This document shows, in pieces, positions 1-41,177 of a stretch of DNA of 41,177 nt. The position numbers and the translations under genes were made by a program. Source of the stretch: Lentisphaerota bacterium (lineage in GTDB: Bacteria > Verrucomicrobiota > Lentisphaeria > Victivallales > Victivallaceae); the NCBI GenBank assembly GCA_015061625.1, contig SUWG01000024.1:1-41177 (forward strand). Direction: 5' to 3'. The notes under the pieces were generated by a model that saw nothing but the letters and a program-made list of their open reading frames with translations, did not search any database and was not told where the DNA came from. How positions within the stretch are numbered: the stretch's first letter is position 1; each line of letters starts with the position of its first letter.

Positions 1-335
1 CTCCTGAAAATTTCCCAAACGGTAATGTGATACGCCAACTTCGTTGTATGAATATGCAGTATCTAAATGCTTTTCACCGAGCAATTCCCGTCTTATGTCG
101 AGAGCTTTTTGATGAGCATTCAATGCCTCCTGAAAATTTCCTAAACGGTAATGCGATATGCCAACTTCGTTGTATGAATGTGCAGTATCTAAATGCTTTT
201 CACCGAGCAATTCCCGTCTTATATCGAGAGCTTTTTGATGAGCATTCAATGCCTCCTGAAAATTTCCTAAACGGTAATGCGATACTCCTATCTCATTATA
301 TGATGAAGCAGTATCTAAATGTTTTTCTCCATTAA
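1..335. repeat. 126-bp tandem repeat encoding near-identical TPR units
   Basis: The sequence beginning ctcctgaaaattt recurs at 1, 127 and 253, a period of exactly 126 bp (42 codons, one TPR). Copies 1 and 2 are almost identical; copy 3 diverges after roughly 70 bp. More copies may lie beyond the left edge. The near identity at silent positions points to recent tandem duplication inside the gene. Confidence 0.9.
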
Positions 336-2199
336 CGTTCTGTGATATAATGAGTGCTGTTTGATAGTGTTGTAATGCTTGTTGGTATTGATTTTGAGCA
401 AAATAAATTTTCCCGAGAAATCCGTGGGATTTTACTATGTCTGGGTGGTTTTCTCCAAATGATTGGAGAAATATATTGAGCGCTTTTTGACAATATTGTA
501 ATGCTTGTATATAATTTTGCCGGTAATAATAAAACGTTGACATGTTAACATATGCTGTTGCTACAGATGGATGGTTTTCTCCAAGTATTCTTGTGTTTAT
601 TTCAATGGCTTTTTGTAAATAAAATAAACCTTGATAATCCGAAGTTTGATAATATTGGGCATTCCTTGCATAAAATACTCCGATATTATTGTATGCTATT
701 GCGGTATCTATGTGATTTTCTCCATGTATATGAATCATTATTTCGAGCGATTTTTGTAAATATAGTAATGCTTGATCACATTTTCCTTGCACAGAATATA
801 ACATCCCAATGCTATTGTAACTGCCTGCTGTATCTCTGTTGTATTCTCCTAATTCCCGGATTCTGATGTTTAGGGCGTTTTGAAAGTATTGTAATGCTTG
901 ATCATATTTGTATTGTGAAAAATAAACTTGCCCTATATTATCGTATGTGCTTGCTATTGAAGTTTGAATTTGTGGCGTTTGATAAATATTCAGGGCGTTT
1001 TGAAAATATTGTAATGCTTGATCATATTTACCTTGCTTTGAAAAAATTACACCTATATTATTGTAAAAGAATCCTATTTCCTTTGGTTCCGGCCGGTGTT
1101 GTAAAATCAGTTGCAAAGCTTCCTGCAAGAGAGTTAATGCTTCATCGTATTCTGCCAGTGAACTTAAAATATCTGCAACGTCAACGGATACTGATACCCG
1201 CAACTGCCATTCTTCGATACTGCGGATTTTAGGTAATTGCTGTTTTATCAGGTCAAGAACTTTGATATCTTTATTACCTCCAAATCTGGGGTTGGTTGCT
1301 TGAAACATCCCGGTCAGAAATTCTCTGGTCTTTTGGGCGATTTCAGCCTGCTCACGGGCTTGACGTTCATTGGCTTCTGCCTGCTGTCGTGCGGCTGCTT
1401 CTGCCTGCCGTGCCGTTTCTGCTTGTTGTGCGTTTTCGTCGGCTCTGTTCTTTTCTTCCTCGGCCCGGTCTCTTTCTGCAATGGCTTGCTGTTCATTTGC
1501 TGCCGCCAGTTGTTGAGCGGCGACCGCCGCCCGTTCATTTTCTTTGGCGAGATGCCGGGCATAAAGAGCATAGAGAGTGATCATGGCAAAGATGATGACT
1601 GTTGCGGTACCCCAGAACATCCGGATTTTCAAACGGCGCAAATTTTCAGCATCGACGGCGGCTTTGAATTTATCCCGGTGGATCTTCAAAAGATAACTCA
1701 AACATTGGATGAGGCCGTTTTCCCACCCGTATTTTTCTTTGTCACCGTCATTGGGGATCATGCTGGGTAAATTGCGGGAGGTGATTTTTTCACAGCGCAA
1801 CGGCTCCGGCAGACACTCTTTTCCGGTGCCGCTGCCCGGTTCTCCATTGAGAATGACCGGCACGATAGCGGTATAATCCTGATCATGGGTGGCAAGGAAA
1901 TGTTCGATCTCTTTCTGACACCAGATGGATGAGGCGGATTCCGGAGAACACAATACGATCAGATAACGGGAATTTTCAATAGCTTGCCGGATATCTTTGG
2001 TGAAACTTTCTTCACTGGTCTCCAGATCCCGGCGGTCAAAAAATACCGGACGCAAATATTTGCCTTTGCCGGGCAGATTCTCTTTGTTGATCAACTTTAC
2101 CGGCAAACGGAAGTGTTCCAACTGCCGGTGCAAATAACTGGCGGCTCTGGAATTCTTCCTTGAATAACTGATAAAAGCATAATATTTATATGAATCCAT
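1..2199 (-). CDS. TIR-transmembrane-TPR protein (partial, runs off left edge)
   Basis: This open frame of 733 codons has no stop before the window edge, so the C-terminus is missing. The ATG at 2199 follows an AAGGGG Shine-Dalgarno. Residues 4-150 read as a TIR domain: a YAFISYS strand, a FFDRRDL loop and a WCQKE motif whose Glu97 sits where NAD-cleaving TIR domains carry the catalytic glutamate. A hydrophobic segment at about 194-213 is followed by an Ala/Glu/Gln-rich coiled coil (216-275) and then at least nine 42-residue TPR units of kinesin-light-chain type (GEKHLDTA, YNEIGV, ALDIRREL). The layout suggests a membrane-anchored signalling protein: TIR on one side, a protein-binding TPR array on the other. 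TIR domains can be NADases or pure adaptors; the sequence does not decide which. The downstream TPRs are nearly identical at DNA level (see the repeat entry). Confidence 0.8.
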   Translation of the reverse strand, partial: MDSYKYYAFISYSRKNSRAASYLHRQLEHFRLPVKLINKENLPGKGKYLRPVFFDRRDLETSEESFTKDIRQAIENSRYLIVLCSPESASSIWCQKEIEHFLATHDQDYTAIVPVILNGEPGSGTGKECLPEPLRCEKITSRNLPSMIPNDGDKEKYGWENGLIQCLSYLLKIHRDKFKAAVDAENLRRLKIRMFWGTATVIIFAMITLYALYARHLAKENERAAVAAQQLAAANEQQAIAERDRAEEEKNRADENAQQAETARQAEAAARQQAEANERQAREQAEIAQKTREFLTGMFQATNPRFGGNKDIKVLDLIKQQLPKIRSIEEWQLRVSVSVDVADILSSLAEYDEALTLLQEALQLILQHRPEPKEIGFFYNNIGVIFSKQGKYDQALQYFQNALNIYQTPQIQTSIASTYDNIGQVYFSQYKYDQALQYFQNALNIRIRELGEYNRDTAGSYNSIGMLYSVQGKCDQALLYLQKSLEIMIHIHGENHIDTAIAYNNIGVFYARNAQYYQTSDYQGLFYLQKAIEINTRILGENHPSVATAYVNMSTFYYYRQNYIQALQYCQKALNIFLQSFGENHPDIVKSHGFLGKIYFAQNQYQQALQHYQTALIISQNVNGEKHLDTASSYNEIGVSHYRLGNFQEALNAHQKALDIRRELLGEKHLDTAHSYNEVGISHYRLGNFQEALNAHQKALDIRRELLGEKHLDTAYSYNEVGVSHYRLGNFQE

Positions 2200-2245
2200 A
2201 AAATCCCCTTGATTTTTTTACAGATTGAGTGGTGATGATGCAATT

Positions 2246-2274
2246 AATATAATTTGAGATTATTGTTTTTGCAA
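2246..2274 (-). promoter_or_regulatory. Promoter of the TIR-TPR gene
   Basis: On the minus strand, TTGCAA (2274-2269), a 17-bp spacer and TATATT (2251-2246) lie about 47 bp upstream of the ATG at 2199. A perfect 8-bp inverted repeat (AATATCAT/ATGATATT, 2273-2290) overlaps the upstream edge of the -35 box and could be an operator. Confidence 0.7.
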
Positions 2275-2338
2275 TATCATAAATGATATTTTTTTTGAGT
2301 TATTTCCCGATCAAGGGGGCAATGGAGTTGCAGAAACA

Positions 2339-2378
2339 AAAAACTGCGCTCCGCAGTGCTTGACTGTGGAGCGCAGTT
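2339..2378 (-). terminator. Intrinsic terminator of the small secreted-protein gene
   Basis: A stem of about 16 bp (AACTGCGCTCCGCAGT with its partner, one G-U pair) with a 5-nt loop lies at 2342-2378. On the minus strand it is followed by TTTTTT. It sits 18 bp after the stop codon of the gene at 2397-2744. Confidence 0.9.
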
Positions 2379-2396
2379 GGTAAGGTAAGGGAATTT

Positions 2397-2744
2397 TCAG
2401 TTGGTACGCAGAGTGTAGGCGTTGTAAACACTGCCGCGGTTGACGATACGGATGATGAATTTACCGGTCCATTTCGGAGTCCAAGAGCAAATGCAGTAAT
2501 CAGTATTGTCATCATCTTTGGTGACCAGGTTGCCGTTTTCATCGTAGATGTAGAGGTCGAGGTCGGTATCGCCGTCACCGTCAACGACCACACGGGCCTG
2601 TTCACCGCCGTTGAAGACGATTTCGTAACGGTCGGCTCCGTTGGCATCGACTCTTTCATCAGCGGATTTCGGACCACCTTTGGCTCCGGCGAAAGCGGCT
2701 GAACCGATCAGGGTGATAGCGAGAGTTGCGAGCAGTTTTTTCAT
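2397..2744 (-). CDS. Small secreted protein with a PPC-like beta-sandwich
   Basis: This is a 115-residue protein. Residues 1-19 form a signal peptide (MKKLLATLAITL...SAAFA) with an AFA-like cleavage site, so it is exported. The mature part has an Asp-rich stretch (DGDGDTDLDLYIYDENG) followed by a run ending in WTGKFIIRIVNRG. This pattern resembles the bacterial pre-peptidase C-terminal (PPC) domain, a Ca-binding-like beta-sandwich usually found appended to secreted enzymes; here it stands alone. The start has an AAGGAAAAAG ribosome-binding site. The gene has its own terminator and is separated by 121 bp from the next gene upstream, so it is probably monocistronic. The exact role is unknown. 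Confidence 0.75.
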   Translation of the reverse strand: MKKLLATLAITLIGSAAFAGAKGGPKSADERVDANGADRYEIVFNGGEQARVVVDGDGDTDLDLYIYDENGNLVTKDDDNTDYCICSWTPKWTGKFIIRIVNRGSVYNAYTLRTN

Positions 2745-2865
2745 TTTCTTTTTCCTTTTGTTTTTTTTATTTATTTTTTACATCGTTTTGATGTGTTCCG
2801 CTGATAATAGTGTATGTCTGAATTTATTTCTGACACAACTTTTTGATTTTTTTGTAAAAAATTGG

Positions 2866-3675
2866 TTATTTTGCCAGGTCTTTGAGGCTCTGGCGGGCAA
2901 ATGAACAGAAATCCATCCCTTGAGCAAACCCTTTTTCGGCAACTTTGATGAATTCTCCGGCGGTCATGGAGATCACCAGACCGTAAGTGTAGTCCAGTTG
3001 CAACCATTTTTCTGCGCTGGCGGCAATGGATTTTTCATCAATGCCCATTGCTTTAAGGATCTCTTTTGCCATCATGATATTGCCGATGGGGTTCATGTGA
3101 ACGCCGTCGATAGTAATGGTATTGCCTTTGATTCCGGGGAATTTTTTCCGGATGGCGGCAACTTCTTTATGCATCAATTCATTGAGATCGATGAGAATAC
3201 AATCTTTTTCCACTGCCAGTTTGCGCAGAAATTCATTGTAGGGGATCAACTGGGTGTTTTCCGGCCCATTCTCATCTTCCATGATCATCGTGGCAGTGAA
3301 AAGCAGTACCTTGACCCCTTTGGCTTGCGCCCGGTCGATAATGGCGGTGATGTCACGCTGATAATCGGGCAGGGCAACTCCCGCCGGAGTGGGATAAAAG
3401 GCGTGCCACACATCGTTGACTCCGCAACTCAAGGTCATGATCTGCACATCGTGATCAAGCACATCGGCATCAACTCTGGCAAGCATATCCGGAGCCTTGT
3501 GACCGCCGATACCGGCATTGACATTTTCGGCTGTAATACCGGCATCTTTCAAACCTTGCATGACCAGATTGACATAGCCGCACTTCAACTCGTGGCCGTG
3601 ATTGGTGATGGAATCTCCGAGAAATCCGATACGGTCACCGTTTTTGACAATGGGGGCAGTTGGATAATTTGCCAT
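2866..3675 (-). CDS. SGNH/GDSL-family esterase
   Basis: This is a hydrolase of about 269 residues with all SGNH blocks. The nucleophile motif is GFLGDSIT near residue 20. The oxyanion-hole Gly lies in NAGIGGHKAPD, the block III Asn in SCGVND, and the catalytic Asp/His pair in IDGVHMNPIG. Family members remove acetyl or other acyl groups from polysaccharides or lipids. There is no signal peptide, so it probably acts in the cytoplasm on imported oligosaccharides. The ATG at 3675 is preferred over the TTG at 3681 because TAAGGA precedes it at suitable spacing. It begins 12 bp after the GH36-like gene stops, so the two are co-transcribed, which supports deacylation of a galactose-containing substrate (inference). 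Confidence 0.85.
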   Translation of the reverse strand: MANYPTAPIVKNGDRIGFLGDSITNHGHELKCGYVNLVMQGLKDAGITAENVNAGIGGHKAPDMLARVDADVLDHDVQIMTLSCGVNDVWHAFYPTPAGVALPDYQRDITAIIDRAQAKGVKVLLFTATMIMEDENGPENTQLIPYNEFLRKLAVEKDCILIDLNELMHKEVAAIRKKFPGIKGNTITIDGVHMNPIGNIMMAKEILKAMGIDEKSIAASAEKWLQLDYTYGLVISMTAGEFIKVAEKGFAQGMDFCSFARQSLKDLAK

Positions 3676-3687
3676 GATCAATTTTCC

Positions 3688-5313
3688 TTATTTTATCAGC
3701 GCTGAACCGGCGACCGGTATTTCATTTCCGTCAGCGGCATTACATTCGGCATCCACCGCATTTTCACATTTTACTTTGATCGCTTTGTCGGAAAGGTTGC
3801 AGACCGTGGTCGGTTTCCCGTCATTTTTCAGACATTCGGCGGCTTTTCCGGCATCGGCGATGATCACCAGACGGGAGTTGTCATTTTCCACGATTGCCGC
3901 TTCGATATCCGACCAGCCGAAAATGAAGTGCCATTCGCCGTGGTTGATAAGTTCACGGTGGTTATTATACAAATCGATATAGTAACGGATGATCTTCTTT
4001 TCCGTATCGGTCAATCTGGTCAAATCCATGGAAAGCATCGGCACACCGGCAAGCATGGCCATCATGTGACGGGCGACGTTTTCTGAAGTTTCGCCGAAAG
4101 GCCAGTAAGCCGGATCAGCGTGGACGGGGCCGAGATTGCCGATAGCGAGACGCAATTCGACGATTCTGCCGAAGTTGCTTATCCAGTTGAATGGCACGTC
4201 ACCGGCCCGGAACTGCGTTCCGTATTTGAGCATGACCGGAGTGGCGTAACTCTGGCGGAATTCGATGAGGGCATCCGGATTATCCTCTTTCAAACCACCG
4301 GTCAATTCTTTGACCAGTTTTTCCGTGGCGCGGCCGTTGGGTTCATCAACATTGGGCGGCACGATATCGATGAAGTCGATTTTAAGACCATCCAGATTGT
4401 TGTCTTTGGCAAGGTTGCGCAATTTTTTGATCAGCGGGGCGAAATCGGCTTTATTCACATCCATTTTGTCATAACCTTCAATGGGGGTATTGTTGGTCAT
4501 GCCGGGATTGTTGTTGTAGAGGTCGGATTTGAATCCCCAGAGGTGCGGGGCTACCCAGACCATATATTTCATGCCCATCGCCTGAATTTTTTTGACGTGT
4601 TCTTTGAATGTGGGGAATTTTTTGGTTGAAACATTCCAGTCGCCGATCATTTCGTACCAATTGGTGATCGTTTGGGGGGAGACCCGTTTCATATCATCGT
4701 AACACCAGCCGTCATCGACGATCAAAGTGGTAAAGCCCAGTTCTTTGGCGATGGGGCAGGTTTTTTCGATGAATTCCTGCGTGACGGCACCGTGGACGGC
4801 ATACCAGGTACAGTATACCGGATCACGGGTGGCGGCAGGGTAGTTGTAAGCGGGCAGAGCCAGAGATTTACGCCAGTCAGTCAGGGCTTCCTGCCACTGG
4901 ATATTGCGGCAATCGAGGACGATATCGAATTCTTTGGTTTCGTTGCTCAAGGCGATGGTACAGGTGATTTCGTAAGTGCCGAATTCCTGATTGACTTCAA
5001 AGCGGATGAGGGTATCATCCTGCAAATTGGTGGTGGCAAACGCACCACGGTTGACCCCGGCCGTATTGAAAGCGGTGACAAAGGGGAAGTTTTTCTGGGC
5101 GCCGGAAACGGCTTCCATCACCCACGGCAGGTTGCGTTTTTCCGGGCCGGGGACCAGTGAATTGTACCAGACTTCGTGGACATCGACCAGAGATATATTG
5201 GTTTTGATGATCAGTTTGCCGCTTTCTTGTGAGGGTTCAACAGTGATTCTGGTATAGTCACCGGTTTTGGCGAATTCCTGAATCGTGCCGTCAGGGAATG
5301 TGAGTTTTATCAT
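3688..5313 (-). CDS. GH36-like alpha-galactosidase family glycoside hydrolase
   Basis: This 541-residue protein has a beta-sandwich N-terminus (about 1-160) and a (beta/alpha)8 barrel. Barrel motifs include LIVDDGW (197-203), MVWVAPHLWG (251-260), KIDF with the expected nucleophile Asp313, and FRAGDVP with the expected acid/base Asp372. These match the clan GH-D pattern (GH27/GH36). There is no signal peptide, so a cytoplasmic enzyme acting on transported oligosaccharides is likely. The ATG at 5313 follows AAGGAG. Substrate specificity beyond alpha-galactoside-like is not certain, because the protein is shorter than typical 700-residue GH36 enzymes. It is flanked on both sides by SGNH hydrolases in the same run. 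Confidence 0.8.
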   Translation of the reverse strand: MIKLTFPDGTIQEFAKTGDYTRITVEPSQESGKLIIKTNISLVDVHEVWYNSLVPGPEKRNLPWVMEAVSGAQKNFPFVTAFNTAGVNRGAFATTNLQDDTLIRFEVNQEFGTYEITCTIALSNETKEFDIVLDCRNIQWQEALTDWRKSLALPAYNYPAATRDPVYCTWYAVHGAVTQEFIEKTCPIAKELGFTTLIVDDGWCYDDMKRVSPQTITNWYEMIGDWNVSTKKFPTFKEHVKKIQAMGMKYMVWVAPHLWGFKSDLYNNNPGMTNNTPIEGYDKMDVNKADFAPLIKKLRNLAKDNNLDGLKIDFIDIVPPNVDEPNGRATEKLVKELTGGLKEDNPDALIEFRQSYATPVMLKYGTQFRAGDVPFNWISNFGRIVELRLAIGNLGPVHADPAYWPFGETSENVARHMMAMLAGVPMLSMDLTRLTDTEKKIIRYYIDLYNNHRELINHGEWHFIFGWSDIEAAIVENDNSRLVIIADAGKAAECLKNDGKPTTVCNLSDKAIKVKCENAVDAECNAADGNEIPVAGSALIK

Positions 5314-5342
5314 TTTTTTTCTCCTTGTTATGTTATGAATAT

Positions 5343-6467
5343 TTACAGATATTTTTTCAATATTTTTTCCAGTTTACCGGCAATTATAAAAAATCCCAGA
5401 TCGGTCTGATGACAGCCATCGACGGAAAATTCATGCCAGTATTTACCCATGATTTTTCCTCCGTGGATGAAGTGGATATTTTTATCTCCATTTTGTTGCC
5501 GTTTCCGGACGACGGAATGTTGGAATTTGGCAGAATCTGACAGCAACTTGACCTGAATATCCGGCGACCCGCTGACCGGGATTTCCCGGTTGAAGCGGAG
5601 TGAAGACAGGACGAAAATCGGGGTGAGCGGATGTTTTTCCCGGAGTATGCCTATGAATTTTTCCAAAGTATTTCTGATCCCGGCGGGCAGGGCATTGGGT
5701 TCATAATCCAGAATATAGCACGCCGGATCATCGATCATAGCCAGATGTTCGGCGACGATCGCTTCACCTTTGCCGTTGCCGGAAAAGCCGAGATTCAGTA
5801 CCGGCAGATTTAAGCGTCGGCCGAGGATCGCCGGATATGCCATGCCCGGGCGCGAAGCGCAACCGCCTTGAGTGATGCTGCTGCCGTAGATCACCAGCGG
5901 TTTATCATCGGCAAAAGGGGCGGGCGGGAGCAGCCGGGCATCATGGTCGATACCGATGAGCAGATATTCTACTGCGCTGTACAACGGCATATTGATCGTG
6001 AAATGCTCCATTTTGCCGGGTAATTCGTAATTGTGCATCCGGCTTTCGTATTCATTGGCTCCGGCGGGGAATCTGCTGGTGCCGAGCATGACCGATTGGC
6101 CCGGTTTTCCGATATAGAGGTCGCAGCCGCATGACCCGGTATCCGGCATATGATCCATGTGTGACGGATTTTTCAGTTTGACCTTGATCCAAATGCGTTT
6201 GGTATCACTGCAAAAGTCGATTCTGCCACCGGCGGTATATTCAGACAAACCGGAAACGCCGGGGGAGAAGCCCGGATTTTCCGGCAGTCGCCGCAAGGAA
6301 CCGTCTTTTCCGGTGAAAGCGAAGCCGCTGACCCGGAATGGAGCTTGAGTCATGGGGATATAGCGCAGATTTTCATTGGATGAATTATCTGTGGCCATAG
6401 CCTGATCATATTGAGCGACAAAGTTTTTCATAGTATTGACAAGCTTATATATTGATAATTTCTCCAT
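5343..6467 (-). CDS. SGNH hydrolase with N-terminal beta-sandwich
   Basis: This protein of up to 374 residues has two parts. The N-terminal half is beta-rich. The C-terminal half is an SGNH domain with the motifs VIYGSSITQGG, NLGFSGNGKG and SVDGCHQTDLG; the catalytic Ser is in GSSIT and the Asp/His pair in DGCH. This two-domain form is common in carbohydrate-utilisation clusters and is thought to deacylate sugars. The start is uncertain. ATG 6467 gives a 23-bp overlap with the upstream phosphoesterase gene. ATG 6431 gives a 13-bp gap and a shorter protein beginning MKNFVAQ. Neither has a strong ribosome-binding site. The GH36-like gene follows after 29 bp. Confidence 0.8.
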   Translation of the reverse strand: MEKLSIYKLVNTMKNFVAQYDQAMATDNSSNENLRYIPMTQAPFRVSGFAFTGKDGSLRRLPENPGFSPGVSGLSEYTAGGRIDFCSDTKRIWIKVKLKNPSHMDHMPDTGSCGCDLYIGKPGQSVMLGTSRFPAGANEYESRMHNYELPGKMEHFTINMPLYSAVEYLLIGIDHDARLLPPAPFADDKPLVIYGSSITQGGCASRPGMAYPAILGRRLNLPVLNLGFSGNGKGEAIVAEHLAMIDDPACYILDYEPNALPAGIRNTLEKFIGILREKHPLTPIFVLSSLRFNREIPVSGSPDIQVKLLSDSAKFQHSVVRKRQQNGDKNIHFIHGGKIMGKYWHEFSVDGCHQTDLGFFIIAGKLEKILKKYL

Positions 6468-6984
6468 CCGCCAGATTGCGGATGCTCAAATTTGCGCCGT
6501 CATAAAATCCGAAAGTGCGGATGAGCATATTTTTCGGCAATGAGATCGAACCGGGATTGAATATGGTTACACCGCTGGGCAAACCTTTAAGCATGGCGAT
6601 ATGGGTATGGCCGTGAGCGAGGACGCTTCCGGCGGGGATATCCGGCATCCGGTTTTCGTTCCAGAGATGGCCGTGAGTGAGGAAGAATCTCCGGTCGTTG
6701 ACGATCAATTCGGAATAATCTGCCATAATGGGGAATTGGAGCAGCATCTGATCGACTTCGGCATCGCAGTTACCCCGGACGGCGATGATCTGTTCTTTGC
6801 GTTCATTGAGAAGTTCGACGACCTGTTGCGGGTCGTAAAGATCCGGTACACCGTTGCGCGGGCCGTGATAGAGAACATCACCGAGGATGACCAGCCGGTC
6901 GATTTGCAGGTTATCGGCATGGGTGAGAGCCTGCCGCAAAGTTGCGGCCATGCCGTGAATATCAGAAATGAACATTATTTTCAT
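6445..6984 (-). CDS. YfcE-like metallophosphoesterase
   Basis: A 179-residue calcineurin-like phosphoesterase with the metal-binding blocks in order: FISDIHG, LGDVLYHGPRN, VRGNCD, THGH and HGHTH. It resembles YfcE, a cytoplasmic phosphodiesterase with two divalent metals whose physiological substrate is unclear. The ATG at 6984 overlaps the TGA of the upstream HD gene (ATGA), which favours it over the TTG at 7002 and indicates translational coupling. Confidence 0.88.
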   Translation of the reverse strand: MKIMFISDIHGMAATLRQALTHADNLQIDRLVILGDVLYHGPRNGVPDLYDPQQVVELLNERKEQIIAVRGNCDAEVDQMLLQFPIMADYSELIVNDRRFFLTHGHLWNENRMPDIPAGSVLAHGHTHIAMLKGLPSGVTIFNPGSISLPKNMLIRTFGFYDGANLSIRNLADGEIINI

Positions 6985-7640
6985 AAGGAATTTTCTCCGC
7001 AATTGGTTTCTGAATCAAGTTTTTCAAAGAATGCCGCCATGAATGCGGCCCGTTCCACGGCGATTTTCCGACCGGCAGGGGTGCGCATTTTCCGGGGCAG
7101 ATAACGCAATTTCACCAAATATTCCCGGTATGCGGTATCTTCTTTACTGTATGCCGGTGAATTGAGTGCTTCATTTTCCGTATTGTGCAGTCTGGCGTTT
7201 TCATGCCCGGCAAAGAGAAATGCACGACCGATGCCTACCGCACCGAGCGAATCAAGTTTATCGGCATCAAAGACAATATCAGCCTCAATAGTTTGCGGTT
7301 CATCTTTGCCCCGGAAACGGTGAGTGCGGACTGCGGCGGCGACCCGGGCGGCGAGGCGGTCATCAAAGTTGCATTGTTTGAGGATTTCGGGGATCATTTG
7401 TGCGCCGAGTCTGGCATGACAGCGTTGACCTTTGCTGGCATCTTCTTCCGGGCGGGCGATATCGTGAAGCAATGCGGCAAGGATCACGGTTTCCGCATCG
7501 GCTTCCGGATAGGATTTCAGCAGTAAAACGGCATTATTCATAACTCTTCTGGTATGATCGAAGTCATGACATGAACCGGAATTGAGCAGTTTATCGGCTG
7601 TCAATTCATATAATTTTTCAAAATTGCCGGAAAAATTCAT
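6981..7640 (-). CDS. HD-domain phosphohydrolase
   Basis: A 219-residue HD-superfamily hydrolase. The metal ligands are visible as H-D in SCHDFDHTRR, HD in ALLHDIAR and a late Asp in VFDADKLDSLG. It resembles the YedJ/Lin-type cytoplasmic HD proteins, which act on nucleotides or other phosphoesters; the substrate cannot be told from sequence. It starts directly after the stop of the DtxR-type regulator (no spacer) and overlaps yfcE by 4 bp, so all three are in one operon. Confidence 0.85.
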   Translation of the reverse strand: MNFSGNFEKLYELTADKLLNSGSCHDFDHTRRVMNNAVLLLKSYPEADAETVILAALLHDIARPEEDASKGQRCHARLGAQMIPEILKQCNFDDRLAARVAAAVRTHRFRGKDEPQTIEADIVFDADKLDSLGAVGIGRAFLFAGHENARLHNTENEALNSPAYSKEDTAYREYLVKLRYLPRKMRTPAGRKIAVERAAFMAAFFEKLDSETNCGENSL

Positions 7641-8333
7641 TTATTCGATGATCCTGACCCAAATATATTTTGCATCTCCGGTACGCAATGAAAGTTGGGT
7701 ATCCATCAGTTTTATCCGGATGAGGTCACCGAAAGGAGCAGTTCCTTCATATTGAACGATGGCACCCGGCACGATCCCCATGTCGGCAAATTTTTTTATT
7801 CCCCGCAAACTTTCGGAAATATAGACCAATTCTGCCTGATGATTTTTTTCGAGTTTATCCAGAGATATCAGACCATTGGCACTGCTGGGCTGGATAAGGG
7901 GCATGGTTTCGGCGAGATAGGCGCGCAAGCCGGCGCAATCTTCCCGTTCTTCGACAGCTTCGATCAGGGCGGTCATGCGTGAGGTGATCGGTTCACCGAT
8001 GACGTGTTCGATACGGCACGCCGCGGCATCGGCTTCGGTGGGATCAACTTTGAGCAACTGGGCAAGGAACCGGCGCATCGCCTGATGGCGGCGGCGGATA
8101 ACGGCGGCTTTTGCGGCACCGGTATCGGTCAACTGCACCGGAGCATGGGATTGGTAGATGATCAATCCTCTGCCGGCGAGAGCCTGCAGAGCATTGGTCA
8201 CGGACGGCATGGAAACGCCGAGTTTAAGAGCGATGCTCTTGGTATGGGCGTGTTCATGTTCTTCGATGATTTCGGCAATCGCTTCCAAATAATCTTCCAG
8301 ACTGCTGGATATCGGCAGATCGGTTTTCGCCAT
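7641..8333 (-). CDS. DtxR/MntR-family metal-dependent regulator with FeoA-like tail
   Basis: A 230-residue repressor. Residues 10-70 form the winged helix (EDYLEAIAEI, HTKSIALKLGVSMPSVTNAL). The dimerisation and metal-binding part has the family landmarks DTGAAKAAVIRRRH and ACRIEHVI, and a C-terminal SH3/FeoA-like domain covers about 155-230 (ADMGIVPGAIV). Such proteins repress or activate genes in response to Fe(II) or Mn(II). The ATG at 8333 is chosen because it aligns with the family N-terminus and lies downstream of a good promoter; the frame extends to a TTG at 8405 that overlaps the -35 box. No metal transporter is in the window. The co-transcribed genes are hydrolases, so the regulator may simply share their promoter. 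Confidence 0.88.
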   Translation of the reverse strand: MAKTDLPISSSLEDYLEAIAEIIEEHEHAHTKSIALKLGVSMPSVTNALQALAGRGLIIYQSHAPVQLTDTGAAKAAVIRRRHQAMRRFLAQLLKVDPTEADAAACRIEHVIGEPITSRMTALIEAVEEREDCAGLRAYLAETMPLIQPSSANGLISLDKLEKNHQAELVYISESLRGIKKFADMGIVPGAIVQYEGTAPFGDLIRIKLMDTQLSLRTGDAKYIWVRIIE

Positions 8334-8376
8334 ATTTATACCTGTTGCTGTTGTATTGAAACTCTGTATGGTTATT

Positions 8377-8405
8377 AATATACAATATGGCGTTCTCTTT
8401 TGCAA
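8377..8405 (-). promoter_or_regulatory. Promoter of the DtxR-type regulator operon
   Basis: Minus strand: TTGCAA (8405-8400), 17-bp spacer, TATATT (8382-8377), 43 bp before the ATG at 8333. It is divergent from the panD promoter, with about 20 bp between the two -35 boxes. Confidence 0.75.
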
Positions 8406-8425
8406 GTGTTTTTAGGTTTTGAATA

Positions 8426-8454
8426 TTGACAAAAAGTTCACCGGGTGTTATATT
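8426..8454 (+). promoter_or_regulatory. Promoter of panD
   Basis: A consensus-like TTGACA (8426-8431), a 17-bp spacer and TATATT (8449-8454) predict a transcript start near 8461, leaving a short leader before panD. Confidence 0.8.
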
Positions 8455-8498
8455 AAGCACCGGATATTCCGATCAATTATATGAAAGAGATGAATATT

Positions 8499-8858
8499 AT
8501 GCAGCGTCAGATGTTGAATGGTAAAATCCATACCGCAAGGATCACCCGTTGCGTGGTGGATTATGAGGGCAGTCTGGAGATCGATCCGGAACTTTTGAAA
8601 GAGGCGGATATTCTGCCTTACGAGAAAATTCTGGTAGCCAACCGGAATAACGGTTCCCGGCTGGAAACCTATGCGATCCCCGGCAAAGCCGGCAGCCGCG
8701 ATTTCTGTTTGAATGGTCCGGCGGCGAAACTGGGTAATGTCGGTGATGTGGTCACGATCATGGCTTTTGCGGTGATCGACGAGAGTGAGACCGCCACGCA
8801 TCGTCCCACCGTGATCGTGCTGAATGAGCAGAACGAGATCGCCAGCCGTCACAATTAA
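8499..8858 (+). CDS. panD: Aspartate 1-decarboxylase (pyruvoyl enzyme)
   Basis: PanD makes beta-alanine from L-aspartate for pantothenate and coenzyme A synthesis. The 119-residue product carries the self-processing site YEGS: cleavage before Ser25 generates the pyruvoyl cofactor. Lys (GKIH), the YAIPGKAGSR segment and the NGPAA segment also match the family. The frame is open from an ATG at 8481, but the ATG at 8499 places the cleavage serine at residue 25 as in E. coli and has AAAGAG about 9 bp upstream. It is a single-gene unit with its own promoter and terminator. Confidence 0.93.
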   Translation: MQRQMLNGKIHTARITRCVVDYEGSLEIDPELLKEADILPYEKILVANRNNGSRLETYAIPGKAGSRDFCLNGPAAKLGNVGDVVTIMAFAVIDESETATHRPTVIVLNEQNEIASRHN

Positions 8859-8874
8859 GTGACCGGTGTCGGAA

Positions 8875-8922
8875 AATAACTCCCGGAGCATCAGGAATGC
8901 TGACCGGGAGTTATTGTTTTTT
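8875..8922 (+). terminator. Intrinsic terminator after panD
   Basis: A 12-bp stem (AATAACTCCCGG, 8875-8886, paired with 8904-8915) is followed by GTTTTTT. On the minus strand the hairpin is followed by TTTTCC, so it may also stop the converging TIR transcript ending at 8946. Confidence 0.9.
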
Positions 8923-8945
8923 CAGGTGTATTGTTTTGTTTTGTT

Positions 8946-10898
8946 TTACATGACATTTCTGCCGGAACGATCTCCGGCGGGGGCAGGCTGGGCGGCATCC
9001 ATTGAATTCACGCCGCTGTGGTCACTGCCGGAATCTCCGGAAGGAACTGATGCTTCTGTACTGACTCCGGAATCGGATGTGTCTTCGGATGATGATTCAG
9101 ATGAGATGTCGCCGCCGCTGGCGGAAAAATCGACCTGATATCCGGAGCCGGATGTGTCACTGGATGAAGGTTCGTCACTTTCCATGTATTGAAAAATCAC
9201 ATAGAAAACTATCACCACCGGCAGAATTATGATCAGTAACGCCAGAAATGCTTTTTTATAGTTGTGTACCGGCACTGACGGCAATGCCTGATGATTGATT
9301 TCCCGCAGGAGCATTTCCGCCTGATTGATCAACTGATTGCCGGTTTCTATAAAGTAAGAGACATTTTCATTAGAAAGCACATTGCTGCCGCGCAACATTT
9401 GTGAGCCATTTTCCCAGCAACCTTGCAACTGCAGGATGAAATCCGGATGATATTGCTGGATGAAGCGGTTGGCAATATATTTATCCAGAAGTGTGCACAT
9501 GGAAGCGATTTCGGAACGGGCTCCGGCATCTTGGACTACCAGTTGTGCATCGGGGATCTTTATGCCGGGAACTTTGGGGGTATCATCATGCTCCCAAAGC
9601 GGTTTATGTACTTTGCGGGGTGTTTTTTCCGATTTCTTTTGCAGTTTCTGCAGAAAACTTTTTTCCCAATCTGCGCTTTCTTCCTGATTTTGCTGGATGA
9701 AATTCTGTTGGGAATCAGCGGCTTGATCGAGGATATCGGCCAATTCGCTGTCGGCGAAGCGGCGGGCGAAAATGAACTCCTGCAACTGGGTCAGATTGGA
9801 AATCTGTGCCAGAGATGCGGCATTGCTGATCTCCTGTTTGGCGAGGAGCAAATAGTAATATCCCCAGGCGTTTTCCGGTTCATGATCGAGCAGTTTTTTG
9901 CAGTATTCCCGTGCTTTTTTGAATGATCCGCTCTCAATGAGCAGTTGTATCCTGCGCTGAAGTAATTCACCCTGATCATCATCATCGTCGTCACCATCAT
10001 TTCTGCGGCTGAACATTTTTTCGATGACGTGAAAAATATCCTGCATTGAACCGATCTTGCTCATATCCTGTGCCTGAAACATCGATAAGGCCTCCGGAAT
10101 ATCGTAAGCATCCATATCTTTATAACAGGGGATAAGCAGTTTGGAGCGGTCATTTTTCATCAATTCCAGAAATCTGCTCCATTCGTTGCGCACCCATACG
10201 GCATCGAAATATTCTTTTTTTGAACCGACCACCAGCATTACTTTGGCAGAATTCAACGCCGCAAAAATGTATGGCTCATATTGCTGACCGAGTTTGCTTT
10301 CCAGAGTGATGCGGGCAAAGAAAACCTTGTATCCGGCATCGGTCAACTGGTAATAGATCTCCTGTGCAGTCACGGAATCCTGGGTGCGTTCACCGTTATC
10401 ATCATTTTCTTTATAGCAGATAAAGATATCAAACGGCTCTTCTGTATTGGAGATCGCCAGGATATCCCGCTGGATTCCGGCGATCCGTTTGGCTTCGGCT
10501 TCATAAAGAGCTTTTTCGTCACTTCCGGCCAGCGCGATGGTTTTAAGATAATCCGGAGCGGCTGAAATCGACTCATACTGCACCCGGTGGCAGGTCGGTA
10601 TGCGTTCATGAGTTACGGGGTCTTCCACATATTCTATGCCGAATTTGGATAGAAGCAATCCCCAATGTGATTCCGCATCATCGGGATTGATTTCCACGAT
10701 CTTTTCATAAGCGGTAACGGCTTTGTCATATTCGCCGGTCATCCGGAAGTGTTCTGCGCGGTTGTAAAGATTTTCCAATTCTCCACTGGAAACTTTGGGA
10801 AATGTAGTTAAAGTGCCGCAATACGGACACTCCCCGGAGAGGATCCCATCCGGCAGATTCAACTTGCCGCCGCACATTTTGCATTGTATTTTAGCCAT
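8946..10898 (-). CDS. Zinc-ribbon/TPR/TIR membrane protein
   Basis: This 650-residue protein opens with a four-cysteine zinc ribbon (CKMC at 6-9, CPYC at 24-27) and a TPR-like pair (about 43-80). A TIR domain follows at about 154-295 (FDIFICYKE, VFFARITLES, VWVRNEW); Glu239 in WVRNEW is at the catalytic position of NADase-type TIRs. Then come an Asp-rich linker (302-308), a second helical-repeat segment (310-350), a single membrane span (about 549-571) and a Ser/Gly/Asp-rich tail. TIR proteins of this zinc-ribbon type are widespread in gut bacteria but have no established role. Its first ~290 residues are very similar to the protein at 35030-37612. It is the last gene of a long operon, 39 bp after the GH106-like gene. 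The start has GGGAAAA upstream. Confidence 0.82.
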   Translation of the reverse strand: MAKIQCKMCGGKLNLPDGILSGECPYCGTLTTFPKVSSGELENLYNRAEHFRMTGEYDKAVTAYEKIVEINPDDAESHWGLLLSKFGIEYVEDPVTHERIPTCHRVQYESISAAPDYLKTIALAGSDEKALYEAEAKRIAGIQRDILAISNTEEPFDIFICYKENDDNGERTQDSVTAQEIYYQLTDAGYKVFFARITLESKLGQQYEPYIFAALNSAKVMLVVGSKKEYFDAVWVRNEWSRFLELMKNDRSKLLIPCYKDMDAYDIPEALSMFQAQDMSKIGSMQDIFHVIEKMFSRRNDGDDDDDDQGELLQRRIQLLIESGSFKKAREYCKKLLDHEPENAWGYYYLLLAKQEISNAASLAQISNLTQLQEFIFARRFADSELADILDQAADSQQNFIQQNQEESADWEKSFLQKLQKKSEKTPRKVHKPLWEHDDTPKVPGIKIPDAQLVVQDAGARSEIASMCTLLDKYIANRFIQQYHPDFILQLQGCWENGSQMLRGSNVLSNENVSYFIETGNQLINQAEMLLREINHQALPSVPVHNYKKAFLALLIIILPVVIVFYVIFQYMESDEPSSSDTSGSGYQVDFSASGGDISSESSSEDTSDSGVSTEASVPSGDSGSDHSGVNSMDAAQPAPAGDRSGRNVM

Positions 10899-10937
10899 TT
10901 GATTTTCCCGGAAGTTTTACAACCGATCGAATTACGG

Positions 10938-13900
10938 TCAGTTGGTGAATTTTAAATCCCTGATCCCGAAATCCACCATACAGAATGCCGGTGTTGACGG
11001 CTGCGGAGCCAGACGCATCAACGTACTTTCCCGGTTGAATGAAAAAGTGCCGACGCCGAAACTTTCGCCTTTGAGCAAGTGATGCGGGCCGAGCATATTG
11101 CGCAGAGAGATCGTCAATTCGACTTCAATGGTATTCAACCCCATTTGCAGAGCATCTTTGACATACACCGCGTATGGTTCCCAGAATGCCGCTCCGCAGT
11201 CAATGCCGTTGATTTTGACTTTGATGGAGTTGCTGCCCTTGACCTGACAAGTGAAGTAACGGATGTTTTTCAACTCATCCGGCGTCAGGGTGAAACTGTT
11301 TTTCAACTTTACTTTACCGGCGAAAAACGGTAATCCGTCAGAGATCAAATCGGCGGCATTTACCATCTCGCAGATCATCGGCGCACCGAGCGCGAAAGTG
11401 CCGCTCAAGCGGGAGGCATCGTTGGCAAGCGGGGCGACTGCTCCGGTATGATGTACGGAAAAGTTGCCGCACAGATAGATACTTTCGATTTCCGTATTAA
11501 AGGTCAGTTTATTGTATTCCGACTCAAAAACTCTGGCACGGCGGATCATGGCATAGGTTTCTTCATCCTGTTCAAAGCGGGTCGTCATGCTGATCGTATT
11601 GAGACCTTTGCGGAAGTTGGCGGGCAATTTGATTCTTTCAAAAGCCTTGTCGAAAAGATAACCGTTGTGTTCGATCGTCACCGGCTGACCATTGAGGAAT
11701 ATCCGGAATGTTTCCGGCACTTCCATGACCAGATCCACCGGAGTATTGAAGTCGAAATCATCGGCAACGGAAAAATCATATTCCAGTTCCACATCGCAAC
11801 TGCGTTCCAGATCGAGCATTTTGGTTTGGGCGTCGATCGCATCGGCTTCCTGCCACGGGCCGTTGTCGATACGGAACCGGCAGTGATCGAGGGTAAGGAT
11901 ATTTTCGGAACATCCGGATATCTGCCAGTTTTTTTCCGGCAGGAGCCTGATTGCCGCCGCATCGTTTGCGATCCGGGTATATTCCGGCAACTCATCCACC
12001 GGGAGCGTATCGGAAACAAAGAGCATCAAGGCATCTGCCGCCCCGAAACAGTAGGGCAAACTGGTGCTGTTTTCATATTCCACGATACCGGTTGCCCGGT
12101 AAAATTTGCCGTTGAGCTGGTCGATGACGGCAATATTTTTGCCGGCAACGGGCAAATTGATCCACGCATCGACTTTGGATCGGTAATTGGTATTGGCGAA
12201 GTAGTAGAATCTGCCCTGATAACCGGATATTTCGATATCGCGCCAGGTGGCATTGATCGAATTGCACTGCACATCATTTTCCGTGATGATGACCCGGTCG
12301 GTGATGCAACCGGCGGCATATTCCGCAGCCGAGGCTTCCGAGCCGAAACTTTTCAGCGATTCAAGGAATGCCAGTTCCTCTGCCGTTGCCGGAATGCCGT
12401 CGATGGTGAATACACCGACGCGTTCGATTTCCCGTACCCGCAGTATCATACCGCCATTGGCGGCAAATTTCTTGAGCAATTCAAAGATTTTACGGGAAAT
12501 ATTACTCAACTGCGGAATGATCACCAACCGGTAGGCGCAGTTGCCGATGATAAAACGGTCATTGTCAACCGAGCCGCACTCATCGACGATGATCTCGTCT
12601 GCATAGTGGTACTGTATGGTTCTGGCATCGAGTTCATCGGTGATGTCATTCAGAGATTTTTGCATCTGGAATTTCATCAATGCAGTATAATCTCCGGTAA
12701 AGACCTTCCACATGGAACTGATCGGATGGATAACCAGGGTTTCGGTTTCGATTTTTCCTTCTGCGAGGATCATGCCGACTTTGGAAAAGTAATCGTTGAG
12801 CAGTTTGTAATCTTCCCACCACGGCTGATGATAGAAACAGCTTTGCGGATAATCTCTTTTACGTCTGCCGCGCAGTGAATAACCCTGTAAATGCTGACAG
12901 AGATAGTTGATGCCGTGAGCCATCTGCTGTTGATATACCCAGCGCATTCCGCTGAAGTTGCAAGCCCAGCCGGTGCAGGCGAAACTTTCGGTCATCAACT
13001 GTTTGAGACCGTATTGCTGACCGACCGAAACCAACTGGATAGCCGCTACCGGCGAGGGGGTGATCCGGCCGAGGTGGTCAACTCCGGGCAGAGTGTAGTA
13101 ACGGTATTGCGGCATGATCGAACCATTGGCAGATGTTTGATGACAGAGCCACTCTTCCAGCACATGATGGCCGGTAAGTTCCCAGTTATGCGCCACGCAC
13201 CAGTCTTTGATCTGCTTCATAAAGGCTTTGGAAAAGATTTCCGAACAGAGTTTCCAGAAGCGGATGCGGGTCTGGTCGCTTTGCGGCAGATCGAAAAAGA
13301 GTTGCGGCAGAAGCGGTATAAGGTCACAACCGTAAGTTTTCTGATAGGCATCGGCGATGATGAATGACCAGACTGTGCCATCTCTGGATAATTGCGGTTC
13401 ATCGGTAAAAATGCCGCGCAGATGTTTGAGAATGTGCGGGGGGATATTGTCGTAATAGTGCTGATGGGTGACTTTGAGAAATTCAGCAACCACTTCCGCA
13501 TCGAGGTTGTCCACATAAAATGGGTTGACCTGATAGAAACAGCGCATCACTTTGCCGCTGACATTTTCCGGCAGAGTGGTGCCGTAGTGGATCGTGCCGT
13601 TTTCCGAATAGAGGCCGAGGGTATTTTCTTTGCCGTTTACTTCTGCGGCATCGATGATTTCGTAACGCAGATATTTGGCCTGATATTTTTCGCCCATAGC
13701 ATTGACCAGACCGCCGCCGAAACCGCTGGGCCAACCGTTTTCATCATAGAGCCATGCATCCATGCCGAGTTTACCGGCTTCATCGAGCGAGGCTTCCACG
13801 CACTGCATCCACTCTTTGGAAAGGTATTCAGTTTGCAGACCGCTGCGGGCGTGCATGAAAAATCCACCGAGTCCGGCGGCGTGCATCTGGCGGATCTGCC

Positions 13901-14009
13901 AGCGCAGTTCTTCCGGTTTCAACTCGGCATTCCAACTCCAGAATGGTGACGGACGGTACTTGGCAACAGGATCGGGCAGTTGAATATTCATGGTAAAATC
14001 CACTTTCAT
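10938..14009 (-). CDS. Large GH106-like glycoside hydrolase (probable alpha-L-rhamnosidase)
   Basis: This 1023-residue enzyme has the N-terminal signature of large GH106-type proteins: PSPFWSWN, GLGGFFMHARSGL, YLSKEW and WLYDENGWPSG. A barrel (to about residue 500) is followed by beta-sandwich domains, including one ending in galactose-binding-like segments (KVKINGIDCGAAFWEPY). There is no signal peptide, so a cytoplasmic or unconventionally exported enzyme is expected. Rhamnosidase activity is inferred from the family and weakly supported by rhaA nearby (22538). The ATG at 14009 overlaps the rsmG stop (ATGA). An internal ATG at 13991, preceded by AGTGGA, is an equally plausible start that removes six residues. 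Confidence 0.7.
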   Translation of the reverse strand: MKVDFTMNIQLPDPVAKYRPSPFWSWNAELKPEELRWQIRQMHAAGLGGFFMHARSGLQTEYLSKEWMQCVEASLDEAGKLGMDAWLYDENGWPSGFGGGLVNAMGEKYQAKYLRYEIIDAAEVNGKENTLGLYSENGTIHYGTTLPENVSGKVMRCFYQVNPFYVDNLDAEVVAEFLKVTHQHYYDNIPPHILKHLRGIFTDEPQLSRDGTVWSFIIADAYQKTYGCDLIPLLPQLFFDLPQSDQTRIRFWKLCSEIFSKAFMKQIKDWCVAHNWELTGHHVLEEWLCHQTSANGSIMPQYRYYTLPGVDHLGRITPSPVAAIQLVSVGQQYGLKQLMTESFACTGWACNFSGMRWVYQQQMAHGINYLCQHLQGYSLRGRRKRDYPQSCFYHQPWWEDYKLLNDYFSKVGMILAEGKIETETLVIHPISSMWKVFTGDYTALMKFQMQKSLNDITDELDARTIQYHYADEIIVDECGSVDNDRFIIGNCAYRLVIIPQLSNISRKIFELLKKFAANGGMILRVREIERVGVFTIDGIPATAEELAFLESLKSFGSEASAAEYAAGCITDRVIITENDVQCNSINATWRDIEISGYQGRFYYFANTNYRSKVDAWINLPVAGKNIAVIDQLNGKFYRATGIVEYENSTSLPYCFGAADALMLFVSDTLPVDELPEYTRIANDAAAIRLLPEKNWQISGCSENILTLDHCRFRIDNGPWQEADAIDAQTKMLDLERSCDVELEYDFSVADDFDFNTPVDLVMEVPETFRIFLNGQPVTIEHNGYLFDKAFERIKLPANFRKGLNTISMTTRFEQDEETYAMIRRARVFESEYNKLTFNTEIESIYLCGNFSVHHTGAVAPLANDASRLSGTFALGAPMICEMVNAADLISDGLPFFAGKVKLKNSFTLTPDELKNIRYFTCQVKGSNSIKVKINGIDCGAAFWEPYAVYVKDALQMGLNTIEVELTISLRNMLGPHHLLKGESFGVGTFSFNRESTLMRLAPQPSTPAFCMVDFGIRDLKFTN

Positions 14010-14674
14010 TTTTGGTGAATGATTTTTCCGGTGGTAAAAAGCCGCTCACCGGCATTTCCGGGCAGGGTGAATACGGGGGAATTGCTCCATTTGACCTCTT
14101 TGATTTTCTCCAGTAATTCACTTTCTTCAGCGGCTTGCTGTGGTGTTTTATAGAAAATGAAACGCCCCTCTTTTTTGATCAATTTGCTGGCTTCCCGGTA
14201 AATTTTCGGAGAAGGCGCAACCGCTCTGGCGGTAACGATATCAAATTTTTTCTGAAACTCTTTCCGGTGGTTCAATTCTGTAGACCTGCCGTGAATGGCG
14301 GTCAGATTATTCAACATGAGTTTTTCGGCGGCGAGTTTGACAAAGGTGATTTTTTTGCCGATGGAGTCGATGGCGGTGATTTCCAGTTGCGGAAAAGCCG
14401 CCGCGAGGATCAGACTGGGAAATCCTGCCCCGCAACCGATATCGGCGATGGTGAAAGATTCTCCGGCTATCTCCGGAAAGATTTTGGCGATACTCAAAGA
14501 GTCGCAGACGTGTTTGAAACAGAAATCAACCGGAGAGGTCAACCGGGTCAGATTGACATGAGTGTTGTATTCAGTAAGAAACTCATGAAGGATACGGCAC
14601 TTTCCGGTAAAAAGATCGACATCTTTTACATGACATGAAACGGCGTATGCGGCGAGATCAAAATCCGGGAGCAT
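14006..14674 (-). CDS. rsmG: 16S rRNA (guanine-527-N7) methyltransferase
   Basis: RsmG (GidB) methylates G527 of 16S rRNA using S-adenosylmethionine. The 222-residue product has the SAM-binding loop IADIGCGAGFPS (77-88), the motif ITAIDSIGKK and the downstream VTARAVAP segment diagnostic for this family. The ATG follows GGAGAG. It begins 3 bp after the lipoprotein gene and overlaps the GH106-like gene, an unusual partner for rsmG, which is often found with the parAB/mnmG group. Confidence 0.93.
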   Translation of the reverse strand: MLPDFDLAAYAVSCHVKDVDLFTGKCRILHEFLTEYNTHVNLTRLTSPVDFCFKHVCDSLSIAKIFPEIAGESFTIADIGCGAGFPSLILAAAFPQLEITAIDSIGKKITFVKLAAEKLMLNNLTAIHGRSTELNHRKEFQKKFDIVTARAVAPSPKIYREASKLIKKEGRFIFYKTPQQAAEESELLEKIKEVKWSNSPVFTLPGNAGERLFTTGKIIHQK

Positions 14675-14677
14675 GGT

Positions 14678-15547
14678 TTACTCTCCATCATTTCCGCTGG
14701 AATTCTGTTGGAGAAAGCGCACTGCTTCGGCCTCCCGGCGGGCATCTTCGGCCTTGGCTTTGTCGGCGGCATCACTGGCGGCTTCCAACTGATCTTCAAA
14801 TGGCACCGGCCCGGCGGCATCGCGCATACGCTGGCTTTCCTGCCCTTCGGCGGCGGTTGCTTCAGAGTGTCTGGAATCTTCCTCTGACCGTCGCTCGTCA
14901 TCGGCGGCGGCGGCAGCAGCATCCCGGCTGGCGGCTTCTCTGGCGGCTTGTGATGCGGCTCTTTCTCTGGCGGCCAGCAACTGTTCTCTTTCGCGGCAGA
15001 AATTGAGATAAGCGGTCAACTGCGGGGTCATATTGCGGAAAAGGCCGCTTTCGATAGTTTCTCTTGCTTCGGTGATGGCCGCCGAGGTGGTGGCGCGATC
15101 CATTTCGCGGAAGTAACTTTCGGCGTGGAGCAACTCCAGAAGTTTGTAACGGGTATTTTTCAGAATGTTGTTATCCGGATAATTCAACAAGGCATTTTCG
15201 ATAATATCCAATGCGGAACACTGTTCACACGGACGGGCGGGGTCCTGGGCGCACCGGTGCGGCACTCTGGCGATTTTGCCTTCGTTGAGTTTGCGTTGTG
15301 CATTGGCGATGGCGTGGTTGCTTTCCTGAATACTGACCAGAGTAAGCACATGATTCTGTGAAGTGTCACGGGCGAGAATATTCCGCCCTTGAATTACGGC
15401 GGTGGCGGCATCCTGATTTTCCATACTGGTAAAGAACCGCACCGCAAGGGAGATCCTTTCCACCGGCGGGGGCTGATGCTCTTTTTGTTCACATCCGCAA
15501 AGGCAGATCAAAGTCAGAGGTAAAAAATATGTCACAAATCTTTTCAT
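14678..15547 (-). CDS. Ala/Glu-rich lipoprotein
   Basis: A 289-residue putative lipoprotein. The signal peptide ends in the lipobox LCGC with Cys19 as the lipidated residue. The middle (25-190) is helical and TPR-like, with a Cys-containing segment (HRCAQ, RPCEQC). The C-terminal third is a charged, alanine-rich coiled coil. No known family was recognised. Gaps of 3 bp on both sides (after mtaB, before rsmG) show it is translated as part of the operon. A role in envelope organisation or assembly is a guess only. Confidence 0.7.
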   Translation of the reverse strand: MKRFVTYFLPLTLICLCGCEQKEHQPPPVERISLAVRFFTSMENQDAATAVIQGRNILARDTSQNHVLTLVSIQESNHAIANAQRKLNEGKIARVPHRCAQDPARPCEQCSALDIIENALLNYPDNNILKNTRYKLLELLHAESYFREMDRATTSAAITEARETIESGLFRNMTPQLTAYLNFCREREQLLAARERAASQAAREAASRDAAAAAADDERRSEEDSRHSEATAAEGQESQRMRDAAGPVPFEDQLEAASDAADKAKAEDARREAEAVRFLQQNSSGNDGE

Positions 15548-15550
15548 ATC

Positions 15551-16831
15551 TTATAAGATACTTCCGGTTGACCCGTTTTTCAAATTTTCTGCGAGATTTT
15601 TTTCATCGGCGTCGATATAAACGATTTTTCCGGCGGGGAATGTGTTTTCCGGCACGGTTACGGCCAGATAGTTATCGCTCCAGCCGTGGAGCATACCATT
15701 GCGGCTTTGTTCAAAGATCACCGGCAGTTTTTTGCCGGTTTGAGAATGGGCAAAGGCGATGGCATTCTGTGTTGCGGCCACGGAAAGTTGTTTCATTCTT
15801 TCTCTGGCAACAGCGGAATTGATCTGACCGGGCATCGTTGCCGCCGGAGTTCCCGGACGGATTGAGTAGATGAATGGATGGATATTGGCAAACTTCACTT
15901 GGTTGACCACCTCTAAAAGGCGGTGGAAATCGGCATCGGTTTCGCCGGGAAAACCGACGATAAAGTCACTGCCGATATGGATGTCCGGCACCTGACGGCG
16001 GATGTTTTCCACAAAACCGATGAATTCTTCCGAGCGGTAGTTGCGGTTCATCGCTTTTAGTACCGAATCGCTGCCGTGCTGCATGGATAAATGGAGGAAA
16101 CGGCAGAGTTTGTTTGCCGGATCAGCCATCAATTCAGCAAGGCTCATATCTCCGGGGTGCGGTTCAGTGGAACTCAACCGGATGCGGAATTCGCCGGGAA
16201 TGGCGGCAACTTCTCTGATCAGATCTGCCAGATTTTTGCCGTCATCCAGATAGTTGCAACTGTTTACTCCGGTAAGGACTATTTCCGGAAAACCGGCTGC
16301 TACGGCCTGCTGACAGTCGGCGATACATTCGGCGAATTTTCTGGAACGTGATGCCCCTCTGACGTACGGCACGATGCAGTATGAACAGAAATTGTCACAT
16401 CCCTCCTGGATTTTGATGAATGCTCTGGTGCGGAAAGGGAAAGCGGAAAAACTGTTTTCACAAAAATTTTCCGGAGAATCCTCCCGGCTTTTGCGCCCTT
16501 GGCCGGTGGCGGGGAAAAGTTTTTTATCCGGATTGGTCAGAATGATATCCGCTCCGCACTCCCGGAATTTTTCCGGAGACAATTCGGCGGCACATCCGGC
16601 AACTGCGATTTGGGCAAAGGGATATTCCCGGCGCAATTTGCGGATGTGCTGGCGGCTTTTGCGTTCTGCTTCAGCGGTGATCGCACAACTGTTCAATACG
16701 ATCAGATCCGGTTTTACGGCACAATCATCATATAACTCATACCCGGCGTTTTGCAGCCGGGCAGAGAGTAAGGCGGTGTCGGCATGATTCAACCGGCAGC
16801 CCAAAGTGATGATAACTGCGCTCTTTTTCAT
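15551..16831 (-). CDS. mtaB: tRNA t6A37 methylthiotransferase (MtaB-like radical SAM)
   Basis: This 426-residue enzyme of the MiaB/MtaB/RimO family adds a methylthio group to modified A37 of tRNA. The N-terminal UPF0004 domain has TLGCRLNHAD, NSCAIT and VAGCAAE, giving three cluster-binding cysteines. The radical SAM triad is in GCDNFCSYC (CxxxCxxC). A TRAM-like C-terminus ends the protein. The CRLNHAD form and overall arrangement fit MtaB better than MiaB. The ATG at 16831 is chosen because it begins the conserved KKSAVIITLGC segment and lies 5 bp after the upstream stop; the frame extends to 16906 but would overlap that gene. Confidence 0.87.
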   Translation of the reverse strand: MKKSAVIITLGCRLNHADTALLSARLQNAGYELYDDCAVKPDLIVLNSCAITAEAERKSRQHIRKLRREYPFAQIAVAGCAAELSPEKFRECGADIILTNPDKKLFPATGQGRKSREDSPENFCENSFSAFPFRTRAFIKIQEGCDNFCSYCIVPYVRGASRSRKFAECIADCQQAVAAGFPEIVLTGVNSCNYLDDGKNLADLIREVAAIPGEFRIRLSSTEPHPGDMSLAELMADPANKLCRFLHLSMQHGSDSVLKAMNRNYRSEEFIGFVENIRRQVPDIHIGSDFIVGFPGETDADFHRLLEVVNQVKFANIHPFIYSIRPGTPAATMPGQINSAVARERMKQLSVAATQNAIAFAHSQTGKKLPVIFEQSRNGMLHGWSDNYLAVTVPENTFPAGKIVYIDADEKNLAENLKNGSTGSIL

Positions 16832-16836
16832 TGGAT

Positions 16837-18864
16837 TCAACGTTTTTTGCGCCACGCCAATGCTCCGGTCGGGCAGGCATTGATACATTCGCCGCACTCT
16901 TTGCATGAGAGCGGCAACCCCTGATCAAAGGCGGTACCGATGCAACTGGCAAAGCCGCGTTTCTGCAGAGAAAGCAAAGATTTATTGACTACTTCCTTGC
17001 AAATTTTCACACAGACACCGCATTTTATACATTTGCCCCGATCCTGAATGATTTCCGGGTGACGTACATCGTAAGAAGCACTCTGACGCATTCCGGAATA
17101 AGCATCGGTTTTGCATCCGGCATCACCGGAAAATTGCCGCAATTTGCAATCGTGTTTATCTGAACAACTGCATTCTATGCACCGCTTGCCCTCTTTGGTC
17201 AACTGGTCGGCAGTCATGGTGGCGCAGACCTCTTTGAAAGAATTTTTGCGTTCTTCGAGCGGAATATATGCAAGTTTTTCACGGGGATCCGTGGAAAGGT
17301 CATCACGCAAAACGACCAATTCATCCAAGGTCAGATCCTGCCATTTGCCGCGGGAAACGTTGATGGGATTTTCCGTTTCCACGGGGATATCCAGCAAATC
17401 GCGGGCGACTGCCATGGCGGCCTGCCGGCCGGAAGCGAGGGCTTCAACGACGGTGGCCGCGCCGGAAACGCAATCACCGGCACCGTAAATACGGTTTCCG
17501 GCACTTACCCGGTCATCCCCGACTGCCAGACAGCCGTAACGATCGACCGGGATTCCTGCCGGAGCGGCGGTTTTCTGACCGATGGCGGCGATAACGGTAT
17601 CGGCGGTGATCTCAAATTCACTGCCAACTTGCGGAACCGGTTTCCTTCTGCCGGAGGCATCCGGTTCGCCCAAAACCATCTGCTGACAGGTGAGAACCAG
17701 TTTGCCGTCACGTTTTTCCAATTTCACCGGAGCGGTAAGGAACTGGAAGTTGACACCCTCTTCTTTCGCTTCATGGATCTCAATTTTTTCAGCGGGCATT
17801 TCCGCTTCGGTGCGGCGGTAGATACAAGTCACATCCGGAGAACCGAGCCGGATACTGGTGCGCAGACAATCCATAGCGGTATTGCCGCCGCCGACGACGA
17901 GGACTTTACCCGGATTCGGGGCCTGACAATCATTTTCGATGACATTGCGCAAAAAGTCGATACCCGGAGTTGCCAGTTCTTCGCCTTCGCAACGCATACC
18001 GGAAGCCTGCCAGCAACCTATGGCGACGATAACGGCATCAAACTGTTTCTGCAATTCATCAAGCTGGATATCTTTGCCGAGAGTCTTGCCGAAAGAAAAT
18101 CCGATCCCCATTTTCTCAAAGTGGGCGATCTCTTTATCCAGCAGATTTTTGGGCAGACGGTATTCCGGGATGCCGTAACGGGTCATGCCGCCGGCTTTGG
18201 GCATTTGTTCAAAGATGACAGTTTGAATGCCTTTCAAACGCAGATAGTATGCGGCGGCAAGACCGGCAGGGCCGCCGCCGATGACGGCGACTTTTCTGCC
18301 GGTCAATTCCGGCAGATCTTCCATGTATGAATCATAGCAGACATCGGCGGCGAGCCGTTTGAATTCATTGATCGCCACCGGTTCGCCATTGACATTTCTG
18401 CGGCACTGTTTTTCGCAGAAACGGGGGCAGACCCGCCCGACGGTGATGGGCATGGGAATACGTTCTTTGATGATCGCCAGTGCGCCTTTAAAATCGCCGT
18501 TGGCGGCGGCTCTGACATATTCTTCCACAGCGGCGTGTGCCGGACAGGCGACGGTGCATGGAGCCTCACAATCTCCATTATGTTCACTTAAGAGCAGATT
18601 CAATGCGGTGCGGCGCATTTCGAGGACATCTGCGCCGGTCACATCGATATCCTGCCCGGCGGTGGGCATTGCGGAACATGAGGGCAGAAATTTTCCGGTC
18701 TTTTTGTCCTTTACCACACAGACGAAACAACTGGTGGTCTTGCTGATGCGTTTTTCTCCGCAAAGACCGGGGATATTGATGCCGTTGGCTTTGGCGACAT
18801 CCATTATCGTTTGACCGGCTTGGGCAACGACTGCTTTGCCGTCAAGGAAAAATTCGATACTCAT
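16837..18864 (-). CDS. NAD(P)H:acceptor oxidoreductase subunit with ferredoxin and GltD-like domains (StnC-like)
   Basis: A 675-residue iron-sulfur flavoprotein. Residues 1-75 form a plant-type [2Fe-2S] domain (Cys35, 46, 49, 63). Residues 90-180 carry the Cys-rich segment of GltD/NfnB-type proteins (C99, C103, C107, then RVCPRFCEKQC). A GltD-like FAD fold (GGGPAGL, 196-202) and a second Rossmann motif (VVGGGNTAMD) follow. The C-terminus has a Cys-rich linker (CIECSCSDKHDC) and two ferredoxin-type clusters (CIKCGVCVKIC, CKECGECINAC). With the two upstream NuoF- and NuoE-like genes this matches the Sporomusa-type Nfn (Stn) arrangement, an electron-bifurcating NADPH/NAD/ferredoxin transhydrogenase; that function is inferred. 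The ATG at 18864 overlaps the upstream stop (ATGA) and follows GGAGG. Confidence 0.82.
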   Translation of the reverse strand: MSIEFFLDGKAVVAQAGQTIMDVAKANGINIPGLCGEKRISKTTSCFVCVVKDKKTGKFLPSCSAMPTAGQDIDVTGADVLEMRRTALNLLLSEHNGDCEAPCTVACPAHAAVEEYVRAAANGDFKGALAIIKERIPMPITVGRVCPRFCEKQCRRNVNGEPVAINEFKRLAADVCYDSYMEDLPELTGRKVAVIGGGPAGLAAAYYLRLKGIQTVIFEQMPKAGGMTRYGIPEYRLPKNLLDKEIAHFEKMGIGFSFGKTLGKDIQLDELQKQFDAVIVAIGCWQASGMRCEGEELATPGIDFLRNVIENDCQAPNPGKVLVVGGGNTAMDCLRTSIRLGSPDVTCIYRRTEAEMPAEKIEIHEAKEEGVNFQFLTAPVKLEKRDGKLVLTCQQMVLGEPDASGRRKPVPQVGSEFEITADTVIAAIGQKTAAPAGIPVDRYGCLAVGDDRVSAGNRIYGAGDCVSGAATVVEALASGRQAAMAVARDLLDIPVETENPINVSRGKWQDLTLDELVVLRDDLSTDPREKLAYIPLEERKNSFKEVCATMTADQLTKEGKRCIECSCSDKHDCKLRQFSGDAGCKTDAYSGMRQSASYDVRHPEIIQDRGKCIKCGVCVKICKEVVNKSLLSLQKRGFASCIGTAFDQGLPLSCKECGECINACPTGALAWRKKR

Positions 18865-20576
18865 TGTTTGCCTCCTTTGGCAACTCTGGTTATGGCGTGT
18901 TTGGGGCAACTGTCCAGACAACTGTTGCAGCGGGTGCAAATAGCAGGATCGATCTCAAAATCGTCACTTATAGCATTTACCGGACAGGTTTTAATACAGA
19001 GTTTGCATTTTACGCATTTGTCTTTATCCAGAGCGATATCGACCAGAGCGTTGCACTGCATGGCCCGGCATTTGTGTTCGTTGACGTGTTCGAGATATTC
19101 GTCTTTGTAGAATCTCAAAGTCGCCAGCACCGGATTGGGAGCAGTCTGTCCCAGACCGCAGAGCGAACCGGCTTTGATTTTTTTACCGAGATCTTCGAGC
19201 AGTTCCAGATCGGCTTCACAGCCTTTTCCGGCGACGATGCGCTCCAGAATTTCATACATCCGGGTCGTGCCGATCCGGCAGAAAGTACATTTGCCGCAAC
19301 TTTCCCGGTGGGTGAAGTCGAGGAAGTATCTGGCGGTTTCCACCATACAGCGGTCACGGCCGATGACGATCATACCGCCGGATCCCATGATGGCACCCAG
19401 GGTGCGCAGGGAGTCGTAATCCACCGGAGTATCGAATAATTCGACCGGGATGCATCCGCCGGATGGGCCGCCGGTCTGAACGGCCTTGACATGGGCCGGA
19501 TCTGCCCCGCCGATCTCAAAGACGATCTCATTGAGAGTGGTTCCCATGGGAACTTCGACCAGTCCGGGGTATTTGAGGTCTCCGGCAAGGGCAAAAAGTT
19601 TGGTACCTTTGCCGCCTTCTGAACCGGTTTGGGCGAATTTTTCACCGCCTTCACGCAGAATTACCGGAATATTGCCGAATGTTTCCACGTTGTTGATCAT
19701 TGTCGGCTTATCCTGATACCCCCGGTCGGTGGGGAATGGCGGACGGAAACGTGGCATCCCGCGCTGACCTTCCAGCGAGGCGATCAGAGCGGTTTCCTCA
19801 CCGCAGACGAATGCTCCGGCACCCTCTTTGATGGAAATTTCCACGGTGCGGTCAGCGAAGACGTTGAGTTTTGCGGCGTTGATCTGTTCTATGGCGATTT
19901 TCAGATGCTTGATTGCCAGCGGATATTCTGCCCGGCAGTAGATTATCAATCGGCTTGCGCCGGTGGCATAGGCGGCGATGAGCATACCTTCCAACACCTG
20001 ATGGGGGACACTCTCCATCAGCGAGCGATCCATGAATGCTCCGGGGTCGCCCTCGTCTGCATTGCAGATGACGGTTTTGTCAAAACCGGGTTTGGCCGCG
20101 AGGAAACTCCACTTCATGCCGGTTGCAAATCCGCCGCCTCCGCGGCCGCGCAGACCGGAAATTTTTACTTCATCGATCACCTCTTGCGGAGTCATTGAAA
20201 GGGCTTTTTTCAATCCTTCATAACCGCCATTGGCGATGTAGTCATCCATGACCGTCGGCACGATGTGACCGGCCAGGGCGAGGACTTTGAGCAACTCTTT
20301 TTCTTTGCGCTTTGCGGGGATCTCGAAACGTCCGTTTTCGCCGAGAGCAAGGATGTTGGCGATGGATTTTTCATCGGCTTTGACATTGCCGTACATGACC
20401 GAGGAACCGTCATCCAGACACGCTTCTACCAATGGTTCTGCGTAACAGTGTCCGATACATCCGACTTCAGCAATGGGCAGGGAAGTGGCTTTTTTCAATG
20501 CTTCAAGCACGGCTTCGCCGCCGGCGGCGATGCCGCAACTGGCCAGACCGATATTAAGTTTGACGATATTGCTCAT
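18861..20576 (-). CDS. NuoF/HydB-like NADH-binding flavoprotein subunit (StnB-like)
   Basis: A 571-residue subunit in four parts. A thioredoxin-like [2Fe-2S] domain lies at 1-80 (GLASCGIAAGG, GCIGHCYAEP). An FMN/NADH-binding NuoF core follows (SGLRGRGGGGFATG, CNADEGDPGAFMDRS). An SLBB segment precedes the [4Fe-4S] motif SCGKCTFCRIG, and a C-terminal two-cluster ferredoxin holds CVKCKLCIKTC and CTRCNSCLDSC. Such subunits are the NADH module of bifurcating hydrogenases, formate dehydrogenases and transhydrogenases. No catalytic [FeFe]-hydrogenase subunit is encoded here, which argues for the transhydrogenase reading. It overlaps both neighbours by 4 bp (ATGA), so stoichiometric translation is likely. 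Confidence 0.88.
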   Translation of the reverse strand: MSNIVKLNIGLASCGIAAGGEAVLEALKKATSLPIAEVGCIGHCYAEPLVEACLDDGSSVMYGNVKADEKSIANILALGENGRFEIPAKRKEKELLKVLALAGHIVPTVMDDYIANGGYEGLKKALSMTPQEVIDEVKISGLRGRGGGGFATGMKWSFLAAKPGFDKTVICNADEGDPGAFMDRSLMESVPHQVLEGMLIAAYATGASRLIIYCRAEYPLAIKHLKIAIEQINAAKLNVFADRTVEISIKEGAGAFVCGEETALIASLEGQRGMPRFRPPFPTDRGYQDKPTMINNVETFGNIPVILREGGEKFAQTGSEGGKGTKLFALAGDLKYPGLVEVPMGTTLNEIVFEIGGADPAHVKAVQTGGPSGGCIPVELFDTPVDYDSLRTLGAIMGSGGMIVIGRDRCMVETARYFLDFTHRESCGKCTFCRIGTTRMYEILERIVAGKGCEADLELLEDLGKKIKAGSLCGLGQTAPNPVLATLRFYKDEYLEHVNEHKCRAMQCNALVDIALDKDKCVKCKLCIKTCPVNAISDDFEIDPAICTRCNSCLDSCPKHAITRVAKGGKQ

Positions 20577-21025
20577 TTTGCGGCATACTCCTTGAGGATC
20601 TTCATCATGGTTTTGCGGTCGAGTTTACCGTGGACACGGCCGTTGACGCTCATCACCGGGGCAAGACTGCAGCAGCCGAGACAGGCGACTGTTTCCAGAG
20701 AAAAGACGCCATCCGGGGCAGTTTGACCGGGTTTGAGTTTCAGTTCCTGGTGGAGCCATTCATGGATGAGCGGTGCGCCTTTGAGGTGACAGGCGGTACC
20801 GTCACAGACTGATATCTTATATTTGCCGGGTTTGACTCTTTTGAATTGGGCATAGAATGAAACCACGCCTTCCACATCGGCTTCCGGACGGTTGAAATAC
20901 TCTGCGGCGGCCCGGAGACCGTCAGCGGAAATATATCCTTCGGTGGCCTGAAGCAACTGCAGACCTTTGATCAGGTTGCCCGGATCATCGGGAATGGTTT
21001 TCAGAAAATCATATTCTTTTTTCAT
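20573..21025 (-). CDS. NuoE-like thioredoxin-fold [2Fe-2S] subunit (StnA-like)
   Basis: This 150-residue protein has the four NuoE cluster ligands: Cys74 and Cys79 (CDGTAC), Cys115 and Cys119 (CLGCC). The helical N-terminus (LQLLQATEGYIS) is also typical. It carries electrons between the NuoF-like subunit and its partners. The start has AAGGAT 9 bp upstream. It begins 43 bp after hydF stops, with no terminator between, and overlaps the next gene by 4 bp. Confidence 0.9.
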   Translation of the reverse strand: MKKEYDFLKTIPDDPGNLIKGLQLLQATEGYISADGLRAAAEYFNRPEADVEGVVSFYAQFKRVKPGKYKISVCDGTACHLKGAPLIHEWLHQELKLKPGQTAPDGVFSLETVACLGCCSLAPVMSVNGRVHGKLDRKTMMKILKEYAAK

Positions 21026-21068
21026 AACGAATATCCTTGCTTTTGGGGTAAGGGGTTAACCTTATAAT

Positions 21069-22340
21069 TTACATCATCTTTGACATTCTGTCAAGTTCAT
21101 TGCGGTACATTTGCAATGCTTCCGGGAATGGGGATAGCACTTTTTCGATCACCCCTTTGCAGCTGGCGATGCACATTCCGTAATTGCATACCGGCACACC
21201 GGCATTGCGGGCGGCGCGCAGACGGTTGAGCATGGCGCGGCGGTTGAGCATACATCCGCCGCAGTGGATGAGCAGTTGATAGTTTTGCAAATCTTCCGGA
21301 TAATCTGCTCCGGAAGCAAAATCGATCTTTATGCCGGGGAATTTTTTTTGCAGAAGTCCGGGGATCTGTACTTTGCCGATATCATTTTCTCCGGCGTGAT
21401 GGGTACACGCTTCGGCGATGAGGACTTTGTTGCCCGGTTTCAGAAAATTTATTGCGGCGCATCCGGAAGCAAATTCCACGATATCGCCTTTAGCTCTGGA
21501 CATCAATATTGAGAATGTCGTTTGCGGGATATCAGCCGGAGTGGTGGCGATCATTTTATCCACCACCTGTGAATCACAAACGGCCAGTGCGGGTTTTGCA
21601 TTGAGTTTATGGTATATTTCCGGGAAGGCATCTTCTCTGGCAACGACTGCGACCGCGTGACCGTCAAGAATATCCCGTATAGCGGTTACTTCCGGCATGA
21701 TCAACCGTCCTTTGGGAGCCTGTGAATCGATCGGGGTCATCAGCACGACCAGCGAATTTTCCGGAATAAGATCGTTGAGAAAGGGGGGAGTGGTCAGTGA
21801 TTCCGGCAGTTTTTCCATCAAAACCGGGGTGAGTTTATCCAGGAAAGAACTGCGCTGATCCAGATTGGCGGCACACACTGTAACCGGAGCTGTGCCGCAT
21901 TGTTCTTTTATCAGAGCCAAAAATTTTTCATCCGGCATATCATGGTGAAAATTCACCACGGGAATGACCGGTATCTTCCTTTCATCGGCAAGGGCGATCA
22001 CAGAAAGTTCACAGTTGTCCCACAGACCGGGAGTAATGGCTAAAATCACCGCATCGGCTCTTTCAATGGCCCGGCGGGTTCCGGCGGTGCGTTGTGAACC
22101 GAGAGGGGAATCATCATCCACACCGGCGGTATCCAGCAGCACGACCGGCCCCAGCGGGCGCAATTCCATAACTTTTTCCACGACATCGGTGGTGGTACCT
22201 CTTTCCGGCGAAGTGATTGCCGCGGATTGACCGGAAATCAGATTGAGCAACGTGGATTTCCCGGCATTTATCCGGCCGCAGATGGCTAATTGTAAACGCA
22301 GTGATTTGGGTGTGGTATCCATAGAGATGTTATTTTTCAT
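21069..22340 (-). CDS. hydF: [FeFe]-hydrogenase maturation GTPase HydF
   Basis: HydF is the scaffold that loads the 2Fe subcluster into [FeFe]-hydrogenase. The 423-residue product has a GTPase domain (P-loop GRINAGKS at 22-29, GTTT at 48-51, switch DTAG at 70-73) and the HydF cluster ligands: Cys312-x-His314 in EACTHH and HCGGC (His359, Cys360, Cys363). Its presence implies HydE, HydG and a hydrogenase elsewhere, since none is in this window. It has its own promoter and is the first gene of the long minus-strand run. Confidence 0.93.
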   Translation of the reverse strand: MKNNISMDTTPKSLRLQLAICGRINAGKSTLLNLISGQSAAITSPERGTTTDVVEKVMELRPLGPVVLLDTAGVDDDSPLGSQRTAGTRRAIERADAVILAITPGLWDNCELSVIALADERKIPVIPVVNFHHDMPDEKFLALIKEQCGTAPVTVCAANLDQRSSFLDKLTPVLMEKLPESLTTPPFLNDLIPENSLVVLMTPIDSQAPKGRLIMPEVTAIRDILDGHAVAVVAREDAFPEIYHKLNAKPALAVCDSQVVDKMIATTPADIPQTTFSILMSRAKGDIVEFASGCAAINFLKPGNKVLIAEACTHHAGENDIGKVQIPGLLQKKFPGIKIDFASGADYPEDLQNYQLLIHCGGCMLNRRAMLNRLRAARNAGVPVCNYGMCIASCKGVIEKVLSPFPEALQMYRNELDRMSKMM

Positions 22341-22363
22341 TCTTTATCAGGTTGTTTGCGCAT

Positions 22364-22392
22364 AATATACCATCAGAGGGAGACTCTTGAAA
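22364..22392 (-). promoter_or_regulatory. Promoter of hydF and the downstream operon
   Basis: Minus strand: TTTCAA (22392-22387), 17-bp spacer, TATATT (22369-22364), ending 23 bp before the hydF ATG. This would drive the tightly packed genes down to 8946. Confidence 0.65.
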
Positions 22393-22443
22393 GGGCAAAA
22401 GCGGAAAAAATCAAGAAAAAACGTAATAATCGGCAAAAAATGT

Positions 22444-22472
22444 GTGCAAAAAGCAGATTTGTGTGTTATATT
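22444..22472 (+). promoter_or_regulatory. Candidate promoter of rhaA
   Basis: GTGCAA (22444-22449), 17-bp spacer, TATATT (22467-22472). The -35 is poor, which would fit dependence on an activator (inference). A short inverted repeat CTGTTATACAG (22477-22487) lies near the predicted start site. Confidence 0.45.
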
Positions 22473-22537
22473 GTATCTGTTATACAGTTCAATAAGGCAG
22501 AAATACTGTAAAAAATATACAATGGAGGAGCAGAATT

Positions 22538-23776
22538 ATGTCCAAATGTTTTGAAATGGCCAAAGAGTGCTACGCCGCACTCGGAGTTGATGTGGAAGCG
22601 GCGATCGCCCGTCTGGATGAAATCCCGGTCAGTCTGCATTGCTGGCAGGGAGATGATGTCGCCGGATTTGAAAATTCCGGTTCCCTTGATGGCGGTCTGG
22701 CGGTCACCGGAAACTATCCCGGCAGAGCCCGCAATGCTGAAGAGTTGCGGGGCGATATCGCTGAAATGCTGAAACTTGTTCCCGGTAAAAAACGGTTGAA
22801 TCTGCACGCCATTTACGCCGAAACCAATGGCAAAGTCGAGCGTAATGAACTTGAGCCGTGCCATTTCGCCAATTGGCTGGCTTTTGCCAAAGAGCAGAAT
22901 ATCGGTTTGGATTTCAACCCGACCTGCTTTGCTCACCCGCTGGCCACCAACGGCACATTGACCAGTGCTGATGCCGGAGTCCGCAAATTCTGGATCGAAC
23001 ACGCCATTGCCTGCCGCAAGATCGCCGCATATTTCGGTAAAGAATTGGATAACACCTGTGTTACCAACATCTGGATCCCAGACGGTTCCAAAGATACTCC
23101 ATATGACCGTCTGGCTCCCCGTAAACGGCTGATGGAATCTCTGGATGCCATCCTGGCGGAAAAGATCGATCCCAAATACAATCTGGATGCGGTGGAAAGC
23201 AAACTTTTCGGTATCGGTGCTGAAAGTTGCACCTATGGTTCCAACGAGTTTTACATGGGATATGCAGTGAGCCGTGGCATTCTGCTCTGTCTGGATGCCG
23301 GTCACTTCCACCCGACAGAAGTTATTTCCGACAAAATTTCCAGTGCATTGCTTTATCTGGATGATATTCTGCTCCACGTTTCCCGCGGAGTCCGCTGGGA
23401 TAGTGACCATGTGGTTTGCTGGGATGGTGAATTGCAGGCCATCGCTTCCGAAATCGTCCGTCACGGTTTTGAGAAACGTGTTCACATCGGTCTGGACTAC
23501 TTTGATGCATCCATCAACCGTCTGGCCGCGTGGAGCATCGGTGCGCGCAATATGTATAAAGCGTTGCTTTTCGCCCTGCTCGAACCTGCCAAACTGCTGG
23601 CCGATGCTGAAAATTCCGGTGATCTTTCCAGCCGCCTGATGCTGATGGAAGAACTCAAGAGCCTGCCTTTCGGTGCGGTTTGGAAAGAGTATTGCGACCG
23701 TAATGGAGTTCCCTGCGGCATGGCGGTCATGGATAAGATCAAAGATTACGAAAAAGCCGTTTTGAGCAAACGTTAA
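22538..23776 (+). CDS. rhaA: L-rhamnose isomerase
   Basis: RhaA converts L-rhamnose to L-rhamnulose, the first step of rhamnose catabolism. The 412-residue protein matches the family over its length: [10 protein letters not shown] near residue 35, [27 protein letters not shown] and the metal-site segment [11 protein letters not shown], then DSDHVV. A strong AATGGAGGAG ribosome-binding site precedes the ATG. The rhamnulokinase and aldolase genes are not adjacent. folE follows after 3 bp, an unexpected co-transcription partner. A continuous reverse-strand frame across this gene is a codon-bias shadow. Confidence 0.93.
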
Positions 23777-23779
23777 GTT

Positions 23780-24325
23780 ATGGATATGCAAAAAAACATC
23801 CGGGAGATCCTCGTCGAATTGGGCGAGGACCCCGAACGTGAAGGTCTGATCAAAACCCCGGAAAGGGTGGATCGCAGTTTGCGTTTTCTGACCAGAGGCT
23901 ACCGCCAGAATATCGAAGAAGTGGTCAATGGTGCGCTTTTTGAGGCGGAATCCGACGATATGGTCATCGTGCGTGATATTGAATTTTTCAGTATGTGTGA
24001 ACATCATATGCTGCCGTTTTTCGGCAAGTGTCATGTCGGTTACATTCCGCAGGGAAAGATCATCGGGGTCAGCAAAATCGCCCGTATCGTCGATATGTTT
24101 TCCAGAAGATTGCAGGTGCAGGAGCGGTTGACCAAAGAGATCGCTCATGCGTTGCAGGATATTCTGGGAGCCGAGGGCGTCGGCGTGGTGATGGATGCCC
24201 GCCATCTGTGTATGCAAATGCGCGGAGTGGAGAAGCAGAATTCGGTGATGACCACCAGTTCCATGCTGGGCAGTTTCCGCCGTGAATTGGCGACCCGCAA
24301 CGAATTTACCCGGTTGATCCGATGA
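23780..24325 (+). CDS. folE: GTP cyclohydrolase I
   Basis: FolE converts GTP to dihydroneopterin triphosphate, opening folate or queuosine synthesis. The 181-residue product has the zinc ligands Cys73 and His76 (MCEHHMLPF) and Cys144 (HLCMQMRGV), plus the conserved GKCHVGYIP and GLSK-like [10 protein letters not shown]. It starts 3 bp after rhaA without an obvious ribosome-binding site (ATG at 23780 or 23786), which suggests translational coupling. It overlaps dtd by 4 bp. Confidence 0.95.
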
Positions 24326-24789
24326 GAGCATTGATCCAGAGGGTGAAAGAAGCATCGGTCATCGCCGATGGTGAAGCGACCGGAAGCATCGGGCAGGGAT
24401 TGCTGGTGCTTCTGGGGGTTGCTCCCGGCGATGACAGTGAGATCGCCGCTTATCTGGCTGAAAGGTGCGCCACGCTGCGCATCTTTGAGGATGAAAATGG
24501 GAAAATGAACCGCTCACTGTTGGATATTTCCGGCAGTATGCTGGTCATTTCCCAATTTACACTTTTTGCTGATACCACTCAAGGCCGCCGACCTTATTTC
24601 GGCAATGCTGCGCCGCCGGATTTGGCAGATGAGTTGTATGAAAAATTCAAAGGATATGCCGCCGGATTTGTTCCGGTGCAATGCGGCAAGTTCGGGGCGG
24701 ATATGCAAGTATCTCTTTGCAACGACGGCCCGGTTACGATCATGCTGGAAGCAATCCGTAATGCTTCCGGAAAAATCACTCTGATCTAA
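24322..24789 (+). CDS. dtd: D-aminoacyl-tRNA deacylase
   Basis: Dtd removes D-amino acids (and glycine mischarged on tRNA-Ala) from tRNA. The 155-residue protein carries both family motifs, SQFTLFAD (77-84) and NDGPVTIML (134-142), the latter holding the Gly-cisPro pair of the active site. The ATG overlaps the folE stop (ATGA). Its TAA stop overlaps the stop of the convergent permease gene by 4 bp. Confidence 0.95.
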
Positions 24790-26393
24790 AGCAAATAAGC
24801 CAAAACAGAGGCCAACAGGGCCATTATTGCCGCCGGTATCAGATTGAGCAGAATCAACTTTCCCTCTTTTCCGGCGGCATTTACCGTTGCGCAGGCGGCT
24901 ATTACTCCGCTTATCCGGATCATACTGCCCAGACCGCCGCCGATATTCTGCAATGCCACGGTCAATTCCGGAGCGAAATCCAAAACGATAGCGGTGTGAA
25001 ATTGCAACGGAGCAAAAAGAATATTCGATACGGTGCATGAACCGGCAAAGAATGTCCCCAGAATGCCGATAAACGGTGAGGCGATCAAATATCCCCGGCC
25101 GGTCAACCTGGCTGTGGAATCGGCAATGCAGTTGAGCATACCCGGTATACCGGCATCGTTATCGGTTGAAAACACCATGATTTGCACTACCGCCACACTG
25201 GCGGCAATGGCAATGGCAGGCAAACTTACCTGGTTGAACGTTTTTTTCCAGGTGGCAACGGTTTCTTTGGCAGGAATTTTCCAAAGTAAACCGCTGATGA
25301 CGGCGATGATGGTAATAGGTATCAGACCGGGGTTATTCAATATGCTCCACACCGCGCCGCTGCCGGAAACATGGAACATATCCGGCAGGGTGATTTTTAC
25401 TTGTGCGAGCCATCCGGCAAAGGGCAGGGCGGGGATCCGCAGGATCAGGAGCAAAACCGCCATTGATAAGTAAGGCATCCACGCCTGAACCGGGGAAATT
25501 GAGTTGTTACCGATTGGATTTTCCGGAAGCGGGGCCGGGGCGGGAGCGGCAAAATCCCAAACATATTCCGGGACAAATACGCCTTTTTTGATCATCAGTA
25601 AAGTCAGCGGCAATCCGACGATAGCCCCGGTCATAGATGGCAGTTCAGTTCCCAGATAAATGGCCGTCAACCGCCACGGAATGATATATGCCGCTGCCGA
25701 AAAGAGAGCCAATGGAATGATTTCCACGATTGAGCGCAATTTGCGTTGACCGCCATTTAAGATAATCATGAATGCAATGGCGAAAAGGGGCAGAAATAAA
25801 CCGGAAATCCCGGATATCAACGTCATTTTATCCAGCATTCCGGCGTTGAAAGCCGCTTGTTCCATACCATTGGCGGCAACTTGACCGGCGACACAATTCA
25901 TGGCAGTTTGAGCCGGTATGCCAACTGCGCCGAAAGGTACGGGCAAAGTGTTGCAGATCAATGCGGTGCCTACTGCAATGACCGGCGGGAAACCCAATCC
26001 GGCAAGCAGTGGAGCCGCCAGTGCCGGAGCCGCCCCGAAGCCGGATGCTCCTTCCACAAAGCCGCTGAAAAGCCACGCAATGACGATGACCTGTATCCGG
26101 CGGTCTTTGCTGATGCGGGAAAACGAGGCGTTGATGGTTTTTATTGCTCCGCTTTGGCGCAAGACGTTGAGCAGTAAAATCGCCCCGGATATGATAAAAA
26201 TGATATCCAGTGATTTGAAAATCCCCTGTATCGTGGCTGCCATAATTTCCGGGATCGCCATTTTCCAGACCGATCCGGCGAAAATTGCGGTCAACAGCCA
26301 CGCCGCCGGCATCGCTTTGCCGGGGGCGATTTTGAATTTACACATCATGACCAATGCCGCCGCGATCGGCAGCAAGGCGACAATTACCAACAT
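24786..26393 (-). CDS. L-lactate permease family transporter (LctP-like)
   Basis: A 535-residue polytopic membrane protein with about 12-14 hydrophobic segments. It matches the LctP family: [39 protein letters not shown] and the C-terminal [13 protein letters not shown] and [11 protein letters not shown] segments. Family members import lactate or glycolate with protons. The actual substrate here is not shown by context, since no lactate dehydrogenase lies nearby. The ATG has AGGAAAG upstream and its own promoter directly after the symporter's terminator. The stop overlaps the dtd stop from the opposite strand. Confidence 0.88.
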
Positions 26394-26427
26394 ATTGTTT
26401 GCTTTCCTGACTGAATCATTTCCCTAT

Positions 26428-26456
26428 AATATAATCCGCCACACACTCAAAATCAA
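26428..26456 (-). promoter_or_regulatory. Promoter of the lactate-permease-like gene
   Basis: Minus strand: TTGATT (26456-26451), 17-bp spacer, TATATT (26433-26428), 35 bp before the ATG. The -35 box directly adjoins the U-tract of the preceding terminator, so termination and re-initiation are packed into about 60 bp. Confidence 0.7.
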
Positions 26457-26457
26457 G

Positions 26458-26489
26458 AAAAAAGCCGCCGGAAATTCAATTCCGGCGGC
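26458..26489 (-). terminator. Intrinsic terminator of the sodium:solute symporter gene
   Basis: A perfect 10-bp stem (GCCGCCGGAA, 26464-26473, with 26480-26489), a 6-nt loop, and on the minus strand a following TTTTTT. It lies 15 bp after the symporter stop. Confidence 0.93.
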
Positions 26490-26504
26490 GGATGGGCGGA
26501 GAAA

Positions 26505-28946
26505 TTACTTCTCTTCAGGATCTTTTGCAGATTCCTGTTCTTTGTCATTTTCCATCGCTTCAAATTCAGCTTTGTCAGCGAGTGAAACATGACCGTCAAC
26601 CGTTCCGTTATCCAGATGGTTGATTTTTCTGGTTTCAAGGTCACGGAAAAGCTGGATCAGGTCTCTGATACCGCCGTAACCGAACCAGAAAGTGGTGATC
26701 ACTGCCAGAATTCCCGGCACGATCAACTGGACGATGAAGAAGTAGTGGCTCCACCATTCGATCGGCCAGCGGGAAATGGAGTTCCAGATCAGCACGACCA
26801 GGAACACCAGCAGGAACTGGTAGACGAAACTGTAGATGAAAAATCCCCAGGCAATGGCTTTGTCGCCTTTGGTGTATTCCGGAGTGATACCGATGATCTT
26901 GCGGAATGCATTTTTGAAAGTGAGTTTTTCGGTATCTTTATTTTCGCCATCAAGATTGTATATGCCGCGGTGCAGCATACGATCCAGATTGAATGGCTCT
27001 TTACAGGTCGCGTAAGAGACGATCAGATAGAGGGCCAATGTGATCAACATCGTAAAGAAGTAGAATTCATAACTGTTGACCGGGCAGTCGATGGGATCCA
27101 TTTCCCAGGTGATATAAGGCAATGGAGCGGAGAGGGTTTCCAGAACTTTGCCGATCGGTTCGACCCAGCCTTTGGCTTCCAGATAGGGGTAGATGTGGTC
27201 TGCCCAGTTGCGGTCAAGCACGATAGCGACCAGTGAGAGGAACATACCGGTAAGCAAACTGGTCCATGCCGCTGCCGTCGTTCCGATACGGCTGTAAAGA
27301 CCGAAGACCATCACCGGGCCGCAACCACCCATCCACAACGCACAGATGATCGTTGAGAAAAGAGCGACATAACTCATTTGCGCCATATAGATCGAGGCGA
27401 AGAAAAAGATCACGCCGACAGCGATCGAAGTTATGCGCAGAGCCATGACGTGTTGAGCCATGGTGAGCGGTTTTTTGCACAGCGGCACGATCACGTCCTG
27501 CGTAAAGGTAAGTGACGCACTGTAGATACGGGTATCGTCGGTGGAGATCATCGCCATTACCAGCATCAGGAAGAAGAGACCCATCATGCCGACCGGCAGC
27601 ATTTCGCGCATGGCGATGGCAAAACTGAGCTGACGGAAATAGGTGCGGTATTGTTTGAATGTATCGTTGGCTTCGGCCTCTCTTTCGGAATCGGACGCAT
27701 ATTCTCTGCCGGTTTCGCCCTTGAGCAACTCCTGGTGGATGGGGGCAAGGAAGTCGGTGTCGAGGTTGCTTTTGATGCTTTGACCGCTGACTGTGATGAT
27801 TCTGACTTCTCCGGTGTCGGGATCTTTTTGCTCATAAGAGCGCGGATCTCCGGTATTACGGATCTGCGGCTGCTGTGCAGCAATAACAGCATCGAGTCGG
27901 GCTTTCATGTCATCGGAAAGACCGAGCATGGGTTCTTCATTGATCTGGCGGGCGAGATTCTGCCGGGTGACGAGGGCATCTTCGGCGAAGTTTTTGTGGT
28001 TGAGCAAGGTGATGAGCATCGCGGCGAAAAGCACATACATCATCACGTTGAGAGCATTTCTCCATGAGCCGAGCAAACCGCCCATTTTGGATTCATGCGG
28101 AGTTTTGGCGGCCGTGGAGTAACCGGCACCGATCCATGAAGCACGGTGCATTACCGAGGAGAAAAGCGGCAGGATCAGCAAACTGAACATATTGAATGTA
28201 CGCAATTTACTGATGTCGAAAGGATCGAGGAAACTCTCTCCCGGTGCGCGGTCAGCCATGACCGGCACGATTTCTTCGGACCAACTGAAATTCACCAGCA
28301 CGAAGATCACGAAGATAGCCATCAACGGGTAGATGATCATACCCTGCAAACTGTCGGTGATGATCAGTGAGAGTGTACCGCCGAAACAGATGATGGAAAT
28401 GGCGATGAAAAGGCAGACAAACATGATCAGCATAAAGGTCGAAACCTGAATGCCGCAGATATTGATATAGCGGGGCCAATCGAGGAAGAAGATGAAAAAT
28501 CTGGCGGCGATAGCCGGCATGATCGAGTTGGTTATCACTTCGGAAAGGGTACGCAATGTTGCCGCAAAGATACGGAATTTACGGCTGTACCGCATTTCGA
28601 GGAATTGTCCCAGACTCATTGCTTTGGTTTCCCGGAAACGGTAGGTGCAGAAACCGGTAAGGCCCAGAAACACCCCGACGGGGATGAGCATATAACTCCA
28701 GAATGTGAGCGCAAATCCGCTGCTGTAGTTCTGCTCAAGCATGGTTACGATACCGATGATACTCAATGCGTTGGCAATATCACCGACGTTGATCACATAG
28801 CGTCCGCAAACGCGGCCGGCAGACAGGAAGTCGGCCACACTGCGCACATAGCGGCGTGATCGGATACCCATATAATACACGAATGCGACCGGTATGATGA
28901 CGATCAACCAGTCAATCCAACTCATCGAGACGTTTTCAAATCTCAT
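26505..28946 (-). CDS. Sodium:solute symporter family transporter
   Basis: This 813-residue membrane protein begins with SSS-family features: DWLIVIIPVAFVYYMGI, the DFLSAGR motif and GDIANALSIIG. About 13 or more hydrophobic segments follow. It is longer than the usual 450-600 residues for two reasons. A hydrophilic insertion of about 130 residues (from NHKNFAEDAL to FKQYRTYF) sits between membrane segments. The C-terminus adds two extra hydrophobic segments and a charged tail (DKEQESAKDPEEK). Substrates in this family include sugars, amino acids, carboxylates and myo-inositol; nothing local identifies this one. GGGGGAAAC precedes the ATG. It is monocistronic with its own promoter and terminator. 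Confidence 0.87.
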   Translation of the reverse strand: MRFENVSMSWIDWLIVIIPVAFVYYMGIRSRRYVRSVADFLSAGRVCGRYVINVGDIANALSIIGIVTMLEQNYSSGFALTFWSYMLIPVGVFLGLTGFCTYRFRETKAMSLGQFLEMRYSRKFRIFAATLRTLSEVITNSIMPAIAARFFIFFLDWPRYINICGIQVSTFMLIMFVCLFIAISIICFGGTLSLIITDSLQGMIIYPLMAIFVIFVLVNFSWSEEIVPVMADRAPGESFLDPFDISKLRTFNMFSLLILPLFSSVMHRASWIGAGYSTAAKTPHESKMGGLLGSWRNALNVMMYVLFAAMLITLLNHKNFAEDALVTRQNLARQINEEPMLGLSDDMKARLDAVIAAQQPQIRNTGDPRSYEQKDPDTGEVRIITVSGQSIKSNLDTDFLAPIHQELLKGETGREYASDSEREAEANDTFKQYRTYFRQLSFAIAMREMLPVGMMGLFFLMLVMAMISTDDTRIYSASLTFTQDVIVPLCKKPLTMAQHVMALRITSIAVGVIFFFASIYMAQMSYVALFSTIICALWMGGCGPVMVFGLYSRIGTTAAAWTSLLTGMFLSLVAIVLDRNWADHIYPYLEAKGWVEPIGKVLETLSAPLPYITWEMDPIDCPVNSYEFYFFTMLITLALYLIVSYATCKEPFNLDRMLHRGIYNLDGENKDTEKLTFKNAFRKIIGITPEYTKGDKAIAWGFFIYSFVYQFLLVFLVVLIWNSISRWPIEWWSHYFFIVQLIVPGILAVITTFWFGYGGIRDLIQLFRDLETRKINHLDNGTVDGHVSLADKAEFEAMENDKEQESAKDPEEK

Positions 28947-29054
28947 GTTTCCCCCTTGATACTCCTTTTTTTGATTGTTTGAATTTATAGTTTATGTTTC
29001 AAATTTTGATAACTTGATACAATCATACCATGCATTACTTTTGGGTAATATATA

Positions 29055-29083
29055 AATATACCACCAAGGTACAGACTTGTCAA
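29055..29083 (-). promoter_or_regulatory. Promoter of the sodium:solute symporter gene
   Basis: Minus strand: TTGACA (29083-29078), 17-bp spacer, TATATT (29060-29055). Both boxes are near consensus. The leader to the ATG at 28946 is about 100 nt, the longest in the window. Confidence 0.85.
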
Positions 29084-29168
29084 TAAGACCTAACGATTTA
29101 TTGGCAATCTTTGTGGCTTTCTCCGGAAAATAAACAAACTTTGAATGATGAATTTGTTTTACTTCAGT

Positions 29169-29190
29169 AAAAAAGCCGGGAAATCACCCG
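29169..29190 (-). terminator. Weak terminator candidate after ppk1
   Basis: On the minus strand a short CGGG/CCCG stem (29190-29187 with 29080s-type partner 29080 replaced by 29177-29180 in plus coordinates) is followed by GCTTTTTT. The stem is only 4-5 bp, so this is tentative. Confidence 0.35.
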
Positions 29191-29256
29191 ATGATATACA
29201 ATCATAACGTTGTTTTTTTATGCGATATTTTATTTTTTCGCATAAAAAGTGAAAAA

Positions 29257-31359
29257 TCATTTGTTTTCAGGCGAAAAATCATTGATTTTTTGAAATTGAC
29301 AAACCATATCGTAGATTTTCCGTTGACTGCGGCTTGTCTTGGTGTCTGCTGTTTCGTCTTTGACGTAATTTCCGGAATTGTTCAGCAGCCATCCCTGTTG
29401 CCGGTCATTGATTTGAAATTCCAGAATTTGCATAATATTTCCGGCGATCTGCCGGTCGGTGACAGGGAACATGACTTCGATCCTCCGGTCGAGGTTGCGG
29501 GGCATCCAGTCGGCACTGGCGCAATAGAGGCGTTTTTCTGCGCCGAAGCAGAATATTCTTGCGTGTTCCAGATAGCGGTCAATGATACTGATTATCCGCA
29601 AATTTTTGCAATTTTCCGGTGGCCGCAGACAGCAAATCCCCCGGACAATGAGATCGATTTTTACTCCGGCTGCGGCAGCGGAGTGGATTTGGCGGATAAG
29701 TTCCGGGTCGGAAAAACTATTCATTTTGGCGATGATCCTGCCTTTGGGGCCGAGGGCGGTTTCTTTTTCGATCAGAGCGGATAATTTCCGGCGCAGATCG
29801 AATGGGGAAACATATATAGCCTCCCACTTTTCCGGCGGTTCGGTTTTGCCGGAAAGCAAATTGAAAAGTTTGGCCGCATCGTCAGCGAGTTTTTGATCGT
29901 TGCTCAACAAACTCAAATCGCTGTATTGTCTGGCGGTTCGGTCATTGTAATTGCCGGTGCCGAAGTGGACATAGCGGCGCAACCGGCCGTTTTCCCGGCG
30001 GATGATGAGCAGAGTTTTGCAGTGGATCTTCAATTCAGCCTCGCTGTAAACCACATGAGCTCCGGAAAGGTCGAGCAATTCTGCCCAGGCGATGTTGTTG
30101 CTTTCGTCGAACCGGGCTTTCAATTCAACTACGGTGGTGACCTGTTTGCCGTTTTCTGCGGCTTTCTGCAGTGCTTTGACCACCGGTGAATTGCCGCTGA
30201 CCCGGTACAAGGTCTGTTTGATTGCCAGCACATCCGGATCATTGGCGGCTTCTTCGAGCATTCTCAACAGCGGGTCGAAACTGTGATATGGGTGGATCAG
30301 CAGAATATTTTTTGCTTTATCGATGGCTTCAAAGACATTGTCGGAGTGATTGAAAATTTCCGGAGTAACCGGCGGCCACGGCAGTTCTTCAGTGCCGGGC
30401 AAAGTATCCGGCGGCAGCAGAGCGGTGAATTGTTTGAGATTCAGCGCACCGGGCAGAGAGTAGCACAGGTCATCGGTCAACTCCAGCGATTTGGCGAGGA
30501 ATTTTTGCAGTGAATTATTGCTGATGCGGGAGGAAAATTCCACTCTGACCGGGGCGCGTGAAGTGCGCCGGCTCAATTTGTCGAGCATGGCATGGAGCAG
30601 ATCTTCTGATTCATCCGGGTCGATGTGGTAATCCATATCTCTGGTCACCCGGAAGATCTGTTTGGCTTTGATGGAGCAACCGGGAAAGAGCATGGAGATA
30701 TTTTCGCTGATCAAATCTTCCAGTAAAATGAAATTTTTTTCTTTTCCGCCGCCCGGAACAGGGATGAAGCGATCAAGAAATTCCGGCACTTCCACGGAAG
30801 CGGTCATTTTTCTGCCGCTTTTGCGCAAATTGAAACTTATTGCCAGTTGGAGAGTTCCGGGATTTATCAGGGGGAATGGTTTATTCCGGTCGATAGCCAG
30901 CGGGGTGAGGGCGGGCAGGATATTTCCGGTGAAAAATTTACGCAGTTTCTGCTGTTTTTTTTCGGATAGATCGGCGAATGCGGAGATTTTCAACTGTTTT
31001 TGTTCAAATTCAGCGAGGATCTCCCGCAGAAGTTGATATTGTTTTTTCAACAACCCGGAAATTTTTTTGCGGATGAGAGTGAGTTGTTCGGCAGGGGTGT
31101 ACCCCGCCGGATCGCGTTTCTGGACTCCGGCCTGCACCAGTTTGCACAAACCGGCGACCCTGACCATGAAAAATTCATCAAGGTTGCTGCTGAATATCGC
31201 AATGAACTTCAACCGGTCGAGCAAAGGTTTGCCGGGGCGGGCGGCTTCTTCGAGGACCCTGGCGTTGAAGTTGAGCCACGACAACTCCCGGTTGATGAAT
31301 TTCTGCGGGTCAGAAAAGGTTGTTGAACCAGTTTTTGGCTTCCGGATTGTAGTATTCAT
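29257..31359 (-). CDS. ppk1: Polyphosphate kinase 1
   Basis: PPK1 reversibly makes polyphosphate from ATP. The 700-residue product matches the family from the N-terminal FINRELSWLNFNARVLEEA to the C-terminal catalytic part. Diagnostic segments are FSSNLDEFFMVRVAGL, TTVVELKARFDESNNI, KIHCKTLLI (the autophosphorylated His is in KIHxK) and HFGTGNYNDRTARQYSDLSLL. The frame opens at a TTG (31374), but the ATG at 31359, preceded by AGAAAA, is the better start. It still overlaps the upstream lipoprotein gene by 50 bp; no later start codon would keep the conserved N-terminus. Confidence 0.95.
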   Translation of the reverse strand: MNTTIRKPKTGSTTFSDPQKFINRELSWLNFNARVLEEAARPGKPLLDRLKFIAIFSSNLDEFFMVRVAGLCKLVQAGVQKRDPAGYTPAEQLTLIRKKISGLLKKQYQLLREILAEFEQKQLKISAFADLSEKKQQKLRKFFTGNILPALTPLAIDRNKPFPLINPGTLQLAISFNLRKSGRKMTASVEVPEFLDRFIPVPGGGKEKNFILLEDLISENISMLFPGCSIKAKQIFRVTRDMDYHIDPDESEDLLHAMLDKLSRRTSRAPVRVEFSSRISNNSLQKFLAKSLELTDDLCYSLPGALNLKQFTALLPPDTLPGTEELPWPPVTPEIFNHSDNVFEAIDKAKNILLIHPYHSFDPLLRMLEEAANDPDVLAIKQTLYRVSGNSPVVKALQKAAENGKQVTTVVELKARFDESNNIAWAELLDLSGAHVVYSEAELKIHCKTLLIIRRENGRLRRYVHFGTGNYNDRTARQYSDLSLLSNDQKLADDAAKLFNLLSGKTEPPEKWEAIYVSPFDLRRKLSALIEKETALGPKGRIIAKMNSFSDPELIRQIHSAAAAGVKIDLIVRGICCLRPPENCKNLRIISIIDRYLEHARIFCFGAEKRLYCASADWMPRNLDRRIEVMFPVTDRQIAGNIMQILEFQINDRQQGWLLNNSGNYVKDETADTKTSRSQRKIYDMVCQFQKINDFSPENK

Positions 31360-31885
31360 AATTTTTTCTGGCAAATCTTACGATACCTCTTGCGGTGTAG
31401 GCATCTACTCCGATTTGCAGTTTGACCCATTCTTCCCTGCCGTCGGTGTATTCTGTCGGGATGAATGTACCGACGTAGCGGTCGTCTACCATCATTACCA
31501 GCGGGGTGTTGCGGTTGGCTCCGTAGAGCATCATCCACTGGGTTTTGCCCTGCCGGTCGATACGGAATTCCAGATCGTAGACATCCGGATTGCCGGGGCG
31601 CGGGATGGCGCGGACCTGGCGGATGCGTTTACTGCTGAAAAGCGGATTGATATTTATGCAGACGGTTTCTCCGCCGGGTATCGGGATTTCTCTTTCCAGC
31701 ATACTGGCCCGCGGGTAACGGACGATCTGGAAGATGCCGATATTGAATCTGGTATCATAATCCTCGCTGTCGGGATCATCAGAAGCGTAACTTTCGGTCA
31801 GGGCCTCCCGGAAAATTTCACATCCGCTGAAAAGGAACATTCCGGCCAGCAGTGCTGCCAAAAAAATGAATCGATTGTTTTTCAT
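31310..31885 (-). CDS. Putative lipoprotein of unknown function
   Basis: A protein of about 191 residues with a signal peptide and lipobox FSGC (Cys22). The mature part is beta-rich, with an acidic start (SYASDDPDSEDYD) and segments such as FNIGIFQIVRYPRA, MMLYGANRNTPLVM and WVKLQIGVDAYTARG. No family was recognised. The ATG at 31885 is chosen because it begins the signal peptide (KNNRFIFLAALLAG) and has GGAG upstream; the frame extends nine codons further. It overlaps ppk1 by 50 bp, so the two are co-transcribed from the promoter at 31945-31973. Confidence 0.75.
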   Translation of the reverse strand: MKNNRFIFLAALLAGMFLFSGCEIFREALTESYASDDPDSEDYDTRFNIGIFQIVRYPRASMLEREIPIPGGETVCININPLFSSKRIRQVRAIPRPGNPDVYDLEFRIDRQGKTQWMMLYGANRNTPLVMMVDDRYVGTFIPTEYTDGREEWVKLQIGVDAYTARGIVRFARKNYEYYNPEAKNWFNNLF

Positions 31886-31944
31886 CAATAAAAATCTCCA
31901 AAAAATGTGCATTGGGTTGACATCTTAACTTTTGTGACCTATAA

Positions 31945-31973
31945 AATATATCACAGCGGCAGTGATTTGTCAA
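31945..31973 (-). promoter_or_regulatory. Promoter of the lipoprotein-ppk1 operon with a palindrome in the spacer
   Basis: Minus strand: TTGACA (31973-31968), 17-bp spacer, TATATT (31950-31945). The spacer is almost entirely a palindrome, ATCAC-N7-GTGAT (31950-31966), which reaches the -10 box. This is a typical repressor position. Confidence 0.8.
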
Positions 31974-32049
31974 TAGTGAAGATCACTTTATCATTGCCGG
32001 CAATGTGCTGCTGCAATAAATATTTTCACAAAATTTGAGCCAACATCTC

Positions 32050-32078
32050 TTGCGAATAATTTGATATTCATGTATATT
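32050..32078 (+). promoter_or_regulatory. Promoter of the aroE operon
   Basis: TTGCGA (32050-32055), 17-bp spacer, TATATT (32073-32078), 41 bp before the aroE ATG. It is divergent from the lipoprotein-ppk1 promoter. Confidence 0.75.
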
Positions 32079-32119
32079 AACCCTGAATGCAGAAAAATTC
32101 CAGTAAAAAGTGGTAAAAA

Positions 32120-32965
32120 ATGGAAAAATATCTTGTAATCGGTGATCCGATCGGTCACAGCCGTTCTCCGGGGATGCAGAATGCGGCATTTGAAAGTTGC
32201 GGACTGGGGCGGCCATACGGCATCCGCCATGTGACCTTGGATGAGTTGCCGGAATTTTTTGAATACGCCCGGAAGAATTTAAATGGCGTAAATCTGACCG
32301 TGCCGCATAAATTGCTGGCGGCGCAGTTGTCGGATCGGTTGACCGGCCGGGCGGAGTGTTGCGGCAGTGTCAATACATTGCTCATCAAAGATGGGATTAT
32401 CACCGGGGATTCTACCGATGGGATCGGTTTGGAAGAGGCATTGAAATATTGTTTTGATGATGAGATTTCCGGGAAAAATATTCTGTTTTGCGGTGCAGGC
32501 GGTGCGGCGAGAGCCACATCGGTGCATCTGGCCGGTTGCGGGGCAAAGGAAGTAAGTTTCATCAACCGCACCTTGAGTAAAGCGGTGGAATTGTCTGATT
32601 TGTGTAAAAAAGTTACTCCGGAAGTAACCAGTGTCTGTGCGGTGCCGGAGGATGAAAATATGTGCCGCACGTTGTTGGAAAGGGCCGATTATCTGATTCA
32701 GGCGACATCGGTCGGGCTGAAACCAGATGATCCGCTGCCTCTGCCGGAGAAATATTTTCATAAAGGCTTGAAATTGAAAATTTTTGATACGATCTATCAT
32801 CCTACGTCGATCCAGCGTTTGGCGGCGGAATTGGGGATTTTATGGGCCAATGGCAAAGAGATGCTCATCCGTCAGGGGGCGGCAAGTTTTGAGTTGTGGA
32901 CAGGGTTGAAGCCGGATTTGGCAGTTATGCGCCGTGGATTTGAGGAAGGAACACCGGGAAAATGA
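32120..32965 (+). CDS. aroE: Shikimate dehydrogenase
   Basis: AroE reduces 3-dehydroshikimate to shikimate with NADPH in aromatic amino acid synthesis. The 281-residue protein has the substrate-binding N-terminal motif IGHSRSP (11-17) and the catalytic Lys64 in NLTVPHK. It also has the partner Asp100 in STDGIG and the nucleotide loop GAGGAARA (125-132) followed by INRT, which fits NADPH. The C-terminal QGAASFELWTG is typical. It heads a four-gene operon and overlaps the next gene by 4 bp. Confidence 0.95.
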   Translation: MEKYLVIGDPIGHSRSPGMQNAAFESCGLGRPYGIRHVTLDELPEFFEYARKNLNGVNLTVPHKLLAAQLSDRLTGRAECCGSVNTLLIKDGIITGDSTDGIGLEEALKYCFDDEISGKNILFCGAGGAARATSVHLAGCGAKEVSFINRTLSKAVELSDLCKKVTPEVTSVCAVPEDENMCRTLLERADYLIQATSVGLKPDDPLPLPEKYFHKGLKLKIFDTIYHPTSIQRLAAELGILWANGKEMLIRQGAASFELWTGLKPDLAVMRRGFEEGTPGK

Positions 32966-33834
32966 ATTTTGAGATGTGGTTTTTCCATTCAGCAAGTGAC
33001 TGGTTCAATTCGTGGGGATTGGTTTATCCGGGGGTGTGGATATTTTTCTTTTTCTGGATATTTGCTTTCAGTGCGTGTATCGGCAGTTTTCTGAATGTCT
33101 GTATCTGGCGGATACCCCGTGGTGAATCGCTTTCCAAAGCGGCGAGCCATTGCACGGTATGCGGGGCGAAGATCCGCTGGTACGACAATATTCCGGTGGC
33201 AAGTTACCTGATTTTGCGTGGCAGGTGCCGCAGTTGCCGCACGCCGTATTCATCGAGTTATTTTTTTGTGGAGTTGATTTGTGCGCTTCTGGTGACGGCG
33301 TTGTGGGCGAAAACCGGGTTATGCCGCCAGTTGCCGGAGATCATTCCGGCGCGGATGCTGTTGATATTTTTCGGTATGGCCTGTGCGGTGACGGATATGC
33401 GTTTCCGGGTGGTTCCGGATAAATTGACTTATACCGGCATGATTTTTGCTTTGGTGACGGCGGCGTTGCTTCCGGCGGCGTGGGGGGTGGATTTATCCTG
33501 GGAAGCGGCGTTGCAATCGCTGGCGCAAGGGTTGTTTCCGGCGGTTTTTCTGGCGATCTTTGCTGAATTGGGCAAATTGATTTCCCGTCAGGAAGTTATC
33601 GGCCGGGGCGATGTGAAGTTTACGGCTCTCTGCGGTATGCTCATCGGCTTGCCGGGGGTGATATTTGCGTTGTTTGCCGGTTCATTGGCAGGTTCGCTCT
33701 GGGGGGTGGCGGTGGAGCGCAAATTGAGTGCCAAACTGCCGTTTGTGCCGTTTATCATGTTTGGAGCGTTGATCTGGATATTTTTTGATCAGCAGCTTCT
33801 GGGCTTTTATTTGAAGTTTTTTACGGGGATGTAA
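32962..33834 (+). CDS. pilD: Prepilin peptidase (A24 family leader peptidase/methylase)
   Basis: This 290-residue inner-membrane protease cleaves and N-methylates type IV pilin-like preproteins. The N-terminal part has GSFLNVCIWRIPRGES and the two CxxC zinc pairs (CTVCGAK, CRSCRTPY) of the methylase domain. The catalytic aspartates are in DMRFRVVPD and GRGDVKF. It has about eight hydrophobic segments and overlaps aroE by ATGA. Its presence implies type IV pili or pseudopilin-based secretion encoded elsewhere. The first ~25 residues before the membrane region are somewhat longer than usual. Confidence 0.92.
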   Translation: MNFEMWFFHSASDWFNSWGLVYPGVWIFFFFWIFAFSACIGSFLNVCIWRIPRGESLSKAASHCTVCGAKIRWYDNIPVASYLILRGRCRSCRTPYSSSYFFVELICALLVTALWAKTGLCRQLPEIIPARMLLIFFGMACAVTDMRFRVVPDKLTYTGMIFALVTAALLPAAWGVDLSWEAALQSLAQGLFPAVFLAIFAELGKLISRQEVIGRGDVKFTALCGMLIGLPGVIFALFAGSLAGSLWGVAVERKLSAKLPFVPFIMFGALIWIFFDQQLLGFYLKFFTGM

Positions 33835-33852
33835 CATAAGGAACCATTGATT

Positions 33853-34326
33853 ATGGCAAATGAAAAGAGTGTCCGACCGTCATGGGATCGTTATTTCATG
33901 GATATTGCCCATGTGGTGGCGAGCCGGAGCAACTGTACCCGCCGTCATGTGGCGGCGGTGGTGGTGCGTGATCGTCAGATCATTTCGACCGGTTATAACG
34001 GCACGCCGCGGGGGATAAGGAATTGTTCCGATGGCGGTTGTCCGAGATGTAATTCGGATGTACCCAGCGGCGAGGGATTGCGGCAGTGTTTGTGCAGTCA
34101 TGCCGAGGAGAATGCCATTGTGCAGGCGGCATATAACGGCATCCGGCTCAAAGGGGCCACGCTTTATACGACTTACAGCCCGTGTCTGCTCTGTGCCAAA
34201 ATGATCATCAATGCGGGAATTGTGGAAGTGGTCTATCATGAACACTATACGATCGACGATGTGTCAATGGCACTGCTGCATGAAGCCGGGGTGGCGGTGC
34301 GCAGTGTGGATGAGGATTTGGCATGA
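33853..34326 (+). CDS. dCMP deaminase family protein (ComEB-like)
   Basis: This 157-residue cytidine/deoxycytidylate deaminase-like enzyme turns dCMP into dUMP for thymidylate synthesis. The zinc site is complete: HAEEN (His83, Glu85) and SPCLLC (Cys111, Cys114). An additional Cys-rich loop (NCSDGGCPRC, QCLCSH) resembles the second zinc site of dCMP deaminases. The ATG at 33853 follows AAGGAA at 9-10 bp; the TTG at 33847 is not needed. It overlaps rfaE2 by 4 bp. Confidence 0.9.
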   Translation: MANEKSVRPSWDRYFMDIAHVVASRSNCTRRHVAAVVVRDRQIISTGYNGTPRGIRNCSDGGCPRCNSDVPSGEGLRQCLCSHAEENAIVQAAYNGIRLKGATLYTTYSPCLLCAKMIINAGIVEVVYHEHYTIDDVSMALLHEAGVAVRSVDEDLA

Positions 34327-34820
34327 TGAAAGACCCGGAAAAAAATCTTTTGAGTTTGAGTGATGCCGTGGCATGGCGCAGAGAACTGCGTGAAAAGGGC
34401 AGCAAACTGGTGGTGACCAATGGCTGTTTTGATCTGGTTCACCGCGGACACGCCTCATATCTGATCGAAGCGGCGAAACTGGGGGATGAATTGCTGGTTC
34501 TGATCAATTCTGATGCTTCGGTAAAGTCGATCAAAGGTGAAAGCCGCCCGGTGGTTTCCGAGCGTGACCGGGCGTATTTGCTTGCGGCATTGGAATCGGT
34601 AAGCAAAGTGGTGATTTTTGACGACTCCCGCTGTGACAAAGAATTGGCGGCATTGGAACCGGATATTTACGCCAAGGCGGGGGATTATACATTGGAAACA
34701 CTGGAATCTCACGAGCGCGAAGCGTTGCAGGGATCCGGCAGTAAGATCGTTTTTATGCCCTTTGTTTCCGGCTTTTCGACGACGAACATCGTGGAAAAGA
34801 TCGCCGCCACCTTGAAATAA
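34323..34820 (+). CDS. rfaE2: D-glycero-beta-D-manno-heptose 1-phosphate adenylyltransferase
   Basis: This 165-residue nucleotidyltransferase activates heptose-1-phosphate to ADP-heptose for LPS inner-core synthesis. It corresponds to the C-terminal half of HldE. The motifs are VTNGCFDLVHRGH (31-43, with the HxGH site), LINSDASVKSIKG and VSGFSTTNIVEKI. The kinase half (RfaE1) is not in the window. It ends the aroE operon, followed 20 bp later by a strong terminator. Confidence 0.93.
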   Translation: MMKDPEKNLLSLSDAVAWRRELREKGSKLVVTNGCFDLVHRGHASYLIEAAKLGDELLVLINSDASVKSIKGESRPVVSERDRAYLLAALESVSKVVIFDDSRCDKELAALEPDIYAKAGDYTLETLESHEREALQGSGSKIVFMPFVSGFSTTNIVEKIAATLK

Positions 34821-34840
34821 GTTACTGTATAAAAACCAAC

Positions 34841-34878
34841 CGGACACGGCAAATTTTCATCTGCCGTGTCCGCTTTTT
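34841..34878 (+). terminator. Intrinsic terminator of the aroE-rfaE2 operon
   Basis: A perfect 11-bp stem (CGGACACGGCA, 34841-34851, with 34862-34872), a 10-nt loop and CTTTTTAT. Confidence 0.95.
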
Positions 34879-34880
34879 AT

Positions 34881-34930
34881 CCGTCTTATCCATCTTGTCC
34901 GTATCGTCCGTATCGTCCGTATCGTCCGCC
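34881..34930. repeat. 9-bp tandem repeat (CCGTATCGT)
   Basis: Five or more 9-bp units lie in tandem: two degenerate copies (CCGTCTTAT, CCATCTTGT), three perfect CCGTATCGT copies and a partial one. The array starts directly after the terminator U-tract and lies 100 bp beyond the 3' end of the convergent TIR-SUMF1 gene. It has no coding frame of note. Confidence 0.85.
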
Positions 34931-35029
34931 GTATCACATGGTGAAAAATTTCAACTGCATATTTTGGGGTAATGTCCTGAATTTTGTGAAACTGGTATAT
35001 TTTTCAACTCAAGGAGATGTGACAGCCAA

Positions 35030-37612
35030 TCATTGAACTTCGACCAGGGCCAAGCGGAAGCCGACGTAGCTGGCCCCATTCGCCGGGTCGTAGCTGCCCC
35101 GGTCCGCCGAACGGCAGTCCCGCGCGGCGCAGTACCAACTGCCGCCCCGTAAGACACGGCTGCTGTAACTGTCATAATAATCCAGACACCATTCCCCTAC
35201 ATTACCATGCATATCATACAAGCCGAAATTATTCCGGTAGCCAAGCGAACCGACTTCAACAGTACTCCGACGATACACTCCTTTATTTGCTCCGCCATAC
35301 GGCCAGTTACCATCAAAATTCATTTTGGAAACATCTGATTGATTCCCGTAAGAAAAAGGTGTATCCGTACCGGCACGACAGGCATATTCCCACTGCGCTT
35401 CGGTCGGCAAAGTGAACTTCCAATTTTCCGGCAGCCAACCTTCCCGGTGTCCTGTTGCGGTCAATGTTTCGCAAAATTGCATTGCATCATCCCAACTGAC
35501 TTGCTCCACCGGGAGGTGCGGACCTTTGAAATATGACGGATCATTCCCCATTACCGCCTGCCATTGTGCCTGGGTCACCTCATATTTGCCTAAAAAGAAG
35601 TCTTTGGTCAAAGTTACCCGGTGTTGGATTTCACCATAAAACCGCCCGGCTTCAGCGCCATCAGACCGCCTTCGCCGCCGGGGGCGGTGTTGGACTTCAT
35701 CATTATCCCGCCCGTCTTCAGTTGCCGGACTGCCCATCATAAATTCACCTTTGGGAATTCGCACCAACTCAAGCGTAACATTGCCCGGAAGCCTGGCTGT
35801 AAAAGTCGAAGTGGTTTGCAAATTTCTTGCAACTTCCTGTTGTTGCCTTTGCCTTTCCGCTTCTTGTTGTCTTTGTCTCTCTGCTTCCGCTTCCAGCCTT
35901 TGTCTCTCCGCTTCTGCTTCCAGCCTTTGTCTCTCTGCTTCCTGCTGTATTTTTTGTCTTGCTTCTGCTTCTATTCTTACTTGTTCTACTGCTTTTGCTT
36001 CCTGGCGTTTTTTTACTTCATAACAGATTGCTACCCCAAAGGCAACCAAGAGAATTATTATAACCAACGACCTTATAAATTTTCGTTTTTTGATTTTCTT
36101 TTTTACCATACCTTCAAGAGTTACAATATCCGGCAGGGAATTTATTAATGCTTCCGATACGGTTTGTACCGGAGAAACGGTGTTTTTATTAAGCCAATTA
36201 TCTGACTCCAACAAACGTGTTTCACTTTTTTTACAATCGGTGAGTTTATGAATGATACCGTTTTTATTGTTCAATGATTTATAAGCATTGATATAGCGAT
36301 TTAAAAGTTCCCAACGTTGCGTGGTTTCATTACGCAGTCTTAAATCTTCAGCTTTTCTGCGTGCTTCTTCCTCCAGCCGCCTTTGCTCTTCCTCTGCTCT
36401 GCGGTGTATTTTGTCTGTGATTCCGGTTAAAGTTAAAGTCGCCGTCAAAGCATTATCCGCAAATCTTTGAGCCAGTTGAAATGTCTTCTGTTGATCGATT
36501 CCGGCAATATCGACCAGTAACTTTTCATCATTGACTTGGTTTTCTGCCATCAAGCGGTAAAAATATGCCCAGCCGTTTTCCGGATTGATATCCAGCAATT
36601 TTTCACAATATTCTTTGGCTGAATCAAAATCTGCAGTTTCCAGAAAAAGTTTGGCTTTCTGTAAAAACGGGTGATCTTTGCTCTTCACATCGCCGCCGCC
36701 AGCCGATGCCGGAGCAGTTTTATCCATCACCTTTTTTATGCCGTGGAGCAAATCCTGAATAAAGCCGATCTTACCCATATCCTGCGCCTGAAACATCGAC
36801 AATGCTTCGGGAATATCGTAAGCATCCATGTCTTTGTAACACGGAATGAGCAATTTGGAGCGGTCTTTTTTCATCAAAGCAAGAAAACGGCTCCACTCAT
36901 TGCGTACCCAGACGGCATCAAAATATTCTTTCTGCGAACCGATGACCAGCATTACTTTAGCGGAATTGAGGGCGGCAAAAATGTACGGCTCATATTGCTG
37001 ACCGAGTTTGCTTTCAAGGGTGATCCTTGAGAAAAACACCTTATATCCGGCATTGGTCAGTTGATAATAGATTTCCTGCGCCGTAACTGAATCTTTGGTG
37101 CGTTTACCAAAGTTGTCACTCTCTTTGTAACAGATAAAGATATCAAACGGCTGTTCATTATTGGAAATGCTCAAAATATCCCGCTGGATTTCGGCGATCC
37201 GTTTGGCTTCGGCTTCATAGATGCCTTTTTCATAACTTCCGGCTTTTTCCAGAGCGTTCAGATAATCGGCATCAGCCAAAATCGACTCATAATGCACCCG
37301 GTGACAGGTGGGAATACGCTCGTGGCTTACCGGGTCTTCCACATATTCGATACCGAATTTGGAAATGACCAATCCCCAATATGCTTCGGCATCATCCGGA
37401 TTGACTTCCACGATCTTTTCATAAGCGGAAACCGCTTTATCATACTCATTGATTCTGCGGAAGTGTTCGGCCCGGTTGTAGAGATTTTCCAGTTCTTCAC
37501 TGGAAACTTTGGGGAAGGTGGTCAAGGTGCCGCAATATGGACACTCCCCGGAATACATCCCTTCCGGCAGTTCGATCGTGCCGCCGCACATTTTGCATTG
37601 TATTTTAGCCAT
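35030..37612 (-). CDS. Zinc-ribbon/TPR/TIR protein fused to an FGE/SUMF1 (C-type-lectin-like) domain
   Basis: An 860-residue protein with these parts in order. A zinc ribbon (CKMC 6-9, CPYC 24-27) and a TPR pair (43-80) come first, then a TIR domain (about 154-295; WVRNEW with Glu239 at the NADase catalytic position). A helical segment, a charged coiled coil (404-430), a membrane span (about 513-530) and a Gln/Glu/Arg coiled coil with repeated RQRLEAEAE units (536-595) follow. A formylglycine-generating-enzyme-like domain fills 608-858 (MMGSPA, GKYEVTQAQW, PTEAQWEYACRAG, MHGNVGEW, RGGSWYC, GFRLAL). The SUMF1 fold is a common ligand-binding scaffold, so the likely plan is an extracytoplasmic sensor coupled through the membrane to TIR. 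A 22-codon in-frame duplication lies at about residues 632-668. The last ~36 codons look like a DGR variable region. The ATG at 37612 follows GGAGAGAG. Confidence 0.87.
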   Translation of the reverse strand: MAKIQCKMCGGTIELPEGMYSGECPYCGTLTTFPKVSSEELENLYNRAEHFRRINEYDKAVSAYEKIVEVNPDDAEAYWGLVISKFGIEYVEDPVSHERIPTCHRVHYESILADADYLNALEKAGSYEKGIYEAEAKRIAEIQRDILSISNNEQPFDIFICYKESDNFGKRTKDSVTAQEIYYQLTNAGYKVFFSRITLESKLGQQYEPYIFAALNSAKVMLVIGSQKEYFDAVWVRNEWSRFLALMKKDRSKLLIPCYKDMDAYDIPEALSMFQAQDMGKIGFIQDLLHGIKKVMDKTAPASAGGGDVKSKDHPFLQKAKLFLETADFDSAKEYCEKLLDINPENGWAYFYRLMAENQVNDEKLLVDIAGIDQQKTFQLAQRFADNALTATLTLTGITDKIHRRAEEEQRRLEEEARRKAEDLRLRNETTQRWELLNRYINAYKSLNNKNGIIHKLTDCKKSETRLLESDNWLNKNTVSPVQTVSEALINSLPDIVTLEGMVKKKIKKRKFIRSLVIIILLVAFGVAICYEVKKRQEAKAVEQVRIEAEARQKIQQEAERQRLEAEAERQRLEAEAERQRQQEAERQRQQQEVARNLQTTSTFTARLPGNVTLELVRIPKGEFMMGSPATEDGRDNDEVQHRPRRRRRSDGAEAGRFYGEIQHRVTLTKDFFLGKYEVTQAQWQAVMGNDPSYFKGPHLPVEQVSWDDAMQFCETLTATGHREGWLPENWKFTLPTEAQWEYACRAGTDTPFSYGNQSDVSKMNFDGNWPYGGANKGVYRRSTVEVGSLGYRNNFGLYDMHGNVGEWCLDYYDSYSSRVLRGGSWYCAARDCRSADRGSYDPANGASYVGFRLALVEVQ
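35043..35149 (-). other. Candidate diversity-generating-retroelement variable region (VR)
   Basis: Codons 822-857 of the TIR-SUMF1 gene are 74% GC (80 of 108 bases counted by hand), far above the flanking gene. Twelve consecutive surface-type sites (Y827, C828, A829, D832, D837, G839, S840, Y841, D842, A847, S848, Y849) are all NNC codons, each reachable from AAC by changing only adenines. The conserved scaffold residues between them use codons without exchangeable adenines (CGG, GGC, CCG, TCG, GCG). The position at the extreme 3' end of an FGE/C-type-lectin-like gene, ending in GFR, is where DGR variable regions lie. No template repeat or reverse transcriptase is visible here. Confidence 0.6.
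35619..35721. repeat. 66-bp in-frame imperfect duplication within the SUMF1 domain
   Basis: A 37-nt block beginning CGGTGTTGGA and ending CTTCAG occurs at 35619-35655 and again, with several mismatches, at 35685-35721. The period is 66 bp (22 codons). It repeats an (E)VQHR/EIQHR element and places an Arg-rich, GC-rich linker (PRRRRRSDGA) between the copies. The frame is kept. Confidence 0.8.
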
Positions 37613-37650
37613 AACTCTCTCCGGAACAAACATAATATAATCATTTGACT

Positions 37651-37679
37651 AATATAGCATTGACTTTTGCACAATGCAA
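37651..37679 (-). promoter_or_regulatory. Promoter of the TIR-SUMF1 gene
   Basis: Minus strand: TTGCAT (37679-37674), 17-bp spacer, TATATT (37656-37651), 39 bp before the ATG at 37612. The gene therefore forms its own transcription unit. Confidence 0.72.
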
Positions 37680-37691
37680 GAGTTCCGGCAC

Positions 37692-37719
37692 AAAAAACGG
37701 AGAGGTTTCACCCTCTCCG
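37692..37719 (-). terminator. Intrinsic terminator of the kinase-like gene
   Basis: An 8-bp stem CGGAGAGG/CCTCTCCG (37698-37705 with 37712-37719), followed on the minus strand by TTTTTT. It lies 19 bp past the stop at 37738. Confidence 0.9.
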
Positions 37720-37737
37720 GCATGATAAGCGACACTG

Positions 37738-38826
37738 TTACAGTGAATCGTTGAGTTTGCGCATGGCATCGAATTGTTCTTCGATCGACTGGGCCAGTTT
37801 GATCTGGGTGCGGCAGCGGTCGAGGTTGTGTTTTTCCCGGTGGATCTTGAAGTAGACGTCACCAGAAAGGTAGTCGGTCAAAAAGCGCATACCGATTTCC
37901 AGCGTGATAAGTTTGCCGGAGAAGGGCAGCAACTCTTTTTCACGGGCATTGAGGAAGTTGCCCGCCGTGGAAAGAAATCCGCGCAGTAACGCTTCAAACA
38001 TTTCAAAACGCATTCCGACTTTGGAAAGATCCAATTCATCTTCCGGGGCAGGGCTGGTACCGGTGCGCACCATGTCGCCGAAGTCGTAGTGCGGCAGACC
38101 GGGCATGACCGTATCCAGGTCGATCACGCAAATGCCGTCACCGGTGACATCATCGATCAATACATTATTGAGTTTGGTATCGTTGTGGGTGGTGCGTTCA
38201 AAGACGTTTCCGGCGGCAAGTTCATTGAGCAACAGGGAATATTCCGCTTCTCTGGCCATGATGAAATCCAGTTCCGGGGCGACATCTTTGAGTCTGCCGC
38301 ATTTGTCGGCGGCAACTGCGGCTTTGAGGTCGGCAAAACGGCTGGGCGTATTGTGGAAATTGGCAATGGTTTCATGCAGACGGCCGGGCAGATCGGCAAG
38401 GTCATTCTGGAATGCACCGAATGCTTTGGCGGCGGCAAACGCCTGGGAGGATTTTTCCAGCACATCATAGGTGCGTGCCTCATCGACGAAAATGTAGCAT
38501 CTCCAGAAATTGCCGTTGTCATCGACGAAATACGGTTCATTTTTGTAAGAATTCATCACCTGCAGAAAACGGCGGCGGGTTGCGGGATTTACCGCTTTTT
38601 CAGCGGCGATCTTGCTTTCGATATGTTTGGAGACCCGCACGAAGTTTTCCATAAGTTTGACCGGTTCACGGAAAATCGAAGTGTTGATGCGCTGAAGAAT
38701 GTAGGTCTGTTTATCCGTGGACATCTTGAATGTATCATTGATGTGTCCGGTGCCGTATCTTTCCGCGGTGACAAAGTTGCCGTCAAGCATAAAGCCGCGG
38801 CTGATCTGGGCGATATCAAATTCCAT
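37738..38826 (-). CDS. APH-family phosphotransferase, N-acetylhexosamine 1-kinase-like
   Basis: A 362-residue kinase-like protein of the aminoglycoside phosphotransferase/choline kinase fold. The catalytic loop is THNDTKLNN (213-221) and the metal-binding segment is DLDTVMPG (236-243). The N-terminal GTGHINDTF and ILQRIN resemble the nucleotide loop and lysine strand of NahK, which phosphorylates GlcNAc/GalNAc at O1 in salvage of mucin or milk sugars. NahK identity is inferred from these motifs and not proven; other sugar kinases share the fold. It is divergent from a PocR/AraC regulator that may control it. Confidence 0.75.
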   Translation of the reverse strand: MEFDIAQISRGFMLDGNFVTAERYGTGHINDTFKMSTDKQTYILQRINTSIFREPVKLMENFVRVSKHIESKIAAEKAVNPATRRRFLQVMNSYKNEPYFVDDNGNFWRCYIFVDEARTYDVLEKSSQAFAAAKAFGAFQNDLADLPGRLHETIANFHNTPSRFADLKAAVAADKCGRLKDVAPELDFIMAREAEYSLLLNELAAGNVFERTTHNDTKLNNVLIDDVTGDGICVIDLDTVMPGLPHYDFGDMVRTGTSPAPEDELDLSKVGMRFEMFEALLRGFLSTAGNFLNAREKELLPFSGKLITLEIGMRFLTDYLSGDVYFKIHREKHNLDRCRTQIKLAQSIEEQFDAMRKLNDSL

Positions 38827-38867
38827 AATAACGATCTCCTGTGTTGTTTTTTTGTGGCTTTACTTAT

Positions 38868-38896
38868 AATATAGATGACAAAATGCAACTTTACCA
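38868..38896 (-). promoter_or_regulatory. Candidate promoter of the kinase-like gene
   Basis: Minus strand: TGGTAA (38896-38891), 17-bp spacer, TATATT (38873-38868). The poor -35 would suit activator control. Confidence 0.5.
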
Positions 38897-38917
38897 GTAG
38901 TTTTTTTTACTTAACTA

Positions 38918-38946
38918 TGGACTTTTTTGCAAACGTGGTGTATATT
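38918..38946 (+). promoter_or_regulatory. Candidate promoter of the PocR/AraC regulator gene
   Basis: TGGACT (38918-38923), 17-bp spacer, TATATT (38941-38946). It is divergent from the kinase promoter with 21 bp between the two -35 boxes. TGCAA (38884) and TTGCA (38928) flank the space as an inverted pair, a possible regulator site. Confidence 0.5.
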
Positions 38947-38976
38947 TTACAAAAATAATATTTGACGGAGGTGATC

Positions 38977-39846
38977 ATGAGCAGTATGCCGATGGAACTT
39001 TTTCTCAGCGATGAAGTACAGACATTGCTGGATGATTTTGCATCATTGCTGGATGTGCGGGTGACTTTTTATTCTCTTGCCGGTGAACCTTTGCGCCGTG
39101 GCAAGGCGATGCACAACTGCGCTTATTGCTCGCTGGTGCATGATAAGTTATCCGGCTTCGACAAATGTGTTTCCATGGATTGCAATAAACAGCATGAGGC
39201 GGTGGAAAAGGATCAGATCATCAACTATTGCTGTCATGCCGGATTGCATGAGTGTATCGCTCCGGTAAAAGTGCGTAACCGGGTGGCCGGATTCGTTATG
39301 TTCGGTCAATTCCGTATCGATGGCGACCGGGAACCGGATTGGGAAAAGATTCCGGCCAAACTGCGGGCTCAACTGCATCAGGCATATTTGGAACTGCCCT
39401 GTTTCACCGCTGAAAAACTTCAGGCCGTTCTCGGAGTTTTGAAAACTCTGATCGACTATATCGCCGTGCGGGAATTGGCCGTATTGCAGGGCGACCGGTT
39501 GCGCAACGAGATCGATATGTATATCGAAAAACACGCTTCGGAAGATATCCGTCTGCCGGATATGGCCAAAAAACTCGGTCGCAGTGTTTCGACGATCTCC
39601 CAGTTTTTACGCAACAATTACCAGACCAGTTTCAAAGGATTGCTTCTGGATGCCCGTTTGCGTATCGCAGAAAAGATGTGGCGTGATGATCCGGGGGCGA
39701 CCGTTGCGGAAGTGGCATTCGCTTCCGGCTTCTGTGACCAGTTTTATTTTTCACGGGTATTCAGCCGCCGCCGGGGTATGCCGCCGGGCAAATTCCGCAG
39801 TCAGATGCGCCGGGCAGGGGAATTCAGTATCGAGTCTGAAGATTGA
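38977..39846 (+). CDS. PocR-ligand-binding, AraC-family transcriptional regulator
   Basis: A 289-residue regulator. Residues about 5-160 form a PocR-type sensory domain with its conserved cysteines and core (NCAYCSLVHDK, CVSMDCNKQH, CCHAGLHECIAPV, GFVMFGQF). The C-terminal ~100 residues form an AraC double helix-turn-helix (IRLPDMAKKLGRSVSTISQFL, then VAEVAFASGFCDQFYFSRVFSRRRGM). PocR domains sense small metabolites such as diols or sugars. The ATG at 38977 follows a perfect GGAGGTGATC. It probably regulates the divergent sugar-kinase-like gene (inference from layout). Confidence 0.9.
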   Translation: MSSMPMELFLSDEVQTLLDDFASLLDVRVTFYSLAGEPLRRGKAMHNCAYCSLVHDKLSGFDKCVSMDCNKQHEAVEKDQIINYCCHAGLHECIAPVKVRNRVAGFVMFGQFRIDGDREPDWEKIPAKLRAQLHQAYLELPCFTAEKLQAVLGVLKTLIDYIAVRELAVLQGDRLRNEIDMYIEKHASEDIRLPDMAKKLGRSVSTISQFLRNNYQTSFKGLLLDARLRIAEKMWRDDPGATVAEVAFASGFCDQFYFSRVFSRRRGMPPGKFRSQMRRAGEFSIESED

Positions 39847-39875
39847 AAAATCGTCCGGTTTCCCGGACGATTTTT
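39845..39875. terminator. Bidirectional terminator between the AraC regulator and hsp20 genes
   Basis: A stem of about 9 bp (ATCGTCCGG with CCGGACGAT) with a short loop is flanked by AAAAA on the left and TTTTT on the right. It can therefore stop transcription from both converging sides. Confidence 0.88.
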
Positions 39876-39905
39876 CTTTGGCGGCGCATGAATTTGATGT
39901 GGAAC

Positions 39906-40274
39906 TTATTCCACCGGTATCCGGTGAGTTTTGGCACATTCAGATTTCGGCAGGAACAAGGTCAGGATACCATCGCTGATTTTTGCTGAAATATTATCTG
40001 CATCCACCGCATCCGAAAGGTAAAATGCCCTTTTGTAGACCACCGGCATACCCCGGCGGTGGAGGGTGCTTTTTGCTTTCAGGGTCAGCAGACGGTTTTT
40101 TACTTCCAGAGTGACATTTTCAGCAGAAACGCCGGGCAATTCAAAGGTGATTTCCATTCCGTCATATTCGTCCGTGACATCGGCGGCGGGACGGATGGCA
40201 ATACATTCACATTTGCCGTGTTCCTTTTGAAGTTCATTTTTTTCCTGTGCGGCGGGTTCTTTTTTCTCATCCAT
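39906..40274 (-). CDS. Hsp20/alpha-crystallin small heat-shock protein (second copy)
   Basis: This 122-residue protein has a Lys/Glu-rich N-terminus and an alpha-crystallin domain (GMEITFELPGVSAENVTLEV, KSTLHRRG, FYLSDAVDADNISAKISDGILTLFLPK). Small heat-shock proteins hold unfolding proteins as ATP-independent chaperones. The C-terminal HRIPVE carries an I-x-V type tail motif. The ATG at 40274 has AAGGAG upstream; the longer frame to 40301 would start at a TTG. It lies 14 bp after the first hsp20 gene. The two copies are diverged, so they may form hetero-oligomers. Confidence 0.9.
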   Translation of the reverse strand: MDEKKEPAAQEKNELQKEHGKCECIAIRPAADVTDEYDGMEITFELPGVSAENVTLEVKNRLLTLKAKSTLHRRGMPVVYKRAFYLSDAVDADNISAKISDGILTLFLPKSECAKTHRIPVE

Positions 40275-40288
40275 TTTTCCGGACTCCT

Positions 40289-40765
40289 TTACTTTCCGCA
40301 ATGAACTTTGATGGTTTTGGCGGGAATGGGCTGCTGCATATCACGGGGAATGGTGACGTGCAACACGCCATCGGCATATTTGGCTTTGGCTTCCGCACCT
40401 TTTACCGGCACCGGTAATTTGATGCTTTCCTCATATTCGGCGCATGAACGCTCCCGGAATACATAGTGTTTGTTTTTGTTGCCGGATTCTTTTTCTTCGC
40501 AGTGATTGACTTTGAAGTTGAGGAAATCGCCGACGATTTGCAGCTCAAATTCATCGCTTTTGCATCCGGGGCAGGAAATTTTTACGATCACTTCCTTATC
40601 CAGCACCTCGGTTTCCCAGCGGGAATCGAAAACCGATCCCCGGAGCAAACCGGAACCGGGTTCGATCATACGTCCGAACATGGTTCGGACCAACTCATCC
40701 ATGCCGGGAAAAACTTTTTCCAGAGCGGCAGGCACTTCATGCTCACGTTTGGCCAATAAGTTCAT
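40289..40765 (-). CDS. Hsp20/alpha-crystallin small heat-shock protein (first copy)
   Basis: This 158-residue protein has the N-terminal arm (VFPGMDELVRTMFGRMIEP) and an alpha-crystallin domain (WETEVLDKEVIVKISCPG, DFLNFKVNH, RSCAEYEESIKLPVPV, AKYADGVLHVTIPR). The C-terminal PIPAKTIKVH contains the I-x-V motif that docks into neighbouring subunits. Cysteines in SCPGCK are unusual for this position. The strong AAAGGAGGAG site is embedded in a leader that can fold in two alternative ways (see the regulatory entry). Confidence 0.92.
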   Translation of the reverse strand: MNLLAKREHEVPAALEKVFPGMDELVRTMFGRMIEPGSGLLRGSVFDSRWETEVLDKEVIVKISCPGCKSDEFELQIVGDFLNFKVNHCEEKESGNKNKHYVFRERSCAEYEESIKLPVPVKGAEAKAKYADGVLHVTIPRDMQQPIPAKTIKVHCGK

Positions 40766-40828
40766 AATACTCCTCCTTTTTGGCAGATCGCCAAACTTCT
40801 CCGCGCCGCCGGAGTATTTGGGCGATCT
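40766..40828 (-). promoter_or_regulatory. hsp20 leader with two mutually exclusive structures (candidate RNA thermometer/switch)
   Basis: In the mRNA, structure A pairs AGATCGCC(C)AAA (40828-40817) with TTTGGCGATCT (40795-40785), with an inner CTCCG/CGGAG stem, leaving the ribosome-binding site free. Structure B pairs AATACTCC (40818-40811) perfectly with GGAGTATT (40773-40766), which is the Shine-Dalgarno region next to the ATG. The two share bases and cannot coexist. hsp20 genes often use leader thermometers (established), but this arrangement is not a recognised ROSE or fourU form. Confidence 0.55.
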
Positions 40829-40846
40829 TTCTCCTCTGTTATGAAC

Positions 40847-40874
40847 AAAATAAAGTTAAATGAGGAAAAATCAA
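40847..40874 (-). promoter_or_regulatory. Candidate promoter of the hsp20 operon
   Basis: Minus strand: TTGATT (40874-40869), 16-bp spacer, TATTTT (40852-40847), giving a leader of about 75 nt. No CIRCE element or sigma-32-type -10 (CCCCAT) is seen. Confidence 0.45.
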
Positions 40875-40894
40875 GGGTTTTGTTGTCAGATACC

Positions 40895-40923
40895 TTGAAT
40901 AAAGTCAAAAAGTGTAGTATTTT
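40895..40923 (+). promoter_or_regulatory. Candidate promoter of tRNA-Pro
   Basis: TTGAAT (40895-40900), 17-bp spacer, TATTTT (40918-40923), 17 bp before the mature tRNA start. Confidence 0.5.
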
Positions 40924-40940
40924 ATAAGACCGGATATTGT

Positions 40941-41016
40941 CGGGGTGTAGCGCAGTGGCTAGCGCGCTTGCTTTGGGAGCAAGATGTCGGGGGTTCGACT
41001 CCCCCCACCCCGACCA
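40941..41016 (+). tRNA. tRNA-Pro (anticodon UGG), CCA encoded
   Basis: A 76-nt cloverleaf. The acceptor stem CGGGGTG pairs with CACCCCG (41006-41012). The anticodon stem CTTGC/GCAAG encloses TTTGGGA with anticodon TGG, which reads proline CCN codons. The T-loop is GTTCGACT. The discriminator A and the CCA end (41014-41016) are encoded. Confidence 0.95.
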
Positions 41017-41038
41017 TTTTTTTTGCAAAAAAATGGTC
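41012..41038. other. Inverted repeat spanning the tRNA-Pro 3' end
   Basis: GACCA plus eight T's, then GC, seven A's and TGGTC. The last five bases of the tRNA are repeated in inverted orientation 20 bp downstream. The run of eight T's directly after CCA can serve as a terminator. Confidence 0.6.
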
Positions 41039-41177
41039 AACGAAGCCGCCAGGCTTCGCTCCTATGAGAGACTATTTGTCAAGTTTTATTTGCGAAAAAA
41101 TCGTAAAAAAGTTGATAATCAGCGAAAGATGATTCTAAAAAGCTGCTTTTGTCTTGCTCCTATTCGCGTTCTGTAAT
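41017..41177. other. Non-coding 3' end of the window
   Basis: Apart from the inverted repeat at the tRNA end, a 7-bp hairpin (CGAAGCC/GGCTTCG, 41041-41058) is visible. The octamer GCTCCTAT occurs twice. The remainder is A/T-rich with no supportable gene. Confidence 0.5.

Follow-up and report, generated by a model that had tools for sequence, protein, structure and literature searches.

Why the gene for a TIR protein in a Lentisphaerota bacterium should end in a short, GC-rich segment full of NNC codons is the question that this locus raises. The segment lies in a stretch of 41,177 nucleotides (the window; contig C18 of a 2.7 Mb assembly of 44 contigs that is 90.9% complete), and a first-pass annotation had taken it for a candidate variable region (VR) of a diversity-generating retroelement (DGR), mutated at adenines copied from a template repeat (TR). 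Comparisons of A sites, of third codon bases and with TvpA-like FGE domains agree with that proposal, and the 3' end of the gene is very probably a DGR VR within a TvpA-like FGE domain, written from a template and orphan in this genome.

A TIR protein with a TvpA-like C-terminal domain

The gene (35030..37633, minus strand) encodes 867 aa from the ATG at 37633, or 860 aa from the ATG at 37612; codons are numbered here from 37633, so that codon n of the first-pass annotation, counted from 37612, is n+7 and its V850 is V857. A zinc-ribbon-like N-terminus is followed by TPR, TIR and again TPR segments, a hydrophobic stretch, a linker rich in Gln, Glu and Arg and a C-terminal FGE domain. The zinc ribbon was seen by eye and has a weak LysW-type match (aa 10-37) under the model's cut-off. 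The TIR_2 domain (PF13676, E=8.2e-13; 36776..37141, minus strand, aa 165-286) contains a W-V-R-N-E stretch that we take to resemble the stretch bearing the NADase Glu of SARM1; a phmmer search of the TIR segment against the PDB gave zero matches at E<=0.01. Since the hydrophobic stretch FIRSLVIIILLVAFGVAIC (36020..36079, minus strand, aa ~519-538) follows the basic run KKKIKKRK, the TIR domain probably faces the cytoplasm and the FGE domain the exterior, and the stretch itself is likely to be a single membrane helix, as judged by eye from the positive-inside rule.

The FGE-sulfatase domain (PF03781, C-type-lectin fold; 35048..35629, minus strand, aa 669-862) has as its top match, both in sequence (E=2.9e-32) and in fold, TvpA, a DGR variable protein. 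Treponema denticola TvpA likewise combines an FGE fold and the scaffold RVLRGGSW...GFRLA with a C-terminal variable segment. The VR as tested here comprises the 35 codons from R826 to R860 (RVLRGGSW...VGFR; 35054..35158, minus strand), and its C-terminal boundary lies 7 codons ahead of the stop. We read the protein as most likely a receptor in the membrane whose TIR domain lies within the cell and whose outward binding face is sequence-diversified; its topology, its signalling and a role in defence or in self/non-self recognition are inferred.

The N-terminal zinc-ribbon-TPR-TIR module exists in four copies in the genome, the other three being 82-96% identical to that of the TIR-FGE gene. One of them lies elsewhere in the window (8946..10898, minus strand, 650 aa, 82% identity), with a C-terminus unlike that of the TIR-FGE gene and no FGE match, and one has an internal stop; the C-termini of two of the three were compared, and both differ from that of the TIR-FGE gene.

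Composition and codons of the variable segment

The GC content of 35043-35149 is 73.8%, as the first-pass hand count of about 74% had it, whereas the gene as a whole has 46.0% and the window 49.2%, and 4 of 41,070 overlapping 107-nt segments are equally GC-rich. All twelve NNC codons that had been listed are present (834 TAC, 835 TGC, 836 GCC, 839 GAC, 844 GAC, 846 GGC, 847 AGC, 848 TAC, 849 GAC, 854 GCC, 855 AGC and 856 TAC), while the same residue types (Y, C, A, D, G, S and N) in the upstream FGE body use C-ending codons in 22% of 83 cases. Each of the twelve can indeed be reached from AAC by changing A's, but this holds for every NNC codon, so the argument is suggestive at most, and we rejected NNC codons as proof of a DGR origin. 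Codons other than NNC also vary between the window and its paralogue on contig C2 (R838 CGG, N852 AAT and G853 GGG). As NNC codons carry little weight alone, the weight rests on comparisons with the paralogue and with TRs.

A paralogue that differs at the variable sites

The genome has four FGE matches. One of them, the paralogue on contig C2, is a frame of 337 aa and has an FGE domain very close to that of the window, no TIR domain and, by eye, a signal-peptide-like stretch downstream of an internal Met. Over the 35-codon block, it differs from the window at 12, 10 and 3 of 35 bases for codon positions 1, 2 and 3. With the TR of a relative (G129) as the mask, a proxy for the genome's own TR, 19 of the 30 A sites differ against 6 of the 75 others (Fisher P=1.2e-8). 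In the body of the domain the third bases differ at 18 of 178 sites (25 of 198 over a longer stretch). Two genes with roughly 10% third-base divergence elsewhere are thus almost randomised relative to each other at the variable sites.

It is conceivable that these are ordinary FGE paralogues whose ligand-binding loops diversified under selection without any retroelement ever having been involved, and a low third-base change between the two copies is what such a history would produce, given their low body divergence. Against it, first and second positions of the VR have changed at 22 of 70 sites, compared with 10% at third bases of the body, and several codons have changed at both bases. The third bases of the two VRs prove nothing by themselves: 3 of 35 differ, the same rate as in the body (P=0.54), which is equally conserved, and we rejected their conservation as proof of template copying. 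Because the third bases of the two VRs differ as much as those of the bodies, there is no sign of homogenisation since the two genes diverged, which suggests that any retrohoming in this genome was old rather than recent.

Template repeats and reverse transcriptases in related genomes

Of 137 order genomes, 6 contain a match to a TR pattern with two mismatches allowed; none of the 34 genus genomes, this one and 33 congeners, does. The match was a TR with a nearby VR in three genomes (G129, G070 and G060); none was found paired at the matches in G044, G068 and a second contig of G060 (G060:C130), and the match in G097 was left out of the pair scan. In G129, which belongs to the same family, the TR lies in frame at the end of what appears by eye to be a cut RT frame resembling that of G070, and the VR is 605 bp away. 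G070, of the same order, has an HRDC protein, an RT, the TR within the RT frame and a VR, and G060 has TR, VR and RT, with 17 A mismatches and 1 non-A mismatch in a 75-nt segment. The contigs bearing these TRs measure 4,894 bp (G129), 3,386 bp (G070) and 25,757 bp (G060). The RTs of G060 and G070 carry GNLVSQ/GNLTSQ motifs and have an HRDC ORF upstream; HRDC adjoins the RT in these two only.

The relatives' TRs translate as RGGSWNNNA.NC..ANRNNN.PDNRNNN.GFRLAL, that is, as the scaffold of the window with runs of Asn in place of its Y, C, A, D, G and S. Over the 35-codon block, the G129 VR differs from its own TR at 16 of 30 A sites and 0 of 75 non-A sites, the G070 VR from its own at 20 of 36 and 0 of 69, and the VR of a further genome, G038, from the G070 TR at 21 of 36 and 0 of 69. 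The window differs from the G129 TR at 20 of 30 A sites and 14 of 75 non-A sites, and from the G070 TR at 24 of 36 and 9 of 69; neither is therefore the TR of the window. Variation in the window is thus concentrated at sites that are adenines in these proxy TRs, and some of the remaining sites vary as well.

At E<=1e-25, 21 of the 137 order genomes and none of the 34 genus genomes have a match to a DGR-RT profile; many of the weaker matches are, in our view, other RTs. Seven of 33 congeners have an RVT_1 match. The six full-length ones, typed by best score with a PADLOC library that perhaps has no DGR model, are retron III-A (G001, G007), UG26-type (G024, G027) and CRISPR/group-II-like (G006, G015) and lack the DGR ..SQ motif; the fragment in G017 was left out of the typing.

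TR-VR pairs were also sought in wider sets of loci. An A-only test, which required ungapped matches inside the retrieved stretch and can miss pairs, found TR and VR in 4 of 78 loci (L058, L102, L107 and L122), of which all except L107 have a DGR RT motif, and no pair in three loci labelled Lentisphaeria, Victivallales or Lentisphaerae (L059, L065 and L070). A pair scan of four further loci found those of G129, G070 and G060 and none in L216, and a scan of nine loci found pairs in G041 and G088 and none in seven, which include L163-L165 and L220 (the G044, G060:C130 and G068 matches); L216 was in both scans. A viral origin was considered and rejected: searched with one exact pattern, viral contigs yielded no TR, and the 62 stretches found by two peptide patterns included no relative; 22 phage records carry distant FGE homologues (<60% identity).

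A-site and third-base tests

A copied template keeps the third bases of VRs alike while the rest of the gene drifts. The window and G038 differ at 7 of 35 third bases in the VR and at 86 of 156 in the body (P=1.3e-4). Compared with the VRs of G038, G070 and G129, which were chosen in advance by TR match, the VR of the window has 7, 8 and 11 third-base mismatches against expectations of 18.8, 18.7 and 21.0; the expectations come from shuffles of the VR third bases, which control for its richness in C, and P=2e-4 for all three is the floor of 5000 shuffles. Homologues without the DGR-like pattern (G027b, G013, G014b and G001) have no such excess, with 21-23 mismatches observed and 21.5-23.2 expected, and G014 lies between, with 15 against 23.4 (P=0.002 by shuffling; P=0.075 in the VR-vs-body test); the split of congeners by pattern was made post hoc, after the results were known. 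In the VR-vs-body test the window gave P<0.02 in 6 of 16 comparisons (G021a, G021b, G027a, G009, G007 and G038), while the other ten were not significant (G027b, G027c, G013, G014, G018, G001, G014b, G013b, G032 and C2, whose body has hardly diverged from that of the window). The VR-vs-body comparisons covered 16 of 20 genus matches plus G038, leaving out G002:C10, G018:C86, G033:C21 and G007:C204, and the G070 row was left out of the VR-vs-body test since it is an RT-TR frame for which a 'body' is meaningless. Between the two targets of G021 the body differs at 105 of 158 third bases and the VR at 6 of 35 (P=8.8e-8).

We take this third-base match to be the strongest evidence that the VR segment comes from a template. 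It also tells against selection on ligand-binding loops as the sole cause: such selection would have to account for VR third bases that match those of true DGR VRs beyond composition, and in the case of G038 far beyond a saturated body, as well as for the two targets of G021. In its favour, loop positions also vary in congener FGE homologues without the pattern, and neither a DGR-type RT nor a TR was found in the genome (below), yet we regard it as very improbable.

A-site counts are a blunter instrument. Most congener homologues, with or without the pattern, give small P values at A sites against the relatives' TRs, and among pairs without the pattern L138 and L140 differ at 20 of 30 TR-A sites against 27 of 75 others (P=0.004), L138 and L147 at 3 of 30 against 13 of 75. 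Since TR-A sites coincide with loop positions that are variable in pattern-less homologues, A-site counts alone overstate the case. The block extraction had 28 sources, of which seven without the R..RGG.W...GFR pattern gave no row (L136, L143, L145, L150, L151, L152 and L018; the L151 gene entered on its own under the name G021b); blocks that differed in length (L154 and L149) were left out of the A-site counts, and L019 is a second copy of L135. Together, the comparisons support template-like copying in a TvpA-like domain, the variation falling at A-type sites.

The flank downstream of the variable region

A short flank that includes the stop codon, GTTCAATGATTGGCTGTCACATCTCCTTGAG (35008..35038, minus strand), is common to the window, the C2 paralogue and the G129 VR; past the stop, TTCAATGATTGG...TCCTTGAG is shared by the window and the G129 VR, and nearly so by C2. 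Aligned with the G129 VR flank, the window flank scores 18 (shuffle maximum 11.5; 0 of 500 shuffles reach 18), and against the reverse complement of the G129 TR flank 18.5 (shuffle maximum 10.5). Its predicted hairpin is weak (-0.5 kcal/mol, DNA parameters).

Such a match of flank and VR scaffold to a DGR target of the same family would also be expected if a diversified FGE module had been acquired or shuffled from a DGR-bearing genome, by gene conversion or horizontal transfer, and had drifted since. The four copies of the TIR module, together with an FGE domain on a TIR-less protein, indicate that modules do move. However, the third bases of the FGE body are 0.55-0.68 diverged from those of the congeners and of G038, the homologues used for comparison, which leaves no trace of a recent transfer from any of these, and both copies in the genome bear VR variants of their own; we consider this origin unlikely.

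VR flanks of known pairs were also compared with reverse-complemented TR flanks. The score was 26 for G070 (0 of 300 shuffles), while it was not clear for G129 (9.5 with a later start; 40 of 300), for G060 (9; 29 of 300, the same-strand score being higher at 12, with 0 of 300) or for the other six pairs. Complementarity between the TR end and the sequence downstream of the VR extends over 11 bases in G129 (equalled by 5 of 300 controls), 16 in G070 (by 0) and 8 in G060 (by 9); the other six of nine pairs have 4 to 6 complementary bases, those of L058 and L107 being uninformative as their ends were placed too early. Given this complementarity in three DGRs of the order, recognition of targets by base pairing between the 3' end of the TR RNA and the flank that follows the VR is conceivable, though rather doubtful. 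In the BPP-1 DGR, short inverted repeats downstream of the VR are necessary (PMC3240598).

A probable orphan variable region

The first-pass annotation had expected a TR and an RT to act from outside the window, and neither a TR nor a DGR-type RT was found in the 90.9%-complete assembly. No other convincing match to the 156-base VR region was detected there, and a pattern with the constant bases fixed, the variable ones free and up to 3 mismatches allowed hit only the window and the C2 paralogue. Nine weak DNA matches to the VR were obtained (E 0.37-4.45), and the two inspected, on contigs C12 and C25, were rejected as TRs, being other sequence. The single RVT_1 match is retron-like and was rejected as a DGR RT on its LPQGAVTSP/YADD motifs and its PADLOC assignment to retron III-A. 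What had been named as evidence against a DGR, the lack of an RT and a TR together with the lack of excess variation, is thus found in its first half only, because the paralogue and the congeners do vary in excess at these sites. In the same way, the picture of a TIR receptor diversified by a DGR holds for VR-like behaviour on a TvpA-like FGE domain with a TIR module, but not for DGR machinery in this genome.

The comparisons support an account in which a TR with AAC at most variable codons underwent error-prone reverse transcription, and the product retrohomed into the 3' end of the gene, right before the short conserved flank. This TR would translate approximately as RVLRGGSWNNNA(K/R)NCRSANRNNNNP...NNN(V/I)GFRLALVEVQ. 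The cassette, which in relatives consists of an HRDC-domain protein, the RT and the TR, was not found in the assembly, leaving an orphan target.

The VR is probably either orphan or served remotely. It is possible, though we hold it to be less than probable, that it is a live target of an RT-TR cassette that acts in trans and is missing from the assembly or lies on a mobile or unbinned element. The assembly is fragmented and incomplete, the TR-bearing contigs of two of the three relatives are short, and remote targets are known in cyanobacteria (PMC7517822) and T. denticola (PMC4891356). Moreover, the VR third bases of G021 and G027 are far more alike than the bodies although no cassette is visible there, which suggests later DGR activity in the genus. 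On the other hand, the product of (1 - completeness) for the five genomes G000, G021, G027, G009 and G007 is about 4e-5; random incompleteness is therefore a poor reason for the lack of a cassette in all five, and the cassette would have to be lost, mobile or hidden by a systematic gap in assembly. Nor are the genome's own VR third bases homogenised, or the TR present in viral contigs by exact pattern. We thus lean towards a cassette that was lost or acts rarely over one that is currently active. We consider it rather doubtful that a mobile or unassembled DGR cassette, separate from the binned chromosome, continues to rewrite the outward-facing binding surface; if true, a live external cassette would provide these bacteria with something like a somatically varied Toll-like receptor.

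Relation to known systems

Components of the T. denticola DGR are HRDC, RT and TR, its FGE targets are in part remote, and isolates that have targets but neither RT nor TR were described as bearing likely leftovers (PMC4891356). Of the T. denticola targets, 62% are predicted lipoproteins, whereas here a TIR module is joined to the FGE domain via a probable membrane helix (PMC4891356). In Thiohalocapsa PB-PSB1, C-type-lectin variable domains are fused to conflict-system domains, the target of DGR 2 has CHAT and TIR domains, and degenerate loci without machinery exist; the sections consulted describe no VR-bearing TIR-FGE receptor from a genome devoid of DGR machinery (PMC10907252). In cyanobacteria, C-type-lectin proteins that carry signalling domains, of which TIR-like ones are rarer, have VRs remote from the DGR, but these targets are assigned to DGRs of the same genome, unlike the cassette-less case here (PMC7517822). 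Among the matches listed, no title in the literature on DGRs, TIR, SUMF1, FGE-sulfatase or Lentisphaerae names a TIR-FGE receptor of this kind.

The DGR targets with links to conflict systems thus gain a TIR protein that has a TvpA-type variable face, and third-base conservation can reveal targets of this sort even when template and RT are absent from the assembly. With such regions in five genomes of one genus and no visible cassette, whether the cassette is lost, hidden or acting in trans is a testable question. None of the five DGR-like FGE proteins of congeners (G027a, G021b, G009, G007 and G021a) has a TIR match; the domain is found on protein kinases in G027a and G021b, on a zinc-ribbon protein in G009, and without another Pfam match in G007 and in G021a, the latter having a frame that runs off its contig.

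Results

The bases downstream of the variable region (VR) are complementary to the end of the template repeat (TR) in three relatives that carry a diversity-generating retroelement (DGR), over 11 bases in G129 (same family), 16 in G070 (same order) and 8 in G060. Judging from these sequences, pairing of the TR RNA with bases of the target strand that lie 3' of the VR would be possible. In G070 (L166, contig C126), flank comparison gave a clear match of the reverse-complemented post-VR flank to the post-TR flank. In G129 (L161, contig C147), the post-TR flank clearly resembles the reverse complement of the post-VR flank of the TIR-FGE gene (flank at window positions 35008-35038, gene at 35030..37633, both minus strand), and a second comparison, of G129's own post-VR flank with its reverse-complemented post-TR flank, showed no clear likeness. 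The reverse transcriptase (RT) reading frame of G070 (L157:436-1614) carries the TR at its end, in frame, which explains why residues 343-385 of 392 score as a Pfam FGE tail.

The congeners G021 (L197, L202), G027 (L198), G009 (L200) and G007 (L201) also have DGR-like variable regions, located on the FGE domains of proteins that include kinases and a zinc-ribbon protein; in the assemblies of these congeners a pattern search found no TR and a DGR-RT profile search no DGR-type RT.

The zinc-ribbon-TPR-TIR module of the TIR-FGE gene is one of four in its genome, G000, the others (window 8946-10898; contig C20, 30467-31360 and 51986-52873) being 82-96% identical to it. One of these other copies contains an internal stop, and the C-termini of the two other copies that were read are unlike that of the TIR-FGE gene. 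Further copies occur in G012 (three), G008 and G028 (one each).

The G000 genome also encodes a retron type III-A/Ec107-like RT (L001; contig C5, 34431-38012), with a DUF6530 protein upstream.
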